64,000 nucleotides of DNA, taken from assembly GCF_042453785.1 (NCBI RefSeq), contig NC_091674.1, positions 19,503,001 through 19,567,000 on the forward strand, in the 5' to 3' direction. Origin of the DNA: Malus domestica. Lineage: Eukaryota > Streptophyta > Magnoliopsida > Rosales > Rosaceae. The notes beneath the pieces are model-generated. The model was not told the DNA's origin and ran no database searches. It saw nothing but the letters and a program-made list of their open reading frames with translations. Positions 1 through 64,000 of the stretch are shown here, piece after piece; positions within the stretch are counted from its first letter, which is position 1, and every line of letters starts with the position of its first letter. A program made the translations under genes and the position numbers.

Positions 1-1246
1 TGACAAAGTTAAAACACGTGAATCTTGCAGCTCCCACTACATTGCTATGACCGAGAAGGGTAAAGGAACAGCATTACCACTCATTGTTGGGACAATTCCT
101 ATATATGTCGACCTTCATCCTCCATAGCCAGGCAAACCTACAAATAAAAAAAATACTCAACTTTTCTTCACTTCACATCTGAGAGGGCATTCTCAGCAGA
201 GTTTCTTGAAATACTCAGCTTCTTTTCCCCCCGATAATACCTCTGCAAACAAGCCACACCAGAGCAAAAGTATCTCATATCATCAGGGTTAAAAGCAAGA
301 GTATCTCATATCATGCTTTTTCCCTGTCTCTTCCTTTGGCCTTGTTCTTACCTGCAAGACAAGGAGAAAGAGAGTAATCAGTCAGCACTTGGAATCAAGC
401 TTCCAGTCAGGAACTGACTGCCTGGAACCCCTTGCCTGACTACTTACCTGGCATTGCTCTCGAGTACTCATCTTCAACATCTTATGCTTCAAGAGAAGAT
501 ACCACATCTGTCTGAGGAACAGATAGAGCAAATGAGAATGATACAAAGAAGCATGTGGAGACAAGCGTAACAGATCACGTGCCGATACATCCACTACTTT
601 GTCAACAGCAAAAGTATCCCATATCATCAGGGTCGAACGTACTCTAGATTTGATGGACTTGTTTTGACCCTCAAATTCTTGAGTCGGCCTTATACTCTGG
701 AGGAAACCAAAAAACCCTCAAGCCTAGTTCAAGAATAAGCCTGTGGAAAGTTACTTCTTCAAAAGAAAAAAGTATCTCATATCATGTCTTCTCCATTTGT
801 TTCTCCTTATCATTGTTGTTGTTTACGACACAAGGAGAAGGAGAACAATCAACCGGAAGCCGAAGTCGAACCTCCGATCCAAGTTGCTTGCTTGGAAGTT
901 TGATTGCTTACCTTGTCTATTACCTCATTCGGCAAATCTCCTAGCTCGGTGACTTGGGGGACTCCTACTATAGAGTTTGTATCGCACTTGACCAAGCCCG
1001 AAACTACAAGTAAGTTTCAAATGAAATTGATACATTACCTTGTGCATCTTCATTGTTTAAAAATACCACCCTTGGATGGAGGAAAATTACTTCCAAAGAA
1101 GATGCCACATCTACATATGAAACATATAAGGCAAGTGAAAATGATACCACACTTCGGTACTTAGAAGTTTCGTGATTACTCAATGGCTTAGATCTTGCAA
1201 ATCCGCAACTGAGGAGCTTCCCTTACTAGGGAACTTAGGGGAGCAC
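1..1246 (+). mobile_element. Internal 3' region of an LTR retrotransposon (5' part outside window)
   Basis: This non-coding sequence leads into a polypurine tract (about 1232-1246) and a 3' LTR. The first 800 bases can be aligned by eye with 17517-18500, inside another LTR element. Both contain the CTATATATGTCGACCT stretch, repeated references to a TCTCATATCAT motif and the GCCTGTGGAAAGTTA segment. I see no intact gag or pol frame here, so this is probably a non-autonomous or decayed element. Its other LTR must lie left of the window. Confidence 0.75.
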
Positions 1247-1761
1247 TGTTTATACCATACTTGACCAATCCTAAAACTACTGAGCACCAGTCAACATTAT
1301 ACCGTCAAAGACCCAGAAGAGTTTCCCTCAAACCAGGAGGCCAATCACAGCGCGAAACATGTCGACATCAGAAGCCAATCATAGCGCAACACATGTCAAC
1401 ATCAGAAGCCAATCACAACAAGACACGTGTCAATGTCAGAATGAAACTAGAAACTCTCTTCTAGAAATAGAGATCATTCTCTCACAATATTTCCTAATGT
1501 TATTTGTACTAAATCATTCACTTGTACTCACTAAAGGAGAGATTGAACCTATGTACTTGTGTAAACCCTTCACAATTAATGAGAACTCCTCTACTCCGTG
1601 AACGTAGCCAATCTGGGTGAACCACGTACATCTTGTGTTTGCTTCCCTATCTCTATCCATTTACATACTTATCCACACTAGTGACCGGAGCAATCTAGCG
1701 AATGTCACAAACTTAACACTTTCTGTTGTACTAAAGTCCTCATTGATTTTATACATCAACA
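1247..1761 (+). repeat. 3' LTR of the retrotransposon at the window start
   Basis: It begins TGTTTATACC directly after a purine-rich tract and ends ACATCAACA, giving TG...CA ends. It contains three short direct repeats around 1340-1430 (variants of AAGCCAATCACAGCG, ACATGTCAACATC). Fourteen bases after its end the intron acceptor of the next HMG-box exon occurs, so the element sits inside an intron. The target-site duplication cannot be checked because the left end is missing. Confidence 0.75.
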
Positions 1762-1775
1762 TTATTTTTCATCAG

Positions 1776-3321
1776 GCATTCCCAATTGCTCAACCAGATG
1801 AAGACAAGAAAAAGAAAGGGTGCACTGAGAAGAAAAGGCCAGCTCCTCCTTATATCCTATGGTGCAAAGATCAGTGGGCTGAGGTAAATTAGAGATTAGG
1901 ACACTATGATTGTTCGGAGATTTAAATGCGAAACACATTCCGAATCCGCTTGTGGTTTTTGATGCAGATCAAGAAGGAGAACCCTGAGGCAGATTTTAAG
2001 GAAGTCTCAAACATTTTGGGGGCCAAGTGGAAGAACTTCAGCCCCGAAGAGAAGAGGCCTTACGAAGAGAGGTACCAGGTTGAAAAGGAAGCTTATCTGC
2101 AAGTGACTGCGAAAGAGAAGAGTGAGGTTGAAGCAATGTATCTTTTGGAGGATGAGCACAAGCAGAAGATGGCTATGGAGTTACTTGAACAATATATGCG
2201 GTTCAAGCAAGAAGCCAAAAAGGAGAACAAGAAATCCAAGGAAAAGGATCCATCGAAACCCAAGCATCCAATGTCGGCTTTTTTTCTGTTCACAAACGGC
2301 AGGCGACCGGCTCTGGCTGCAGAGAACAAAACTGTCACTGAGGTAACTGAAAATCACCATCCCCACATGAAAAATCTCTATCCGTATTCGGTTATTTTGA
2401 TCTCTTTTAACTAGTCAATTTGGGGACTATTTCGTAGATTGCAAAGATCACTGGTGAGGAATGGAAAAACATGACAGAGGAACAAAAATTGCCGTATGAA
2501 GAGATGACTAGGAAGAACAAGGAGAAGTATATTCAAGAGATGGAGGCTTACAAGGAGATGAAGGAAGAGGAAGCTTCCAATCTCAAAAAGGAAAAGCATG
2601 AAGTCTTGCAGCTGCTTAAGAAGAAGGAGAAGACTGAAAATATTATCAAGGTTTGCTAATCGAGCTGTAAACTCCGTTGTTTTTACCAATTTGGTTTCTA
2701 ATGTATGATTAGTTGATTATTGATCGAGTTCTATGAATTAACGGAAAATGAAGGAGGAGCAGAAGAAGAAGAAGAAGGAAGAAAAGAAGAAGCCCAAGAG
2801 GCCTGCATCCTCTTACCTCTTGTTTAGGTAAAGTTCCTCACTAGTCCTGTAATGTATTATACATGAAACCCTTTAAGGGGTAAAATTTTGGTCACGTGAT
2901 GAGAGCGATAGAGGGGCAGAGAGGGGAAATATTTCCAGCTCCATGGTAGGATGTCTGCTGGGTAGAAGAGAATAAAAACTGATTTCGGTTTCGTTTTGAA
3001 TAATGCAGCAAGGAAGCAAGAAAGGCTCTTTTGGAGGAGAGACCAGGGACTAACAGCACCACCATCACTGCAATGATTTCATTGAAATGGAAGGTACGAG
3101 ATTGAATTTGGGTTCGAAAGACGCGTTTGGTAACATTTTCTTGACCCTAAATTAATTAAACTGATCCTATTTTTTCTTTCACTTGTTGGGTTATATAGGA
3201 AATGAAGGAAGAAGAGAAAAAGGTATGGAATGAAAACGCAGCTGAAGCAATGGAAGCATACAAGAAGGAGGTATTGGAACATAACAAAAGTGTTGTTGCC
3301 GCATCTTCCTCCGCTTATTGA
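1776..3321 (+). CDS. Three-HMG-box protein (HMGB6/HMGB13 type), last six exons, 5' partial
   Basis: Exons read 1776-1883, 1968-2342, 2438-2650, 2754-2827, 3009-3093 and 3199-3321, with phases that join and a TGA at 3319-3321. Only the acceptor at 2753 is weak. The product has three HMG boxes. Box 1 starts KKRPAPPYILWCKDQW, box 2 KPKHPMSAFFLF, box 3 KRPASSYLLFSKEARK, each with the usual W/K-rich second half, separated by long charged helices. This order and the KKKEKTENIIK linker match Arabidopsis 3xHMG-box1/2, non-sequence-specific DNA-binding proteins that associate with mitotic chromosomes. The N-terminal acidic/coiled part should be coded by upstream exons beyond the LTR element, which fills the preceding intron. 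The gene may still be spliced across it. The frame shows no stop or frameshift. The low-complexity lysine stretch in exon 4 is normal for the family. Confidence 0.88.
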
Positions 3322-3834
3322 TGATGTTCAAGTGTTGTACAAGGAGCCCCATCACTTTGATGGCCTAATTTGACTTTTTATACCGTAGACTTTGCAAATT
3401 ATGAATGAATATTTGAATGATTGAAATTCAAGACATACATCTTTTTTCTATACTCCAAAGGACTTCATAGAATCAAATTCAAAACAACGCTCTACAAATT
3501 AGAAAATTCTTGCATGTCATCGGGAACGTTACGGTTTTGAAACAGGTTGTATTGATCACATGACATGTAGCACGTAAAATCAATTAAACGACGTCCTAAG
3601 CTAAAAAAGATTGTTACATGTCACTCAAGTATATTACGGTTTGAACACTTATCGCACCACGCGTTAGTTATTTTACCCGATAACATGCAAGTGTTTGCAA
3701 ATTGATGAAAACACCATCATACCAACTCCACCACTTGTTCACGCCACAAGTGACCATACTTTCCGCAAAAGGAGAACAAAACAATGTGAAAGTGACATGT
3801 GCGACAATTCTAAAATTTTGGAGAAATTATGATG
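3322..3834. other. Intergenic DNA, 3' flank of the HMG-box gene
   Basis: It holds the likely 3' UTR (AATGAATATT-type A/T-rich signals near 3400-3420) and then unremarkable sequence. I see no gene or repeat that I can name. Confidence 0.5.
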
Positions 3835-3842
3835 ATATATTA

Positions 3843-5491
3843 TAAACTCGGTAGTTTCTGACATGACACGATGACGACACGAAAATAATGAATTTCGAAT
3901 CAACACGATAACTAATCGGATCATTATCAGGTGACCCGTTAAGAATCCGTTAATAACGGGTATACACGCGGATAACATGTGGGTAACCCGTTTAGACCCG
4001 TTAAGAAAAAAATTATTTTGATAATTTTAAAGTTTAATTACTAAAAGATTTATTATAAAATACAATAGTCATATTAATATATACAATATATTCTATATTA
4101 AATATATAGTTTTGTATTATTATTCTATACAAGTTAAAAAAAAATTTAGTCATTATTTATTTTTATTATGATAGTTTCTTATTATCATTACTAGGATAAA
4201 TTTTACTTAACATGTTGTTGTCCAAAATTAAAATAAACTAGTATAGTATTTGTATAGGCAAGAACTAATAAAACATACATACAAGTATGAAAAATGTGAA
4301 AGAATATATACACTCATGATTCATAATTATTCCTCCACGAGTAGATAATAATTACACTTACATTATCATTTAGATTTTTAAAATCCTTCAAACCCTCATG
4401 AATAATGTTTTTATTTGATGGAAAAATTAATAATTATTATTATACAAGTGTAAAAAATGTAAAAAAAAATATACAATCACTCATAGTGAGAAGCTTTACA
4501 ACTTTTATGAAGGGGTCAACTTCGAAATCTAACACTATAATCCATAAACCTTAAATTTATATTTAACCATCGATTGTCATTTATTCTTCTTACTGAATTT
4601 TATTTTTTTAATTTTCTTTTTTGAAAACATGATCATCTGGCGGATGTAAGAAGATGAACGGTTCAGATCTTTGATATCACGTTTCGATATTTACAGTTAA
4701 CTGAAATATGAGTCAATGTCATATAGTTTGTAGAAACTTTATAAACATCAAGCAATATTTTCATTAATCGTAAAACTCTGAATATAATATCAACAATTCA
4801 AACCGTTCATCTTCCTACATCCTCTAATAAATCATGTTTTCAAAAAAGAAAATCTGAAAAAACAAAATTTGATAAGAACAATGAAGCGTAAATGTAAACA
4901 ACAATCAACGGTTAAATTTTGTTCTATGATTTATGTGATTATAGTGGCAAATTTCGAAGTTAAGCTCTTCATGAAAGTTGTAAAGCTTGTCATTACGAGC
5001 GTTTATATATTTTTTACACTTCTACATGAATTAAAAAACTATTAAAGACATTACTTAAATAACAATCGTAAGATAAATGAGAGTAAATTTGTACTGTTGG
5101 ATTCTATTTCACTTATATTATTAGAACTTTTTTGGATGAAAAAACCCCTTCTCTATTCCAATATTTTCCAATTTTACCATTTGATCAATTTAGGTAAGCG
5201 AAAATATACTAAAAAGAAAAATGTGTTTTTATGTTTTGGATGTGACAATATAGTATGTATATATTTATTTAGTATTATGTTTTTCATTTGATTATTTATT
5301 GGTTTAAAATATATTTTCCTTAACGGGTAAAAGTCGGGTCATATTATCTATTAATATTATCGAATCAGTTTCGGATCGGGTCATTTTACCTGTTTATTTT
5401 AACGGATCTTACACGACACGACCTATTAAGATATCAGGTATGATACTAAAACGACACGAACACAGAAAACACGACACGAATGTCAGATCTA
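3843..5491 (-). mobile_element. hAT-like non-autonomous element, 1.65 kb
   Basis: It is flanked by an identical 8-bp duplication ATATATTA (3835-3842 and 5492-5499). The right end ...TGTCAGATCTA is a decayed form of the TGCCAGGTCTA terminus, and the left end TAAACTCGGTAGTTTCTG is a decayed TAGACCTGGCAATTTCTG. Subterminal arrays of ACCCGTTAA/GGGTC motifs fill both ends. It aligns in inverted orientation with the ends of the element at 36903-40620, but lacks that element's 1.9-kb central insert. No transposase frame is present. Confidence 0.8.
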
Positions 5492-5820
5492 ATATATTAG
5501 ATTTGTTCCTTGACACCACTGTAAGCTAGGTGAAAAGACCAAAAAAACTCTGACAACATCCCAGCGGGGAGAGGCAATTATGTAAATTCCGGGTGAGAGG
5601 TTTCAGTTTGAGAATATAACTGAATAAGTTAAAAGAAACCACCTCATTGCGTGGATCAAACGAAGAATGTCAATGTTTCCCTCGGGCGGCAAATGCTCTC
5701 CCCCGCGCACTTTAGCTTAGTACACAGCTGGAATCAGCTACTTCCAAACAACTCAACTAACCTACGCCCGCCTCCTTACTCCATTGAATCATCCCTTAAC
5801 CTGCACACCCGCTGCTGCAT

Positions 5821-5856
5821 CTCCTCCTCCTCCTCCTCCTCCTCCTCCTCCTCCTC
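5821..5856 (+). repeat. (CTC)12 microsatellite in the leader of the transporter gene
   Basis: This is an uninterrupted CTC tract ending 24 bases before the transporter start codon, so it probably lies in the 5' UTR. Pyrimidine-rich leaders are common in plants. The tract is likely to vary in length between individuals. Confidence 0.85.
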
Positions 5857-5880
5857 TCTCGGCTGTTCTCGAATCAAAAG

Positions 5881-8800
5881 ATGGCGAAACTTCCCAGCCC
5901 CGAACCCTTCCTCGAGACCCGCCGCGAAACCGACGCCGGAGCCGTCTTCGTCCTCCAATCCAAAGGTCACACGTCAGCCCTTCCCATCGCCGTTTACTCA
6001 ATTTTCCTCCAGTCAATTAATTTTGTTTTTTTTCCTTTTCTAATTATGTTAAAAATATGCAGGGCAGTGGTGGCACGCGGGGTTCCATCTGACAACGGCG
6101 ATAGTGGGGCCCACAATACTGACGCTGCCGTACGCGTTTAGGGGGTTGGGGTGGGGCCCGGGGTTCCTCTGCCTGACCATCATGGGCCTGGTGACCTTCT
6201 ACTCTTACTACCTCATGTCGATGGTGCTGGACCACTGTGAGAGGGAGGGTCGCCGCCACATCCGATTCCGTGAGCTCGCCGCCGACGTCTTAGGTAACAA
6301 AAAAATCTTTGCTTCCGTGGGGTTTTTTTTCTTCTGTTTCTAATTTTGGATCGCTGGGATCGTTCCGTGATTTGGGAATGTTTTGGTAAGCTTGGATTGA
6401 ATGCTTTGAGCTCTGACTTTTATGTGCACGTGACAGTCTGTGCATATTTAAATAAAGGAAGCGGGTTTTGTTAGTTTGTAATTAGTGCTAAACAAGTTGC
6501 ATTTGATTAAGCATTGCTTTTGACTTTTGAGTCATGTGATGCTTCTGCTGAATAAGCACTTGTATATATGGGAGCTTTGGATGGTAAACTAATTAAGTGT
6601 GGGATTCTATTTTTATAGGGTCAGGATGGATGTATTATTTCGTCATATTCATTCAAACGGCTATAAACACTGGGGTTGGAATAGGAGCTATTTTGCTTTC
6701 TGGGGAATGCCTCAAGGTATCTATTGCATCATCATCTTCATCACTTCACATCAACACGTGCAATAATGTGTTGGTTTGTCTATACGGGAAGTGATATCTG
6801 CACACTTGTTTTCTCTCTCTGCACAACTTTGGATTGACAAAATCAAAAGATAATTAAAAGGAGAATAGCCATTTCCAAGCTTATCCTCTCTATCAAACGA
6901 GGCCCAAGGTTAATAAATTAAAATTGGAAAAAACTTAATTTGATCAAGCAAATAGCACATTTTGGGTTCGTGGGGAGAATGATCAGATAGAGATACTACA
7001 TAAATTTTCCATTGTCGCCGCTTTCAAACCAATAGGGATACGAATCTAAGCCTCATCTCAATCTCCCAGTTTCACATCCAAACCGCACACACAATATTAA
7101 AAACGACTAACAGAAAAGCACTTTTTTGTTAATCACTTTTGCATGTTGAGCTGGTTCAGCACAGGCAAACCAGTTACTACTAGCATTTTCTATGGAAACA
7201 ATGTTAAATGGATCAATGAAGATTTGCATGCAGAAACTGCTTTCTACTACGTAGGAGATGTGTTCGTTTTTCTCTTTTCCAGCATTGCAATGCAGTAGTT
7301 AGATTCTATTAACCTTGCATTGTCTTATTGTCATCTTGTTTTATTGTTAAGATTATGTACTCAGAGCTTTCTCCCAATGGATCTTTGAAATTGTACCACT
7401 TCATAGCCATGGTTACCGTGGTAATGATAGTCATCTCTCAGCTTCCAACTTTCCACTCCCTCAGGCACATCAACTTTGTTTCGCTGCTTCTCAGCTTAGG
7501 ATACTCGTTCCTGGTGGTCGGTGCATGTATTTATGCAGGTACTTCATCCTTCAATATCCCATCAACATCCTCATTTATATTTTACTTCCATGCATTACTT
7601 ATACAAAGAAATTACACATGTGTCTTTCTAGCCATCTTTCATGCGGCCATCTTTCATGCAGCAGTGTGCTTTTTCTCGAGTTCAAGGTTTCATTATGTTC
7701 ACCAGGAAAAAAAAAGAGAGTAAATAACTTGATTCTTCCAGAGGAGTTCGAACAACAAATTTTTTCTCGGTACCAAAACTTGCATTGGTCATTAACAACC
7801 CTCATTCCTCCTGAGCTTTCTATTGTCCGGCAGTAATGACGGATTATTTGTCAACAAGGGCCACGTAACGTATTGATTTATTCGATATGAAATTTGTTTA
7901 TTCTAGAATTGAAAGTTCTAATTGTATGGTAAACATGTCTTTTTTCCTCTAGGTGCCTCTAAGAATCCCCCCGCAAGGGACTATTCTTTAGAATCTTCAA
8001 CTTCAACAAGGCTCTTCAGTGCCTTCACTTCCATCTCCATATTTGCTGCTATTTTTGGGAATGGAATACTACCTGAAATACAAGTAAATACTGAGTCTTT
8101 GCAAGTTTTTATCAGTTTTAGAATTCCAAGCTTTCAAATGCTAGTTTGCACGACTGTCGCATGATCTGGTAGCCTGATTGGAAACACCATGTGAATTTCT
8201 AGTTTTAGTGCGAATATCATGAATTTCCATCTAGTGTTGGTGCGAAATTGTGAACATAAAAGAACAATGCCAAAACAAGCTCTTGCTTACCATATGCTTC
8301 TTTATAAAATTTATCATATGCAATGGATCAATGCAGGCAACCTTGGCGCCACCAGCTACTGGAAAGATGGTGAAAGGTCTCGTGATGTGTTACGCGGTAA
8401 TTTTCATTACATTCTATTCGACTGCAGTGTCCGGATACTGGGTGTTTGGGAACAAATCTAGTTCGAACATTCTCAATAGCCTAATGCCGGATGAGGGACC
8501 TTCTCTGGCTCCAACTTGGGTTCTTGGACTTACTGTGATCTTTGTACTCCTACAGCTTCTCGCCATTGGCCTCGTAAGCTTACTCTTGTACTTTTAAGAA
8601 AATTGAAATTTTTTATGTCCTAGGCTGTGTAAATTTGTATTGAGGTAGTCTTTCTCTAATTCGATGCAAGGTTTATTCCCAAGTTGCTTATGAGATCATG
8701 GAACAGAAATCAGCAGATGTCAAACAAGGAATGTTCTCAAAAAGGAATCTCATTCCCCGAATAATTCTTCGGTCGCTGTACATGGCACTCTGCGGATTTT

Positions 8801-9060
8801 TCGCAGCAATGCTTCCGTTTTTCGGAGACATAAGCGGTGTGGTTGGAGCTGTCGGCTTCATCCCTTTAGATTTCATCCTCCCAATGCTTCTGTACAACAA
8901 AACCTACAAGCCTGCAAAATCAACCTTCACTTACTGGATGAACATATCTATAATCATTGTGTTCACAGGTGCAGGACTTTTGGGAACATTCTCTTCTGTA
9001 AGGAAACTGGTTCTTGATGCCAACCGGTTTAAGCTGTTTAGTGATGATGTGGTTGATTAA
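5881..9060 (+). CDS. GAT1: GABA transporter 1-like amino-acid/H+ symporter (AAAP family)
   Basis: Seven exons: 5881-5965, 6063-6293, 6619-6716, 7352-7538, 7953-8083, 8337-8573 and 8671-9060 (TAA). All have GT-AG introns and matching phases, giving 452 residues, close to the 451 of Arabidopsis GAT1. After a short polar N-terminus the protein runs [19 protein letters not shown], the family hallmark of the first membrane segment. Further hydrophobic segments follow, including [30 protein letters not shown] and [14 protein letters not shown], typical of the 9-11 membrane spans of the AAAP (Pfam Aa_trans) family. GAT1 homologues import GABA and related zwitterions with protons at the plasma membrane. 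The start is the ATG just after the CTC tract, because the frame into exon 2 fits it exactly. No key segment is missing and the gene looks functional. Substrate is inferred from the family only. Confidence 0.92.
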
Positions 9061-10606
9061 GCTCTCTAATCAAACCGCCGTTGCACGGCCCCGGCCCTGA
9101 AGAAGCTGTATCATTATTGGCCTTGTAATATCGTAATTACAAATTACTGACTGATGTATTTAGTTACTGATTAGTACATGTTCTGAACCTCAGAATTATG
9201 ATAGGTTCAATTTTCGATTTTCTTTAATGTAACGAAAAAGAGACGACTTTTACGGTACACAAGTAAATGCAATTTCAATAGTATTGTGCTTGTTTTCTCT
9301 GGTATTTATCTTTTAGGAGGAGTCATTGAGGTGGGGCACTTAGAAGATGTTAATTATATGACCTTCTGCTTAGCTGTCATGTGTCTTTCTTTTTAACAAA
9401 ACAAATTTATTATTATTTAAAAAAGGGAGAGCGTTCGAAACTATTATAATAATTTAGAAAATGAGAGTTTTAAACCCGGAATGCATGGATGGAAATTCAA
9501 CGTCCTTATTCATAGGATATTGGACCACATGCAGTTGTCATGTGTCCCTTAGTTTAGGTGAAGTTGGGAAATTATAATATTAAGGGGAATTCGTTTAGGA
9601 TCATACCTAGCGGAAGTAACGAATTGTGGATCACCGTCTTGTTCTTACAAGACTAATTTGTTTGCGAGCACAAACACCACCACCGTAGGATTTGGTTGCA
9701 TCTAGCCCAGCGAGATTGCCTGCGTACCCTTTGCTCTAGCTCATGGATCCAATCGACATAGTTCTCTCGCCTACACCTTGCTAGACTCGAACTTGTAGGG
9801 AGCGATTTGTGTGAAGGGTGGGAGAAATTCCACTTAAAACTTTCAGCTAGGAGGTTGTTTCTTGGATGCCTTTTAACCTGTTAAGAGTATCACTTCCACA
9901 TTGGGAAAATGGGGGACTTTGAATGTGGTTATAAGATATATTACCAATTGGTTTTATATTGTAACCTTAACTTTCTTTATTGTTTTTCATCAACCAATTT
10001 GAGTTGTCCACGTGCTAGTTTCTTTATTGCTCTACATCATCCAATTTGTGTTGTCTAATTGCTAGGCTTAAAACTCTCCCACACTTAAGGGGTTTGTTAA
10101 GAGTATCAATCCCATGTCGAGAAAAGGAAATCCTTTCATGTGCTTATAAAATATTAGGTTACTTCTCATATTATCAATTAATTTAATAGTGTAACTCCCA
10201 CTTTGTTCGTAACCCTCATAACCCTCACCTATGAGACGTCTATTTATAATGGTCATGCTAGGCTTAAGGGTGTAGAAGCATTAGCCTGGAAAGTAAGTCA
10301 ATCCCTCCATGCTTGGCACATTCGAAGGGGGATTGTCTCCTTAATTATCAGAGATTTTTTTAATATGACAAGAATATATAGTAGTACATCACGTGTTATT
10401 ATATAAATGGTAATATATGTGTCTTAAAAAGTTAATAAATTAAGAAATAAATTTTTTCACCATTTATATAAAAATACGTAGTGTACCATCAAGTTTTGGC
10501 CACAATGAAAATTTCTCTATATTATATCTAAATAATCAAAGAGATATAATAATCCACCAAATTGGGAATGACACTATTTATTAACTAATAAAAAACAAAA
10601 ATTCAA
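9061..10606. other. Intergenic region with a duplicated promoter-like motif
   Basis: After the transporter 3' UTR there is no credible gene. 9880-9950 and 10090-10160 hold two related segments (GTTAAGAGTATCA, then a TTCCACATTGGGAAAA or CCCATGTCGAGAAAA stretch, then TTATAAGATAT or TTATAAAATAT). This arrangement resembles LTR or snRNA-type upstream elements of plants. It is probably an old retroelement remnant. A degenerate gene-like stretch at 9600-9830 was not identified. Confidence 0.4.
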
Positions 10607-10615
10607 TTAAATAAA

Positions 10616-12059
10616 GGAAAAATTAGTATCCGGTCCTTAGTTCTTACTGTTCATTGACTAAGACCTTATTGGTTTTCAAATTTTGATTCAAGTCCCTAGC
10701 ATTAATGTGATAATGAATTTACATGTTTATTATATAATTTTTTAATATAAAAATTAGTAATTAATTTAGGGTTTAATACTCACACCTCTATTAAACTTCT
10801 AATTAATTTTCAATTTAAACATTTCCAAAATAATAAAAAATTAAATTAAATTAAGTTTGTACCTATTAGTTTTTTTTTATATATAAAAAGATTCTCAATT
10901 TTTTAATCTTAAATGTACCCATTCATATAATTTTTCAATTTTTTTAATCTTAAATGTACCATTCTCAAATATATCAATTTGTTATACGTAAAATGTACCT
11001 TTTTTTTTAATATAAAATCCATTCAAATTTTTTAATCCATGTTTAAACTTATATGGGTACATTCTTTTTCGTTGATTTTGAGAATGTATCCATGTTTTGG
11101 TACAATTAACTTTTTTTGTTAATTTTGGTTAATGTACCCATACATATATGTATATATTGTCACATCCCGGCCCGGGGCGGATCACTTCCCGGGCCCGCTC
11201 CACCACCGTAGCACGATATTGTCCGCTTTGGGCCCCGACCACGCCCTCACGGTTTTGTTTCTGGGAACTCATGAGCAACTTCCCAGTGGGTCACCCATCT
11301 TGGGAGTGCTCTAGCCCCCTTCTCGCTTAACTTCGAAGTTCCGACGGAACCCGAAGCCAGTGAGCTCCCAAAAGGCCTCGTGCTAGGTAGGGATGGGAAT
11401 ATACATTTAAGGATCGCTCCCCTGGGCGATGTGGGATGTTACAATCCACCCCCCTTAGGGGCCCGGCGTCCTCGTCGGCACACTTCCGGCCAGGGATTGG
11501 CTCTGATACCAATTGTCACATCCCGGCCCGGGGCGGATCACTTCCCGGGCCCGCTCCACCACCGTAGCACGATATTGTCCGCTTTGGGCCCCGACTACGC
11601 CCTCACGGTTTTGTTTCTGGGAACTCACGAGCAACTTCCCAGTGGGTCACCCATCTTGGGAGTGCTCTAGCCCCCTTCTCGCTTAACTTCGAAGTTCCGA
11701 CGGAACCCGAAGCCAGTGAGCTCCCAAAAGGCCTCGTGCTAGGTAGGGATGAGAATATACATTTAAGGATCGCTCCCCTGGGCGATGTGGGATGTTACAT
11801 ATATACACAAACACACACACACACACAATATAATAGAGAGTATAATTTATATTTTATTATTTTTAATCCCATAAATTATGGGTTTTATTTAAAATCTCAT
11901 TAATATAAACAATTACAAATTTCAATTTTTAATTTTTAATTTAAAAAATATAGTAACTTACATTATTACATTAATGTCAGGGACCTCAATAAAAAACTAA
12001 AAATTAAAAAGGTTTCAATCAAAGAATATTGATAGTTAAGGACCACATCAAAGTGTTCC
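10616..12059. mobile_element. TIR element with 9-bp target duplication (Mutator-like), interrupted by Cassandra
   Basis: The 9-bp repeat TTAAATAAA occurs at 10607-10615 and 12060-12068. The left arm (GGAAAAATTAGTATCCGG..., with AAGTCCCTAGCATTAATGTG) matches the reverse complement of the right arm (CATTAATGTCAGGGACCT... to AAGTGTTCC). Without the Cassandra insertion it is about 800 bp. It carries no coding sequence. Nine-base duplications are typical of the Mutator superfamily. Confidence 0.75.
11158..11799 (-). mobile_element. Complete Cassandra TRIM retrotransposon
   Basis: Two 286-bp LTRs (11158-11443, 11514-11799) differ at only three places that I can see. They flank a 70-bp internal part. 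Read on the minus strand, the internal part starts with a TGGTATCAGAGC primer-binding site (initiator tRNA-Met) and ends with a GGGGGTGGATT-like polypurine tract. TATAT is duplicated on both sides (11153-11157, 11800-11804). The LTRs contain a 5S rRNA-like core read on the minus strand (AGTTAAGCGAG and GATGGGTGACC, about 11288-11335 in the left LTR), the RNA polymerase III promoter that defines Cassandra. It has no protein-coding capacity and must be moved by proteins of other elements. It has inserted into the TIR element around it. Confidence 0.93.
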
Positions 12060-12470
12060 TTAAATAAATCTAATGGGTGACTTCGAGGCAAGTTCCCTAT
12101 TGATGATTAATTTAATATTTTATGGACCAACTGCATGGGAAAATCCATATACTGATCTGAAAAATGAGAAATGATTGCACAATGTGGTCACGTCATGGGT
12201 ACACAATCTTCTTGCTGTAATTTTGCTATTGGTTAACTTTATGTTGTAATTTAAAAATATTAATACCCATGAATGTTCGCACACAAACACACGCTGATTT
12301 ACGAGAAGCTTATAATTTAGTTACGGGAAAAGGAAATGTTATTGACACTCTAAATATTTTTTTCTACATTTTTTATAAGTATTTTTTTTCTAATATAGAA
12401 AATTTAGAACGTAGAATGCGATTTTTTTAGTATTAATAACAATTCCCATTTTAAAAACACTTATTTTCTT

Positions 12471-12691
12471 GGACAAGGATTGTCTGCCCTCCTAGTTGTG
12501 GTGCCCTTCCATGACCTCCTATTTTGTGCGGTCACGGTTAAGCCACGTCAATATTTTATATTAATTTTTTAATGAGATAATAAGACAAAAAATAATAAAA
12601 ATATAAAATATTAACGTTGCTTAACCGTGGCCGCATAAAATAGGAGGGCATGGAAGGGCACCACAACTAGGAGGGTAGACAATCCTTGTCC
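12471..12691. mobile_element. Palindromic MITE, 221 bp, Mutator-like
   Basis: The two halves are long inverted repeats from GGACAAGGATTGTCTGCCC on the left to GGGTAGACAATCCTTGTCC on the right, with an AT-rich loop. A 9-bp duplication TATTTTCTT flanks it (12462-12470, 12692-12700). The RNA would fold into a long hairpin. A related loop sequence recurs near 26640-26700. Confidence 0.85.
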
Positions 12692-12758
12692 TATTTTCTT
12701 TCCCTAAAGTTCTGAGTACAACTTCTTTCTGTCTCTCTATTACTTTTATCCAAGAACA

Positions 12759-13146
12759 TGTTGTAAATTGTGTATGTATGCCCACATGAACATAGTAACC
12801 CCACATGCACATAGTAAACATTTCACAAGTTTAATAGTGTTTTGTTTGCTCTATAAATAGAGCATTACAAGTGTTCAAAAGGGGTGATAAAAAAAAAAAG
12901 GAAGAATTGGAGATGAATGTGAGGGACTCACGGGAGAGAGAGGAAGGAAAGGAAAGAGAGAAAAGAGAGGAAGATGAGAGGAGATAATAGAGAGGGTTAT
13001 TTTTGTACTCCTATTATTTCAAATTATAATGAAAGCACCACTACTGCCCCGAGGACGTACTCCAGTCACACTGATTGTAGAGGAACCTCGTAAATTTTGT
13101 GTCTTGTTTCATTTATTCCACTGCACCCACAGTCGATTTTACAACA
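12759..13146 (+). repeat. 5' LTR of the copia element
   Basis: 388 bp. It contains a CTCTATAAATAGAGC TATA region near 12850 and a purine-rich GAGAGAGAGGAAGG block downstream, probably the start of transcription and leader. Confidence 0.88.
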
Positions 13147-13969
13147 CGTTATCAGCACGAGAAGCTCTCATGTCAGTGGAAAGCACAACGCCACAAATCC
13201 TGTTCACCTCCTTCAGCTGGAATCTCACATATAAGAAACAATTTTCATTTCATCTTCAAATCTCAGTACAATTGATTTTCTTGAAGCAACTATATATATT
13301 GTTGTATGACTGTATATCATCATTTGCAGAAGCAAAATAGTACATACTCAAAATTCGTAAAGAATTTGACAGCTATGTAAACAGCCTCTGAACTCCAACT
13401 TGCGGACCTCGGATTAAAATACTTTCTTCTTGAAAGTTGTTCGTCCACTCAGTATCTACAACATATCAAAATTTCAGAAAACTTTAACGGTGCGATCGTT
13501 GCAGATGTCTGAAATACTAAACCAGTTTCCAATTTCCGCAGAAAACTGGACAGCCACCTTATGAGTACCATAACTCTATTTCTGTAGCTCAAAATCGAAA
13601 TTGTTTCTTCACAAAAGTTGTTTGGTATCCTCTTATCCATATCATACTAAAATTTGAACTAAATCTAACGGTTTGATCTTCTCATAAGTTGCAGACACTC
13701 TTGACTCCAAAACTTATAGGAACCGTTTCGACTTTTTCGAAACTCACCGGAGGAGGAACACCAATTGGAACTTATTGTTACTTTTACTTCCTGAGTAACT
13801 AAAAGGACTTGTTGTTGTGAAATGAAAACATTAATAAAATAAGGACAATTTGGATGGGTGCCCCGACAGAAGTGAAGGGAAGAAATAATAAAAAATAATA
13901 ATAAAGTTGATAGTGGGAAGTTGATGAGACCATCACCATTATGAAAAGAAATAATAAAATTATATATTT

Positions 13970-14280
13970 ATTTATGTGCATGGTGTTGGTTTAAAGCCCA
14001 TGTCACAAGTTCTATTTATTTAAAGCAATTTATTTATAGTGGGTAGAATTATTACCCTTTGCTTTAAAGCTTTGATATTTATGTGAATGGTGCTGAATCA
14101 AAGCCCTTGTCACAATCTTTATTTACTTTAAAGCAATTTATTTACCATGGATGGTTTTACCGCCTATTGCTTTAAGTTTTGATGGTGCTGAATTAAAGCC
14201 CTTGTCACAAGCTTTATTTACTTAAATGCAATTTATTCATTATGGCTGGAATTACCGCCTATTGCTTTAATTTATTTATT
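13970..14280 (+). repeat. Three tandem copies of a ~105-bp repeat in the copia leader
   Basis: Each unit contains ATGGTGCTGAATCAAAGCCC, CTTGTCACAA and an AAGCAATTTATT...TTACCGCCTATTGCTTTAA segment. The copies are imperfect. They lie between the primer-binding-site region and the pol remnants, where non-coding leader is expected. Confidence 0.7.
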
Positions 14281-14599
14281 GTACTTATCTTTTGTTACAA
14301 TGAGTATATATAAGACCCAAAGTTCCTTGATCAGATCAGAACCTGCAGTTTCTTGATCCTCATCATATAAAATGATTGGACCCGAAGTTCCATCATACAA
14401 AAAGATTAGGCATGAAGTCCTTTGATCCTGAAGATCAGGACATGAAATTCCTTGATGAGTACCTTAAGTTTGAAGTGTCACAGTGCCTCAACTTAATTAT
14501 AATAAAGGTCATAAAAGTCTCAGTCCATAGACTATTTAATAAGGACCAGAAGTTCCTTATGTCCATACTTAAAATGGTTTAGCAGAAGCATTTATTAAG

Positions 14600-16533
14600 C
14601 GGATGAAATTGATTACCCGCGCTCTGCTCATGAAAACGAAATTACCAGTTTTCTACATGGGGACATGTCATTTTACATGACGCATTATTAAGTTCGGATG
14701 AGACCAGTTTCCAACCATCAATATTGCTCAGTACAACTCGTGTTTGGGAACTAGCCAAACATTATACATTTACGAGTTTTTGGTTGTGTTATCTATGTGC
14801 CTGTAAGACTGCCACAACGTACTGAAATGAGGCATCATCGTAGATTAGGCATTGATGTTGAACACCATCTATCATTCAATATTTGGAACCCTTGACTGGG
14901 GATATGTCTACCGCATGATTTGTGGACTATGATTTTGATAAGACAGTTTTCCTGCCATTAGGGGGAGAAAATAACATCGTTCCAGAAGAACGATGAGAAA
15001 ATATCATTCCAGAAGAATGATGAGAAAAGACCATTCCAGAAGAACGAAGATAATTTGTCTTATTTTGATTCACGAAACAAACAATGAGAAAATGAAATTG
15101 GAATAATTGAATGATGCAACGAAAGTGATGAAATCACATATACTTACTGCAAATGTACCTACAAGAATTGATGTCCTCATTTGACAATATAATGAGGCAG
15201 TAAATGATTTATCTGTTGAACGTCTGAAGCGTGGCAGACCTTTAGACTCAAAAGGTTCAGTCATTCGAAAAAAAAAAAAAGAATATGGCACTACTGAACT
15301 ATTGCATTCCTGAAGCATAATTGTTGCATGCCAGAAGCATGACAGTCACTGCATGGATAATACGTTCTAGAAAGGACAATCCGCAGACATGAGAATATTG
15401 ATGTCTCTTGCATGTAGCATGATAGACGTATAGGTTCCAATGACTCAACTCCTAGAAGTGGAGATTAAAATCCAAGCTCTATAACGCTCAAAATGAGGTT
15501 ATGATCCGAATTCTCTAAATTACGACTATCCTGGAAGAGATAGTATAATGCCCTTGAAGAGGCAATGGATATCCAAAAGAAATAAAAAAAAAAAAGCTTT
15601 TATGCATGCGCATGCATATGAGAATATGGGATCACGGATTGATGATAACCAATGATAATTTTGGTTTTTACAAGTAGCTACTAAATTCATCAATGAGCTG
15701 TGTTAATATTGAGTCACGTTCTTTTGTTCGTCGACAAAAGAAAAATTATTGGCCAAAATGGAGAAAGGCAATTCCATTACAATTTTGTAAGAACGTGGGC
15801 AAATGAACCTATATATATTTGAATACAATACAAATAGCCAAAGGATGTTGAACCAAGGAGGTTATATATGGGCATTTGTAATACAGTGTAATACACTTAC
15901 ATGATATGACACAAGGTTGTAAACGAGTTCATATGAATGGAGAATTATATAGGAAGGGTTGTGAGTCGCCCACATTATATCTCCATAAGTAAATCCCTCA
16001 AGTATACATGGGAGCAAATTGCTCTGTATAAATTCCAAAGGAAAATGTATCATGAAGTGTAGAAAACTCTTGAAGGATTCAAATTGCTTGAAGTAAGCAT
16101 CTGAAGGGTAAAACATAAAATATGTATTCAATACCAATAGATGATATAAATTGCCTTATTGAGTACTATCATTATGATATTGTTGCAACATACTAAAATC
16201 TCTTGCAAGAGTCAATGACATTAAATTATAACTCTTGAAGAGTTGATGATATTAAATTGGGACTCCTAAAGAGTCTAGAAAAAATTATAAAGTGTTGAAG
16301 GAATTATTGTCTCGAGCTGCAGATCGAACAATCTACCAACACGAATCTTATCCATGATATTTATGATATTAAAAGAACCATATGGATTGAAGATTATGAG
16401 TTGAATACTCATATGATAAAGACACTAAGAATAATCATTTATCTTCGTGAGAGTAAAGATAAATTAATACTTGGTCCAGAAGTACCACATCTTAGTGAAG
16501 TATATGCTTTATTGTATTTGGCACAATACATTG
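14600..16533 (+). pseudogene. Copia pol remnants (integrase C-terminus to reverse transcriptase/RNase H)
   Basis: Translation with many stops and shifts gives recognisable copia pieces. Near 14850-14960 are IFGTLDWGYVYRM and a following CGL...DSFPAI, which correspond to the integrase-to-RT connection. Near 16470 is LILGPEVPHLSEV, followed by ALLYLAQ, from the RT-RNase H connection. Short repeated ATTCCAGAAGAATGATGAG units occur at 14980-15050. Homology stops abruptly after LLYLAQ near 16533, before the usual RPDI motif. Confidence 0.7.
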
Positions 16534-16622
16534 AATGAAATAAAGCTTATTTATTAATATCTCCAAGAAATTACAGATATGTACATACACATGAGTTAAA
16601 ACAAACAAACAGGATGGAGCCT

Positions 16623-17240
16623 TCACAAAGGTTGCTCATGTGAAGCCTCAGTACTCGGAAGTACCCCAGAAGGGGGAGGCACTGGAGATTGATCATGTGG
16701 CACCCCAGTACTTAGCAAAACACCAGAAGGGGAAGGCATCAGTTGCTTTCGGAATCTAGCAACAAACCTCTGGTGATCACTTTGAATTCGACTTTCAGAT
16801 TCCTGCAGTTGGTCGAGCTTTCTTTTCATGCTCGTAGAGTAACTATTTGCAAGCACGTGTAACACCCTATTCTCATGCTTGAGCCCTCTGATCTCTTGTT
16901 TAAGACTTGCCACCTCCGCCATTAATAATTCAACTTGGCGAGTTTGAGCAAGTAGGCGTTGGCCCATATTGGAAACAGAGCCAGCACACTGAACACTGAG
17001 AGCCAAGGAGTCTTGAACGGCCGACTCTTCAGACCGTTCTGAAAGGATCTTGTTATCCCTTGGAGTGAGAAGATTCCTAGCTACCACAGTAGCGGTTATG
17101 TTATTTTTCATCACAGAGTCCCCAACCGTAAGAGGACCATTAGAAGATAAGAAGGACGGGCGCCATATATTATCCTGACGCTGCTCGTCTGTATCACTCC
17201 TAAGACTCAAATCTAAGCAAATGTTAGATGGGCAAGTCAT
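16623..17240 (-). CDS. Retroelement-borne coiled-coil protein of unknown function
   Basis: An intact 205-residue frame starts at an ATG (17240). Residues about 95-165 have heptad-like spacing rich in L, E, K, R (QVELLMAEVASLKQEI, then HENRVLHVL), which suggests a coiled coil. The C-terminus has two proline/serine-rich repeats of the form PSPSGVL.ST...HDQSP. It lies antisense to the host copia element. I know of similar frames only as repetitive, unannotated proteins in rosaceous genomes, and I cannot assign a function. Retention of the frame in a decayed element is notable. Confidence 0.5.
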   Translation of the reverse strand: MTCPSNICLDLSLRSDTDEQRQDNIWRPSFLSSNGPLTVGDSVMKNNITATVVARNLLTPRDNKILSERSEESAVQDSLALSVQCAGSVSNMGQRLLAQTRQVELLMAEVASLKQEIRGLKHENRVLHVLANSYSTSMKRKLDQLQESESRIQSDHQRFVARFRKQLMPSPSGVLLSTGVPHDQSPVPPPSGVLPSTEASHEQPL

Positions 17241-17451
17241 TTTTCAGAAATGATGAAGGAAAAACAGAGGTCAAATAAAATTTCAGAAGTGCCAAGATAG
17301 AGGAAATTTCTACAGGCAGCAACTTTCTGAGCATACTCTTGAACACAATTGATGTCTCTATAAAAGAAGAGGCAGCAGAGCCACTCGTTCAAAGATCGAA
17401 GAGGCATCGCTCTCCGAATTTCAAAAGCCAGATTTTCCTCAATAAAGTTCG

Positions 17452-18560
17452 TTGGCATTTTTCAGACGTAATCCCAGCTTTTTCAGATGTCGCGTGCAAT
17501 TTTGTCAAAGATCTCTGACAAAGTTGAAAACGCGTAAATCTTACTGTTCTATTTACACCACAGTTGCTGACAAGAGTAAAAGCACAGCACCACCACTTGC
17601 TATTGAGAAATCTCTATATATGTCGACCTCTGTTCTCCATAACAAGGCAGACCTGCAACACTGCAAGAATACCTAACTCTTCCTCATCTCCGAGAATGCA
17701 TCTTCAACATAGCATCTCGAAATACTCAGTTTTCTTTCTCTCCGAGAATACCTCTTCAAACATGTCACACCAGAGCAAGATTATCACATATCTTCAGGGA
17801 CCAGAGCAAGATTATCTCATATCATGCAATCTCCCTGTCATTTCCTTTGTCCTTGTTCTTGCCTGCGAAGACAAGGATAAAGAAAGCAATATGTCAGAAC
17901 CTCCACTCAAACTCCCGGTAAGGAACCGACTGCCTGGAACCTTTCCTGATTGCTTACCTAGTGTTGCTATCGAGTAGTCATCTTCAACGGTTGGAGCTGG
18001 GTCTCCAGTCACCAAGAAGTGATGAACCATCCAAATGCAAGGTTTGCACTCCACTCTGGCATCAGAGGGCAAATACTGCCGGAGAAGATGCCACACATGC
18101 ATGGGGGGAAAAGCAGGGAAAATACTACTTAAGCAAGGGGAGCAAGTAAGGAAAGTGAAAATGATACATTGAAGCATGTGGAGACAAGCGCAACAAACGC
18201 GTGCTGATTCATCCCTGACAAAACTAAAGATCACTTGCCACATGAAGCTCCTCATGGTCCAATTTCATTCAAGATCAAGCCTCGAAGGTCTTTGAAGAAA
18301 TCACAAGTCCGATTCAAGATCAAGTGTTCACTACTTTTGAATCAAATTCCGTTCCAGATAAAAGGAGTAAATTCAGACCTTTGGATGCTAGTCTAGCAGA
18401 AAGTCCTACAACCCAGTTCAAGAAAAAGCCTGTGGAAAGTTAACAACAAGTAAAGCAACTCTTTCAGCAACTCTTCTTACTAAGAGACTAAAGCAGAACG
18501 ATCAACGATCAACCTAAATGATTTGAAATCAGGGGGAGCATCCAAAACAGATCAAGATCT
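17452..18560. repeat. Module shared with the retrotransposon at 1-800
   Basis: It aligns by eye with 1-800 (shared TGACAAAGTT, CTATATATGTCGACCT, TATCTCATATCATGC..., GCCTGTGGAAAGTTA) although the LTRs of the two elements are unrelated. It therefore looks like a non-coding block exchanged between, or inserted into, different LTR elements. Confidence 0.65.
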
Positions 18561-18958
18561 TAACGAGTCAATTGAAGACTTATGTGAGCATCCAAGGGGG
18601 AGTGTTGTAAATTGTGTATGTATGCCCACATGCACATAGTAACCCCACATGCACATAGTAAACATTTCACAAGTTTAATAGTGTTTTGTTTGCTCTATAA
18701 ATAGAGCATTACAAGTGTTCAAAAGGGGTGATAAAAAAAAAAGGAAGAATTGGAGATGAATGTGAGGGACTCACGGGAGAGAGAGGAAGGAAAGGAAAGA
18801 GAGAAAAGAGAGGAAGATGAGAGGAGATAATAGAGAGGGTTATCTTTGTACTCCTATTATTTCAAATTATAATGAAAGCACCACTGCTGCCCCCTCGTAA
18901 ATTTTGTGTCTTGTTTCATTTATTCCACTGCACCCACAGTCGATTTTACAACAGAACA

Positions 18959-20050
18959 TGCATTTTTTTTTTGTGAATATAGACATAACCCAATGTATTT
19001 CCAATTACAGTATTTTCAACAATAAATCTTATTCTGGTAGAATTATCAGAAGGACGGATAAAATAATTTGGTATTAAATAGAGTGAGGTTATAATATTAA
19101 AAATTTTCTTTTTTCGAAGATACGATCAGTGGGATTTCAACAATTCTTTATTTGTTTTTCTCTCATTTTTCTCGATATTATTTGTCATTAGACTAATGAC
19201 TGTATGTCTATTTGCTTTTCTTGTTTCCAAGGAACCTCCTCCGTTAGGATTTGTGTTCTATTTTCGGATACGATTTTCTGTATTTTAGGAATCTTCGAAT
19301 ATGATTTATTTGTCCCTTTGTTTGCAATGAAAATTGGTTTGCATTGGCGTTTTATCTTAAGCAAGAGAAACGACTTTTTTAATTGATCGTGCATGTCATG
19401 TTCAATTATTTACTTGAATAAAGTTCGATCTGGAATCTCTAAACAAAGTCTATGCAACATACCAATCAGCAAATTGATATTAAAAAAACTGGTAAATACA
19501 TATATTACGGTAATATATATGTATAATATATATATACTTCTGCTGATTAGTATGAACAAAGACAATGAAAAAGTAGTCATACTCACACCAGTTGCTTCCA
19601 TTACCTTCCATATCTAATCATAACAACTATTTTATGAAGTTAAAAATCATTTGCCATTCAATGACCGGGGAACAAATTGTCAAGACAGAAGGAAGATTTG
19701 ACATTCTACACTAAATACATTTAAACTACATTAAGAAAAATTCGAACTTAGATGCAAAAAAGAAGCAAACTGTTCTAAACAGCTTGATTAAGCTTCGTTG
19801 AGCGTATATGATCATAACTTTAAAAGATTGTTTATTGTTAACATATTTCTTTCTTCTTTGATTTCTATTTCTTGCTTCCCACATTTTGGTAATGAATAAT
19901 AATAAATATTAATAATAATCACGATCATAATACTAATGATAACACAACTGCAACTATGAAACACAGAAAAGTCAAAGGCCAACTCAGTCTCTCTTTATAT
20001 TGGGAAAGGTTTGCACACAGCAAAAGGCTGAAAGTAAAAGTAATGGTCCA
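18959..20050. other. Upstream region of the three-repeat gene
   Basis: AT-rich DNA with no gene I can support. A CTTTATAT motif at 19993-20000 could be a TATA box, but it lies 310 bases before the start codon. Confidence 0.4.
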
Positions 20051-20308
20051 CGTATGAAGGCCGTGAAGATAGAAATTTGCAAGCAGCTACCCTCATCTCC
20101 CTCTTTTACTTTCATGTCACCATAAAACTCATAACTAACGCGTTTGATCCTTCACCAACCATTTTTCAAATCCCGAACGACTACATATATACAACCTCTC
20201 TCTCAAACCTTCTCAACTTACCACCGCCGCCGCCACCACCACCACCCCCCCCCCTCCTCTCTACTTTTTATTTCTCTAGATCTTTCTCTGTGACCAATCA
20301 AGAAAGTG

Positions 20309-21253
20309 ATGGAGGTTGGTGTGTATAGCTCGAGCGGTAAGGAGCACCTATCCTTAACCCCGCGTCGAAAATCAGATCAAGACTTCGGCTCTCGTTATGC
20401 CCTTCTAAAGAAAGCTGATCAAGAGCACAAAGTAATAACTCAATCTAAAGCAACGGAAGTTGGAGGAGCTTATAGCGTTAGTGCTAAAGAGAATTTATCC
20501 TCAAACCTACGGCTGCGCTCACAGCAAGAGTTTAACTCTCGTCCTGCCCCTCAGCTGAATCAAAAGAAAATTGATCAAGAGCATAAAGCAATAAACCAAT
20601 CTAAAGTAATGGACGGAGGAGGAGCTTATAGCGTTGGGGCCAAAGAGCACTTATCCTCGAACCCTCGTCGACGCTCGCAGCAAGGGTTCGACTCTCGTCC
20701 CACCTCGAATCAAAATAAAGCTCAAGACTCCAAAGCAAATCAACCCAAAGTTGTAGCAGCCAATAAGCTTAAGCCTGTATGGGATTGTGGCAGCTCACTA
20801 TACGACTCGTTCGAGCTCGACTCGTTCAAACGCCAACTGGACTCGGCCATATCATGCAGAACCATGTCAATGCCTCATCTATCCGACCGCCGAGCTCCTC
20901 CTCCGCCGCCGCAACCAGCCATCACAGCCTCCAGCAAAAAACCCTCATCAAACAAGCTCTCCCGTTCGATTCAAAAGCTCCTGCGCTCTGTGTTCAAGCC
21001 TAATACCAAACCAAGTAACAGTAACAATTCTGGTGTCGTTTTTAAAGTCCAAGATCATCATCAAGCAAATACCAAGGATGGATTTTACGTTGTGTACAAC
21101 ACGACAGGTGCACTTACGACAATTCCAGAAATGATTCCTCACGAGTTTGATTTCGGTGGTCTCTCCCCAGAGATTGGGGCGTTCGTAAGAAGAACGGGAT
21201 CAGAGCGATTTACAGCTTCGAGGACTGCTAATATTGGTATTTCATGTGCTTAA
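20309..21253 (+). CDS. Plant protein of unknown function with three internal repeats
   Basis: This is a single-exon frame of 314 residues from ATG 20309 to TAA 21251-21253. The N-terminal half contains three copies of a 55-75-residue unit: GVYSSSGKEHLSLTPRRKS, GAYSVSAKENLSSNLRLRS and GAYSVGAKEHLSSNPRRRS. Each is followed by a Q/D-rich, F.SR-containing linker and, for the first two, QEHK.I.QSK. The C-terminal half has VWDCGSSLYDSFELDSFKRQ, SRTMSMPHL-like sequence, a poly-proline stretch, a basic NKLSRSIQKLLRSVFK helix and TIPEMIPHEFDFG. It is hydrophilic and basic, with no signal peptide or membrane span. The C-terminal motifs look like those of an uncharacterised plant-specific family. No function is claimed. 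The frame and codon use look those of a real gene. A C/A-rich tract of CCG/CCA and ten C's lies in the leader at 20221-20256. Confidence 0.78.
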   Translation: MEVGVYSSSGKEHLSLTPRRKSDQDFGSRYALLKKADQEHKVITQSKATEVGGAYSVSAKENLSSNLRLRSQQEFNSRPAPQLNQKKIDQEHKAINQSKVMDGGGAYSVGAKEHLSSNPRRRSQQGFDSRPTSNQNKAQDSKANQPKVVAANKLKPVWDCGSSLYDSFELDSFKRQLDSAISCRTMSMPHLSDRRAPPPPPQPAITASSKKPSSNKLSRSIQKLLRSVFKPNTKPSNSNNSGVVFKVQDHHQANTKDGFYVVYNTTGALTTIPEMIPHEFDFGGLSPEIGAFVRRTGSERFTASRTANIGISCA

Positions 21254-21315
21254 TTAATTAATACTTTTATTAGATATAGCTGTAGAATATGAATAAATAC
21301 GAATTTTTGCAGACG

Positions 21316-21335
21316 TATATGTGTGTGTGTGTGTC
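21316..21335. repeat. (TG)n microsatellite
   Basis: A short TG run in the 3' flank of the three-repeat gene. Confidence 0.8.
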
Positions 21336-21404
21336 CGTATGTAATACGTTTTTACCTTTTTCATATGAATATAATATAGTCTTTTTCTAAGGATATGTAT
21401 ATAG

Positions 21405-21500
21405 ATTGTATTATGAGAACTTTAACTAAAAGTGTATGTAACTGTTTATTTTAACGAAAAATCATATTTTTATACTAAAAAATCAATCATGGTACTATTT
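21405..21500. repeat. Dispersed repeat fragment, related to 24480-24560
   Basis: TTTAACGAAAAATCA, TTTTTATA and TCAATCATGGTA occur in the same order here and at 24505-24550. This marks two copies of one dispersed repeat of unknown class. Confidence 0.6.
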
Positions 21501-21794
21501 ATTTTATTTTTTATTTTGTCCTTATCGTTAAAACTCAAAATTTTCAAATTATTTTTATTAGTTTTTCTTTGTATTATATATTGTACTAAAATCCAATCTA
21601 TCATTTATCAATTTATCATGTCGTTTAGGTGTTAATTAGCAACTATGACAATTTTAATCATGGTTAATTACCATATTTGGTCAATATATGTGTGCCTTGG
21701 TCAAATTTATGGTTACAATAAAATTAATTAACATATTATATATATATGAGAGTGACAACATGATAGATATCTCTTAAACCAAAAATATATATGA

Positions 21795-21800
<6 letters not shown>

Positions 21801-21867
<67 letters not shown>
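21801..21867. repeat. (AT)n microsatellite
   Basis: About 33 uninterrupted AT units. No other signal in the surrounding intergenic DNA (21500-22450). Confidence 0.95.
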
Positions 21868-21868
<1 letters not shown>

Positions 21869-22454
21869 GGGCGTCAGTTAGTTGGTAACACCACACTAAT
21901 ATTTTCAACCTTTAGGTTATTGTTCAACCTAAACCCTAAACTATTAGGTTGCGCACTCTTAACTTTTGCTTTTGTGAAGTAGCTATTTTCTTACATTGAT
22001 AACACAACCTCTAATAATCCGGGTTTTGTTTAGCTTGTTAATTTAGTACGGGTCTGCTTGGAGAATAGAGTCAATTCAGTCATCATAATCTTTCAGTCTA
22101 ATTATAATAATAATATAATATTATGTGTACTTTCTTGTAATGTAATGTTAAATTATAGTTCATGACACCACAAAACGATAAACTAATTTTATACAAGTTG
22201 CTCCCCACTTCCGTGGCTGCGACGGTGCATGTTTGAAAAAGGACACAATCCATGATATTTTACAGATAGGACTACAAAATAACATTAGAACTTGGTGATG
22301 GAGATACTTAGTTGGTGAAATGCATTTATCCAATGTCTCTGTCAATCTAAGCGGTTCGAATACAATACTTGCTGAGGAGGGACCTAATGAGATGATGATG
22401 ATGATGAATGATGATGATAACACTAGAAAACAAAATAAAGTTAGGAAGATCAAT

Positions 22455-22600
22455 TTTTGAACTAAATTTACAAATCAAATAATATGTTATCAGTAGAAAA
22501 TAAGCATGTTAATCAACACTTAAATAATAATTCAATCATCAACATCTATATTATTTGGTTTACAAAATTTGATTTAAATATTTGGTCTCTCTGCATTACC
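22455..22600. mobile_element. MITE, copy 1 of a family also at 26757
   Basis: The left arm GAACTAAATTTACAAATCAA pairs with the right arm TTGGTTTACAAAATTTGATT as inverted repeats. The core TTAATCAAC...TAATAATTCAATCATCAACA is shared with 26757-26912. No coding capacity. Confidence 0.65.
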
Positions 22601-23299
22601 CAAACAAAGAAGCCATTTAGATTTTCATCCTTCAATAAAATTGTTAGTTTCATTAAAACCAAATGTTACACTGAATTCAAATTTTAATATTTTGATTACG
22701 TTCATTTTGTATACGCACAAGTACACTAACGCTATAGGCACATTCATATTCTTCTTTTTAAAAAGGAGATCAGCTGGTAATTTCGCCACAACAGTACACC
22801 CTTCTGAAGGCTGGAAAGATTCACAGAGCCATTTCAGCCTCCTTCTAGCCACCATGGTGTGATTCACCAACAACAAGAATTGAACATAAAACGTGATGTG
22901 TGGAATACAGGCCTAGAATTCATCCCTACATTCATATTCATAATTATATTTCTAGAAATTATGATATAATTACTAGCAAATGCCACACATATTCTGTGTG
23001 AGAAATATAATTTTATTTTTCATAAATATTGTTTTCAATTTTTTGATGGGAGGAGTTATTTTTTTAAGGGGATTGGCAGTTAAGGATAGAGAAAGAGAGA
23101 AAGAGAGAGAATGAGTTTAGTGGGTAGTGATAGAGAGACATATTTGTGAGGTTGAAAAAAAAAGGGTAAATACTTGTTGTGTGAAATTACTTTAATACCC
23201 ATATTTTTTTCCTCTTCTAATATTTTTTTTCCAGTTATGTCTTAAAGGTTATAATAGTAATTTCATTAGTTTTTTTTTATTGACAAAAGAAGTTATATT
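22601..23299. other. Intergenic DNA
   Basis: A/T-rich, with a GAGAAAGAGAGAGA purine block near 23090-23115. No gene seen. Confidence 0.4.
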
Positions 23300-24470
23300 A
23301 AGGGTTTTTATCACAAATGGTCATTGAAATTGACCTACACCATCAAGATGATCCCTAAAATTGATAATCGATCAATGTGGTTCTTAAAAATAGGTGTTAC
23401 AAATCAATGTAGTTCTTAAAAATAGGTGTTACAAATCAATGTGATCATTCCGTCACAATTCTGCAAAAAAATCTGTTATGTGCTAATGTGACAAATAAAT
23501 GGATCTCACAAGTCTTTTTTTTTTAATCACAAATGGTCCCTAAAATTAACCTATACCATCAAAATGGTCCCTAAAATTGAAAATCGATCAATGTAGTCAT
23601 TGAAAATAGATGTCTCAAATCAGTGTGGTCCTTTAGTCATAATTATGTCAAAAATTTTGTTATGTGTTGAGTTGACACATAAATGGGCCCACAAATCTAA
23701 CTAAATAAAAAATAAATTAGAAATATGTCTAATAATTTAATAATTAATTAAAAAAGTTGTCAATCTAGAAACTCAGTCGCGCAATCACCTCCGATCCCAA
23801 TCCATACTATTCTACCTCCATCTATGGTAGCCTTCATCGTCTTTTCTCCAGAACAAAAAAAAAAAAAAAAAAAACTTAAGACACTCATTTTCACACCTTT
23901 CGACACCCTTAATCGAATTGGACAAGGATTAAGACTATCTTTGGTGACAGCTTGGATTGGTGACGACTGTTGTGACTGTACGGTTAATATTTGGGCGATC
24001 GACAACCTCACAACTTTAATCTTGGAGAGCTTGTTAGGCGCTCCCTCGGTGATCTTGGTGACGTGGAGAATGGTGAGCTCTGCCTTGAGCTCTTTGTGCA
24101 AAAACCGCTTTTTGACTTTTTTAATTAATTATTAAATCCACATCAACACATAACAGAAGATTACAGAATTGTGATAAGATGACACATTGATTGGCAACAC
24201 CTATTTTCAAGGACCATGTTGATAGATTTTCAATTTCAGGAACCATTTTGATGGTGCGGGTCAAATGTAGGGACAATTTGTGATAAAAACTCTTATATCT
24301 TGTGGGGCCAATTTATGTGCTACATCAGAACATAACATAAGTTTTGACGGAATTGTGATATAAGGACCATATTGATTTGTGACACCTGTTTTCAGGGATT
24401 ATATTGATAAATTTTCAATTTCAAGGACCATTTTGACGGTGTAGGTCAATTGACCATTTATAATATAAAG
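23300..24470. mobile_element. Composite TIR element carrying gene fragments
   Basis: Two nested sets of inverted repeats are visible. The outer pair is ATCACAAATGGTCATTGAAA on the left and ...GGTCAATTGACCATTTATAA on the right. The inner pair is ATCACAAATGGTCCCT (23527) and AGGGACAATTTGTGATAAAA (near 24270-24290). Internal stretches such as TGTTATGTGTTGA...AATTAATTAAAAAAGT are also mirrored. Between the inner arms lies non-transposon sequence, including part of a ribosomal protein gene. No transposase is present. I could not settle a target duplication. Confidence 0.7.
23979..24090 (-). pseudogene. Captured exon fragment of ribosomal protein L35 (eL29/uL29 family)
   Basis: The minus strand encodes [19 protein letters not shown] followed by [18 protein letters not shown]. 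This is the highly conserved N-terminal part of plant 60S ribosomal protein L35, whose normal sequence here is LKAEL..L.VAKVTGGAPN then [18 protein letters not shown]. Homology stops right after LTV, and both ends continue into unrelated sequence. It is therefore a partial exon inside the TIR element, not a functional gene. Confidence 0.85.
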
Positions 24471-24712
24471 GGAAGTTTAACAAAAAGCTCTCGGTACTGT
24501 TCACTTTAACGAAAAATCACATTTTTATATTAAAAAGTCAATCATGGTATTATTCATTTTACCCTTTAATATGTAGTTTAGTTTATACAACTACAACAAA
24601 AAGATGATTACATACTAATGCAGATCATTCTCTATTGAACATAAAGAAGATTGCCACTGGTCCCTAATGTAACTATGATTTTTATGGATGCCAAAATTTC
24701 TGTTCAGGAGCC

Positions 24713-24864
24713 GCTTAGTACTGATATTCCTCTTTACTTGTAAGTGAGAGGTCTTCGGTTCGATTCTTGCCAAAGACAAATTTAAACCAAATTATTGCTA
24801 ACCCATTATGAGGCTATACTAACCCCCTTCTCTTTAGTGTAGATAATATCGTTGTTAAAAAAAA
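24713..24864 (+). mobile_element. tRNA-derived SINE, full-length copy
   Basis: The head contains a tRNA-like internal promoter (TAGT-GATATTC... box A region and GGTTCGATTCTTGCC box B). The body reads ATTATTGCTAACCCATTATG and TAGTGTAGATAATATCG, and it ends in an A-tract. The same unit occurs at least seven more times in the window. Confidence 0.8.
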
Positions 24865-25112
24865 TATTGCATTTAGGATAGTTCACTTGTGCCTATAATT
24901 TTATTTTATTTTTTATTTTTTTTGGTAAACGCCTGTAATTTAGTAGTCTATTTGTGCCATTCAACACTTTCAAAAATAATATTTTCATACAGGTATCAAT
25001 CAGTGCCTGCTATTTGCAGTATTGCTTCTAGTCGGCCGCAATGACATTCTTAGCTCCGTCAATTATGATACAAACAACTATTTAGGATTATAGCATATTT
25101 AAAATTATGTGC

Positions 25113-25167
25113 TAGTTGCTCCTCTCCTCTTTAGTGTAAATACTATCGTTTGTTCAAAAAAAAAAAT
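25113..25167 (+). mobile_element. SINE fragment, 5' truncated
   Basis: It has only the tail of the SINE family: TTTAGTGTAAATACTATCG, TTTGTTC and an A-tract. Confidence 0.7.
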
Positions 25168-25227
25168 TATGAGCTAGTTTTTTTTAAGTGCTAGACACAA
25201 AACTCAAAAATAAGACTCGAGACACTT

Positions 25228-25345
25228 AGTACTTTAGTTTAATGATGATATTTCTCTTTACTTATAAATGAGATATTTTAATTTTGATTCACGCAAAAGG
25301 TAAATTTAAATCCTAATATGAAGCTTAGCTCACTCTTAATGATTT
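25228..25345 (+). mobile_element. SINE fragment, 3' truncated and diverged
   Basis: It keeps the head and box-B region (TTTACTTATAAATGAGAT, TTGATTCACGC) and part of the body. It lacks the A-tail. Confidence 0.55.
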
Positions 25346-25591
25346 ATCATGATTGGTTATGGATGATGTGATGGGCCCCAAAATAAAGGGAGATAATGAT
25401 ATCGACTTAATGAGTATAATGGAGTGGGGCTGGAAGGCTTCCATGTTGGATGGAAATTGGGCCAGGTTTTATGTATACAAGGCCATTCGTGACACAACCT
25501 CTGTCCTCTAGATCGGTAAAGCCTCTTAAATGACCTAGCAGTATCAGACCAACGGTTGGGGTGTCCCTCCTAAAACGGGTGTTCATCAGAC

Positions 25592-25760
25592 TTTTTTTTT
25601 TTTAACAAACGATATTATCTACATTAAGAAAAGAGGGTGGGTTTGCCTCACAATGGGTTAGCAATAATATCGTTCAAATTTATCTTTAGCGAGAATTAAA
25701 CATAAAACCTCTCACTTACAAATAAAGAAGAATACTACTAGACCGTAGTACTAAGTAGCT
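25592..25760 (-). mobile_element. tRNA-derived SINE, minus orientation
   Basis: It starts with a T-tract, then AACAAACGATATTATCTACA and CACAATGGGTTAGCAATAAT, and ends at the reverse of the tRNA-like head near GTAGTACTAAGTAGC. Confidence 0.8.
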
Positions 25761-26756
25761 TAAAAGGAGTAGGATTCTCTCCTAAGGGTGTTCATCAAAT
25801 CTTGTGACAAGGTGAGTAAATGAACAACCTATAAATTGGCCAAGTACTCACTTCAAAATTTCAAATTTCGGTATATTGGCTTGTACATACGATATTGAGG
25901 GAGAAATATTTAAATCCATGATAACCGTCATAGGGTAGACGTTTTAACTAGTTGAGCTATAAGTCTCCGATGGTAAGAGTACAAAATGGGTTTTGGTTTC
26001 TTTTTTTCTACTCTATTTTGCATCTCCCCATCATCCTTCATGCACACTTCCAATCGTCATTTTTTTCTATGCAGTTTTCTCTGTAACTTGCGCAAAATGT
26101 GGAAAAAAAAAAAGAAGAAGCAAAATGGTTACTAAACCGCTCTTTAAAATTCCTTTTTCTTTTCTTTTGTTGAAATAAAAGTCTTGTGTTTCTTTACTAT
26201 GTCTCCAAATGAGAGTCTGTTTTAAATCCCAAGTTTCATACCTTAATAAAACTGAAAAGAAAGCAACGAATGAAGAAAGTTATTTTATTTATTAGGCCAA
26301 CAAAATCATTTTAATTCCCCAAAATTCAACAAGTATTTCGAGCAAGATTGGGTTTTTCATCCTTCTCAAACCCGAACTAGTAAGAACAAAGTTCTTTTTT
26401 AAAACTTATTTTTATTAGGTACCAAATACGTTAATATTCACTTTTAATATCGCCGTTCACGTCGTTTGCATCGATTTGTCTATTCACAGAGCCCAGATGC
26501 AGCCTTTGGGTAAAATCCACGTGCTTAAGCGAGAAAAGCTCTCATTTCCAAAGCAGCATATGTTGGACGGAGGAGGGTTCTTCATTCTCAATCTCTTTCC
26601 CTTTTCCTCCACTTCTATTTTAAATGGTTCCGATTAAACTACGTTAACATCTTATATTGATTTTTTTCAAAGATAATAAGACAAAAAATAAAGTGTAAGA
26701 GAAGCGAAGAGAAGGGAATGAGAATAGAAAGGAAGAAAATCATACTCCATGTTGAA
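25761..26756. other. Intergenic DNA with a MITE remnant
   Basis: No gene is supported. 26640-26700 resembles the loop of the MITE at 12471 (ATCTTATATTGATTTTTTTC, AGATAATAAGACAAAAAATA). Confidence 0.4.
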
Positions 26757-26912
26757 GAACTAAAATTTTAAACCAAATTTACAAACTAAATAATGTGTCA
26801 CCAATATGATGTAAGTCGGTTAATCAACCCCTAAGTAATAATCAAATCATCAACAACCATATGATTTGGTTTGTAAATCTGATTTAAAATTTTGGTTTCC
26901 CAAACATTATCC
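26757..26912. mobile_element. MITE, copy 2 of the family at 22455
   Basis: Inverted arms AAATTTTAAACCAAATTTAC and TTTGTAAATCTGATTTAAAA flank a core with AATCAACCCCTAAGTAATAA, matching the copy at 22455. Confidence 0.7.
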
Positions 26913-27820
26913 TTTATGAAATGATCAAAAAAAGTAAAAAACACTCATTTTTGTTGTTAGTAGTTTAACTCAACATATTCAACTAAAGAATACTTCGGTA
27001 TCGAGTTCTGATCTACATTTATAATATTATGCTAATATTTGACGATATTATCAATGTAATTACAATTGTACCATATAACTTGGATGTCTGCTGTAAAAGA
27101 AGAATCTTCATGACAGGCTTATTCCACTACCAGAGATGAATCCATATGGTGATCTGACTGATCGGAGAAATAACTGGCGAATGTTCTCCAGGAACCCTTC
27201 GAGAACCCTTCGAATGTCTCGTATAAGATCCTGTTGTACTCACTAAATGTTCAATAAAATGCCTGTTTGGCACATCTCAATATCACTCAACAACGGATCT
27301 CGAAAAAAATCACTAAGATCACTCAAGAACACTAACCAGATGTCGACATATGTTAGTACAAGCACATAATAACTTGGCATAGAACGACATGCACACAAAG
27401 TGCTCGATGTCGAATTGAAAATCCTAAAAAAAATTGTGCAATGGGGCACTATTTTCTTTTACATAGGACCCCCATGATTAGAATTATGCAGCTGTCACCA
27501 ACCACAACCATGAATTTAAGTGCATGTGAGAATAAACATACATGATATCTATTTAGTTGGGCGGAAGAAATAAAAAGAAAGTCGCCAAATTACTTTTCTT
27601 AGATTTTCAAAAAAAAAAAAAAAAAAAAAAAGTTTAAAAGGCCGTATATCATACAAAAAAAAAATATATATATATATATATAAAGAAAAAGAAACACATA
27701 ATTTAAAAAAAAAGACAAAAAAGAAAAAAGATAAAAAAAAGCGTAACTAAACAAAAATAGAAGTAGAAAATTTGTAAAATTCTCTCAGACTCGTGAACTG
27801 CTCTATTGAAAATATCAAGG
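26913..27820. other. Intergenic DNA, A-rich
   Basis: No gene recognised. Long A-tract at about 27609-27631 and a short (TA)n at 27664-27682. Confidence 0.5.
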
Positions 27821-27821
27821 T

Positions 27822-28206
27822 TCTAAAAGACGCTAGACGACGCTAGTCGGACGGCGGGCTGGGGCCTAAAGCCTAGGCAGCCTAGACGGATTTAAGTAAA
27901 TTTGTTGTATATTGTATAAATAAGTACCTATTTATACCTAAAAAACACACAGAATTATATTATGATATATAAATTGTAAAATAAAATGACATGTAAATAA
28001 TAAAGTATTGAGCATATTGAAAATATGGGGTACAAGCATAAATTGAGTGCTTATCCAAGTATTCAACAAGTCTCTTAAAACGCAAAATGAAAGTTATTGA
28101 TTTTTTGTGTAAGTAAGAGTCGCAACCTAGGCGGGGTGCCTAGATGGGTTAAGCGGGTTAGGCGGACACCTAAGTGGGTCTAGACGCACTTTCTTAATTT
28201 TCAACC
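27822..28206. mobile_element. Probable TIR/MITE element with GCCTAGGC-type arms
   Basis: The left end AGGTTCTAAAAGACGCTAGA is roughly the inverse of the right end GTCTAGACGCACTTTCTTAA. G/C-rich subterminal stretches (AAAGCCTAGGCAGCCTAGAC; CAACCTAGGCGGGGTGCC) face each other across an AT-rich middle. No clear target duplication. Confidence 0.5.
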
Positions 28207-28495
28207 TCTAATATGTGGGTAAGCTCTTGCATGTTAATTGAGTTGTATTAATGAACTTTGGCTTGGAATTTGTTAAACATCGAACAAAGGAGGCCTCTGA
28301 TCATTTTTTGGGTTTCTCTACAATCTCCGGCAACTTGCCGCACTTTCTTAATTTTCAACCTCTAATATGTGGGGTAAGCTCCTGCATGTTATTTGAGTTG
28401 TATTAATGAACTTTGGCTTAGAATTTGTTAAACATCGAACTAGGGAGGACTCTGATCATTTTTTGGGTTTCTCTACAATCTTCGGCGACTTGCCG
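28185..28495 (+). repeat. Two tandem copies of a 154-bp unit
   Basis: CGCACTTTCTTAATTTTCAA begins at 28185 and again at 28339. The 154-bp units differ at scattered bases. The unit begins with the last bases of the TIR element to the left, so the duplication followed that insertion. Confidence 0.85.
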
Positions 28496-28515
28496 ACAAC
28501 AGACGGCGGTGAAAG

Positions 28516-31500
28516 AGATAAAAGTGTTTAGGGTTTGAATTGTATGTTTATTCTTCTTTCTAGGAGGTAAATATATAGTTGTACAATATCCCACATAATA
28601 GGAAATAAGAATCCCAATTATACAAGGAATAAATTATAGGATTACATTCCTAAACTAAATGGTTGACTCACACCAACACTCCCCCTTAAGTTGGTGCATA
28701 GATATCTCCTAAGCCCAACTTGTCAAGTGAGTCTTGAAACACCTTTGCTGAAATCGCATGAGTTAACACATCTGCTAATTGTCTTCAGACCTCAAGTATG
28801 GAATATCAATCAATTTGACATCTAACCTCAATTTGATGAAGTGTCCATCTACCTCCACATGCTTTGTACAATCATGTTAAACAAGATTATTGGCTATTTC
28901 TCTTGCAGCTTGATTGTTGCAGTATAATAACATAGTTCATTGAGGCTTGAACCCAATCTCAGTGAGAAGAATCTTGAGCCATAACAATTCACAAATTTCA
29001 TGTGCCATGCCTTTGTACTCTGCCTCGGCCATGGATCTAGGCACTACATTTTGCTTCTTGCTTCTCGAAGTTACCAGATTTCCTGCTACGAATGTGAAGT
29101 AGCCTGATGTGGAGCGATCAGTAATGTTTCCTGCCCAATCAGCATCAATATACCCCTTTACCTCCATATGTCTATGCTTCTTGAAGATCAGTCCTCTACC
29201 CAGTACACCTTTCAAATAACTCAGTATACGCATCATTGCTGCCATGCGATCCTCACTAGGAGCATGCATGAACTGACTTACAACACTAATTGCATACACA
29301 ATATCCGGACGTGTAAGTGATAGGTAAATCAAACGTCCTACCAATCTCTGATATCTTTCTTTATTGGTAGGAACTTGATCCTGGTATATCGTCAGGTGAT
29401 GATTCTACACAATGGGAATTTCAACTGGTTTACAAGCCAACATTCCAGTTTCAGAAAGAAAATCAAGAACATACTTCCGCTGAGACAAGTAAATACCATC
29501 ACGAGAACGAGCAACTTCAATGCCTAAGAAGTATTTCAAGCCTCATAGATCCTTCATCTCAAATTCTGATGAAAGATACCTCTGCAGCCTTTTTATCTCT
29601 TCTGTGTTATCACCAGTAACTACTATATCATCCACATAGATAATTAACAAAGTAACTTGACCTCACATGCGTTTCATGAACATGGTGTGGTCTGCATTTC
29701 CCTATTTATAGTCGTACTTTTTCACTGTTTTAGTGAACCTTCCAAAACATGTTTTGGGTGATTGTTTGAGTCCGTAGAGAGCCTTTCAGAGTCTACATAC
29801 TTTCCCTGCTTCATTTGGTGTTTCATATCTTGGTGGAAGATCCATGTATACTTTTTCTTCCAGATCTACATGTAAGAAAGCATTCTTCACATCGAACTGT
29901 TTCAAAGGCCAGTCTAGGTTAGCTACTAAAGATAAAAGGACTCGAATAATATTCATATTTGCGACCGGAGCAAACGTTTCTTGGTAGTCAACTTCACATG
30001 TCTGTGTGTGCCATTTAGCTACCAATCTTCCCTTGTATTTGTTAATGGACCCATCCACCTTGTGCTTTATGGTGAACACCCATTTACATCCCATTGATCT
30101 CTTCCTTTGTGGTAGTGACACTACATTCCACGTTTCGTTTCTTTATAAGGCTTCCATTTCTACTCCTATGGCTTCTACCCAACGGGGGTCTTGCAAGGCC
30201 TCTTCCACTTTTGTTGGAATTTTAATCCCAGCCATTTGATTCGCCATGACTTGGTACTTGGGTGATAGTCGTTGAGTGGACACATATTGTGCAATTGCAT
30301 ATCTCACTTTTCCTTCAGGAGAAAACTTGTTAGGTGGTTTCCCACGGTTTTGCCTATGAGGTAAAATATAGGAATTTTCAACAATATCTGGAGTATGAGA
30401 ACGTACCTCTTGGATATCCGCGGGGACATGAACGTGTACTAGTGGAGGAGAATGAGGGTTATTTTCTGTTTGCACAGTCTCAGTATCACTCGCAGACCTA
30501 TTACCTTATACTGCATCTATAAATGGTGTAGGCCTACTAATTCGACACTGCATGAGCTATCTCTCGATCAGGGGTTTCACGGTCAAGATCTACAAGGCTT
30601 TGGCTTGTTATGTCGTTGGCCACTACTAGGCTCTGAACTGCTATCTCGTGGCCTACTATTGGGCTTTGAATTGATGTGTCGCGACCCTCTGGTAAGGCGC
30701 GGTCAGGTGGGTTGCTCATAACACCTAAGTCTTTAGTCTCGGTCTGGGCTGTACTACTAGGACCATGCCAACTGCCTCGTTCATGTGGAACATCAAACCA
30801 ACTGTAGTCTTCGTATTTACTATTCAACTCTTCCTGAAGAGTACAATGGGTTTGAACAGAGATGAAAAACATCTCGGTTTCAGAAAACGTGACATCCATT
30901 GTGACATAGAATTGCTTAGTAGATGGATGGTAACATCGATATCCCTTTTGTTGGCTATTAAATCCCAGAAATACACAACGAACAACACATATATCTAATT
31001 TACTTCGTTGATTGTTGTGAAGATGCACATAAGCCACACATCCAAATATGCGAGGTGATAATTGGAGAGAAGAAGGTAGAGTGACATAATCCGTCAAAAT
31101 TTCCATGGGAGTTCGGAAGTTGTGAACTTGAGAGGGCAATTCGATTAAGAAGATAAACGGAATACGTAACTGCATCCACCCAATAGGCATGAGGAACATG
31201 AGCCCCAATTAGAAGTGCCCGTGTAGTTTTCAAGATATGTCTGTTCTTAAGTTTTGCCACACCATTTTGTGGAGGAGTTTGAGGACAAGTAGTCTCGTGA
31301 AGTATGTCATGCTCTGCGAAAAATTATGGTAGTTCAGAATTAAGATATTCTCCACCATTATTAGATCTCATGACTTTGATAGGAAGAGAAAATTGATTTC
31401 CAATATCCGATAAAACTGTTGGAAAATTTGCCCAACGTCACTCTTTTGTTTCATGGTATAGAGCCAAGTCATTATGGTGCAATCATCTACAAAGGTAACA

Positions 31501-32573
31501 AACCACTGAATATCATGGCGTGTCGCAATTGGTGAGGGACCTCATACATCAGAGTGAATTAACTCAAAGGGCACTGATCTTTTATTGATACTCAAGTGGT
31601 AAGAAGTACGATAACTTTTTGTAAGAATGCAATCCTGACACTGAAAATCAGAGTTTGAAACGCCATTAAATAAAGACTAAAGTAATTTTCTTAAATAACC
31701 AAAAGATGCATGTCCTAGTTGCCGATGCCATAACCAGATTCTCTTAACCTTGTTGTTGTGACCACTGCTCACTTGGTTGACTCGGTTAAGTAGTGAAACA
31801 AGGATTCATCATATGTCATATGGTCTGTAGCCCCAAAGTCAATTATCCATCCAGAATCTTGGTTAATGAATGCTGTGAACGCAGTGCCAATTTTACTTAG
31901 ATCATCGGATTGTTCTTGGGACGAAATCAAATTTAATAATGAAAGCTGCTGGCCTCTATTGTCTGGGTCCCAACTGTTTTCCAGAACGCTATCTTCTGAT
32001 GGGCTCGGCATGCCCATATGGTTGATGCAATCGGTTCTTGTGCTGATTGGCCCAACGGTTAACTTAGCGTCAGTCCTCACGTTGCCTACTTGCTTCCCCA
32101 TTGAACTTTGGGCTTTAGGCTTAGCCAGCCCATTCTCCATCTTGCTGATAATCGGCCCGGCTTGGCTGTCTGCCATTAAGGCAGCAAGTTGCAGCGGTTT
32201 GATTAAGGTCTCCATGGTTTGGTTTTTCTTCTATATTTCCTTTTGGTGTGGATCTCTTGCTTTGAGACCACACTACTTGTTTGAGGATGGTTTTGTGTGT
32301 GTGTATATATATATACATATATTATTTTTTTTTAAGCCAACAAAAAAATAGTTGGCAGTTAAGGTAAAAGACTAAGAGAATGAGACATGTCGAAACCTGC
32401 TATGATGCCAATATAAAAGTGTTTAGGGTTTGAATTGTATGTTTATTCTTCTCTCAATAAGGTAAATATATAGTTGTACAATATCTCACATACCAAGAAA
32501 TAAGAATCCCAATTATACAAGGAATAAATTATAGGATTACATTCCTAAACTAAATGGTTGACTCACGCCAACA
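28516..32573 (-). mobile_element. Ty1-copia LTR retrotransposon with very short (~154 bp) LTRs
   Basis: LTRs lie at about 28525-28678 and 32420-32573, nearly identical over their length. GAAAG is duplicated outside (28511-28515, 32574-32578). On the minus strand the 5' LTR is followed by TTGGCATCATAGC, a changed form of the TGGTATCAGAGC primer-binding site. TAAGGGGGAG (28679-28688 region) is the polypurine tract. The internal part is 3.7 kb, short for copia, because most of gag is missing. Confidence 0.88.
28920..32215 (-). pseudogene. Broken copia gag-pol polyprotein
   Basis: In order on the minus strand: a protease-like DSGWIIDFGATDHMT (32215-31769), where the Ser after the catalytic Asp is Phe; integrase pieces (31260-30537: KNRHILKTTRALLIGAHVP, IFGCVAYVHL); reverse transcriptase (30121-29786: GCKWVFTIKHKVDGSINKYK, ETFAPVA, WPLKQFDVKNAFLH); and RNase H (29344-28937: RPDIVYAISVVSQFM, YIDADWAG, RSMAEAEYKG). 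The frames are separated by stops and shifts, so no functional polyprotein is made. A gag capsid and zinc knuckle are not recognisable. Confidence 0.88.
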
Positions 32574-33463
32574 GAAAGGTAGTGGCCACCATTAGTTTTA
32601 ACAGCAAGGCCTACTATTCCATTAGATTTAATGGAATTCAGCAATGAAAAAGGTATATTCTATTATCCTTTTAGATTCTCATCGATGATCGCGCATGCAC
32701 TGGCAACGGCGAGCACGGTGGTGCGCTCCTCGACGCGTGACACCATTGTAGCGGCTCATGGTGGAGCGTGTGCTGCTGCACGTGCAGGACTTGAGGCCTA
32801 ACATTAGGTTGTTCGATGTTTTGAATCACGTGGCACCTTCCATTTGTGCTAATTCGATGTCTAAATAGTAGTTTTAGACGATACTTTGTAGATTCTAATT
32901 TAAAGCTTATAGTAGCTTTATAATGAAATCACAGGTGACTTTGAGATTAAAAGGGAGTTAGGCAATGAGCTTATTGAGGATGGGCGCTCTGTTTACCTTT
33001 GAGTGGTTTCTTTCAAAACTCTATGTTTTAAAGTTATTATTATATGTTGATGCATATGAATATTATTACTATTAGTCTTTGAGGAGACTTATATCTAATT
33101 AACTTACGTTGATATCTTGAGTCCATTGGTGATTTATTTTCACCGTCATCATACACATTGTTGAGCAAAAATTGTACACCATATGTAAACAAATAATTCA
33201 CTCGACACAATTTCACCCTCGTTCATTTTTTTTAAAAGGGTTTTATTAATTCAAGTTTGACCCATTCTAGGCTACGCGCCTATTAATTACAACCTTTCTT
33301 TTGGGAAAGGAATACCCTTTGATTCTAATATGAATAAATTGTAACTTGAGGATTTGGGTGTTTATTTGATTTTGTGACTGCGTCTAGATAGAGCCCTAGA
33401 TTGCCTACATACCCTCGTTGAGGGATCAAGTCACTCGTAGTTCCTTATGTGTTTTGTTGGGGT
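32574..33463. other. Intergenic DNA with a small G/C-rich island
   Basis: 32690-32800 is G/C-rich and looks gene-like in composition, but no frame gave a product that I recognise. The remainder is AT-rich. Confidence 0.35.
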
Positions 33464-33700
33464 TTGATGCCTTGTGCAGTTTCAGCTCGTGCAGGCAAGG
33501 AGCAGCTGATGCCTTGTGCAGTTTCAGCTCATGCAAACGAAGACTTTAAGCCGTTGGAGCATTTGATGCCTAGTGGAGTTTTAGCTCATGCGGGCGAAAA
33601 CTTTAAGCTGTTGGAGCATTTGATGCCTTGTGCAGTTTTAGCTCATGCAGACGAGGACTTTAAGTCGTTGGAGCATTTGATTCGGCTTCATGCCATTTGA
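33464..33700 (+). repeat. 57-bp minisatellite, in an open frame
   Basis: Units start TGATGCC at 33507, 33564 and 33621, with a partial unit at 33678 and a shortened one (43 bp) at 33464. Because 57 is a multiple of three the array stays open and encodes imperfect 19-residue repeats (MPCAVSAHANEDFKPLEHL type). A second array of ~30-bp units (GGCTTCATGCCATTTGAAAT) follows at 33728-33840. The flanks at 33375-33445 and 33930-34005 are diverged direct repeats of each other. Confidence 0.8.
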
Positions 33701-34009
33701 GATTTTTCTTGAACTTTATGCCTTTTGGGATTTGACGCGGCTTCATGCCATTTGAAATTTGACGTGGCTTCGTGCCATTTGTAATTTGAAACAGTTTTAT
33801 ACCATTTGAAGCGGCTTCGTGTCATTCGTAATTTGAACCGGCTCACTTCTCTTTTACTTTTCGTAGAATTTGTAATTACTTGGTCAAAGTAACAGAAGTG
33901 AATTTAGTTTATATAAATCAGGGATTCGTCTTGATTTCATGGTTGCGTCTATAATTTGATATCAGACTACTTACGTATCCTTAACGGAATCAAACCAGCG
34001 TAGTTCATA

Positions 34010-36890
34010 AATTATCTCCATATTTTTAGGAAACAATGATGTTTTTCAATCTTTGGTGTCATAGAGCCACTGCCGTGAGTTTTAATCCATGGACCATGCA
34101 CATAATACTCACGTGAGTAGGAAGTTTTTTTTTTAGGAGCTTTTATTTCCCTCTCTTGACGTAACTTTTCCTTTCTTTATTATATATATTTGTAGTGTTT
34201 GGATCAAACAGGCTCATAAGATGGAAAAAGACATATGGCAGCCCTATCCTTTTTTATTATATATACTTTTCTTTTGATTTTTCGACCTCATTCAGTATAG
34301 GTCCTTGAACCCATTTGACCCACCAAACTCCTGACAACAAACTTTACTTTCTCTCCCTTTTTTTATGTGACTCTTCCAAGTCTAAAAACTTCTCTTCTTT
34401 TCTATATGACCAAGCTCCCACGTGAGGTGCAGCTTTATTCATTCCTCTCTCTTGCGAAAATGGCCTCAGAAGTCCTCATTTTCTTGACTCTAAATTCCGG
34501 TGGCCTTCCTCTAGAAGCAAAAGGCAGCTCCGCAATACTTGGGCTCCTAAAGATTTTGTAATGTTTTGAAATTCTTTTCAGGTTTGTCAGCCGATGAATT
34601 CCAAAATGAATAAGGGTAAGATTGGTAAAGTTTGAACTCTTTTGAATTGCTCCAATTTTATCATATTTTCCTCCTAAATCACAGAGGCTTCTTATGTAGG
34701 TTACATATTTCTTTTCTTTCTGCTGCCTCAGCTCTTCACCACTTGCTTGTCCTCTTTTTGTGGCTCGAATTCAAAGCAAAAGAGGAAGAAGATAACCAGT
34801 AGGTGACCCTGTTTTCATTTTTCTGTGTTCTGAATTTGATTCGCAGTGGGTTGAAGCTCTGAACTGTGACTGATTGGTTTAATTAATTCGTGCAGAAGTA
34901 ACAGAATCTCTTTGATTGGTTGTTTGGACAAACTATTTTGCAGTACTTTGAAAACAAGTGTTGATTCATGGCTCCAAAGATGGGAATTTGCACTCATAAA
35001 TTCGTAGTAATGCATCCCTCGTATCTGCTGCATTTTGAATGAGTTTTGATGTATTAGAGTGTAATTACTCTCTGGCATTTCTGTTTCCTCAGGGGAAATT
35101 ATTTGACTGGTCTTGACAGTGGGCATTTGGACACCCCTTTTGTGTTCCCATTTATGTTTTGTCTTTGATACTTGCCATGCTTTTCTTGTTAACACTTGTA
35201 TAAAGTGATGTTTTTCCCAAAATTTTTGTAGTCTTGATTTATCTTCTAGTTCTTTGGGGTGTTTGCCATGTGAATGAGTTTCCCAAATAATTTGGCAGCA
35301 AACTTTTCCTTCTTTATAAACTTGGAACAGCAAGTGTCTAATGCAAAGGCTTGAAACATTTTTTATTTTAATCTTCACGTGAGAGAGAAGCTTGGGACGG
35401 CATAGAAGATGGAAACTTTGAACCCTTTTTTTTTTGTCCCATCTTCATGTGGCAGAGAAGTAGGTGAACATTTTTTACACAATGAAAATCTTTGTTCCAT
35501 CTTCACGTGGCAAAGAAGGCTTTGAACCAAGCATGAGTTGGTCAAGTGGTATTTTTTGGCTTCTTTTCCTTTGTCTCTTTGTCAACATATGCACCTTTTC
35601 CTTTGTTCCTGTGTCTCTTTTATCCAAAATGATAGCCACACTTAAATTCTTCAAAAGACATCTTCTTCCTTTTCCTTTTTCTGGAGTAATCTTTGAAGTC
35701 TAGGATATCAGCAACTAAACACCTTTTTAGAGCATATTGCTTCTACTTTTGCCAATAAGCTCCTGCACTGTTGTTGATTGAATAACAAAAACAGATTGTG
35801 GTTGATATTTGGAGTCGAAACTTTGTTATTTCTTTATCAAATCTATTGCTTGCCATGACACCAATGGTTTCTTCTTTCTTGGGGTGGATGATGAATACGG
35901 ATTTCTTAGACTTGATTGGAACTTCACGGGGTGGTTTAGGCCACCCCAAAGAAATTCATGGGATTTTGGAGATTATTTCTGCTGCTGTCAGTGGGGACTT
36001 CAGATCATCTTCTTCATTTCTCTTTTAAATGTTGCAATTTTCTTGTATAAACTGAAGGTTACAAACTCTAGGTAACTGATTACTCCCTATTTTCGTCATT
36101 TTTGTCTGCAACACAACATCAAACAAGAGAAATACATAAATTAATAGAACTTATTTCATACCTGGTGATGAATGTTTCTTTTTTTGGATCTTGATTCGAA
36201 AGCACAAAGGATCAAACTGCTTGCTCTCTTTTTTGGCAGCACCTTGTTCTCTCAAAGTTTCTTTATTTTTTCTGCAGAGTTTCCCCTTTCTTTTCTATTT
36301 TTTTCCCTTGCTGTAGTTGATGCCTATTTATAGGCGTCCCAAGAAAACTTTAGAATTTGTTACGTGGGGGATGATGGAGGCCATGACCTCCTATCACTTT
36401 CCCTTAACTTCTCCCACTAACTATGCATTTTTTTCCATGCTTTGCAGAAAAATAGGTTTTGCACAGTTTCTTCCCCCTTTTGTAGGAAGACATTTAGATT
36501 TTTTTTTTTAATTTACTTATGGATGTTAATTTGTATGTAAAGCCCATCCTCGTTTTTTTTTTGCTGGATTACATTTTTGTTTTGCCCTATAATTTGACCC
36601 AATGTGTATGGACTCTATTTTTTTTTTTTTTTGGTTGTTCAACACATATCGTATAGCTAGCCAACCTCCCTCTCTCATTAGTATAAAAATATCGATGTAC
36701 TTAAAAAAAAAAATTGACCTGATAATGATCAAATTAGTTAAATGTTAACCTAAAATTCATTATTTTCATATAATTTTGAGTATGATTAATAGGTTGTGTA
36801 AATAATTGCCAGATTTAGTATCAAATGATTCAAATACACCTACCTACATCTACATTTATTTATTATCCCAAATTACCTATATTTCATTAC
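34010..36890. other. 2.9-kb region without a recognisable gene
   Basis: The plus strand is T-rich with several CAG acceptor-like sites and short open pieces (34379-34561, 35798-36075), so a spliced non-coding RNA or an unrecognised gene is possible. Minus-strand 34815-35378 is open for 187 residues, but the product is unlike anything I know. Three related CATCTTCACGTGGCAAAGAA-type motifs with a CACGTG or near-CACGTG core occur at about 35370, 35440 and 35500. A perfect short hairpin GGGGTGG-TTTAGG-CCACCCC lies at 35928-35947. Confidence 0.35.
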
Positions 36891-37139
36891 CTCTGCGATA
36901 GGTAGACCTGGCATTCGTGTTGTGTTTTCTATGTTCGTGTCGTTTTCATGTCATACCCGATATCTTAACGGGTCGTGTCGTGTAACACCCGTTAAAATAA
37001 ACCGGTAAAATGACCCGACCCGTAATCGACCTGATAATATTAATGGGTAATATGACCCGATCCGTTACCCGTTAAGGAAAATATATTTTAAATTAATAAA
37101 TAATCAAATAAAAAACATAATAATTTTTTTTAGTGAAAG

Positions 37140-39065
37140 AAAAAGGTTGCACGCACACCTAGTGAAGTGGGATTCGACTCGAACCCACAATTTCTTAATT
37201 AGAACCAAAACACAAATCAAGCTTCTAGTCCCAAAACTCATATTTTATTAGAGCCAATCTGTGTACACCAATTTAATTCACACCCATACCCCTGCTTCCA
37301 AATAGTCATACTATTTGTTGGTATGGTCTCTCGTAAAATAATTGGTAACTTTATTCTGTCTGTTTAATTTTTGCATTTATCAAGGTACCATAAGTGACGA
37401 GGCAATACAGTATACTCCATAATCCATATGCAGCATAGCAAAAGCCATCTTGTAATTACAGTGGCTTGCCTGGAGGCTGGAAGTGGACGGAGAATATGCG
37501 CCCGCCTGCAATGTTTAACCAAAACAATTGATTATAGTTAGACCTGTAAACGGGTCGGGTTTATTGGGTTTGAACTCGACCCGTTAAGTTAACGGGTCAT
37601 CCGAACCCAACCCGTTAAGCTAATGGGTCACCCGAATCCGACCCGTTAAGCTAACGGGTCACCCGTTTCACCCGTTAACAATTATTATTATTTTTTTTTA
37701 CATAAAGTTTATTTTTTGTTATTAAGACTTTACTAAAATTACTAAAATATCCTCAACTAACGGGTGCTAACGGGTCTAACGGGTTGACCCAAAGTGATCC
37801 GTTATTTAACGGGTTGTTAACGGGTTCACCCGTTAGCGACCCGACCCGTTAAGTATCCACCCAAATACAAATATTAACGGGTCGGGTCGGGTTAACGGGT
37901 TGGATCCAAAATGCCAGGCCTAATTATAGTCATCCTAAAAATATGTGGCCGGCTTCGCCTAGTATGTCAACAACAAGAGCTAATATGAAATTTACCCATT
38001 AGAAACCAAGGCCCTATGTCATTCGCAGAGTGATGGGAGAAATCTTCACGAGTAAGAAAAATAAACAGAGGACTTACTGTACAGGCAACTGTACAACTAT
38101 AGATTCATATCCATCCAACAGATATCCATAAATGTAAGTCATTTATCAAGACTTCTAAAACCGACATCTTCAATCAGTCCTAAAACCTCAAGCAGTTCAA
38201 AGAAATGTAGCACCAAAATCTAACAAACTCTTATAAGGTATACCAGCACACGCATACATACAAGATCAAATTTAGCTGCAGAGAACACTAGCAAAAATAC
38301 TCATCAAGTAATTTTTGAAATTTACGGCTTTAAAAGCAATCAAACTCATGTACTTAACAAGCAGTAAACACACTCAGCAAACGAAATGCAGAAACTCAAA
38401 TACCCCTTGAGCAGATTTCAACAGAAAAAGTAAACAAAAACATTGCCATATCAGTTAACAAGTCAAATAATCCAGAATCGGAGAATCCCCATATCAGAAA
38501 AAGTAAACAAAAACATTGCCATATCAGAAAAAGTAAACTCAAATACTGCTTGATATCAGTAGCTAAAATCCAGAATCCCCATATCAATTAACAAGTCAAA
38601 TAATCCAAACTAAAATCACTGCATTTTGGAACTAATAAAAAATTGTCAGATTTAAAAAACAAAACATGGGTTTTTTTTTTTTAAGAAATGAAAATTCGTA
38701 ATTTCGAATGAAAAAGAAGAAACAAAAACATAAGATTTATGAAGATACAACATTAAACAAATGAAAAGAACACAGAAAGTGTCTATATATAGTGATATAA
38801 AAATACCCAAGTACGTAAATCAGCGTAGAAAGAGTGAAGAGAGAGCAAGGTTGAAGAGGGAGAAATACTTACACATAAGTGGTTGTACGAATGGAGGACA
38901 AGAAGATCGTGGCCGTCGGATTAGAGCTTTTTGGAAGAACAGACGACAGGAGAGAGAGGCTAGGAAGAACAAAAGGCGCCGCGGCGGGTCGGGAGAGAGG
39001 GTACGAGAGTGGGGAGAGAGAAAGAAAGAAAGGGATTAGAATTTAGGGCTGGGCGCTAGCTTCTG
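37140..39065 (-). other. Foreign DNA inside the hAT-like element (possible captured gene leader and intron)
   Basis: It is absent from the related element at 3843-5491. On the minus strand it begins with a C/T-rich stretch like a plant 5' UTR (39050-38880, with CGACCCGCCGCGGCGCC), then a possible donor TGTGTAAGTATTTC, then T-rich intron-like sequence with repeats around 38400-38600 (CATATCAGAAAAAGTAAAC units on the plus strand). No protein homology found. Confidence 0.45.
37539..37922. mobile_element. hAT MITE, 384 bp, nested
   Basis: A perfect 8-bp duplication ATTATAGT (37531-37538, 37923-37930) flanks TAGACCTG...CAGGCCTA ends. It is packed with GACCCGTTAA and CGGGTCGGGTT motifs. It lies within the larger hAT-like element and uses the same terminal motif. 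Confidence 0.9.
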
Positions 39066-40867
39066 ATCAAATCAAATGGAAAAAATTGGAAAATAATGGA
39101 AAATATAAGGGGCTTTTTTGTCCAAAAAAGTTTTAATAATATAAATGAAATAGAATCTAATGATAAAGATTTATTCTCATTTATCTAACGGCTGTTATTT
39201 AAGTAAAGTCTTTAATAGTTTTTTAATTAATGTAGAAGTATAAAAAATATAGAAAAATATATAAACGCTTGTAATGACAAACTTTACAACTTTTGTGAAG
39301 AGCTTAACTTCGAAATTCGCCACTATAATCATATAAATCATAGATCAAAATTTAACCATTGATTGTTGTTTACATTTACGCTTCATTTTTCTCATCAAAT
39401 TTTATTTTTTCAAATTTTATTTTTTGAAAACATGATCTATTAGAGGATGCAAGAAGATGAATGGTTTGGATCGTTGATATTATGTTCAAAGTTTTATGGT
39501 TAGTGAAAATATTGCTTGATATTTATAAAGTTTCTACAAACTATATAACATCGACTCATATTTCAGTTAACCGTAAATATTGAAACGTGATATCAAAGAT
39601 CTGAACATTCATCTTCTTACATCCACCAGATGATTATGTTTTCAAAAAGGAAAATTAAAAAAATGAAATTCAGTAACAAGAATAAAGCGTAAATGACAAT
39701 AGACGGTCAAATATAAATTTAAGGTTTATGGATTATAGTGTTGGATTTCGAAGCTGACCCTTTCATGAAAGTTGTAAAGCTTGTCATTATGAGTGATTGT
39801 ATATTTTTTTTTTACATGTTTTACACTTCTACAATAATTATTATTAATTTTATTAATTTTTCCCTCAAATAAAAAAATATTATTCATGAGGTTTGGAGGA
39901 TTTTAAAAATCTAAACGATAATGTAAGTGTAACCACTATCTACTCGTGGAGAAATAATGATGAATCACAAGGGTTTATATATTCTTTCACATTTTTCATA
40001 CTTGTATGTATGTCTTCTTAGTTCTTGCCCATACAAATACTATACTAGTTTATTTTAATTTTGGACAACAACATGTTAAGTAAAATTTATCCTAGTAATG
40101 ATAATAAGAAACTCTCATAATAAAAATAAATAATGACTAAAACTTTTTTTTAAACTCATATAGAATAATAATACAAAACTATATATATTTAATATAGAAT
40201 ATATTGTATATATTAATATGGCTATTGCATAAACATGATCTAAAAGATTTATAATAAATCTTTTAGTAATATGGCTATTGTATATATTGTATATTGTTAT
40301 ACAGAATATATTGTATATATTAATATGACTGTTGTATATATTAATATGGCTATTGTATATATTGTATATACTAAAAGATTTATAATAAATCTTTTAGTAA
40401 TTAAACTTTAAAATTATCAAAATAATTTTTTTTCTTAACAGGTCGAAACGGGTCATCCACGTGTTATCCGCTTGTATACCTGTTAAGAACCTGTTAATAA
40501 TGGGTTCTTAACGGGTTCTTAACAGGTCACCCGATAATGATCCGATTAGTTATCGTGTTGACTCGAAACCCATTATTTTCGTGTCGTGTCATCATGTCGT
40601 GTCAGAAATTGCCAGGTCTAGCGACAGGTATCAAAAGATTCCAAAATCATCGTTACGTGTGCATGATGTTAGCAGTGATGTCAAATTTAAGAGGGAAGCG
40701 TGAACTACGGCGAAAGAAACAAACACACATATTATACAAAGATCACAAATAGAATTTGTAAAATAAAAAAAAATCACAAATAGAATTGTTTAAAGAAGCA
40801 TGAAAGGTTTTCTCAAAATATAAAAGGCAACAGAAACAAACAAACAAACAAATATAAAAAAAAACGG

Positions 40868-42089
40868 TTAATCTCAGTTTATTACCATAAAATTTTGTGG
40901 TTTTCAGCATTTGGTACATGAAATTTTTTTCATCCAAGAGTCATACCTCAAGTTCCAATTTTCGAACAGTCTTATACATTCGTTAAGCTGATTATTAAGT
41001 CAGCCATTAACTGATGATGTGGCGCCCATGTAGAGAATTATAGGGCCCACATGTCGTTAAGGGTCCATGTGGAACTAAAAATAAATAAAAATTAATAAAT
41101 TAAAAAATTAAAAAAAAAAGAAAAAGAAAGGTGGGGATAATTGCTTCCTCTCTCCTCGCCCCATTTTCTCTCTTCTGCAAATCTTAGATCGATGGAAATG
41201 CAACTTTGGTGGTTCTGGCGGGCTGCAAGGGGTGGTTAAGAAAGCGCGAGCTTGCCACAGTTGAGCAGCAACAAGTGCGGGTCTTGGTGGATCGGGGTTG
41301 GCTGGGTGGTTCAGGCAGAAAAGAAATGGTTGGGATCTGGGTTGGTGAGTTTGGCGTGCCTACAGCTTTGCCCAGCTCCGCTGTTGCTCGGATTAAGGAA
41401 CAAGAGATGAAAACCCAATGAGTGGGATTTGGCCATTGAGTGAAGAGATGAGCGGGATTTCTCTGGCCTTCACCTTCATCCCCAAATTTTTGCAATTTTT
41501 TTTAGGGGTAAGAATAGGGAAAACACTGGAAATTGGAATTGGAAAAAATTTAATGGGAAAACTCCATGGACAAAGAATTCGAATTCTTGGGAGCAAATTG
41601 GGTCGATAGGCTTATCATTGGGCACACTATATTTTCCCTTTCAATTCCTCCGTCGGTTGCCGAATCAATCTCCGCCCAACCATTGCCAGTGGCAGTAATA
41701 GGGAGGGCGACGATTACGCGGTCCACAAACCTCCATGGAGGGTTACAAGGTTGCGAGGGCAAGGGCTGATGAGGATTTGAGATTTGAGGAGAGAGGAAAA
41801 GGGACAAGAAGAGAGGAAGCAATTATCCCCACCTTTTTCTATTTTTTGTTTTTAAATTTATTAATTTTTTAAGTTTTTTTATTTCCACGTAGACCCTTAA
41901 CGAATGTGGCGTCCTGTCATTCTCCACATGGGCGTTACGTCATCAGTTAACGGCTGACTTAACAATCAATTTAACGGATGTATGAGACTGTTCGAAAATT
42001 GAAACTTGAGGTATGACTCTGGGATGAAAAAAAATTTATTTACCAAATGTTGAAAACTACGAAACTTTAGGCTAGTAAACTGAGATTAA
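40868..42089. mobile_element. TIR element carrying a gene fragment
   Basis: Long inverted ends: TTAATCTCAGTTTATTACC and the mirrored GGCTAGTAAACTGAGATTAA. CATTAACTGATGATGTGGCG is mirrored by CGTCATCAGTTAACGGCTGA. The middle contains a G/C-richer gene-like part (41160-41820), with inverted flanks GAAAGGTGGGGATAATTGCT and AGCAATTATCCCCACCTTTT. No transposase. The right ~50 bases also occur at 53281-53330, copied by the tandem duplication. Confidence 0.75.
41500..41700 (+). pseudogene. Fragment of an unknown gene, homologous to 51720-51984 and 56136-56399
   Basis: The plus strand reads MDKEFEF...VDRLIIGHTIFS then LSIPPSVAES. The frame at 51984 (minus) reads IDEEFEFCNRSDRHIIRPAS then FSPPIPPSVTD. 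The DNA just before also matches (AAGAATAGGG, TTGGGAAAAA/TTGGAAAAAA, AAACTCCAT). One unknown parent gene therefore contributed to two different repeats. Confidence 0.65.
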
Positions 42090-42225
42090 AGAGAGAAAAA
42101 AAAAAGCACAAATAGAAACACAACTCTCTCCGTCGTGAGCCCCATCAACTTTATCATATTCACACCTAATTCACGTACCTACACCACCAAAAATTCCAAA
42201 CTCAATATATTAACAAGAAGGGGCA

Positions 42226-42385
42226 TTTTTTTTTTCAAGTAAGCAGTATTATGTAGGGTAAAGAAATGAGTTAAGCTTCACAATTGGTAAGCCATAATAA
42301 TGTAGTCTAAATTCTCACTTGGCAAACAAAAACAAAACCTAAAACCTCTCATTTACAAGTAAAAATAAATACAATTGACCGCAAT
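42226..42385 (-). mobile_element. Diverged SINE copy upstream of the UGT pseudogene
   Basis: It starts with a T-tract and keeps AACCTCTCATTTACAAGTAA, the reversed tRNA-like head. The matching copy in the right duplicate is 53466-53625. Confidence 0.55.
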
Positions 42386-42691
42386 AGACTTACAAGTCAA
42401 TGGTCACATTGTTCTCAATTATTCTCCACAATTTTCCTTATAAATATTCTTTTTCTTCCTTGCATTCATTTCATCAAACATTAAAATCCCTAGAGCAACC
42501 ATGGCATTAGACACCCAAAGCCACCGCAGCAGTAACCACCACTACAACGACCACCATAAACTGATCAAACCACCGCATGTTGCCATCGTCTCAACTTCAG
42601 GCCTAAGCCACCGCATGTTGCCATCGTCTCAACTTCAGGCCTAAGCCACCTCATTCCCCTCGTCGAGTTAGCCAAACGACTCATCGTCCAG

Positions 42692-44117
42692 TGATAGGAT
42701 TTTTACTACTCATGTGAACGGGCTTAACTCTCCTATTTTACTTGCAAGAATCACAAGGTTATTGTAGTATAAACGGATTTCGCAAGGTCATCTTCACAGG
42801 GATTATTAAATAATTCGAACTAATCAGATTCCATTTAATTATTGTAAAATAGAAATTGAAGTGATTGATTTTATAACCTAATTAAAATAAAAACGAATTT
42901 AATGAATTAAAAATAAACAATCTGCAATATTAGGATTAGAGAGAAGAAAACAGTTTTGAGAAAATCAAATTAAGAAAGCACTAGGGTTCCACCATCACCT
43001 AGCAATCCTATGAATTTTTACCAATTACTTATGATCTACACATGCCACTTTGAAGGTTAGATTTTCCTAATTCATATTCTACTTGGAACCTCCAACATAG
43101 AACGTATATCTAACATGCAACCCGTCCGGACGTTCGGATCAAATCTAAACATGAAAGACTCATTATGCTTTATGAAAATCCTTTGAAAAACCATGCAATC
43201 CTTATGACGTGATATTCATCTTAAGAGAAATTACAATTATTAATCACAAGAAGCCAGCGTCAATTTCAGGGAACCTTCCGACCAAAATTGCATCAAATTA
43301 CTTTTCTAAAGATCCTAATGGTGATCAGGCATTACGACAATTAGATAGTTTTTATCCCGGTGATTAACAATTCAAAGTACGCATGCAATCGATCATAAGC
43401 AATTAAATAAAAATCACATATTCATGCTAAGGCTCAAGGCTTCGCCCTAGCAAAAGAAATTAGTTCCGCATATTCATAATTGAAATCATAGAAATATCTC
43501 TTAAGAAAAGGATTGAAAACACCTTCAAGTAGAAAATCTTCAAAACCCTAACACTTCTCTGTCTCCAATATTGCATAAAATAAAACGTCCAGAAAAACTA
43601 TAGACGGCCAAGCAATATATATGCCAAGCCTCTCCACAAACCCTAGGAAACATAACCCTAAATTAAATGATAAAATTCGTCTAAAATCTGAACAGCCACG
43701 TTTTGACCCATAAGCTGCTCCAAAACTGGCCCAATATAGCTGGATTTAATGTTTGGGATATTCTGAACACTTTTCCAGAAGGCCACGAACCCATCCGAGG
43801 TCATCTTGGGCTCCAAAAACGCAATTTAAGCCCAAAAACGTCATTTTCCAGCACTGCGCACTGCTTCTTTATTTCATCGTCAGAAAATAACCGCTTGGTG
43901 GAAAAATCCCAATTTTTGATACGATCAAGCTAAGTGACTCACGAACGTCCTCCAACTGGAATTACTCCAAAATTCGTCCATTTGATCCTGTTTTGCTCCA
44001 GAGGAAGTCGAAAGTCCTATATTAAAAATACAATTCAAATTATCAAAAATTTTCCAATATTTTAACCAAAATATACTAAGATTAGGGTAAAATATATAAT
44101 ATAAAATCTACTCATCA
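42692..44117 (-). repeat. 3' LTR of the young element
   Basis: 1426 bp, in minus-strand sense the downstream LTR. It borders the polypurine tract at about 44118-44135. Confidence 0.93.
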
Positions 44118-46911
44118 AATACCCCCAAACTTAGCTTTTTGCTTGTCCTCAAGCAAAACAAGACTCAAACAAAAATAAAAACTTAACAAACTAAACAACT
44201 GGCTAAAATTAACTGACAAAAATTTTCACCTTCAAAGTTGCAATCCATAGCAAATTTTAAAAACTAGAACATTTTTTCAAAAGTTCCAACCAATCCCACC
44301 ATAGAGTCTAAGCCATTTAGAATCAATTAGAAAAGAATTCACAAACTTCCTTTGGTGTAAAGTGAACCACATAATTAAGGAGACTCGACTAAAACCCTTA
44401 CCTCTCGTACTTCTTTATTTCACACATACTAACTTTAAATATAACTGTTTTTCATTTTCTTTTTCTTTTCAATTTTTTTTTCTTTTTTTCAGTAACAATT
44501 TTTTTTTTTTCAGTAACAGTAGTGGTCGTGCAATGTCGGTTTACTTAAGCTTTCGATCCAACCCATGTAGCGAGCTTTAGGTCAATGACTCCCAAACCAC
44601 TAGGGCTTTAGGACACTAGGTGTAGAACACCCCTAAGGACTTATTAACCCGAGCTGAAAAGGCTACGAAACCAACTAACCACCCTGCCCCATGCCAAAAC
44701 CCTACCGTTTGACGCGAGAATCACTGCTGATTAGGTAGGACTGGCCCGGTTACTAGGCAAAACCTCGGGTGAGACAATTATTACTTTATTCACAATAATA
44801 ACTGACTTTACTTAAAACAAAAATTAAAAATAACTTAGACTAAAAGCAAGTGTTTCAATCTCACTCCCCACAAACCATGTTGGTGTGATGTGCAAAGTTC
44901 AAATTATAATTCATGAATTAGTGTCTAAGCAACGATAAATAGCAAAAACTCTAATGTGGGATTAACATTCACCATGTCCATTTGTTCTAACGTTTAAAAT
45001 AATCTATGGATATTAACTTAAAAAGAATGAAAACTTTTAACCGACACAAAAATTAAAAACCTAAAATGTTATTTTCCCACCCCCAAACTTATTTCACACT
45101 TTGTCCTCAAGGTGTGGTGGAAACAAAAAGAAAACTAAAAAAAATAAAAAATAAAAAAAACACAATACAAAAACTGTGACACTAGAAAAATAAAATGGAC
45201 AAGACTATAAAAAGAAAAGGAAAGGAAAGAAACTAGAAAACAAAATGTAAAGAAAGGAATTCAAACCACCTAGGATGTATGGAAAAGATCAGGACGTGAC
45301 GGGCCACTTGCTACACGCCCTTTTGAAATAAACATTGGATTCCCTATAAAAAAAAAATGGCATGCAGCTGGCATGCAAGTGGAAAGTGGCGTGCAGATTT
45401 GTTTCTGTCTCTGTCAGAGCCCAAACGGCTCTCTCCCCTCTTTATTCAAACCGAGTCAATTGAGCAGACATATGAATACTCCAGCTTTGAACACGTGGCA
45501 TGCATCACGAAGGGTAGCTCCATAGGATTCCAAATCAAGGGTTAAGATCAACCCCATGTGCCCATCTAGCTCTCTCTAGAAATTCTGAAAATACTTTTAC
45601 TCTCTCCATTTCACAGCAAATCCTTCTTTCTCCCATTTTTTTTTTCATTTCTCTCGGACCCCATATCTCATAAAAATGAAAAAAAACCTCTCTGTCTCTC
45701 ACATTTTTTTTTTCATGTCCCCCAATGCATCTCTGCTCTCTTCTTCATTACTTTAAAAAAAACGCAATAACCTTCTGCCTCTTAGAAATTCAGCCTCCTC
45801 ATCTCTCGTTTTTCTCTCATTTCTCTCATTTGTGAGAACCCGAGCCTCTCCTCTCTCGCACAGCAGCACCAACCTTGCACCCCAAATATTGGTAGATCTT
45901 TGGTTGATTGTCCAAAAAACCAGCCATCAGCAGGTAACACACCGTCGTCCACCTTTTTTTTTTTTTTTATAGTCTCTGAGTAACTGGTTGAACATCATGG
46001 TTCTGTGACTGATGCATGTTGGTCTCAGATCTGTGTATATTATGAATGTGCAAATGTCCCTGACCTGAAAGCTCTGCAACGGCAATGAAAAGGAACAACA
46101 GCTACAACACTGCAGATCCGGTTTAGATCCTCATTGAAAAGGTATGCTTCTATATCCTTGCAACTATGTTTGATAAGAATCTGTGAATAAAAATTTGTAT
46201 ATGGTCTCAGTGCCTCAGTATGTTGAATTGGCTTGTTCGTCATGCATGAAGAGATCTATAAATTCATCATGTCTTATTCTCTGTGCCACTTAGATCCCTC
46301 AACTTTGTTTCTGCACTACGCACTGCCTAATCTCATGAATGTAGAGGAATTTATGATGAATTGATGATGAATGTGCTGGGGGAATAAATGTTGATTGCAC
46401 CCCCTTAGTTGGGATCAGGGCGAATCAGTTCTGAATGCAACCTGCAATAAAAAACCTAATTAGATAAGTAAAGAAAAATAACAATAATTAAAAACTGCAA
46501 TTTTTTTTTCAATTTTCTGATTTTTTTATTTTTGTGATTTTTGTAATTAGGAATAAAAACAGGAAAATAAAATAAACGAAATAAAAAGAAAAGAGTTAGA
46601 AAAATTGGGTTGCCTCCCAATTAGCGCTTTAGTTAACGTCTATAGCTAGACGTAGAGGGAAGAATTGAAGATCACGTCACTTGTTCCCTTCGAGTTAACC
46701 ACTTCTTGATAGCATCATACGGCAACAATAGGTATGGAATGAGTTGTTGTTTATCAGTTGTTGAATACTTCATAAGTGCACTTCTATGTGAATGAATCTT
46801 TGTGATCAAATAAGGTTGTTTCCAGTGAGGTTTATGTTTCCGTCGAGCTGCCTTGAACCTTGTATTTAACACCCACAACCTCTGCACTGGCAAAATTTCT
46901 CTATGAGGAAT

Positions 46912-47673
46912 TTAGCTGTCACGGAATTGATCCTGATTTTCTTTAAATTTGATGAATTGCGACGTTTGCGTGTCCAATTCAGCAACCAAAATTTTCTGAT
47001 CAGTAGCCTGTTGCTCCGAATCCAAAATGGTCAGAGTAGTCAAAAGCTGATCATGTGATGTCTGATGTACTGATTTTGAATGAACAGCTTCTAACATATC
47101 AATTCTTGTGCATTCTTGCAGCCCTGCTGGGAAGGGTTCTGGTGGCCCATAAACTTGGGGAGGAAAAGATTGTGGGGAAATTGTTTCACGATCAGCAGGT
47201 GGTGTTTCCTCCCTTGGGCATGACTGGGTGGCAGATTGCTCTTCAATTCCTGCACCAATCTCCTCTTGATCATTAAAGCTCTTCCCATAATTTAATGCTT
47301 GAATCAGAAATCCGTCATTGGTTATTTCAATGTATAAGTCAATTAATTCCAACAATTTAGAGAGCTTGTCCTCCACTGAAAGCTCTTGTGGCACATTAAG
47401 CTGCTCAAAATACCGCCCAAGATGCTCTTTCAAACTTTGAGTGTAGAACTCTGAATGTGGATTGTTCCAGTTCCATTTTGAATCGTTTCTCATATTTATA
47501 TACTTCTGGACATAATCTGGAAAATATTCTCTCTCAGGACATTGCAAAATATCATGAGTATTTGAATTACAAAGAGCACAAACTGTGGGCTTAAATCCAT
47601 AATAACCCTTTTCTGCTAATGACACCCAAAGGGGTGGTCCTAGATTGAATTCAGGGGGAACTGCAAATTCCAT
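46912..47673 (-). CDS. Gag-like zinc-knuckle protein of the young LTR element
   Basis: 253 residues from ATG 47673. Residues 32-45 are CALCNSNTHDILQC, a perfect CX2CX4HX4C zinc knuckle as in retroviral-type nucleocapsids, here unusually near the N-terminus. The middle is acidic and helical (ELSVEDKLSKLLELIDLYIE), then a proline-rich part and a Q-rich helical C-terminus. A second short frame (46893-46672) follows. The knuckle suggests binding of the element's RNA. It is not a complete gag, because no capsid-like domain is recognised before the knuckle. Confidence 0.7.
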   Translation of the reverse strand: MEFAVPPEFNLGPPLWVSLAEKGYYGFKPTVCALCNSNTHDILQCPEREYFPDYVQKYINMRNDSKWNWNNPHSEFYTQSLKEHLGRYFEQLNVPQELSVEDKLSKLLELIDLYIEITNDGFLIQALNYGKSFNDQEEIGAGIEEQSATQSCPREETPPADRETISPQSFPPQVYGPPEPFPAGLQECTRIDMLEAVHSKSVHQTSHDQLLTTLTILDSEQQATDQKILVAELDTQTSQFIKFKENQDQFRDS

Positions 47674-47912
47674 TGTTGCACTGCTCAAAAAGAAACAAAT
47701 TGTAACCTACCAAACAAAATTAACAATTAAATAAAAAGATATATACAAAAATAATTAACTAAGAGTTGTTGTAATCTGAGAAAAATAAAACAAAAACGAA
47801 AATTAATTAATTAATTAATTTTTGTTCTTATATGTATAAACAGCAATAACTAATTGAAATTCTGATTAGTAGGAATTATTTTAAATAATCCCCGGCAACG
47901 GCGCCATTTTCT

Positions 47913-49338
47913 TGATAGGATTTTTACTACTCATGTGAACGGGCTTAACTCTCCTATTTTACTTGCAAGAATCACAAGGTTATTGTAGTATAAACGGATT
48001 TCGCAAGGTCATCTTCACAGGGATTATTAAATAATTCGAACTAATCAGATTCCATTTAATTATTGTAAAATAGAAATTGAAGTGATTGATTTTATAACCT
48101 AATTAAAATAAAAACGAATTTAATGAATTAAAAATAAACAATCTGCAATATTAGGATTAGAGAGAAGAAAACAGTTTTGAGAAAATCAAATTAAGAAAGC
48201 ACTAGGGTTCCACCATCACCTAGCAATCCTATGAATTTTTACCAATTACTTATGATCTACACATGCCACTTTGAAGGTTAGATTTTCCTAATTCATATTC
48301 TACTTGGAACCTCCAACATAGAACGTATATCTAACATGCAACCCGTCCGGACGTTCGGATCAAATCTAAACATGAAAGACTCATTATGCTTTATGAAAAT
48401 CCTTTGAAAAACCATGCAATCCTTATGACGTGATATTCATCTTAAGAGAAATTACAATTATTAATCACAAGAAGCCAGCGTCAATTTCAGGGAACCTTCC
48501 GACCAAAATTGCATCAAATTACTTTTCTAAAGATCCTAATGGTGATCAGGCATTACGACAATTAGATAGTTTTTATCCCGGTGATTAACAATTCAAAGTA
48601 CGCATGCAATCGATCATAAGCAATTAAATAAAAATCACATATTCATGCTAAGGCTCAAGGCTTCGCCCTAGCAAAAGAAATTAGTTCCGCATATTCATAA
48701 TTGAAATCATAGAAATATCTCTTAAGAAAAGGATTGAAAACACCTTCAAGTAGAAAATCTTCGAAACCCTAACACTTCTCTGTCTCCAATATTGCATAAA
48801 ATAAAGCGTCCAGAAAAACTATAGACGGCCAAGCAATATATATGCCAAGCCTCTCCACAAACCCTAGGAAACATAACCCTAAATTAAATGATAAAATTCG
48901 TCTAAAATCTGAACAGCCACGTTTTGACCCATAAGCTGCTCCAAAACTGGCCCAATATAGCTGGATTTAATGTTTGGGATATTCTGAACACTTTTCCAGA
49001 AGGCCACGAACCCATCCGAGGTCATCTTGGGCTCCAAAAACGCAATTTAAGCCCAAAAACGTCATTTTCCAGCACTGCGCACTGCTTCTTTATTTCATCG
49101 TCGGAAAATAACCGCTTGGTGGAAAAATCCCAATTTTTGATACGATCAAGCTAAGTGACTCACGAACGTCCTCCAACTGGAATTACTCCAAAATTCGTCC
49201 ATTTGATCATGTTTTGCTCCAGAGGAAGTCGAAAGTCCTATATTAAAAATACAATTCAAAGTATCAAAAATTTTCCAATATTTTAACCAAAATATACTAA
49301 GATTAGGGTAAAATATATAATATAAAATCTACTCATCA
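47913..49338 (-). repeat. 5' LTR of the young element
   Basis: 1426 bp and nearly identical to the other LTR. The primer-binding site lies at about 47890-47908. Confidence 0.93.
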
Positions 49339-50813
49339 TCCAGCACAACTTCTCCATCACATTCATCATCCCCAACGACGGCTCGCACTTGGCTCCCTAA
49401 AAGAAAGTCCTTGAAGCCTTCAATTCCCAATCCATTTCCTACATCTTCCTCTCTCATGTGAGCTTCCATGACCTCCCTGCTGACGTCATGATCGAGACCA
49501 AGATCACACTAACCTTGACTCGATCCCTCTCGGCTCTTCGCGACTCACTCAAGGTCCTAAACGAGTCAACTCATCTATTTGCATTTGTTGTTGATGTCTT
49601 CGGTGTGGAGGCCTTTGATGTGGCTAATGAGTTCCACTTGTCCCCTTATATTTTCTTCTCTGTTAACGTTATGGGTTTATGGCTTTTATTTCATTTGCCA
49701 CATCTTGACGAGACCACTTCATGCGAGTACAGGGACTTGCCCGAACTGGTTCTACTTCCTGGTTGTGTGCCAATCCAAGGTGGATATTTCTTAGACCCTG
49801 TTCAAGATCGGTCCAATCCGGTCTACAAAGGTGTAGTTCATATCTTCAAGAAGTGCAGGTCAGCTGTTGGGATTATGGTCAACAGCTTTGCGGACTTGGA
49901 ACCTGGTGCTTTCAAGGCTTTCAAGGAAAAAGGGGCAGGTTTATGTCTTCCACCGGTTTATCCCATTGGACCGATTATAAAAACAACAGATGGGTTAGAT
50001 GCAAATAAGTGTTTGAGATGGCTAGATAAGCAACCCTATGGGTCAGTTCTATTTGTTTCATTTGGGAGCGGTGGAACACTGTCACAAGAGCAACTGAATG
50101 AGTTGGCCTTAGGGCTTGAATTGAGCGGGCATAGATTCATTTGGGTTGTCAAGAGCCCAAACGAGACCGCTAACAATGCTTCTTACTTTACTGTCAAAGT
50201 TTGGGAGAACCCGTCTGAGTTTCTACCAAACGGGTTTCTGGAGAGGACCAAAGATGTTGGCCTAGTTGTGTCATCATGGGCGCCACAGGTCCAAGTGCTG
50301 AGCCATGGGTTGACACGGGGATTTTTGACCCATTGTGGGTGGAATTCGGTACTAGAGAGTATCGTGCATGGTGTGCCTCTGATTGCTTGGCCGCTCTATT
50401 CAGAGCAAAGAATGAATAAGGTGCTACTAGTTGATGGTTTGAAAGTTGCATTTGGGGTCAAAGTGGATGAGAAAGGCATAGTGGGGTGCCAAGGTATTGC
50501 TAAGTATGTAAGGGACATAATTGAAGGAGATGAAGGGAAATTGCTAAGGAAGAAAATGGAAGGGTATAAAGAGGAAGCCAAATTGGTTTGGGCAGAAGAA
50601 GGATCGTCTGCCAAGTCTCTTGCTGAAGTGGCTCAAATGTTGAATGGACTCAAGAACTAAATTAACTATAACCTAATGTGTCAATTACTGCGTCTATATT
50701 TGTAAAGTGAATAAAATAAGGGGTAAATGAATTTTAATACTTCTGTTAGATTAAATCTCATATTGAGCCATCAATAATGTGATTTAAAGAATCGAATTTA
50801 GCCATTTAGTATT

Positions 50814-50964
50814 ACGGTTTAGTGATATTTCTCCTCACTTGTAAGTGAGATGTCTTAAATTTGATTCTCACCAAAGGCGAATTTAAATCAAATTATTGCT
50901 AACCCATTGTGAGGCCAACACACCTCATTCCCTTAGTATAGATAATATCGTTTGTTAAAAATAA
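50814..50964 (+). mobile_element. tRNA-derived SINE (left duplicate)
   Basis: Head TTTAGTGATATTTCTCC, box B-like TTGATTCTCACC, tail TAGATAATATCGTTTGTTAA. It corresponds to 55370-55530 in the right duplicate. Confidence 0.8.
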
Positions 50965-51046
50965 AATTAAAAAAATTAAACATAAGACCTCATACTTACA
51001 AGTGAATAGGAATACTACTTGATATTAGTAATAAGTGGTGATAATT

Positions 51047-51380
51047 GATCTTAGTCCTCCATGTCATCATGATTATTATAACTCATATTTTGTTGTTTTT
51101 AAACTCTTTAATGGCTTTTTTTATTCCCATTGTGACCCTATAATTAATGATTCGACCTTCTTGGTATGGTTCCGCATTATTAGGATCTAATTTCGACTTT
51201 GATTAATTTATGCTATCTTAATCCTCAATGTCATCATGATTATTATAACTCATATTTTGTTGTTTTTAAACTCTTTAATGATTCTTTTTATTTCCATTGT
51301 GACCCTATAACTAATGATTCGACCTTCTTGGTATGGTTCCGCATTATTAGGATCTAATTTTGACTTTGATTAATTTATGC
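51047..51380 (+). repeat. 167-bp tandem duplication present only in the left copy
   Basis: ATGTCATCATGATTATTATA begins at 51061 and again at 51228. The right duplicate has a single unit (about 55615-55770), so this arose after the segmental duplication, or one unit was lost from the right copy. Confidence 0.85.
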
Positions 51381-51720
51381 TTGATTTCTTCCATGATTAT
51401 AGATTTTCATATCATCATGCGTAAATTACAAGATCAAAAAAGTCAAAGGTATCAAACGTATAATACACCAAAAAGTATATGTATTTAAATATTAGTACCT
51501 AGCTAAACACGTACGGATCCCATCCGGATGTTTTCTAGACGGAGCCAACGGACCACATCATCATGGTCGTTTATTCAAAACAGATGCAAATCGTGCGGCC
51601 TCAAATATTTTCAATTTATGTCCCGAGGAAGGAAGGCACTGACGCTGCCTCTTCCAGCTGGTTTCTTTCCTGCTCTGTCACCCCAAAACTCAGTACCCAG
51701 CAACCCTTGCAAGCTTGCCT

Positions 51721-51984
51721 TCATGACCAAGTAATCCTCAGCAGAAGTTTGGGGGACGAAGGGAAAGGTTCAGCGCAGACCTCGTTACCCTCGCCCTCGC
51801 TACCAGCGGCCCTGTCTTCCTCTCGCTGCCACCGACGATGATGGTGTACGAAGACCGGATCGGTCACCGACGGAGGGATCGGAGGGGAAAATGAAGCCGG
51901 CCGAATGATATGCCTATCGGACCGATTGCAGAATTCGAATTCTTCATCTATGGAGTTTGCCCTTAAAATTTTTCCCAAATCCAT
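51721..51984 (-). pseudogene. Open fragment of an unknown gene (left duplicate)
   Basis: An ATG (51984) opens 87 codons: MDLGKILRANSIDEEFEFCN, then IPPSVTDPVF and an acidic stretch. The minus-strand sequence before it (52330-51985) is like a 5' UTR with pyrimidine blocks. It may be a first exon of a captured or decayed gene. The right copy is 56136-56399. Confidence 0.5.
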
Positions 51985-52329
51985 TTCCGTTAATTTTTCC
52001 CCTATTCTTGCTTGAAACCACTGCAGTCGCTAAAGATTTTGTTTGTGGTTTCTGGGAAATTGATGGATTAATTCTTGGGTATATGAGAAGTCTTTTGGGT
52101 TGTTTGATGGGTTAATTCTTTGATTAATCCTTCCTTTTGGCCTTTTGGAATGGGACAAGAATAAAGAATGCCGAGGGGTTTGAGGACGAAGGGAGAGAGA
52201 GTGAGAAAGCTGAAAAACAAAATATTCAAAATAATCTTGGGCCGTAGGATATGAGCTGAACGGTTTGGATGGATTGATTCCCAGTGGATCCGCAGAGAAG
52301 GATCCGGCGAGGATCCTGGTCCAAATTAT

Positions 52330-52470
52330 AGTACTTAGTTGAAAACATCCAATCACACTACCTACTTAAATCATAGTACCTAATCCAATGTATTTATATT
52401 ATTGTACCTAATCGAATTTATCTAAATTATCGTACCTAATCGAGTGTGAAAGCGTACCTAATCAAACACA
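52330..52470. repeat. Short TACCTAATC repeat array
   Basis: About six irregular units of GTACCTAATC plus AT-rich spacer. The matching array is at 56760-56895. The purpose is unclear. It may be a TE subterminal array. Confidence 0.65.
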
Positions 52471-53121
52471 GATGCAATAGATCAATCCCAACTCCAACTC
52501 AACAATTCATACAATAGCAAAATGATCAAAACCCAATAATAAAATCATCCAACACAAAATAAAACATAAAAAAAAAGAAATATCACAAGCACAATGCCAC
52601 AAAAAAAGTTACTGAAGTTGAATCCATTCTCTTCGTTGCAAATTGTTGGCATTCATCTAGATACACAAGCCATATGCCATTCAAAACCAACAGAAAGAAA
52701 ATAGAGGGACTCCTAATGCAAATGATAAGAAAAAAGGGAAAAATCGTAATTAGCAGATGTATGTGAAGAAATCAGCCAATATATAGATGATTGCCTAATC
52801 TCTTTTTCAATTGCAGAAGCCTAATCTCTTTCTAGGAAGAAGTCTAATCTCTAATTCTTTTGATGTTGCATCTTTAAATGCCGGATGCTCATTTTGAATT
52901 AAAAAACAAAAATTCATTCTATTGCAAAACCATTTAATAGCAATATTTAGGGGTTATATAGGAAGAAAAAACATGGTGTAATTACATAAAATATGATGTG
53001 GAATATAAATGTTGATTTGGACACGAGTCAAAAGATTAAAATTAGTTTTTAATCTTACTTGTGGTATTTATGTAAAAGTAATCATTTTAAGGACTAAAAT
53101 CCAGTTTTTAAATTTTAGCCT

Positions 53122-53277
53122 ATCGGTCTAGTGGTATTCCTTTTCACTTGTAAGTGAGATCTTAGATTCGATTCTCGCCAAAGATAACTTAGAACCACAT
53201 AATTGCTAGCCCATTGTGAGGCTTAGCCTTTCCCCTTCCCGTTATTGTAGATAATATCGTTTGTTAAAAAAAAAAAT
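53122..53277 (+). mobile_element. tRNA-derived SINE at the duplication junction
   Basis: Head TCGGTCTAGTGGTATTCC is strongly tRNA-like, box B GATTCGATTCTCGCC. The A-tail (53265-53275) runs directly into the start of the right duplicate. Confidence 0.85.
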
Positions 53278-53465
53278 TTCATTTACCAAATGTTGAAAAC
53301 TACAAAACTTTAGGCTAGTAAACTGAGATTAAAGAGATAAAAAAAGAGCACAAATAGAAACACAACTCTCTCCGTCGTGAGCCCCATCAACTTTATCATA
53401 TTCACACCTAATTCACTTACCTACACCACCAAAAATTCCACACTCAATATATTAACAAGAAGGGA

Positions 53466-53625
53466 ATTTTTTTTTCTTCAAGGAAGCAGTATTATGTAGG
53501 GTAAAGAAATGAGTTAAGCTTCACAATGGATCAGCCATAATAATGTAGTCCAAATTCTCACTTGACAAAAAAAAATCAAACCTAAAACCTCTAATTTACA
53601 AGTAAAAATAAATACAACTGGCCGC
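53466..53625 (-). mobile_element. Diverged SINE copy upstream of the UGT gene
   Basis: Same element as 42226-42385, carried by the duplication. Confidence 0.55.
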
Positions 53626-53680
53626 AATAGACTTACAAGTCAACGACCACATTGTTCTCAATTATTCTCCACAATTTTCC

Positions 53681-53689
53681 TTATAAATA
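53681..53689 (+). promoter_or_regulatory. TATA box of the UGT gene
   Basis: TTATAAATA lies 55 bases before the ATG, which would give a leader of about 25-30 bases. The same motif is kept before the pseudogene. Confidence 0.6.
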
Positions 53690-53743
53690 TTCTTTTTCTT
53701 CCTTGCATTCATTTCATCAAACACTAAAATCCGTATAGCAACC

Positions 53744-55219
53744 ATGGCATTAGACACCCAAAGCCACCGCAGCAGCAACCACCACCACAACGACCACCAT
53801 AAACTGATCAAACCACCGCATGTTACCATCGTCCCAACTCCAGGCCTAGGCCACCTCATTCCCCTTGTCGAGTTAGCCAAACGACTCGTCATCCAGCACA
53901 ACTTCTCCATCACATTCATCATCCCCAACGACGGCTCGCACTTGGCTCCCCAAAAGAAAGTCCTTGAAGCCCTCGATTCCCAGTCCATTTCCTACGTCTT
54001 CCTCCCTCCTGTGAGCTTCCATGACCTCCCTGTTGACGTCACGATCGAGACCAAGATCACACTAACCTTGACTCGATCCCTCTCGGCTCTTCGAGACTCA
54101 CTCAAGGTCCTAAACGAGTCAACTCGTCTAGTTGCACTTGTTGTTGATTTCTTCGGTGCGGAGGCCTTAGATGTGGCTAATGAGTTCCACTTGTCCCCTT
54201 ATATTTTCTTTTCTACTAACGCTATGGGTTTATGGCTTTTATTTCATTTGCCACATCTTGACGAGACCACTTCATGCGAGTACAGAGACTTGCCCGAACC
54301 GGTTCTACTTCCTGGTTGTGTGCCGATCCAAGGTGGAGATTTCTTAGACCCTGTTCAAGATCGGTCCAATCCGGTCTATAAAGCTGTAGTTCATATTTTC
54401 AAAAAGTGCAGGTCGGCTGCCGGGATTATGGTCAACAGCTTTGCGGACTTGGAACCTGGTGCTTTCAAGGCTTTTAAGGAAAAAGAGTTAGGTCTATGTC
54501 TTCCACCAGTTTATCCTATTGGACCGGTTATAAAAACCAGTTCAACAGATGGGTTAGACGCAAATGAGTGTTTGAGGTGGCTAGATAAGCAACCCTATGG
54601 GTCAGTTCTATTTGTTTCATTTGGGAGCGGTGGAACACTGTCACAAGAACAACTAAATGAGTTGGCCTTAGGGCTTGAATTAAGCGGGCAAAGATTCATT
54701 TGGGTTGTCAAGAGCCCAAATGAGACCGCTAACAATGCTTCTTACTTTACTGTCAAAGGCGGGGAGAACCCGTTTGAGTTTCTACCAAACGGGTTTCTGG
54801 AGAGGACCAAAGATGTTGGCCTAGTTGTGTCATCATGGGCGCCACAGGTCCAAGTGCTGAGCCACGAGTCGACAGGGGGATTTCTGACCCATTGTGGGTG
54901 GAACTCGGTACTAGAGAGCATCGTGCATGGTGTGCCTCTGATTGCTTGGCCGCTCTATGCAGAGCAAAGAATGAATAAGGTGCTTCTAGTTGATGGTTTG
55001 AAAGTTGCATTTGGGGTCAAAGCGGATGAGAAAGGCATAGTGGGGAGCCAAGATATTGCTAAGTATGTAAGGGACATAATTGAAGGAGATGAAGGGAAAT
55101 TGCTAAGGAAGAAAATGGAAGGGTATAAAGAGGCAGCCAAATTGGTTTGGGAAGAAGAAGGATCGTCTGCCAAGTCTCTTACTGAAGTGGCTCAAATATT
55201 GAATGGACTCAAGAACTAA
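53744..55219 (+). CDS. UGT72B: UDP-glucose-dependent phenolic glucosyltransferase, UGT72B type
   Basis: This intronless gene of 491 residues has its start in an ACCATGG context. After a His-rich N-terminus, the acceptor-binding half begins PHVTIVPTPGLGHLIPLVEL, whose His37 is at the position of the family catalytic base. The PSPG sugar-donor box runs from Trp365 to Gln408 (WAPQVQVLSHESTGGFLTHC, GWNSVLES, PLIAWPLYAEQ). The final Gln is typical of UDP-glucose users. LPGCVPIQGGDFLDPVQDR and VSFGSGGTLSQEQLNELALG are hallmarks of group E UGT72B enzymes, which glucosylate hydroquinone (arbutin), monolignols and chlorophenols in the cytosol. The acceptor cannot be told from sequence. The tandem copy at 42501 is dead, so this is the only functional member here. 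Confidence 0.93.
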   Translation: MALDTQSHRSSNHHHNDHHKLIKPPHVTIVPTPGLGHLIPLVELAKRLVIQHNFSITFIIPNDGSHLAPQKKVLEALDSQSISYVFLPPVSFHDLPVDVTIETKITLTLTRSLSALRDSLKVLNESTRLVALVVDFFGAEALDVANEFHLSPYIFFSTNAMGLWLLFHLPHLDETTSCEYRDLPEPVLLPGCVPIQGGDFLDPVQDRSNPVYKAVVHIFKKCRSAAGIMVNSFADLEPGAFKAFKEKELGLCLPPVYPIGPVIKTSSTDGLDANECLRWLDKQPYGSVLFVSFGSGGTLSQEQLNELALGLELSGQRFIWVVKSPNETANNASYFTVKGGENPFEFLPNGFLERTKDVGLVVSSWAPQVQVLSHESTGGFLTHCGWNSVLESIVHGVPLIAWPLYAEQRMNKVLLVDGLKVAFGVKADEKGIVGSQDIAKYVRDIIEGDEGKLLRKKMEGYKEAAKLVWEEEGSSAKSLTEVAQILNGLKN

Positions 55220-55369
55220 ATGAACTGTAACCTAATATGTCAATTATTGCGTCCATATTGGCAAAGTGAATAAAATAAGGGGTAAATGAATTTTAATCCT
55301 TCTATTAGATTAAATCTCATAATGAGCCATTAATAATGTGATTTAAAGAATCGAATCTAGCCATTTAGT

Positions 55370-55530
55370 ACTACGTTCTAGTGGCATTCCTCCTCACTTG
55401 TAAGTGAGAGGTCTTAGATTCGATTATCGCCAAAGGTGAATTTAAATCATATTATTGCTAGTCCACTGTGAGGCTAATCAACCTCCTCCCCCTTAGTATA
55501 GAGAATATCGTTTGTTAAAAAAAAAAAAAA
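55370..55530 (+). mobile_element. tRNA-derived SINE (right duplicate)
   Basis: Head TTCTAGTGGCATTCCTCC, box B GATTCGATTATCGCC, A-tail of about 14 A's. It corresponds to 50814-50964. Confidence 0.85.
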
Positions 55531-56135
55531 TTGAAACTAAAACCTCTTACTTACAAGTGAATAGGAATACCGTTAGATCTTAATAATAAGTGGCGATATT
55601 TGATCTTAGTCCTCCATGTCATCATGATTATTAGAACTCATATTTTGTTGTTTTTAGACTCTTTAATGGCTCTTTTTGTTTCCATTGTGCCCCTATAATT
55701 AATTATTCGACCTTCTTGGTATGGTTCTGCATTATTAGGATCTAATTTTGACTTTGATTAATTTATGCTTGATTTCTTCCATGATTATAGTGCCTGGAAA
55801 GATTTTTTTCATATCATCATGTGTAAATTACAAGATGAAAAAAGTCAAAGGCATCACACGTATAATACACCAAAAAAGTATATGTATTTAAATATTAGTA
55901 TCTAGCTAAACACACTTAAATTATAGGGGTACAGATCCCATCCGGATGTTTTCTAGACGGAGCCAACGGACCACATCATCATAGTCGTTTCAAAACATAT
56001 TCAAATCGTGCGGCCTCAAATATTTTCAATTTATGTCCCGAGGAAGGAAGGCGCTGACGCTGCCTCTTCCAGCTGGTTTCTTTCCTGCTCTCTCACCCCA
56101 AAACTCAGTACCCAGCAACCCTTGCAAGCTTGCCC

Positions 56136-56399
56136 TCACGACCAAGTATTCCTCAGCAGAGGTTTGGGGGACGAAGGGAAAGGTTCAGCGCAGACCTCGT
56201 TACCCTCGCCCTCGCTACCAGCAGGCCCATCTTCCTCTCGCTGCCACCGGCGATGATGGTGTACGAAGACCGGATCGGTCACCGGCGGAGGGATCGAAGT
56301 GGAAAATGAAGCCGGCCGAATGATATGCCTATCGGACCGATTGCAGAATTCGAATTCTTCATCTATGGAGTCTGCCCTTAAAATTTTTCCCAAATCCAT
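56136..56399 (-). pseudogene. Open fragment of an unknown gene (right duplicate)
   Basis: The same 87-codon frame as 51721-51984 is still open, with a few substitutions (RADSIDEEFEF, STSIPPPVTD). That both copies stay open is worth noting, but the length is small and no family is recognised. Confidence 0.5.
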
Positions 56400-57032
56400 T
56401 TCCGTTAATTTTTCCCCTATTCTTGCTTGAAACCACTGCAGTCGCTAAAGATTTTGTTTGTGGTTTCTGGGAAATTGATGGATTAATTCTTGGGTATATG
56501 AGAAGTCTTTTGGGTTGTTTGATGGGTTAATTCTTTGATTAATCCTTCCTTTTGGCCTTTTGGAATGGGACAAGAATAAAGAATGCCGAGGGGTTTGGGG
56601 ACGAAGGGAGAGAGAGTGAGAAACGGAAGCTGAAAAAAAAAAATTATTCAAAATAATCTTGGACCGTAGGATATGAGCTGAACGGTTCGGATGGATTGAT
56701 TCCCAGTGGATCCGCAGAGAAGGATCCGGCGAGGATCCTGGTCCAAATTATAGTACTCAGTTGAAAACACCCAATCACACTACCTACTTAAATCATTGTA
56801 CCTAATCCAATGTATCTATATTATCGTACCTAATCAAATTTATCTAAATTATCGTACCTAATCGAATGTATCTAACTAAACGTACCTAATCAAATACAGA
56901 TGCAAAAGACCAATCCCAACTCCAACTCAACAATTCATACACTAGCAAAATGATCAAAACCCCATAATAAAATCAACCAACACAAAATAAAAAATAAAAA
57001 AAAGAAATATCACAAGCACAATGCCACAAAAA

Positions 57033-57144
57033 GAGTTGCTGAAGTTGAATCCATTCTCTTCATTGCAAATGTTGGCATTCATCTAAAAGAGTTGCTGAAG
57101 TTGAATCCATTCTCTTCATTGCAAATGTTGGCATTCATCTAGAT
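57033..57144 (+). repeat. 56-bp tandem duplication present only in the right copy
   Basis: GAGTTGCTGAAGTTGAATCC occurs at 57033 and 57089. The left copy has one unit (near 52606). Confidence 0.85.
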
Positions 57145-57604
57145 ACACAAGCCAGATGCCATTCAAAACCAACAGAAAGAAAATAGAGAGAGACCTAATG
57201 CAAATGATGAGAAAAAAGGGAAAAATCGCAATTAGCAGATGTATGTGAAGAAATCAGCCAATATATAGATGATTGCCTAATCTCTTTTTCAATTGCAGAA
57301 GCCTAATCTCTTTCTAGGAAGAAGTCTAATCTCTAATTCTTTTGATGTTGCATCTTTAAATGCCGGATGCTCATTTTGAATTAAAAAACAAAAATTCATT
57401 CTATTGCAAAACCATTTAATAGCAATATTTAGGCGTTATATAGGAAGAAAAAACATGGTGTAATTACATAAAATATGACGTGGAATATAAATGTTGATTT
57501 GGACACGAGTCAAAAGATTAAAATTAGTTTTTAATCTTACTTGCGGTATTTATGTAAAAGTAATCATTTTAAGGACTAAAATCTAGTTTTTAAATTTTAG
57601 CCTA

Positions 57605-57762
57605 TCGGTCTAGTGGTATTTCTCTGCACTTGTAAGTGAGAGGTCTTAGGTTCGATTATCGCCAAAGACGACTTTGAACCACATGATTGCTAGCCCATCG
57701 TGATGCTTAACATTTCCCCTTCCCCTTAGTGTAGATAATATCGTTTGTTAAAAAAAAAAAAA
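57605..57762 (+). mobile_element. tRNA-derived SINE, right end of the duplication
   Basis: TCGGTCTAGTGGTATTTCTC head, GGTTCGATTATCGCC box B, 13-base A-tail. It corresponds to 53122-53277. Confidence 0.85.
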
Positions 57763-57897
57763 TTAGCCATTGGAAAAGATTGAAAATTTTAATTAAAACA
57801 TGTGTTAGATTACATATTTTTTTTAATCAAATGATATGATGTACACTAAGAGGGTGGAGGAGGGGCTACACCTCATAATGGGCTACATTAGTAGGAA

Positions 57898-58145
57898 AAA
57901 CTATTTGCGCGACAAAGCAAAATCTGTCGCGCAAAGACGTTTTGCACAACGAAAAAAAATCTTCGTCGCGCAACGTTGGTCAACTTTGCACGATGGAGAA
58001 GTTCGTCGCACAAAGCCAGTAAGAAATCACGCGTGATTTTTTTTGGCGCAAAAATAAGCAACGAAAATTTTCCCACGGAACCTTTGCGCGACAAAGCCTT
58101 CGTCGCATAAAGCTCATTCAGTTTTTGGGGCAAAGCATTCAACGC
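57898..58145. mobile_element. Transposon remnant with TTCGTCGCGCAA motifs
   Basis: Variants of TTGCGCGACAAAG and TTCGTCGCGCAA occur about eight times in both orientations within 250 bases. Such arrays are typical of the subterminal regions of DNA transposons. Neither ends nor a transposase are visible. Confidence 0.5.
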
Positions 58146-58579
58146 ATGGGAATCAGAGGAACACTATTATGAACAAATGCTATTATTGTTATAACACTTC
58201 CGTTTGCTGAAAGTAGAAGACTTCTTTGTCATTATCAAGAGTCATGTCTTCCGTATTCCACAGTTAAGTTAATTGTGATTGATTTATCATAATTTTGGTT
58301 TATCAAATCCATATCCTAACGTCTTATTGTTGTTCGCAGGATTTCGGAAATTTCTTACACTACAAATTTACAAAACCACATGAGACCGAAATGACCAATT
58401 AATATTTGCATAATTGCATTGACGTCCTTATCTATACTATCAAGTTTCAAAGAACGTCCAAGAATAGCGTGGTTATATTACTCACACCAAAAGTAGCTCT
58501 CCCTTAATTCTAATTCGATCCAATCATTTGGAACTAAAAGAAAATCATGAAAATATAATTTCAGCTATAGCTTCTATGT
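58146..58579. other. Intergenic DNA
   Basis: No gene or repeat recognised. Confidence 0.4.
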
Positions 58580-59639
58580 GTTGTACATAGGGGTAGGCAA
58601 ACGGGTAGAGAAACTACGGGTCGAGGTGTGTAGACCAGGTTCGAGCCGGGTACGGGGTGGGTCCAATTTTTTTTAGAATAAGCGGGGTGGGTCGGGGCCT
58701 TAGTCTTTTAGAGGCGGGCCAAGTCCTAACATTAAGAATAATGGGGCCTCGAACTAGCCCGTTAATTCTCCTTAGTCTAGTCCATCTGGATTCTGGACTC
58801 CATCTTCTCTCCAAAGTCCATACCACCCAGACTTTTTTGTCTTCTCCTCCTCAATGACATCATCCTTTGCAACTCTGTATTCGCTTTTCTCATCGCCATC
58901 ACGACTACCACGACTGCACCATCCGTCTCTCCTCCTTGATGATATCCCAAAGCACCTAGGTCCTAGAACCACGACGACACAACCCATCTCAATTCTCTCT
59001 TCCTCTTCAGCACCACCCATTTCGGTTCCTAGACGACAGCACCGCCGTCGTGATCATCATCACCCTTTCACCACCGTCGCCTGCCATAATTTTGGTAATT
59101 TTGAATTAGGCTTTTGTTATTTATGTGAATTTTTTATTTAGGGATTTAGGGTTTTTGAATCAAGAATGGTATAGATTATGTTCTGGGTTCTAAATTTCTG
59201 GTTGGGTAATTTGTAGTTGTCACAATGACGGTTGTGGGGGATGGAATTGTATTCATTTGATATATGTGTGTCTGTTCTTTAATTTTATTAGAGATTGTGC
59301 AATATGATCAAAATTGAAATTGAGATTGAATATCCCTTTCATTTGTTTTTTGTATCGTTCTCATTCCACTGTTGGCTATTCTGAATAATCCACTAACATA
59401 TTTTTTGATTTGATGGAAACATTCAACCACGGGAGGAAGCAATATTACAAGTGAAAACCATTTTCTGGTTTTTCTTGCAGCTCTTTCACCTTCTTCCTTA
59501 GCAATGTCTTGCTTTTCACTATCCCGTTTTCGCCTTGACTTTCCGTGCAATATTTATATCGTCAGTTAGCAATACTACCTTCTTAGTTATGCTGACCCAG
59601 TGTTCCTTATCAAACTCTTACAAGACACATTTTTTAAGG
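58580..59639. other. hAT-type arm remnant and unassigned gene-like sequence
   Basis: 58580-58700 holds GGGTAGGCAAACGGGTA and GGGGTGGGTCGGGG motifs like those of the hAT MITEs above. 58850-59090 is C-rich and open on the plus strand for about 80 codons rich in S, P and R, but no family is recognised. The rest is AT-rich. Confidence 0.35.
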
Positions 59640-60700
59640 ACAAAGGTTATATCTTTACTGTTGGAAATACCACAAATCTTAGAAGTCCACACAATAAACC
59701 TTATTTACAATGTCTTCGAATCATGCTAAGCTCACCATACCTTACTACTTCACACCTAAGTAGACACAGTTGAGAGCTCTTGTTGAGCATATTCGAAACA
59801 CTTGTAGACTGTCGAACAACTATTCATGAAGACAATGTCGACCAAATGATCCAAGTGGCTATGCCAAACTTCTTGTTGCTATCTACATTAGCAAAGCATC
59901 AGAAGATTAAAGTCAAGCAGATCAGATCCCAAGATAGCCTTGGCAATCTCTTCACAAAGTTAGTGTCAAAGTCTACCATCACGAAGCTTGTCCGAGGAGT
60001 TGGATTGCCTACACTATCTCATTTGCAATATTGGTAGTTCTTAGGGGGAGTTTTGTCATCTCAATGTGAGTATCTTGTAGTATACTCACTTGGCCTTAAT
60101 GTACTATTTTTCTTTTAGATCAAGATCACTTTTTCTCACTGGGTTTTTACTAACTTGACAAGGTTTTAACGAGGCACTTATATTAGACTAGTTATAACCT
60201 TGACATGTGCGTTTATCGTTGCTTGTTTATCTCAAGTGTTGACATTGCATTAACTCACATTTTCTCCTCAGACTAAGCTTCCCAGTGAGCAAGGTTTTGG
60301 TGAGACTGTACTTTTTATGGACCCTACTTGTGAGACTTGTGTATGCATTGCCTATGCCTGACGAGAAGACTTCATCAACTGCTTTCACATTTGCCTGATA
60401 ACACAATACGACTGCTTTTTTAGTTCTACACATTCCAAGGGGAGTGTTGCAGTTAGTATTATTATAGGAATGTGATTTTAGTGAACTAGAAATAAAAATC
60501 CTATAAGATCTAGAAAATCCTTTCCTTATGTGACTTATATTATTTGTAGGACAAGTAAAACCCTATGATTAGTATAAATAAAAGTATAAGGCCAAGAAAA
60601 AAAAAAATCATGCTAAGACAGTTAGCCCATTTCTCCATCTATCCCCATCCCCCTCTATCACATCTTTCAAATATGAGAAATATTCTCAAAAGTGAGACTT
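59640..60700 (+). mobile_element. 3' end of a decayed Ty1-copia element
   Basis: YIFTVGNTT at about 59646, TIHEDN near 59810, then IKVKQIRSQDSLGNLFTKLV and TITKLVRGVG (59900-60000) are the copia RNase H C-terminus, with shifts. AAGGGGAG at 60437-60444 is a polypurine tract, and an LTR starting TGTTGCAGTTAG follows at 60445, with AGTATAAATAAAAG as its TATA region. The 5' part of the element is missing. Confidence 0.75.
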
Positions 60701-61292
60701 TCCGTGGATTATCTGTCACCTAATATTTTGGCACAATGTTTTCAAATGTTGTATGATAATTGACGTTAAATTGTAAGGTGACAGAAAGTATATGAAGAGT
60801 CACTTTTTAAAAAGAATTATCTCAGAATTTCTCCATGTTATTTCCTACAACAATTTCATATTTTTTTTTTTAATTATTTATGAAATTTTTAATTTTTGAG
60901 TTAAATAAAAATGTAATCTTTTTTATTGAAGAAGAAACGATATTATTTTTGTCTTACAACAATTTTATAGATTTTATCAAATTATTAAATCATACCATAT
61001 ACGGGTGGACTCGTTTCGAGTCCAAATCCATTAAACCCTTTTTTATTTTATTTTTTTTGAATAAACGGGGTTAAAATCGAACATAAAACTGAAATCAGTT
61101 ATAAGTAAAAGAGGAATACTGTAATATTGAGCGGCTGATTGGCCCCTTTTTAAACCTTAAACATAATCGACCCAGAAACCGTCCCAACGTTCTGCCAAAC
61201 CAAAACCCTATAAACTAATCGTCCCGTTTTTAGCTCTTCCTCCTCTGACCGTCGTGGGCACAGATCGGAGCTCCAGTGACTGTGCGGATATG
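60701..61292. other. Intergenic DNA beside the gene-capturing element
   Basis: AT-rich, then a C-rich stretch (61150-61290, AAACCCTA-type motifs and CTCTTCCTCCTCTGACCGTC) like a plant 5' leader. No coding frame supported. Confidence 0.4.
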
Positions 61293-61538
61293 TGTTAGAA
61301 CCCAAATCTCAAACCCTAACTCAAACCTTAACTATTACACATAGAAGAGAAGGAAGGAGGAAGATAGAAGGAGCAGAGCTCCGATATTTTTGTATTGATT
61401 TGTTTTGTAAAATTCTGTTCTCCCTATTAGAGGAAGCTGGGCTCCTTTTATACAGACTATACTCCTTAAAATGCCAGCTGGCATATTTAACAATTCAAAT
61501 TCAAGTATAAACCTCAATTACATTTTGGGTTCATAACA
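61293..61538 (-). repeat. 3' LTR of a gypsy-type element carrying captured genes
   Basis: On the minus strand it starts TGTTATGAACCCAAAATG and ends GGTTCTAACA (TG...CA). It is directly preceded by the polypurine tract CAAGGGGGGAATAT (61539-61553). Length 246 bp. A TATA-like CCTTTTATACAGA occurs on the plus strand inside it. The partner LTR must lie beyond 64000. Confidence 0.8.
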
Positions 61539-64000
61539 ATATTCCCCCCTTGAAAATTAGCCTTGTCCTCAAGGCTTAAAATGGAATTGTGGAAGCCCTC
61601 CCAATTAGTTGCTGTCCTCAAAGCACCAACAAGTTGAATCCAAAGAAGGCACTCATCGGCAGATTCTTCCCAAGCCTTCTTCGAGTCAAACTCCTGAACT
61701 TCCTTAATCAACTTAAGGCATAAATCCCAACAGATAGGGAGAAGATTGATGAATTCTCTTTCTGAAAAACTAGTATCTTCACTGGGCAAACAAAGAGACC
61801 TACAAGCTGCCAATCTTACAGATAGGTCTTTGTCCTGTAGCAATTTGATAAAAGCCCCTTTGGATTCAAACACCTCACTCCTTTTGGCAACCAACTCCGC
61901 CAAAACTATATTCCCATAAGTCCTATACGCAAAAAGCAGAGATTTCCATATAATCACATCAGGTTCAATAGGTGTATCTCTGATGAATATTTCAACCTCA
62001 TTTAACAGATTAGCACGACCAAGAAGATCCCCCATGCATCTGTATTGTTCGATTCGAGGACTGAGCTTATAAATTTCAGTAATGGCTCCGAAATGGTGAA
62101 AACCTTTATCCACAAACCCACCATGACTGCATGCAGACAACCCGCCGCGGAATGTCGGCTTCACATCACTCGACGCTTCCATTTGTGAGAACATTTCCAG
62201 TGCTCCAACAGATTTCCCTTTCATAGCAAGACCAATTATCATGCCAATCAAGGCATTCTTCACCGATATGTTGGTGTAAAAGCCGCCTCTTTTGCAGTAT
62301 GTATGGACACATTTTTTATGGTCTAATGCACCCGAATGCTCGCACTCAGATATTACACAAACAACCATTGCTGCGTCAAAGTCATTGATAACCCAAGGTC
62401 GAGGGACAAGGTTTTGACAACTAACTAAAAAGGACATACTATACTTTGAGAAAACTTCTGCAAGCTGTGCATAAACAAGACCAAATATATTTCCAGCAAC
62501 CATTGCTTCGTCGTCAATAGAATCACTAAGATCCAGTACATTCTCAAGCAGGGATACGGCCTTGGCATTCTCTTCATCCACATGTCCCAACCGGTCCAAA
62601 GCCTTAATTCTTGACAAAGCTGAGATCATATACCCAAGAGCTGAAAGAGATTTATTGATGTTTTGAGATTCCGTAAGACTTTTCCCTTGAACTTCAGTTT
62701 TTTCTTGTCTCTCACTGCCACCCAAATTCAAAAGCCAAAGCTTGCTCATTGTGGACCCTTCAGCAAACTTAAGCTTAAGTACATCAGACTGTGTAACCAT
62801 CGCTTGATTTGCAGACACCATATTGTTGAATTCGGAAATCCCATCATCAAATTTATGCACTTCAGAAAAGAGTTGAGAATAGTCTTCATCCCTCGACTTG
62901 ACTTCACTTTCTAAATTGTCAGCAAGAGATATATGATATTCACAAGACAGAAACTGATCAAGAGATTGAAATCTGCCCACATGCTTTGATCGTAAAGAAA
63001 CTGTCAAACTCAAAGGGGAGGCTTCTTTTCTTTCTTTGAGAGATACAATATCAATGTCCTGATTGCAGTCTCTGTTGGTCCAATATGCAGCAACTTGTGT
63101 AGCAGCCATTGCATCATTGGCAGATGTTACAGCTGCTTTAGCAGCTGATGCTGAGTCTACAAACTGCATATGTCCTTTTTCACCACCAATTGTCCTGCGT
63201 GAAGAACTAATGTTTGGTTTATTAGTCTTAACAGATTGAGGCTGCACACTGTGCACAGGCATGCTGGTAGTACTACCAAAATTGCATCCTTGTATAAGCT
63301 CTTCTGGAGGCTTGAACAGCTCCTGTTCAGATTTCGATGTATCCCACTCAACGTGGTATTCCTTGGCTATCTCCTTCAGGAGTTTCAACTTTACTTCGCC
63401 CATAGGGATTCTAACAGAGAGCTTGTCAATCAGCATGCGATTCACACCACAGTTGGGACGTACATCAACAGCCTCAGATACAAAATCTTTACCATGCTTT
63501 TTCTCAAACACATTTGTTAGTGCGATCAGTTCAGAAATCTCAGAACACCTGGGATAGGCAAATATTAAACTAGCAATTCCTTCTTTGAGACTAGGCAGAC
63601 ACTCCATTTGCTCTGCGATGATAGAAAGTCTAGATACTACTAATTCACATAAGAGCTCAATGAACTCATTGGCAGCCACTGCCCATCCCCTCACAAAAAC
63701 TCTACCTAAAGCAATTGTACTTCCATATTCAAAACCAAGGTAGCAATTTAAGTCAAAATAATGGAGCTGGATGGCAAGATAGTCGAGATGGAGAACTTCA
63801 ATACTGTGAACCAGTGGCTGAATGAACATATTGTCATTCTGTCTCTTAGACATTTCATCAAACAGATCAAATGCATATAAATTTTTCTTCACAAATTTAC
63901 CCACAAGATACCAATTAACCCATCCAAATTTATCTTTCAGGTATGCACCGTAGTAATCAGTCAAAAGAGAAGGGAATGTAGCCTCCGAAGTTGCTAAAAT
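61514..64000 (-). CDS. Chimeric frame of captured gene pieces fused to a gypsy polyprotein tail (5' partial)
   Basis: An uninterrupted frame runs from the window edge (open upstream, so partial) to a TGA at 61514-61516 inside the LTR. Numbering codons from 63964: about 101-227 is an IST1 (DUF292) domain (ELLCELVVSRL, SLIFAYPRCSEI, RPNCGVNRMLIDKLSVR, LLKEIAKEYHVEWD); 266-302 matches the Ala-rich tail of such proteins (FVDSASAAKAA). 404-452 is a kinesin motor piece (SKLWLLNLGGSER, ESQNINKSLSALG), where the switch II DLAGSE is NLGGSE. 535-695 is a PLS-type pentatricopeptide E-region (LSACSHGGFVDKG, YRCMGDLLGRANL, PIEPDVIIWKSLLFA). 699-772 resembles a karyopherin such as KA120 (LLQDKDLSVRLAACRSLCL). 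773-816 is the C-terminus of a Ty3/gypsy polyprotein (TATNWEGFHNSI, LEDKANFQGGNIV). Codons 1-100 and 453-534 are unassigned. Introns are absent throughout. A working protein is unproven. Confidence 0.8.
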   Translation of the reverse strand: MLATSEATFPSLLTDYYGAYLKDKFGWVNWYLVGKFVKKNLYAFDLFDEMSKRQNDNMFIQPLVHSIEVLHLDYLAIQLHYFDLNCYLGFEYGSTIALGRVFVRGWAVAANEFIELLCELVVSRLSIIAEQMECLPSLKEGIASLIFAYPRCSEISELIALTNVFEKKHGKDFVSEAVDVRPNCGVNRMLIDKLSVRIPMGEVKLKLLKEIAKEYHVEWDTSKSEQELFKPPEELIQGCNFGSTTSMPVHSVQPQSVKTNKPNISSSRRTIGGEKGHMQFVDSASAAKAAVTSANDAMAATQVAAYWTNRDCNQDIDIVSLKERKEASPLSLTVSLRSKHVGRFQSLDQFLSCEYHISLADNLESEVKSRDEDYSQLFSEVHKFDDGISEFNNMVSANQAMVTQSDVLKLKFAEGSTMSKLWLLNLGGSERQEKTEVQGKSLTESQNINKSLSALGYMISALSRIKALDRLGHVDEENAKAVSLLENVLDLSDSIDDEAMVAGNIFGLVYAQLAEVFSKYSMSFLVSCQNLVPRPWVINDFDAAMVVCVISECEHSGALDHKKCVHTYCKRGGFYTNISVKNALIGMIIGLAMKGKSVGALEMFSQMEASSDVKPTFRGGLSACSHGGFVDKGFHHFGAITEIYKLSPRIEQYRCMGDLLGRANLLNEVEIFIRDTPIEPDVIIWKSLLFAYRTYGNIVLAELVAKRSEVFESKGAFIKLLQDKDLSVRLAACRSLCLPSEDTSFSEREFINLLPICWDLCLKLIKEVQEFDSKKAWEESADECLLWIQLVGALRTATNWEGFHNSILSLEDKANFQGGNIVMNPKCN

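Follow-up and report, generated by a model that had tools for sequence, protein, structure and literature searches.

The window, by which we mean the whole 64,000-nucleotide stretch of apple DNA analysed here, lies on contig C14 of the 651-Mb, 19-contig genome that was searched. A long minus-strand open reading frame at its right-hand end belongs to a complete LTR retrotransposon of 3,530 bp (positions 61293 to 64822), 822 bp of which lie beyond the window edge. Coordinates of the LTRs and of the frame are given in window numbering, the contig sequence having been extended past the right edge (region L009, the focal copy). Both LTRs are on the minus strand and are 246 bp long with TG...CA ends; the 3′ LTR occupies 61293..61538 and the 5′ LTR 64577–64822, outside the window, with 0 differences of 246 in a pairwise comparison. 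The polypurine tract AAGGGGGGAATAT (61539..61551, minus strand) abuts the 3′ LTR, and sister copies carry a similar tract there. The primer-binding site TGGTATCA begins one base past the 5′ LTR and has an 8-base tRNA match, which we take to be of the initiator-tRNA type; its counterpart in sister copy L012 is TGGTATCAGAGC. A 5-bp target-site duplication, ATATG in plus-strand letters, is found at 61288..61292, with its partner at 64823–64827 beyond the window edge. The hallmarks of an LTR retrotransposon, namely direct LTRs with TG...CA ends, target duplication, primer-binding site and polypurine tract, are therefore all present. The initial annotation, made from the letters of the window, had recognised the polypurine tract and the LTR at the end of the frame, and the second LTR, primer-binding site and target duplication that it proposed to seek to the right are indeed there.

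The duplicated target site includes the start codon, ATG, of a SEH1 nucleoporin gene. With the element removed, the flanks join on the plus strand as GCGGATATG followed directly by GAGAAACC, and of the first 53 residues encoded at the joined site, residues 1–51 align to residues 1–51 of protein SEH1 (PDB 9sob, 2.5e-14). The element therefore sits in antisense orientation between the SEH1 upstream region and the coding sequence, and either flank retains an ATG.

The interior of the element, about 3.04 kb, is one single frame. From stop to stop it covers 61514–64615 on the minus strand (in-window part 61514..64000), which makes 1,033 codons, 828 of them up to the window edge, in agreement with the more than 820 claimed at the outset. 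Counted from its ATG at 64574–64576, which lies at the LTR edge and overlaps the primer-binding site, the frame has 1,020 codons, and its stop codon sits 23 bases inside the 3′ LTR. As judged by sequence similarity, the frame is made of five clear host-gene pieces and a weak sixth, set between a leader and a tail in the order leader, IST1, HIBCH-like (weak), KIN-14R kinesin, ARMT1/DUF89, PPR, importin-11 and tail. All recognised pieces are in sense orientation and in one frame. The four host genes named in the initial annotation (IST1, kinesin, PPR and karyopherin) are confirmed; their number was too low, the ARMT1/DUF89 and the weak HIBCH-like pieces having been missed.

All of these parts lie on the minus strand. 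The leader, whose 3′ portion occupies 63680..64000 and which extends as a whole to 64576, is family-specific, being common to many copies and to Malus and Pyrus proteins, and has no Pfam match. It is followed by the IST1 piece (63059..63679; Pfam PF03398, 9.8e-31 to 1.7e-30, above the cut-off) and by a weak piece resembling 3-hydroxyisobutyryl-CoA hydrolase (HIBCH; 62921..63067; PDB 6xyw, 4.2e-6), for which sister copy L012 has an ECH_2 match below the cut-off. The kinesin piece, of KIN-14R type (62579..62929; Pfam PF00225, 1.8e-11, above the cut-off), matches apple KIN-14R at 69% across the neck coil. There the neck coil runs straight into the switch II region, some 240 residues of the parent, the P-loop among them, being absent, and switch II reads NLGGSER instead of the DLAGSER of apple KIN-14R, so that Asp has become Asn; the suspected loss of the switch II Asp and of part of the motor is thereby upheld. 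The ARMT1-like/DUF89 piece (At2g17340-like; 62375..62578) was recognised through PDB 1xfi (6.2e-18), and in two sister copies, L012 and L016, PF01937 exceeds its cut-off. The last two host pieces were identified from full-length homologues, their Pfam matches being below the cut-off: a PPR piece (61859..62377), 62–65% to PPR proteins of Malus and Pyrus, relative to which 28 codons are deleted in frame, and an importin-11-like (karyopherin) piece (61607..61855) with 55% identity and a 29-residue in-frame deletion.

The terminal tail (61514..61606), with LSLEDKANFQGGNIVMNPKCN at its end, is common to family members and presumably resembles the end of a retroelement pol. The frame had been said to end in a gypsy polyprotein C-terminus, which gained no support from Pfam: neither leader nor tail gave a gag or pol match at E 10; a weak SH3_Tf2-1 match, below the cut-off, occurs in copy L032. 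A Pfam scan of the 1,033-residue frame found no reverse transcriptase, RNase H or integrase domain. The focal element is a non-autonomous LTR retrotransposon, not an autonomous one. TRIMs are defined as small and free of coding sequence, and the focal element, at 3.5 kb and with a frame that fills its interior, falls outside that definition.

The origin of the pieces was traced by comparing parent DNA for IST1 and PPR. Two intron-bearing IST1 parent loci were found, L024 on C15 and L025 on C2, and the four introns in each are missing from the element. At the join, GT...AG ends are clear for six of these eight introns; the remaining two, the third intron of either parent, have a GT donor and an unclear acceptor. 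Capture of host pieces through spliced RNA, proposed from the window alone, is thus supported, with intron loss shown for IST1 only. The PPR deletion is joined at a CATG microhomology with the parent locus L022. In the L011 group, the larger IST1 deletion begins about 3 bases inside an exon, for which reason exon skipping was rejected as its source. Jumping of reverse transcriptase would fit both the microhomology and the mid-exon start better than exon skipping does.

The focal copy has many relatives in the genome. In the first search 40 of 189 candidates were scored, giving 79 matches, and 20, then 3, then 3 more regions were examined, so that copy counts are lower bounds. At least 10 copies have a full LTR pair, and between them they contain several distinct sets of genes. 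In six of the eight copies with readable ends (L009, L010, L011, L013, L015 and L018) the 5-bp target duplication is exact; in L027 it matches at 4 of 5 bases, and L012 shows no match. L020 and L021 have partial LTR matches only, with unreadable ends. The chain of pieces in the focal copy recurs in L010 on C15, at 92% along 2.3 kb; this is a further copy of the chimera, of the sort that the initial annotation proposed to look for. The focal copy is a mosaic, its 5′ part being 97% to L015 and its 3′ part 92% to L010, with later parts of L015 at 84–89%. Judged from these identities, it is apparently a recombinant member of the family and not a one-off. An assembly chimera is very unlikely, given the second LTR, the target duplication, the second copy on C15 and a near-identical public protein.

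Behind leaders related to that of the focal copy, sister copies hold different sets of genes. Above the Pfam cut-offs were Adaptin_N in L018 (where ankyrin, Ank_4, is barely at the cut-off), RRM, ribosomal L3 and MFS_5 in L027, P-type ATPase in L026 and L016, SHMT in L031, a BIRD-IDD zinc finger in L032, DUF1664 and DUF7798 in L033, kinesin and ARMT1 in L012, and ARMT1 in L016. Domains below the cut-off include ECH_2, NMD3, HEAT and SH3_Tf2-1. L026, L016 and L032 are without a recognised LTR pair, and L034–L036 showed no second LTR in the 4.3–4.5 kb examined, mostly on one flank only. No autonomous partner was found, and ten frames of L031–L033 were scanned without a reverse transcriptase domain.

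When the leader was searched against proteins, 10 matched at E up to 0.001, P0001 and nine named Malus or Pyrus proteins, none of which is listed with a reverse transcriptase domain. P0001, whose contig differs in length from that of the window and which is therefore probably from another assembly, represents a cluster of 23 sequences; it has 1,020 residues, 9 of which differ from the window frame (99% identical). The window frame looks derived at positions 12, 69, 341 and 844 and P0001 at 428, 468 and 866, the derived state at 493 and 543 being ambiguous between them. The closest named relatives are from Malus. The leader-matching proteins add cyclin, ribose-phosphate pyrophosphokinase and beta-amylase domains, which rest on gene models that may include neighbouring host exons and are weaker evidence than the loci. 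Members in public Pyrus gene sets go by host-gene names, 'coatomer subunit beta-1-like' and 'chromodomain-helicase-DNA-binding protein 1-like' among them, and such names mislead gene-family studies.

The openness of the frame was quantified as the minimum number of stops and shifts, taken together, that must be accepted in crossing the element interior, here called breaks. The focal interior has 0 breaks forward, compared with 21 on its reverse strand and a mean of 29.9 (minimum 22) in 60 dinucleotide shuffles, and across copies the reverse strands have 21–35 and the shuffle means are 28–43, both controls ignoring the coding origin of the pieces. The sister copies have 3 breaks (L018), 4 (L010), 5 (L015 and L033), 6 (L011 and L012), 7 (L027), 14 (L013) and 17 (L031); L012 has a repeat insert, without which it has 3. 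Among these 10 copies, breaks per kb rise with LTR divergence (r 0.93, Spearman 0.89), L014, L016, L017, L019–L021, L026, L028 and L032 being left out of the count since no full LTR pair was recognised in them. The regression intercept is 0.74 breaks per kb, or 0.62 without L012. Young copies exceed the expectation for their age: L018 has 3 breaks against a simulated mean of 0.8–1.2, and L015 has 5 against 1.7–2.2 (indel ratio 0.05–0.10). Together with the positive intercept, this excess suggests that some copies were probably broken before insertion.

How much drift, then, could an open frame survive? The focal interior was subjected to simulated neutral drift in 600 runs, with indels at the rate observed between paired LTRs, 4 events for 89 substitutions. 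With drift of 3%, and likewise of 4%, 0.17% of the runs ended with zero breaks; no run did so with 6% or 8%. At 3, 4, 6 and 8% drift, the simulated shares were 20%, 7.5%, 0.8% and 0 for the 3 breaks of L018, 52%, 28%, 5.2% and 1.8% for the 5 breaks of L015 and L033, and 70%, 45%, 12.5% and 3% for the 6 breaks of L012. Hence the focal copy, which was chosen for its open frame, is the only one to deviate at all the drift levels tested; L018 does so at 6% or more, and the young copies L018, L012, L015 and L033 all fit neutral drift at 3–4%. The focal pieces stand roughly 6–17% from their parents and from most sister copies, with no stop or shift.

Amino-acid constraint between copies was not detectable. 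Over 260 shared codons in nine copies, with 0–2 in-frame stops per copy, the pooled dN/dS is 1.06 [0.79–1.47] or 0.92 [0.68–1.30] depending on the choice of pairs, and 17 comparisons of single segments to sister copies gave values between 0.50 and 1.75, their intervals being wide. Set against the parent loci of IST1 and PPR in its own genome, the focal copy gave 0.37–0.82 in five comparisons, values into which selection on the parent branch is mixed. The initial annotation had offered 'recent origin or some constraint'. Its first half holds for the insertion, with no difference between the LTRs, and its second half was not detected at the amino-acid level; the alternative resolves to neither simply, the focal frame being less broken than neutral drift of at least 3% would make it. 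Its reading as a whole is partly supported, and the observation on which it was built is confirmed.

Why should a frame stay open in the absence of constraint on its sequence? We think it likely that the element belongs to a young non-autonomous LTR family of apple and pear that serially captures spliced host mRNA, and that open frames are favoured in it by a filter of RNA decay or translation. Reverse transcriptase would come from another element, and its jumps between co-packaged RNAs, or inside one RNA, would account for capture and deletion. RNAs readable without interruption between leader ATG and 3′ LTR would spread best; a premature stop would leave much of the RNA untranslated at its 3′ end and make it subject to nonsense-mediated decay, which is our favoured candidate for the filter, or translation may be required in some other way. 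The encoded protein itself need have no activity. A filter that acts on RNA survival or on translation would leave just such a frame, open but unconstrained in its sequence. Several points count against this explanation: young copies are more broken than their LTR age predicts and, the focal copy apart, are compatible with neutral drift at 3–4%, the focal copy was picked for its open frame, and no autonomous partner was found.

Absence of any selection would do without the filter, the frame being open through recency, through pieces derived from coding sequence that start with few stops, and through the choice of the luckiest copy. Identical LTRs leave little time for decay since insertion, dN/dS is about 1, and L018, L012, L015 and L033, with 3–6 breaks, lie above the age prediction and within neutral drift of 3–4%. 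The focal pieces, however, have diverged by roughly 6–17% without a stop or shift, and under simulated drift of 3% or more the frame survives in no more than 1 of 600 runs, which is uncommon even when a choice among 10 copies is allowed for, so that we hold this account to be unlikely. A chimeric protein that works for the element or the host, with its sequence under purifying selection, would agree with an unbroken frame both in the focal copy and in P0001, the representative of 23 sequences, and with the low dN/dS against the IST1 and PPR parents, parent-branch selection included. We find it distinctly improbable, because the pooled dN/dS between copies is about 1, the segment values scatter widely, the kinesin piece lacks its P-loop and the Asp of switch II, and sister copies have different gene sets behind related leaders. 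As for capture at the DNA level by an element of the Helitron or Pack-MULE type, with LTRs added later, multi-gene chimeras are typical of such elements as a matter of general knowledge; removal of the IST1 introns at exon ends, the common sense orientation and single frame of all recognised pieces, and the LTRs and target duplications on copies of differing content make it hardly credible. Capture of spliced mRNA followed by a filter on openness remains our preferred reading. Going further, we put forward tentatively, as a view that may well prove wrong, that the family acts as an mRNA-shuffling machine in which the filter acts on the frame and not on the sequence, and which keeps producing long in-frame multi-gene proteins. 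If so, it would be a natural generator of chimeric protein-coding genes.

The family lends itself to further study, because its many contents, datable insertions and traceable parents would make the rates of capture, in-frame deletion and recombination measurable. A testable prediction also follows, namely that selection on RNA survival alone should show as a dN/dS of 1 combined with a deficit of stops.

Our search of the literature, which covered titles and the openings of abstracts, found none that names this apple and pear LTR family. From the same host group, the TGTT/AACA subfamilies of Rosaceae have LTRs of 152–266 bp, two AACA families are TRIM-like, and the TRIM size in that survey is 2.1–2.7 kb; captured genes are not mentioned in the portion of the survey consulted (PMC5659011). 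Their LTRs end in TG..TT or AA..CA, in contrast to TG...CA here, which rules out membership of the focal element. Genome-wide, 672 host genes in rice and 1,343 in sorghum have been reported within LTR elements, with no mention of multi-gene in-frame fusions in the sections at hand (PMC3726574). A closer likeness is offered by the soybean TRIM GmaRetroS15, which contains pieces of three host genes and shares with the apple element the LTRs, 5-bp duplications, exon-only host pieces and several gene-carrying copies, but is described as TRIMs of 1.2–1.4 kb, its available description making no mention of a long continuous frame (PMC4717578). According to the part of the account available, maize Bs1 took up segments of three host genes, and its new chimeric gene is said to be transcribed and translated (PMC13317346). 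The apple element works like Bs1, to which we liken it by description and not by sequence: both are LTR elements with several host-gene pieces in one hybrid frame, splicing of the apple pieces being shown for IST1 only. The published multi-gene LTR captures found, Bs1 and GmaRetroS15, carry three host genes each as far as these sources describe them, and, compared with Bs1 so described, the apple element has other genes, five or six pieces, a 1,020-residue frame and copies of differing content.

A SEH1 nucleoporin gene on the plus strand has the retrotransposon inserted precisely at its start codon (window 61288–61292, and 7323–7483 of L009, the fetched region that holds the whole element and its flanks). 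Since the target duplication of the element, ATATG (window 61288–61292), contains the ATG of SEH1, the upstream region of the gene is parted from its coding sequence, with 3.5 kb of antisense element lying between the two.

In L012, another copy of the family, which lies on C7, sequence is partly duplicated on both sides of the 5′ LTR (L012:2917–3907), and this duplication is possibly a template-switch product or a nested LTR piece. The longer form of the binding-site motif, TGGTATCAGAGC, lies immediately 3′ of this LTR. Five public Pyrus gene models (P0056, P0063, P0122, P0124 and P0128) have the leader or the chain of captured pieces in common with the family, and the host-gene labels among them are coatomer beta-1-like, chromodomain-helicase-like, serine hydroxymethyltransferase, chaperonin 60 and inactive beta-amylase 4.

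Elsewhere in the window, a C/D-box snoRNA match, snoZ102_R77, is located on the minus strand at 6977–7063 (48.7 bits, where the gathering score is 40). On the same strand, a 223-codon frame (30537–31208) carries a motif resembling that of a copia pol fragment. Two neighbouring plus-strand frames, 49401–50660 and 53687–55219, each contain an HCGWNS box; the former lacks the start present in the latter and, judged from its sequence, looks truncated. By this box, both presumably resemble plant UDP-glycosyltransferases.
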